Source: Deltaproteobacteria bacterium (GTDB taxonomy: Bacteria > Desulfobacterota > Desulfobacteria > Desulfobacterales > JAFDDL01). From it: a stretch of DNA of 9,646 nucleotides. Shown in pieces: positions 1 to 9,646 of the stretch. The stretch's first letter is position 1. Each line of letters opens with the position of its first letter. The stretch lies in the NCBI GenBank assembly GCA_019310865.1, contig JAFDDL010000101.1, positions 1 through 9,646 on the forward strand. The letters are read 5' to 3'. The notes beneath the pieces are model-generated. The model did not search any database. It was not told the DNA's origin and saw nothing but the letters and a program-made list of their open reading frames with translations. Position numbers and translations under genes: made by a program.

Positions 1-442
1 GATGCTGAAAATCGTCCTGGCATATACGGCCGCATAATGTCTTTTTCCCGAGCCAGTTTCAAAACGCCCCATTTCGGCCCATATCGGTGTTGGACGAAAA
101 TTTTAATCCTCGGAATACTCAATGTATGCCTGTGGTTAAAATTTTCGTCCGCCTTGATCTGAACCGAACTTGAACGTTTTGAAAATGGCTCCTTTTATAT
201 CCCCATGGTCGTATGCAAGATCTCGAATTTTTGACTATTACCTGCCGTTGTCCATGGTTTCAGTGGTTAATTTTTCTCTATTTCGATTTCAGGTATCATA
301 AAAAATATAACTCAAAAAAGCAAATCGTCCAGTGTTCCGTGCCGACTTTCCCAAAAAGGTTTGACGGTTGTTATCCCCCATTCCCCTTGTACAAAACCGG
401 TCACAATGGTAATTAACAAAGAGGGGATGAGGGATTTTTCGT
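1..442. other. Gene-free region upstream of ispG
   Basis: No gene can be supported here. One frame is open from base 1 to about 168, but it runs straight through the palindromic element listed separately and looks like no family I know, so it could at most hold the last few codons of a gene lying outside the window. After the palindrome the stretch 192-442 is AT-rich and must carry the promoter and leader of ispG. A TATCAT hexamer near 294-299 could be a -10 box, but no good -35 box precedes it. No terminator-like hairpin was seen. Confidence 0.5.
50..191. repeat. Long imperfect palindrome (MITE-like or dispersed repeat element)
   Basis: Two nested pairs of inverted arms are visible. The outer arms, 50-66 and 175-191, match in 16 of 17 positions as reverse complements. 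The inner arms, 92-106 (GGACGAAAATTTTAA) and 136-150 (TTAAAATTTTCGTCC), match in 15 of 15 with a 29-base centre. The segments between the arms are also partly complementary, for example around a shared TTCGG block. As RNA or cruciform DNA the whole unit could fold into one long hairpin. It has no coding capacity. The size and terminal inverted repeats fit a miniature inverted-repeat or REP-like element, but no target-site duplication was recognised and copy number cannot be judged from one window. Confidence 0.7.
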
Positions 443-1531
443 ATGGATACCATTACCAAAGCACGTAGAAAGACGCGTCGAATCAGGATCGGGAATGTGC
501 CGGTGGGAGACGGGGCTCCCGTCGCGGTCCAGTCCATGACCAATACCCCCACCCAGGACGTGGCAGCCACCGTTTCCCAAATCAAGCGCCTGGAAGCAGC
601 CGGGTGCGAGATCGTCCGCGTTGCGGTCCCGGACCAATCGGCGGCCGAGGCCATTGGGCCGATTAAAGCGGCCATTGACATCCCCTTGATTGCCGATATC
701 CATTTTGATTACCGGCTGGCCATTTCAGCTGCCGAGGCCGGGGCGGACGGTCTTCGTATCAATCCGGGAAACATCGGCAGTAGCCGAAAGGTTCAGGAGG
801 TGGCAGCCTGTGCGGCAGACCGGGGCATTGCGATTCGAATCGGTGTCAATGCCGGTTCCCTTGAAAAGGCGCTGTTGACCAAATACAAGGGTGTGTGTGC
901 ACAGGCCATGGTGGAAAGTGCCCTTGGCCAGGTGGCGCAATTGAGGACTTGGGATTTTCATGACATCAAGATATCCCTCAAAGCTTCGGATGTCGCCAGA
1001 ACCGTTTCTGCCTATCGCCAATTGTCCCGGCAGACTGATTTACCGCTTCATGTCGGGGTTACGGAAGCCGGTGGTCTGTATCCGGGAATCGTAAAATCGG
1101 CGCTTGGCATCGGTATGCTCTTATCCGAAGGGATTGGTGATACGATTCGCGTCAGCTTGACACGGGACCCCGTGGAAGAGGTTCGGGTGGGCTATGAAAT
1201 ATTGCGTGCCCTGGGAATTCGTCAGCATGGTGTTGAAATCATATCCTGTCCCACCTGCGGCCGGTGCAATATTGACCTGTTCGGCATACTGGAGCAGGTG
1301 GAACGGGCGTTGCTGACCAAATCGCTGCCCATCAAGGTGGCCATCATGGGTTGTGTGGTCAATGGTCCCGGTGAAGCCCGCGAGGCGGATATCGGAATCG
1401 CCGGTTGCGATGACACCGGCATTTTGTTCAGGAAAGGCGATTTGGTGAAAAAATTCCCACAAGATCAACTGGTTGATGAACTGCTCAAGGAAGTGGCCCG
1501 GATCGAGACGGCCCTGGGCCGAGACGGTTAG
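443..1531 (+). CDS. ispG: IspG (GcpE), 4-hydroxy-3-methylbut-2-enyl diphosphate synthase
   Basis: IspG is the cytosolic [4Fe-4S] enzyme of the MEP isoprenoid pathway; it reductively converts methylerythritol 2,4-cyclodiphosphate to HMBPP using ferredoxin or flavodoxin. The 362-residue length matches the short bacterial form (E. coli about 372). The N-terminal TIM barrel shows VQSMTNTPTQD (about 29-39), PLIADIHFD (about 81-89) and LRINPGNIG (about 104-112). The C-terminal cluster domain has SCPTCGRC, with C269 and C272, and MGCVVNGPGE, with C304 and E311; these are the three cysteines and the glutamate that hold the cluster. The ATG at 443 has AGGG at 430-433 nine bases upstream. The next gene starts 20 bp after the stop, so the two are probably co-transcribed. 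Intact and typical. Confidence 0.97.
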   Translation: MDTITKARRKTRRIRIGNVPVGDGAPVAVQSMTNTPTQDVAATVSQIKRLEAAGCEIVRVAVPDQSAAEAIGPIKAAIDIPLIADIHFDYRLAISAAEAGADGLRINPGNIGSSRKVQEVAACAADRGIAIRIGVNAGSLEKALLTKYKGVCAQAMVESALGQVAQLRTWDFHDIKISLKASDVARTVSAYRQLSRQTDLPLHVGVTEAGGLYPGIVKSALGIGMLLSEGIGDTIRVSLTRDPVEEVRVGYEILRALGIRQHGVEIISCPTCGRCNIDLFGILEQVERALLTKSLPIKVAIMGCVVNGPGEAREADIGIAGCDDTGILFRKGDLVKKFPQDQLVDELLKEVARIETALGRDG

Positions 1532-1551
1532 AAAATGCATATGAAGGATTC

Positions 1552-3699
1552 ATGCTTCCAATCAGCGACATAATCAAACGGCTTGCCGATACCCACGGGC
1601 AGGCGGACCTGGATCTGGTCCAACGGGCTTATGACTTTTCCGTGTCGGTTCACAAGGGGCAAAAACACCCAACGGGGGAGTCGTTTCTTTCACACCTGAC
1701 AGCAGTTGCCGATATCCTGGTCACCATGAATCTGGAGCCTGTCAGCGTGGCGGCCGGGCTGCTGCATGACGCCTTGGAAGACGGCCGCACCACGGGGGAT
1801 AAGGTCCGATCGCAGTTTGGTTCATCGGTATACCGGATTGTGTCGGGTGTCACGCGAATCAGCACCCTTCCCCTGCACAGCTCTCACCAGGCCAGCCAGG
1901 CTGAAAACATTCGAAAAATGATACTGGCCATGGCCGATGATATTCGGGTCATCCTCATCAAGCTGGCCGACCGGCTGGACAATATGCGCACAATCGAACA
2001 TCTCGCACCGGAAACCCGGCTGGCCATGAGCCAGGAAACCCTTGACATATATTCGCCTATTGCCGCGCGTTTGGGTATCTATTGGATCAAAAACGAGCTG
2101 GATATCATTGCGTTTCAACATGTTCACCCGAATGTCTATCAGGGCATTGCCAACCGGGTAAAAAAGGATCGTGTCCAACGGGATCGGTATGTTGTAACGG
2201 TTAAAGAATTGATCCTAAAGACCTTGTCGGAAAACAACATCCCATGCGAGGTGATGGGGCGATATAAAAATTTTTACAGCATTTACACCAAGATGATCAG
2301 CCAGGATCTGCCCTTTGAAGAGATCTACGACATTATTGCGTTTCGAGTTATTGTTGATACCATCCCGCAATGTTATGAAGTCCTTGGGCACCTGCATGCC
2401 ATGTGGAAACCGATTGCGAAAAAATTTAAGGATTACATCGGGTTCCCGAAATCGAATATGTACCAATCGCTGCATACCACCGTTATCGGTCCCAATGGTG
2501 AACGGGTCGAAATTCAGATTCGCACCTGGGAAATGGATGAGATCGCCAAATCTGGTATTGCCGCCCATTGGAGTTACAAGGAAGGAAACTCGGCTGACCA
2601 GCAGATAACCCGTCAGTTTGGCTGGATTCAAAATCTGGTTGAAAACCAGGACAGTGTTCAGGAGCCCGGCGAATTTCTTGAAAACGTTCGAATCGATCTA
2701 TTTCCCGACGAAGTTTATGTGTTCACACCCAATGGCGAAATCAAGACTTTACCCAAAGGGGCGACACCGGTCGATTTCGCTTATACGATTCATTCCGAAG
2801 TCGGGCATCAGTGTACAGGCGCCAAAGTCAACGGGCGTATGGTGCCGCTGCAACACAAACTGGCAACCGGCGACATTCTTGAAATCATTACCACAAAGGG
2901 CCACGAACCGAGCAAAGACTGGCTCAATTATGTCAAGACGGTCAAGGCAAGGTCACGGATTCGCCAGTGGATCAAGATACAGGATCGGGAGCGGAGTTTG
3001 TCTCTGGGGCGGGAAATGTGTGAAAAATTATTCCGCAAGCATCGACTTAACTTCAATGTGCTGGTCAAATCAAAACGAATTGAAGAAGTTTCCGCCATAT
3101 TCGGGTTCAAAGATGTTAAAGAACTGATTGCCTCAGTGGGTTACGGAAAAATAACCCCACTGCAGATCATTCGAAAGCTTGAAGTCAAGGAGGAACCCGA
3201 AGAGCGCTCCGATGCGGTCCTGGAGAAATTTATCGAGCGGGCCCAAAAGAAAAAAGAGAAATCCGGTGTGTTGGTAAGAGGCCTCGGCGATATTCTGATT
3301 CGGTTTGGTCAATGTTGCCGGCCTGTTCCCGGAGATCCCATCACCGGATACATCACCCAAGGCCACGGCGTGACAATCCATCGGACAACCTGTGTGAACG
3401 CGCTGAAAATGAATCCGGAAAGGCGGGTTGATGTTTCCTGGAACACAGGCGAGGCGGATACCTATCCGGTAAAGATCAATGTCCAGGCTGAAGATCGTGT
3501 GGGATTGTTGGCCGATATTGCTTCCACCATCAGCAAGCAGGGCGCCAATATACTCAGTGCCGACTCTGAGGTGCATGAGAGCAAGAGTGTTTACCAATCA
3601 TTCACCATTACGGTGAAAGATACCGCCCAGTTAAAAACCGTAATGGCGGCGATTCGGCGTGTTAAGCCGGTTCGTTCAGTCCGGCGGGTAAAAACATAA
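1552..3699 (+). CDS. rsh: Bifunctional (p)ppGpp synthetase/hydrolase (RelA/SpoT family, Rsh)
   Basis: This is a long RSH enzyme that makes and degrades the stringent-response alarmone (p)ppGpp. The 715-residue length fits the family. In order: an N-terminal HD hydrolase domain with HDALED at 72-77 and the KLADRLDNMRT block at about 138-148, both intact and so predicted active; a synthetase domain with GRYKNFYSIY (about 236), YDIIAFRV, KDYIGFPK and YQSLHTTV, then EIQIRTWEMDEIA; a TGS domain (about 386-447, beginning VYVFTPNGEI); a Cys-Cys motif (C588-C589, FGQCCRPVPGD); and a C-terminal ACT domain (about 640-713). The regulatory stretch before KDYIG reads KFKD (291-294), close to the RxKD signature of bifunctional enzymes and unlike the ExDD of RelA. 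The ATG at 1552 has AAGGA six bases upstream. It follows ispG after 20 bp. Confidence 0.96.
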   Translation: MLPISDIIKRLADTHGQADLDLVQRAYDFSVSVHKGQKHPTGESFLSHLTAVADILVTMNLEPVSVAAGLLHDALEDGRTTGDKVRSQFGSSVYRIVSGVTRISTLPLHSSHQASQAENIRKMILAMADDIRVILIKLADRLDNMRTIEHLAPETRLAMSQETLDIYSPIAARLGIYWIKNELDIIAFQHVHPNVYQGIANRVKKDRVQRDRYVVTVKELILKTLSENNIPCEVMGRYKNFYSIYTKMISQDLPFEEIYDIIAFRVIVDTIPQCYEVLGHLHAMWKPIAKKFKDYIGFPKSNMYQSLHTTVIGPNGERVEIQIRTWEMDEIAKSGIAAHWSYKEGNSADQQITRQFGWIQNLVENQDSVQEPGEFLENVRIDLFPDEVYVFTPNGEIKTLPKGATPVDFAYTIHSEVGHQCTGAKVNGRMVPLQHKLATGDILEIITTKGHEPSKDWLNYVKTVKARSRIRQWIKIQDRERSLSLGREMCEKLFRKHRLNFNVLVKSKRIEEVSAIFGFKDVKELIASVGYGKITPLQIIRKLEVKEEPEERSDAVLEKFIERAQKKKEKSGVLVRGLGDILIRFGQCCRPVPGDPITGYITQGHGVTIHRTTCVNALKMNPERRVDVSWNTGEADTYPVKINVQAEDRVGLLADIASTISKQGANILSADSEVHESKSVYQSFTITVKDTAQLKTVMAAIRRVKPVRSVRRVKT

Positions 3700-3724
3700 G
3701 GGTTCGCATGGTCAAGCGCGACCC

Positions 3725-3916
3725 CTATGGCGCTTTGATAACCTTGCCCGATTTGATGCAGTTGGTGCACACCATAATTTTTTTCACGTTGCCGCTCCGG
3801 ACGGCACGGACCCGTTGGAGAATCGGGTTGAATCGACGTTTTGTCACATTATGGGCATGGCTGACATTGTTGCCGACCATTGGTTTTTTCCCGCATATTT
3901 CACATGCTTTTGACAT
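3725..3916 (-). CDS. rpmB: 50S ribosomal protein L28
   Basis: L28 is a structural protein of the large ribosomal subunit. The 63-residue product begins [12 protein letters not shown] and has two CxxC pairs (C5/C8 and C50/C53), the zinc-ribbon form of L28; [12 protein letters not shown] and the basic middle are also typical. The frame is open well upstream, to 4075, but the ATG at 3916 is preceded by AAGGAG at good spacing and gives the family's normal N-terminus, so the shorter start was chosen. It is convergent with the rsh gene, with 25 bp between stop codons, and stands alone as it often does. Its promoter must lie in 3917-4137; a TTTACA -35-like hexamer (minus strand, 4043-4038) is followed 17 bases later only by a weak TAAGAG. 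Confidence 0.95.
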
Positions 3917-4137
3917 CTTTGCTTTCTCCTTTTCGGCGTTGGATTGCCCCGATCTGAGTTGATTCACATTCGAGGCCATAAGGGTTCGCCGACGATCATC
4001 AGTCGAATCAGGAACTCTTACACCATAATTGACGCTGTGTAAAGACTTTTTCGTTTCAGTCCAGGGGAACCGCATTTGGAAATCAGCCAGCTAATACTTT
4101 CAGCAAATAATCGTTATCCCATCCGGCCCTGAGCCGT
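3917..4137. promoter_or_regulatory. rpmB upstream region, promoter not firmly located
   Basis: This stretch lies between the rpmB start (minus strand) and the winged-helix fragment (plus strand). On the minus strand TTTACA at 4043-4038 could be a -35 box, but the hexamer 17 bases on, TAAGAG at 4020-4015, matches the -10 consensus in only three positions. On the plus strand a TAA at 4108-4110 closes the frame of the downstream fragment, and no ribosome-binding site precedes it. The segment may contain the decayed front of that fragment's parent gene, but no protein similarity was recognised in it. Confidence 0.25.
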
Positions 4138-4395
4138 TTGGATTTGCAGAAGGATAGATTAAGTCAAGCGATAGAACGCGAAAAGCTGTTTTCAAAGCTC
4201 TCGGTGCTTTCCAATCGAATTTTACAGATCGTTAAATCCCATGGCCAGGCGTCAATATCCGATCTCGAATCAATCACCAACGCCAACAGGAATACTATCA
4301 AAGTCAAACTGCGGGAACTTGTGGCAGGCGGGTATCTGGTAAAACAAGGTAAGGGTAAAGGAACTTGGTATACGCTTGGTGCGCGTTCGTTGTGA
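4138..4395 (+). CDS. Isolated winged-helix domain, probable C-terminal remnant of a Fic-family protein
   Basis: The 85-residue frame holds a single winged helix-turn-helix: LSNRILQIVKSHG, then ISDLESITNANRNTIKVKLREL as helix-turn-helix, then GYLVKQGKGKGTWYTL as the wing. The NANRNTIK...L..LV..G.L...G.G.GTWY pattern is, from family memory, the C-terminal domain of many Fic (AMP-transferase) proteins, where it follows a short Lys/Glu-rich helix like the EREKLFSKL seen here. No Fic core motif (HPFxxGNGR) occurs upstream. The only start is TTG at 4138 without a ribosome-binding site, and an in-frame TAA lies at 4108. It is therefore most likely the tail of a truncated gene; a small free-standing DNA-binding protein is the alternative. 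It is convergent with the deacetylase gene. Confidence 0.6.
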   Translation: MDLQKDRLSQAIEREKLFSKLSVLSNRILQIVKSHGQASISDLESITNANRNTIKVKLRELVAGGYLVKQGKGKGTWYTLGARSL

Positions 4396-4452
4396 TTGAA
4401 AGGTGTAAAAAAGGTGAATGGATGGATTTATCCGCTTGATGCGGACATGACT

Positions 4453-5289
4453 CTATTCAGAAAAAATGGAGCCGGCAAGCCCACGAAGGAAAGCCCGGAC
4501 ATTTTGACCGAGCTCAGCATGATTATACCCGCCTTCTAAAATACCGAAACATCCACCCTGATTTCGTTTAGCCGCGGTTCGCACGATTTGTCCCATCTCA
4601 TAATAATTTGTTGTGGAAAGCAAACCACCCCAATCAGCTTTATGGCTATCAAACCCGGCGGACACACCGATGATATCAACCGGTGTGTTTTCCAAGGCAT
4701 TTTGAACCCCTACCACATAAGATACCCTGTCTCCGGCGCCCGGATTCAATATCGTGACACCTCTCCGGTTTCCAAGGATGTTCACATTACCGTCACCATA
4801 GTGAAGGTCAAAGTCAAGTATGAAAGCGGTGCTGATTTTTCCCTGATGCATGAGATTTTCAATGGCCACAGCCATATTGTTAAAGAAGTAAAATCCCCGG
4901 CAACTGTCAGATGAGGCATGATGTTCCGGTGGACGAATGAGGCCAAAACTCGGGTCCCGCAAACCCGTTTCTACAGCGGCGATTGCCCCGCCTGCTGCCA
5001 AGGCGGCTATTTCATATAGGCCTTCGCTTCGAATCTGGTCGATGTGAAACTGACTGTGAACGAGGCCAATGACAGATTCATCAGCAGCGGTTGGCTCAAG
5101 GAAGGTTACATCATTTTCTATGGCGGTTACAATCGCTTCCATTCGACCACCCGCAGCTGCGGGATCGGACGTATACACCTCATATTTATCTTTGAATTCG
5201 GTAAGGACCCCACGACGATGTCCCCGAGCCGAGCCGGCCGGTTCACCGTTATGACGAATCGGTCGTTTTCGGAAAGTGAGTAGGCACAA
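4453..5289 (-). CDS. Histone-deacetylase/AcuC-like metal-dependent deacetylase, start codon uncertain
   Basis: The product belongs to the arginase/deacetylase fold of bacterial histone-deacetylase-like amidohydrolases; its substrate is unknown. Numbered from the TTG at 5289, it shows the His pair H123-H124 (RPPEHHASSDSC), the metal-ligand motif LDFDLHYGDG with D161 and H163, the third ligand D214 (SAGFDSHKAD), and the active-site tyrosine Y255 (LEGGYN). All catalytic positions are present. Family similarity begins near residue 28-36 (KYEVYTSDPAAAGGRMEAI). The first 27 residues look unrelated, and no ATG, GTG or TTG sits where the family normally starts. The only upstream option is this TTG without a clear ribosome-binding site; the first ATG inside is at residue 50. 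The usual Gly before the His pair is Glu here. The core is read with confidence, but the gene may have lost its natural 5' end. Confidence 0.8.
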   Translation of the reverse strand: MCLLTFRKRPIRHNGEPAGSARGHRRGVLTEFKDKYEVYTSDPAAAGGRMEAIVTAIENDVTFLEPTAADESVIGLVHSQFHIDQIRSEGLYEIAALAAGGAIAAVETGLRDPSFGLIRPPEHHASSDSCRGFYFFNNMAVAIENLMHQGKISTAFILDFDLHYGDGNVNILGNRRGVTILNPGAGDRVSYVVGVQNALENTPVDIIGVSAGFDSHKADWGGLLSTTNYYEMGQIVRTAAKRNQGGCFGILEGGYNHAELGQNVRAFLRGLAGSIFSE

Positions 5290-5396
5290 TCGCTGTAAGC
5301 ATTGGCTTCACATCCGACGTGTTCCGCCACCGTCTCCCGGCGGGTACGTTGCAGGGATTCGGGCTGCGCAGTTAGGATTAAAGGTTTGCATCATTT

Positions 5397-5429
5397 AAAA
5401 AGGCCAAACGGGGTATATCCCGGTTGGCC
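5397..5429 (-). terminator. Rho-independent terminator-like hairpin, minus strand
   Basis: Arms 5402-5412 and 5419-5429 pair in 10 of 11 positions around a six-base loop. Read on the minus strand, the hairpin is followed directly by five T (complement of 5401-5397). There is no T-run on the plus side, so it would stop leftward transcription, either from a lost minus-strand gene to its right or coming from the cas side. It lies upstream of the deacetylase start. Confidence 0.55.
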
Positions 5430-5534
5430 GATCCCATGCCCCCTATGTTCACTCTTATCGACGGCATCTATACCAAGGAATGCGGTCCCAATATCGACGG
5501 TGCCGCTCGCAGAAGCGATGTGCTCGTGGCATCA
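5424..5534 (+). pseudogene. Fragment resembling a DUF362-family protein
   Basis: One frame reads MFTLIDGIYTKECGPNIDG followed by RRSDVLVAS. From memory this resembles the conserved core of DUF362 proteins, which carry similar T-x-x-DGI...GP..G......L-x-AS segments. Only about 30 residues are recognisable. The frame starts inside a terminator hairpin, has no ribosome-binding site, and turns into unlike sequence after about 5534. The identification is tentative. It is probably a leftover of a plus-strand gene whose front has been deleted. Confidence 0.35.
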
Positions 5535-5668
5535 TCCGCGCCTTTCACGATGCGGGGGTCAACATCGACCCGGCCAAGCTATAGGACCCCCAACAATGGG
5601 CGCCGTCCTTTATGCGCAGGTATCAGAACCGCACGGAGTTTGATCGATCGCATTTTGAAATTGCCTAA
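5525..5668 (+). pseudogene. Unidentified C-terminal gene fragment interrupted by an in-frame TAG
   Basis: In a frame shifted relative to the preceding fragment, 5525-5581 reads GIIRAFHDAGVNIDPAKL, then TAG at 5582-5584, then DPQQWAPSFMRRYQNRTEF and a short tail ending at TAA 5666-5668. Both sides of the TAG look like natural protein sequence, so the TAG is best explained as a CAG-to-TAG change in a dead gene. The two sides may belong to the same parent as the DUF362-like fragment after a frameshift or deletion, or to another gene. I do not recognise the family. A plus-strand terminator follows 43 bases after the final stop, as expected for the end of a former gene. Confidence 0.4.
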
Positions 5669-5710
5669 ATTGAAAAATTCTAACCACCCGTCGGTATCGA
5701 CGATCAGTCG

Positions 5711-5742
5711 AAGGGGTAGTTCGTCTACCCCCTTTGCTTTTT
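5711..5742 (+). terminator. Rho-independent terminator, plus strand
   Basis: GGGGTAG (5713-5719) and CTACCCC (5725-5731) form a perfect seven-base stem with loop TTCGT. They are followed by CTTTGCTTTTT, giving a T-rich tail at 5733-5742. Placement just after the stop at 5668 suggests it once ended the decayed plus-strand gene. It now also separates the cas operon from read-through from the left. Confidence 0.7.
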
Positions 5743-5850
5743 CAGTAGAAAAAGAGTAAAGGAAAAACATGGCATCGAAAATTCATAAGGCGATTATGTA
5801 ATGCCTTCCTGTTTCCGAACGGCCAGGGCAATGATTCCGCGGAGGGTTGT

Positions 5851-8481
5851 ATGCAAAAAGAGTTTGTTGCTCATTACCGTAGTTGTGATGATGAAATTCA
5901 AACGGTGTGTGAACACTTAAAGGGTGTGGCCAAAATCAGCAAGTCATTTGCTGCAAAAATTGGACTTTCTGATGCCGGAGCGCTTCATGGTCTGCTCCAT
6001 GATCTTGGAAAGTACAGCGAATCGTTTCAAACCTATATTAAGTCAGGATCCGGGCTGTTAAACCCTGATATCGACGATGCACCTGTGGATGTAAAGGCAT
6101 TCAAAGGCAAAATCGACCATTCAACAGCAGGCGCCCAGTGGGTGTGGCAACGGTTTTGTAAATACGGCTTGCATGGGAAATTGGCCGGACAGATCCTGGC
6201 GGTCTGCCTGGCCTCCCACCACGGCGGATTGATCGATTGCCTCCAGGTGGAGGGTACAAATGGTTTTTTAAAACGAATTGGCAAAAGCCATGACACCACG
6301 CATTTCAAGGAATGCCTTGAAACAGGGGATGCCAAGTTCATTGATTCTTTGGAAAGAATCGCGACAGAATATTTTTTAAAAAAAATCTTAAAAAAAGTTG
6401 CCGCCGTTGTTTCCCCCGAAAAACAGGAACATGATCGCCTGAAACATTTCAGACTTGGATTTTTTACCCGGTTTTTGTTCAGTTGCCTGATTGACGCGGA
6501 TCGAATTGATAGTGCTGATTTTGAAACGCCTGGAAATGTTCAATTGAGATGGAAAAAGCCTGTTGACTGGCAGATTGCCATAGACCGGTTGGAGGAAAAG
6601 CTTGCCGGGTTCGAAGCGCGAAACCGTGTGAATGAGCTTCGCAACGAAATTTCTCAACAGTGTCTGAAGAGAGCTTGTGATCCACAGGGAATATATACTT
6701 TGACTGTCCCCACAGGGGGAGGAAAAACATTTACTTCCATGCGTTATGCCCTGTATCACGCACAAAAGCATAAACTGGACCATATCATTTATATTATTCC
6801 CTATACTTCGATCATTGACCAAAATGCCAGAGAGATTCGAAAAGTTATAGAACAAGATGGAGATGAATACCCCTGGGTGCTGGAGCATCACTCCAACCTG
6901 GAGCCGGAACAGCAAACCTGGTATGCCAAACTCTCCTCGGAGAACTGGGATGCCCCTGTTGTTTTTACAACCATGGTTCAGTTCCTTGAGGTCCTTTTTG
7001 GTGGAGGAACCCGGGGCGCAAGGCGGATGCACAACCTGGCAAAATCCATCATCATATTTAATGAAGTTCAGAATCTGCCGGTCAATTGCGTCCATCTGTT
7101 CTGTAATGGATTGCAGTTTTTGGTGGATCATACCCATACCACAGCCATCCTTTGTACTGCCACCCAACCCTTACTGGATGGAGTGAATCCGGATTACGGT
7201 GTGCTTACAATTTCTCGAGAAAATGAACTTTCTGGTGACACAACCGCTCTTTTTAAGGAATTGAAACGAGTGGAGATTAAGGATTTGACTCGTAACGAAG
7301 GATGGGCTGAGGAAGACATCGCTGATTTGTCCTTGGAGCAGATGAGGGGAAAAGGCAACTGCCTCGTGATTGTCAATACCAAGGATTGGGCAAAAAAGCT
7401 GTATGAAAGATGTAAATCCCAGGTCGATAAAGAGGGCGTCTATCATTTGAGTACAAACCTTTGTCCCGCACACCGTAAAAAGGTCCTGAAAACAGTTAAG
7501 GAACGCCTTTTGAAAAACCTTCCGGTGCTCTGCATATCAACTCAACTCATCGAGGCCGGGGTGGATGTTGATTTTAATGCGGTGATTCGTTTTCTGGCCG
7601 GTCTTGACGCCATTGCCCAGGCTGCCGGGCGCTGCAACCGAAACGGAAACCTGAAAACAGCACAGGTATATGTCGTCAATCCGAGTGAGGAGGCCGTTGA
7701 TTTACTTGAAGACATTAAAATAGGCCGGGACAAGGCAAAAAGGGTTCTTGGTGAGGGAGGACATGAGAGCTTTTTGAGCCCTTCAGCCATGGAGCGGTAC
7801 TTTTCCTATTATTTTTATGAACGAGCCAGAGACATGAAATTCACACTTACTGCGAAACAGGCTGGGAGGAAAGACTCCCTCTTAAACCTGCTCAGTGACA
7901 ACCCGCTCAACGTGGGCAGAGGGAAAGACCCCCAGAAGGTCAAATTCAGTTTGCAGCAATCGTTTAAGGCGGCAGGCAATGCTTTCAGGGCCATTGACGC
8001 ACCAACCCAGGCCGTTATTGTCCAATATAATGAAGGTAAGGACATTGTGGCCGGACTCTGCGCCACCCCTGAGCCTTCCAGGGCATACGGATTGCTGAAA
8101 AAAGCCCAGCAATATTCGGTCAACCTTTTTCCCAATGTGTGGAAAAAATTAGATACGGCGGATGCAGTGCATCCGGTGCAGGATGGTGAAGAAATATTCT
8201 ATCTGGACGAGCGCTATTACAGCCCGGAATTAAAGAAAGACCAGATTGACGGCAAACATTTCAACATTGCCAGACGAATGCTTGAAGGAGGGGGGCGGCA
8301 GGATATTTTCCTGGGAGCCAGGGACTGCCAGGGCTATGTGGAGCCCTGTCGCTTCGGTGATGGGAAGGGCTTTTATGATGACATTGACGAGTTGAGTTTC
8401 GGTCTCATGTTCCATAGCTTTGACTACCCGGATGAACAGGAAAAAATGAACTTGCCAGCCGGTTCTGGCAGGCTGTCATGA
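5851..8481 (+). CDS. cas3: Cas3 helicase-nuclease (type I-C), fused in frame to a partial Cas5c
   Basis: Cas3 is recruited by Cascade to unwind and cut target DNA. Residues 1-~200 form the HD nuclease with H22, H50-D51 (LLHDLGK), H90 and H123-H124. The helicase has Walker A PTGGGKT (287-293, K292), motif II written NEVQ (404-407, where DEVQ/DEAQ is usual), CTATQPLL, STQLIEAGVDVDF and QAAGRCNRNG. The Cas3 C-terminal domain runs to about 791-794 (YLDERYYSPEL). From about 795 the sequence becomes Cas5c: GKHFNIARRMLEGGGR (801 on), IFLGARDCQGYVEPC, FGDGKGFYDD and FGLMFHSFDYPDE. The frame is then lost, and ten unrelated residues precede the TGA at 8479. The 876-residue length exceeds normal I-C Cas3 because of this extension. 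GGAGG sits five bases before the ATG. The residual Cas5c frame and cas8c follow by ATGA-type overlaps. Confidence 0.93.
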   Translation: MQKEFVAHYRSCDDEIQTVCEHLKGVAKISKSFAAKIGLSDAGALHGLLHDLGKYSESFQTYIKSGSGLLNPDIDDAPVDVKAFKGKIDHSTAGAQWVWQRFCKYGLHGKLAGQILAVCLASHHGGLIDCLQVEGTNGFLKRIGKSHDTTHFKECLETGDAKFIDSLERIATEYFLKKILKKVAAVVSPEKQEHDRLKHFRLGFFTRFLFSCLIDADRIDSADFETPGNVQLRWKKPVDWQIAIDRLEEKLAGFEARNRVNELRNEISQQCLKRACDPQGIYTLTVPTGGGKTFTSMRYALYHAQKHKLDHIIYIIPYTSIIDQNAREIRKVIEQDGDEYPWVLEHHSNLEPEQQTWYAKLSSENWDAPVVFTTMVQFLEVLFGGGTRGARRMHNLAKSIIIFNEVQNLPVNCVHLFCNGLQFLVDHTHTTAILCTATQPLLDGVNPDYGVLTISRENELSGDTTALFKELKRVEIKDLTRNEGWAEEDIADLSLEQMRGKGNCLVIVNTKDWAKKLYERCKSQVDKEGVYHLSTNLCPAHRKKVLKTVKERLLKNLPVLCISTQLIEAGVDVDFNAVIRFLAGLDAIAQAAGRCNRNGNLKTAQVYVVNPSEEAVDLLEDIKIGRDKAKRVLGEGGHESFLSPSAMERYFSYYFYERARDMKFTLTAKQAGRKDSLLNLLSDNPLNVGRGKDPQKVKFSLQQSFKAAGNAFRAIDAPTQAVIVQYNEGKDIVAGLCATPEPSRAYGLLKKAQQYSVNLFPNVWKKLDTADAVHPVQDGEEIFYLDERYYSPELKKDQIDGKHFNIARRMLEGGGRQDIFLGARDCQGYVEPCRFGDGKGFYDDIDELSFGLMFHSFDYPDEQEKMNLPAGSGRLS

Positions 8482-8612
8482 AAAAGGGCTTTCTTTATTT
8501 CCCCCGACCAGATGCCTGTGATAAACGGCGGCTTATCAGAAAAATGACGCCCAAACCATTCGGCCTGGAAAAAAATGTTCGGCCTGTGGAGAAAGAGGAG
8601 GCCCTGTTATGA
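8224..8612 (+). pseudogene. cas5c: cas5c remnant: C-terminal half only, split by a frameshift
   Basis: Cas5c (Cas5d) is the crRNA-processing Cascade subunit of type I-C. Only its C-terminal half survives here. 8224-~8440 is in frame with cas3 (DGKHFN, IFLGARDCQGYVEPC, FHSFDYPDE). From the A6 run at 8441-8446 the match continues in the -1 frame: ELASRFWQAVMKKGFLYFP, then RPDACDKRRLIRKMTPKPF, ending at TGA 8610-8612. By memory comparison with Bacillus halodurans Cas5c, which has the same FLGARECQGYVAPC, FPRPEDC and MEPKIF landmarks, the remnant starts near that protein's residue 105. It keeps the Lys-His pair (K802-H803 here, K116-H117 there) but lacks the N-terminal half with the catalytic Tyr46. 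One extra A in the run would restore a single 920-residue Cas3-Cas5c frame. An ATG at 8478, overlapping the cas3 stop, could restart translation of a 44-residue peptide. Confidence 0.85.
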
Positions 8613-9646
8613 GTTGGATGGCAAAGCTATACGAGACGTATGATAATATTGAGAGGATGGAAAATTATTACGATCAAAACCAATTGTGGCCGGTATCTCA
8701 TTTTGTAAAAAATGCTCATATAGAGGTTGCTATATATAGCGATGGTAATTTCCTGAAAGGCAGAACAAAAATATTGCATGGTGAAGAGAGTCCGACGTTA
8801 ATACCAGCCACGGAGTCATCAGCAGGTAGATCAGGGAAAAAAATAGCTCCCCATCCATTATGTGAAGAAGTCGGTTACTGTGCAATTGATCGTCCCAAAG
8901 CAGATCAAAATAAAGTGTTGGCCTATATGGAACAATTGAAGGAGTGGGCAACATCTAATTGGTCTCATCCCAAAGTGACGGCAATGTTGAACTATCTTGA
9001 TAAGGAAACCTTTTGGAGAGACCTGAGCAATGAAATTGAATTTCCGATTATAGTAAAAAAGCTGAATGGAGAAAAAAAAAAAAAATCTGCGGAAAAGGCT
9101 TTTATCCGATGGCGAATAGAAAAACCTGGGTTAGTGGATAGCACCACATGGGAAGATGAGGATCTAATTCACTGTTGGATTGGATTTGACCAAGAAAAAA
9201 ATAGTAAATATGGATTTTGCTATATCCAAGGAGAGAAAATCAGGCGGGCATCAAATCACCCTCGTTTTTTGAGATGGCCAGGTGATGGGGCCAAACTTGT
9301 TTCTTCAAATGACCACAGCGGATTTACATTCAGAGGCCGCTTTACCGATTCAAAGTCAACGATAGATAAAAGCGGCGTTCAAGCTGTAAATGTTAGTTTT
9401 GATGTTACTCAAAAAGCGCATAATGCACTCCGATGGCTTTTAAACGGGGAAAGATGTTTTCGCAATGGGGAGCAGGTTTATGTGGCCTGGGCAATATCAG
9501 GAAAAGAAATCCCGAAACCTCTAGAGAGCACCTGGGGACTTTTCAATGCAGATCTCACCATACAGGAAGAAGTAGAGCCGGAGGCTGAACAATCTTTGGA
9601 CCATTCAATTGATTTGGGGGGCTATTTTGCCACGCAGTTAAAAAGA
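8609..9646 (+). CDS. cas8c: Cas8c (Csd1) Cascade large subunit, 3' end outside the window
   Basis: Cas8c is the large subunit of the type I-C effector and recognises the PAM. The visible 346 residues start MSWMAKLYETYD and are open to the window edge; full-length proteins are usually near 570-600 residues. Family landmarks are the N-terminal PVSHFVKNAHIEVAI, APHPLCEEVGY, the FLRWPGDGAKLVSSND block and NALRWLLNGERCFRNGEQVYVAW (272-294). The ATG at 8609 overlaps the cas5c-remnant stop (ATGA) and has GAGGAG at 8595-8600. The sequence is visibly more A-rich than cas3 and carries 14 A in a row encoding poly-lysine. In I-C operons cas7, cas4, cas1 and cas2 normally follow. Confidence 0.9.
   Translation, partial: MSWMAKLYETYDNIERMENYYDQNQLWPVSHFVKNAHIEVAIYSDGNFLKGRTKILHGEESPTLIPATESSAGRSGKKIAPHPLCEEVGYCAIDRPKADQNKVLAYMEQLKEWATSNWSHPKVTAMLNYLDKETFWRDLSNEIEFPIIVKKLNGEKKKKSAEKAFIRWRIEKPGLVDSTTWEDEDLIHCWIGFDQEKNSKYGFCYIQGEKIRRASNHPRFLRWPGDGAKLVSSNDHSGFTFRGRFTDSKSTIDKSGVQAVNVSFDVTQKAHNALRWLLNGERCFRNGEQVYVAWAISGKEIPKPLESTWGLFNADLTIQEEVEPEAEQSLDHSIDLGGYFATQLKR
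9072..9085 (+). repeat. A14 homopolymer tract inside cas8c
   Basis: Fourteen consecutive A follow the G at 9071 and encode the end of a Glu codon plus four Lys codons (residues 156-159). The reading frame is intact at this length: coding resumes as SAEKAFIRWRIEK. Loss or gain of one A would shift the frame, and with one A fewer a TAG follows within about 12 codons. Runs of this length are known sites of replication and transcriptional slippage. Confidence 0.75.

What the first reader, a model, noticed from the sequence alone, without database searches (positions are those of the whole stretch)
8200..8612. cas3 fused in frame to the back half of cas5c
Between cas3 and cas8c a type I-C locus should hold a complete cas5c of about 220-240 codons. 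Here the cas3 frame passes without a stop from its own C-terminus (YYSPEL, about 789-794) into Cas5c sequence starting near GKHFN (801). A deletion of roughly 350-400 bp, removing the last few Cas3 codons and the first ~105 Cas5c codons, explains this. The S/R-P-E/D-L context is similar in both parents and may have been the joining point. The result is a chimeric nuclease-helicase with half a crRNA-processing subunit, and apparently no working Cas5c. It is either a dead or disarmed CRISPR system or an uncommon Cas3-Cas5 architecture.
Basis: partly seen in the sequence, partly recalled or inferred. Interest (0 to 1): 0.85.

Follow-up and report, generated by a model that had tools for sequence, protein, structure and literature searches.

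The report
Broken CRISPR locus with fused cas3-cas5c
A deletion in a bacterial type I-C CRISPR locus has welded the DNA-shredding gene cas3 to a piece of cas5c, the gene that makes the guide RNAs, and further damage nearby suggests the immune system is decaying rather than gaining a new protein.

Summary
ORF 5851-8481 (876 aa) is a nearly complete type I-C Cas3 (to about residue 790) running in frame into Cas5c from its middle onward. Ten intact loci hold 383-391 bp more at this point, and the closest Cas3 found (91% identical) has a normal end. The breakpoint lies at 8221-8233, where the end of cas3 and the middle of cas5c look alike. About 15 Cas3 codons and 104-107 Cas5c codons are gone. 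The Cas5c remnant also changes frame near 8434-8437, so the fusion holds only about 72 of 234 Cas5c residues. Cas3 carries Asp404Asn in helicase motif II; the 120 listed homologues (of 7,998 scored) all have Asp. No other Cas3-Cas5c fusion turned up: 93 of 93 Cas5c places in 395 phylum genomes lie in open frames of 109-323 aa. Best reading: recent decay of an ordinary I-C locus, with no crRNA-processing subunit, probably a motor-less Cas3, and Cas8c still open as far as the window goes. A working fusion is unlikely. Reads could not be mapped nor the rest of the genome searched, so an assembly error or rescue by another Cas5/Cas6 remain open. Ordinary decay, not a new system.

The parts
5851..8220 (+). 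cas3 (type I-C) part of the fused ORF, residues 1-790; HD nuclease and SF2 helicase motifs present except motif II
   Evidence: PADLOC Cas3c E 2.6e-213; TIGR01596 and TIGR01587; 91% identical to P0001; motif columns
7060..7062 (+). Asn404 codon in Cas3 motif II (Walker B); Asp in the relatives compared
   Evidence: D in 120 of the 120 listed homologues, out of 7,998 scored, and in 21 of 21 locus relatives
8221..8233 (+). deletion breakpoint and fusion point (S791-P792-E793-L794), in a stretch similar in the cas3 end and mid cas5c; 383-391 bp missing
   Evidence: codon-level comparison with 10 loci; 60 nt upstream match cas3 42-47/60, 60 nt downstream match cas5c 41-48/60 in 3 loci
8221..8436 (+). 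in-frame remnant of cas5c (about residues 105-176 of the 234-residue L001 Cas5c), keeps the K116/H117 equivalents as K802/H803
8434..8437 (+). one-base frame change inside the cas5c remnant; the fused frame then reads 14 unrelated residues to the stop at 8479-8481
   Evidence: DNA alignment with L001 and L002; three-frame translation
8437..8612 (+). cas5c 3' end in the other frame; from an ATG at 8478 that overlaps the fusion stop (ATGA) it could be read as a 44-residue ORF ending on the cas8c start (ATG 8609, stop 8610-8612)
   Evidence: (E 0.0013)
8609..9646 (+). cas8c, first 346 codons, open, runs off the window
   Evidence: PF09709 E 2.8e-49; 260 of 345 residues (75%) identical to L001 Cas8c without gaps

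Best explanation
An ordinary type I-C cas3-cas5c-cas8c operon, of the kind found in Desulfobacterales, has begun to decay. A deletion of roughly 385 bp between two short similar stretches (end of cas3, middle of cas5c) removed the last about 15 Cas3 codons and the first 104-107 Cas5c codons and left the two frames joined, presumably by chance. A one-base frame change broke the cas5c remnant again, and a motif II Asp-to-Asn change probably stopped the Cas3 motor. Shown: the deletion relative to relatives, the fusion, the frame change, the substitution. Inferred: no Cas5c means no crRNA processing and no 5'-handle clamp, so no Cascade and no interference; Cas3-N404 would at most nick. The order of events is unknown.
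For: Intact separate cas3 and cas5c in relatives, with 383-391 bp more in 10 of 10 compared. The closest Cas3 (P0001, 91%) has the normal C-terminus and motif II DEIQ, so fusion and D404N are derived. D404 in 120 of 120 listed homologues and 21 of 21 locus relatives. Frame change against L001 and L002. Of 87 Cas5c positions invariant in 17 relatives, 46 (with Y46) lie in the deleted part, 29 (with K116 and H117) remain in the fused frame and 12 lie past the frame change. In the AlphaFold2 model of L001 Cas5c, 5 of 15 strands and helices (E4-16, H35-45, E51-62, E65-72, E83-101) lie in the deleted part (mean pLDDT 75, other four models under 40). In I-C, Cas5c replaces Cas6 (PMC5965380 passages) and with Cas7.7 clamps the crRNA 5' handle (PMC7684278 passages). 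No fusion elsewhere in the searches made.
Against: Apart from D404N, Cas3 looks well kept: 4 of 166 sites invariant in 21 relatives changed, within the 0-7 of the other sequences. The excess over P0001 at conserved sites (window v P0001: 2 v 0, 3 v 0, 5 v 2, 8 v 3, 13 v 5 at falling thresholds) is never significant, p 0.10 at best. Cas8c is open to the window end. The stop/start overlaps may keep translation coupled to cas8c. A type I-G Cas3 with the Walker B Asp changed still gave immunity when well expressed (PMC10482374 passages), so D404N alone need not kill. The rest of the genome and the CRISPR array could not be examined.
Confidence: 0.85

Rival explanations
1. Assembly artefact: reads were joined wrongly across the similar stretch, and the real genome has an intact cas5c.
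For: Reads could not be mapped; no own genome is held. The similar stretch at the breakpoint is where a wrong join could happen. A one-base frame change is also a common sequencing error. L007, from a MAG, has a split cas5c too.
Against: The switch is confined to about a dozen bases (8221-8233), short for an assembly overlap (recalled). The frame change is not in a long homopolymer, while a run of 14 A in cas8c is in frame. D404N is a third, independent departure, at a site conserved in 120 of 120 listed homologues.
Confidence: 0.1
2. A working fused Cas3-Cas5c protein, with the remnant tethering Cas3 to Cascade or the crRNA.
For: The join is in frame, and the invariant Lys-His pair (K802/H803) is kept. 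Cas fusions do exist, e.g. Cas2-Cas3 in I-F and HNH-Cas5 in I-E2 (PMC5965380 and PMC12669027 passages).
Against: The fusion holds only about 72 of 234 Cas5c residues. No second example among 93 Cas5c places in 395 genomes, 25 loci with a cas5c frame, or the protein collection at that search's sensitivity. Motif II is changed.
Confidence: 0.03
3. The locus lacks cas5c but is rescued in trans by another Cas5c or a Cas6 in the same genome, so interference continues.
For: Cas8c open as far as seen and most of Cas3 well conserved. Some genomes of the order hold two Cas3-like matches on different contigs, e.g. G263 and G391.
Against: Nothing in the window supports it; D404N would still be expected to impair the Cas3 motor.
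Confidence: 0.07

Closest known systems
Type I-C CRISPR-Cas (cas3-cas5c-cas8c-cas7c-...)
   Same: Gene order as far as seen; Cas3c, Cas5c and Cas8c families
   Different: cas5c is reduced to an in-frame middle piece plus a frame-shifted tail; Cas3 has Asn in motif II; cas7, adaptation genes and the array lie, if present, beyond the window and were not seen
Damaged I-C loci in related genomes (L018 cas3 broken near residue 238; L007 cas5c split over two frames)
   Same: A lesion in an otherwise conserved I-C operon
   Different: Here the lesion joins two genes in one frame and there are three departures; L007 and L018 may themselves be sequence errors
Cas2-Cas3 fusion of type I-F
   Same: A Cas3 joined to another Cas protein (PMC5965380 passages)
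   Different: There a Cas2-like domain is fused at the N-terminus as a standing feature of the subtype; here a piece of Cas5c at the C-terminus, seen once

Membership tests
Type I-C CRISPR-Cas locus | Cas3 of subtype I-C | tested here: met
   PADLOC Cas3c best, E 2.6e-213
Type I-C CRISPR-Cas locus | Cas8c/Csd1 | tested here: met
   TIGR01863 E 1.3e-33 (116 bits, cut-off 219, gene cut by the window end) and PF09709 E 2.8e-49 over its cut-off
Type I-C CRISPR-Cas locus | complete Cas5c as crRNA-processing subunit | tested here: not met
   only profile positions 99-179 of 203 in the fused frame, 73 bits under the cut-off of 85; the N-terminal part is missing between cas3 and the remnant
Type I-C CRISPR-Cas locus | Cas7c, adaptation genes and a CRISPR array | not testable with these tools
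   window ends inside cas8c; no whole genome held; no CRISPR-like repeat array in 5200-9646
Functional Cas3 helicase-nuclease | HD nuclease residues | tested here: met
   H50, D51, H123, H124, D217 as in the listed homologues; assignment of roles recalled
Functional Cas3 helicase-nuclease | motif II (DExx) Asp | tested here: not met
   Asn404; Asp in 120 of 120 listed homologues
Cas3-Cas5c fusion as a conserved architecture | found in more than one lineage | tested here: not met
   0 of 93 Cas5c places in 395 phylum genomes; 0 of 25 loci with a cas5c frame; protein search 12 candidates, none at E 0.001

The most novel reading that the evidence does not exclude
The chimera is made and used: a Cas3 whose motor is switched off and which carries a crRNA-gripping Cas5c stub nicks DNA without translocating, in a locus shifting from shredding to local nicking or silencing.
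Probability: 0.02. Interest if true: 0.75.

Novelty: new member of a known kind. Interest (0 to 1): 0.2.

Why it matters
It shows one way a type I-C locus can fail: crRNA processing and probably the Cas3 motor are hit while the large subunit is still open as far as seen. It is also a warning that an automatic annotation could list a 'Cas3-Cas5c fusion' that is best read as a deletion scar. If the fusion were functional it would be a Cas architecture not met in the searches made here.

Tried and rejected
Normal Cas3 C-terminal extension: rejected; profile and solved-structure sequence matches are to Cas5c, and the closest Cas3 ends 15 residues after the junction.

Slippage at the A6 run (8441-8446) as a programmed frameshift completing Cas5c: rejected as the origin; the alignment puts the frame change just upstream, at about 8434-8437, and the N-terminal part would be missing anyway.

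Relaxed selection as support: not significant.

Search of viral contigs: 12 stretches matched a pattern, none encodes a relative. Search for the host by IspG: best listed match 77% identity; 361 of 389 genomes of the order matched, so no close genome was found there. Alignment A4 put the Cas5c fragments in the wrong place and was not used. No fold search was run.

Literature: search listings; passages only of PMC5965380, PMC10482374, PMC8001533, PMC6546361, PMC10333696, PMC7684278, PMC12669027 and PMC7074321; no paper was read whole. One search (five phrases) gave 4 papers, all through 'fused cas3'; none of the four Cas3-Cas5 phrases occurred. Two Cas5d papers (Nam 2012, Punetha 2014) are not held, so the roles of Y46/K116/H117 are recalled.

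Full report
What was checked. The window holds ispG (443-1531), a relA/spoT gene (1552-3699), rpmB on the minus strand (within ORF 3725-4075), a histone-deacetylase-family ORF on the minus strand (4453-5289), then from 5851 a CRISPR-cas operon. The fused ORF 5851-8481 is 876 codons without a stop. Residues 20-222 match Cas3 HD, 284-615 the Cas3 helicase, and 791-869 the Cas5c profile TIGR01876 at positions 99-179 of 203. PADLOC files residues 3-793 under Cas3c. Against solved Cas5c chains the tail begins at chain residue 114 (9w6c) and 108 (4f3m).

The intact state. One scan of genome contigs gave 7 relatives. In 5 of the 7 (L001, L002, L003, L006, L007) both Cas3 and Cas5c matches lie on one contig, with a gap between them (371 bp in L001, 376 bp in L002), and in separate ORFs; L007's cas5c is itself split over two frames. 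L004 and L005 end before the Cas5c part. Codon-level comparison in 10 loci, from 10 genomes, gives 383-391 bp missing in the window. L001 Cas3 runs 15 residues past the junction, and its 234-residue Cas5c meets the junction at about residue 105. The closest Cas3 found, P0001 from a JGI metagenome, is 91% identical over 794 residues and ends YYSPEF plus 15 residues, as the other Cas3 proteins do. So the separate state is ancestral and the fusion derived.

The breakpoint. In three loci compared base by base (L001, L009, L002), the 60 nt before the junction match cas3 at 42-47 positions (cas5c 25-27), and the 60 nt after it match cas5c at 41-48 (cas3 16-18). The switch falls in 8221-8233, where the end of cas3 (SPE/K-F) and the middle of cas5c (RPEL) are similar. 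This suggests a deletion between short similar stretches; the ancestral letters are not known, so the length of identity cannot be measured.

Second lesion. Aligned with L001 and L002, the cas5c remnant changes frame by one base at about 8434-8437. The fused frame then reads 14 unrelated residues and stops at 8479-8481; the Cas5c C-terminus continues in the other frame to 8612. The fusion therefore holds only about residues 105-176 of Cas5c. The stop overlaps an ATG (8478), and the other frame's stop overlaps the cas8c ATG (8609), so ribosomes might still be handed on to cas8c (inference).

Third departure. Cas3 motif II reads FNEVQ where the relatives read FDEIQ or FDEVQ. Asp is present in 21 of 21 locus relatives and in the 120 proteins listed, of 7,998 scored. 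The other HD and helicase motifs checked (I, III, V, VI) are kept. The Asp is recalled to serve ATP hydrolysis in SF2 helicases; its loss should stop translocation. But in a type I-G system Cas3 with the Walker B Asp changed to Ala still protected cells when well expressed (PMC10482374, passages only), so this change alone need not disable immunity. Otherwise Cas3 is not visibly decayed: 4 of 166 invariant sites changed, against 0-7 in the other 21 sequences. Changes at conserved sites exceed those of P0001 at each of five thresholds (2 v 0, 3 v 0, 5 v 2, 8 v 3, 13 v 5) but not significantly (p 0.10 to 0.5). The damage therefore looks recent (inference).

What is lost from Cas5c. In 17 relatives 87 Cas5c positions are invariant: 46 lie before residue 105 and are deleted, 29 lie in 105-176 and remain in the fused frame, 12 lie after the frame change. 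Y46 is among the deleted ones; K116 and H117 remain as K802 and H803. That these three form the ribonuclease site of Bacillus halodurans Cas5d is recalled; the papers are not held. In the AlphaFold2 model of L001 Cas5c (mean pLDDT 75, the other four models under 40, 17 sequences) 5 of 15 strands and helices lie before residue 105. Cas5c is the pre-crRNA nuclease of I-C (PMC5965380, passages) and holds the crRNA 5' handle in the complex (PMC7684278, passages). Without it neither guide maturation nor Cascade assembly is expected.

Is the fusion found elsewhere? Not in the searches made. Searching about 5.8 billion proteins with residues 785-876 under the length limits of the whole protein gave 12 candidates, none at E 0.001; that search needs shared 5-residue words and did not list the window's own protein either. 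Of the 37 loci fetched (two genomes twice or more), 25 have a cas5c frame over 60 bits and none of them shares an ORF with cas3. In 395 genomes of the phylum, 89 have a Cas5c match at E 1e-8; all 93 places lie in open frames of 109-323 aa.

Limits. No genome is held for the window, so I could not look for a second cas5 or cas6, the array or the rest of the operon, and no reads could be mapped. An assembly error is less likely because three departures are independent, the frame change is not in a long homopolymer, and a run of 14 A in cas8c is in frame.

Verdict. A real but ordinary event: a type I-C locus decaying by deletion, frame change and a catalytic-site substitution. The fusion is best read as a scar.

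Noticed in passing
7060-7062: Cas3 motif II Asp replaced by Asn; Asp in all 120 listed homologues.
   Followed up: yes
8478-8481 and 8609-8612: Two stop/start overlaps (ATGA, TTATGAG) could pass ribosomes from the fusion through a 44-residue Cas5c tail ORF to cas8c.
   Followed up: partly
9072-9085: Run of 14 A inside cas8c, in frame and within a gap-free protein alignment to L001; a likely site for slippage.
   Followed up: no
L018 (oriented), cas3 near residue 238: A close relative (G363, contig over 3 Mb) has cas3 split into two frames while its cas5c is whole: another decaying I-C locus or an error.
   Followed up: partly
L007, about 4070-4300: cas5c split over two frames in a MAG.
   Followed up: partly
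5290-5850: Stretch between the deacetylase ORF and cas3 with no Pfam match in the three ORFs tried that reach into it and one terminator-like hairpin at 5713-5731 (0.7 expected by chance).
   Followed up: partly
PADLOC model PDLC01766: A Cas3c model of 1009 positions matches only from position 324, so some Cas3c proteins may bear an N-terminal extension of about 320 residues.
   Followed up: no
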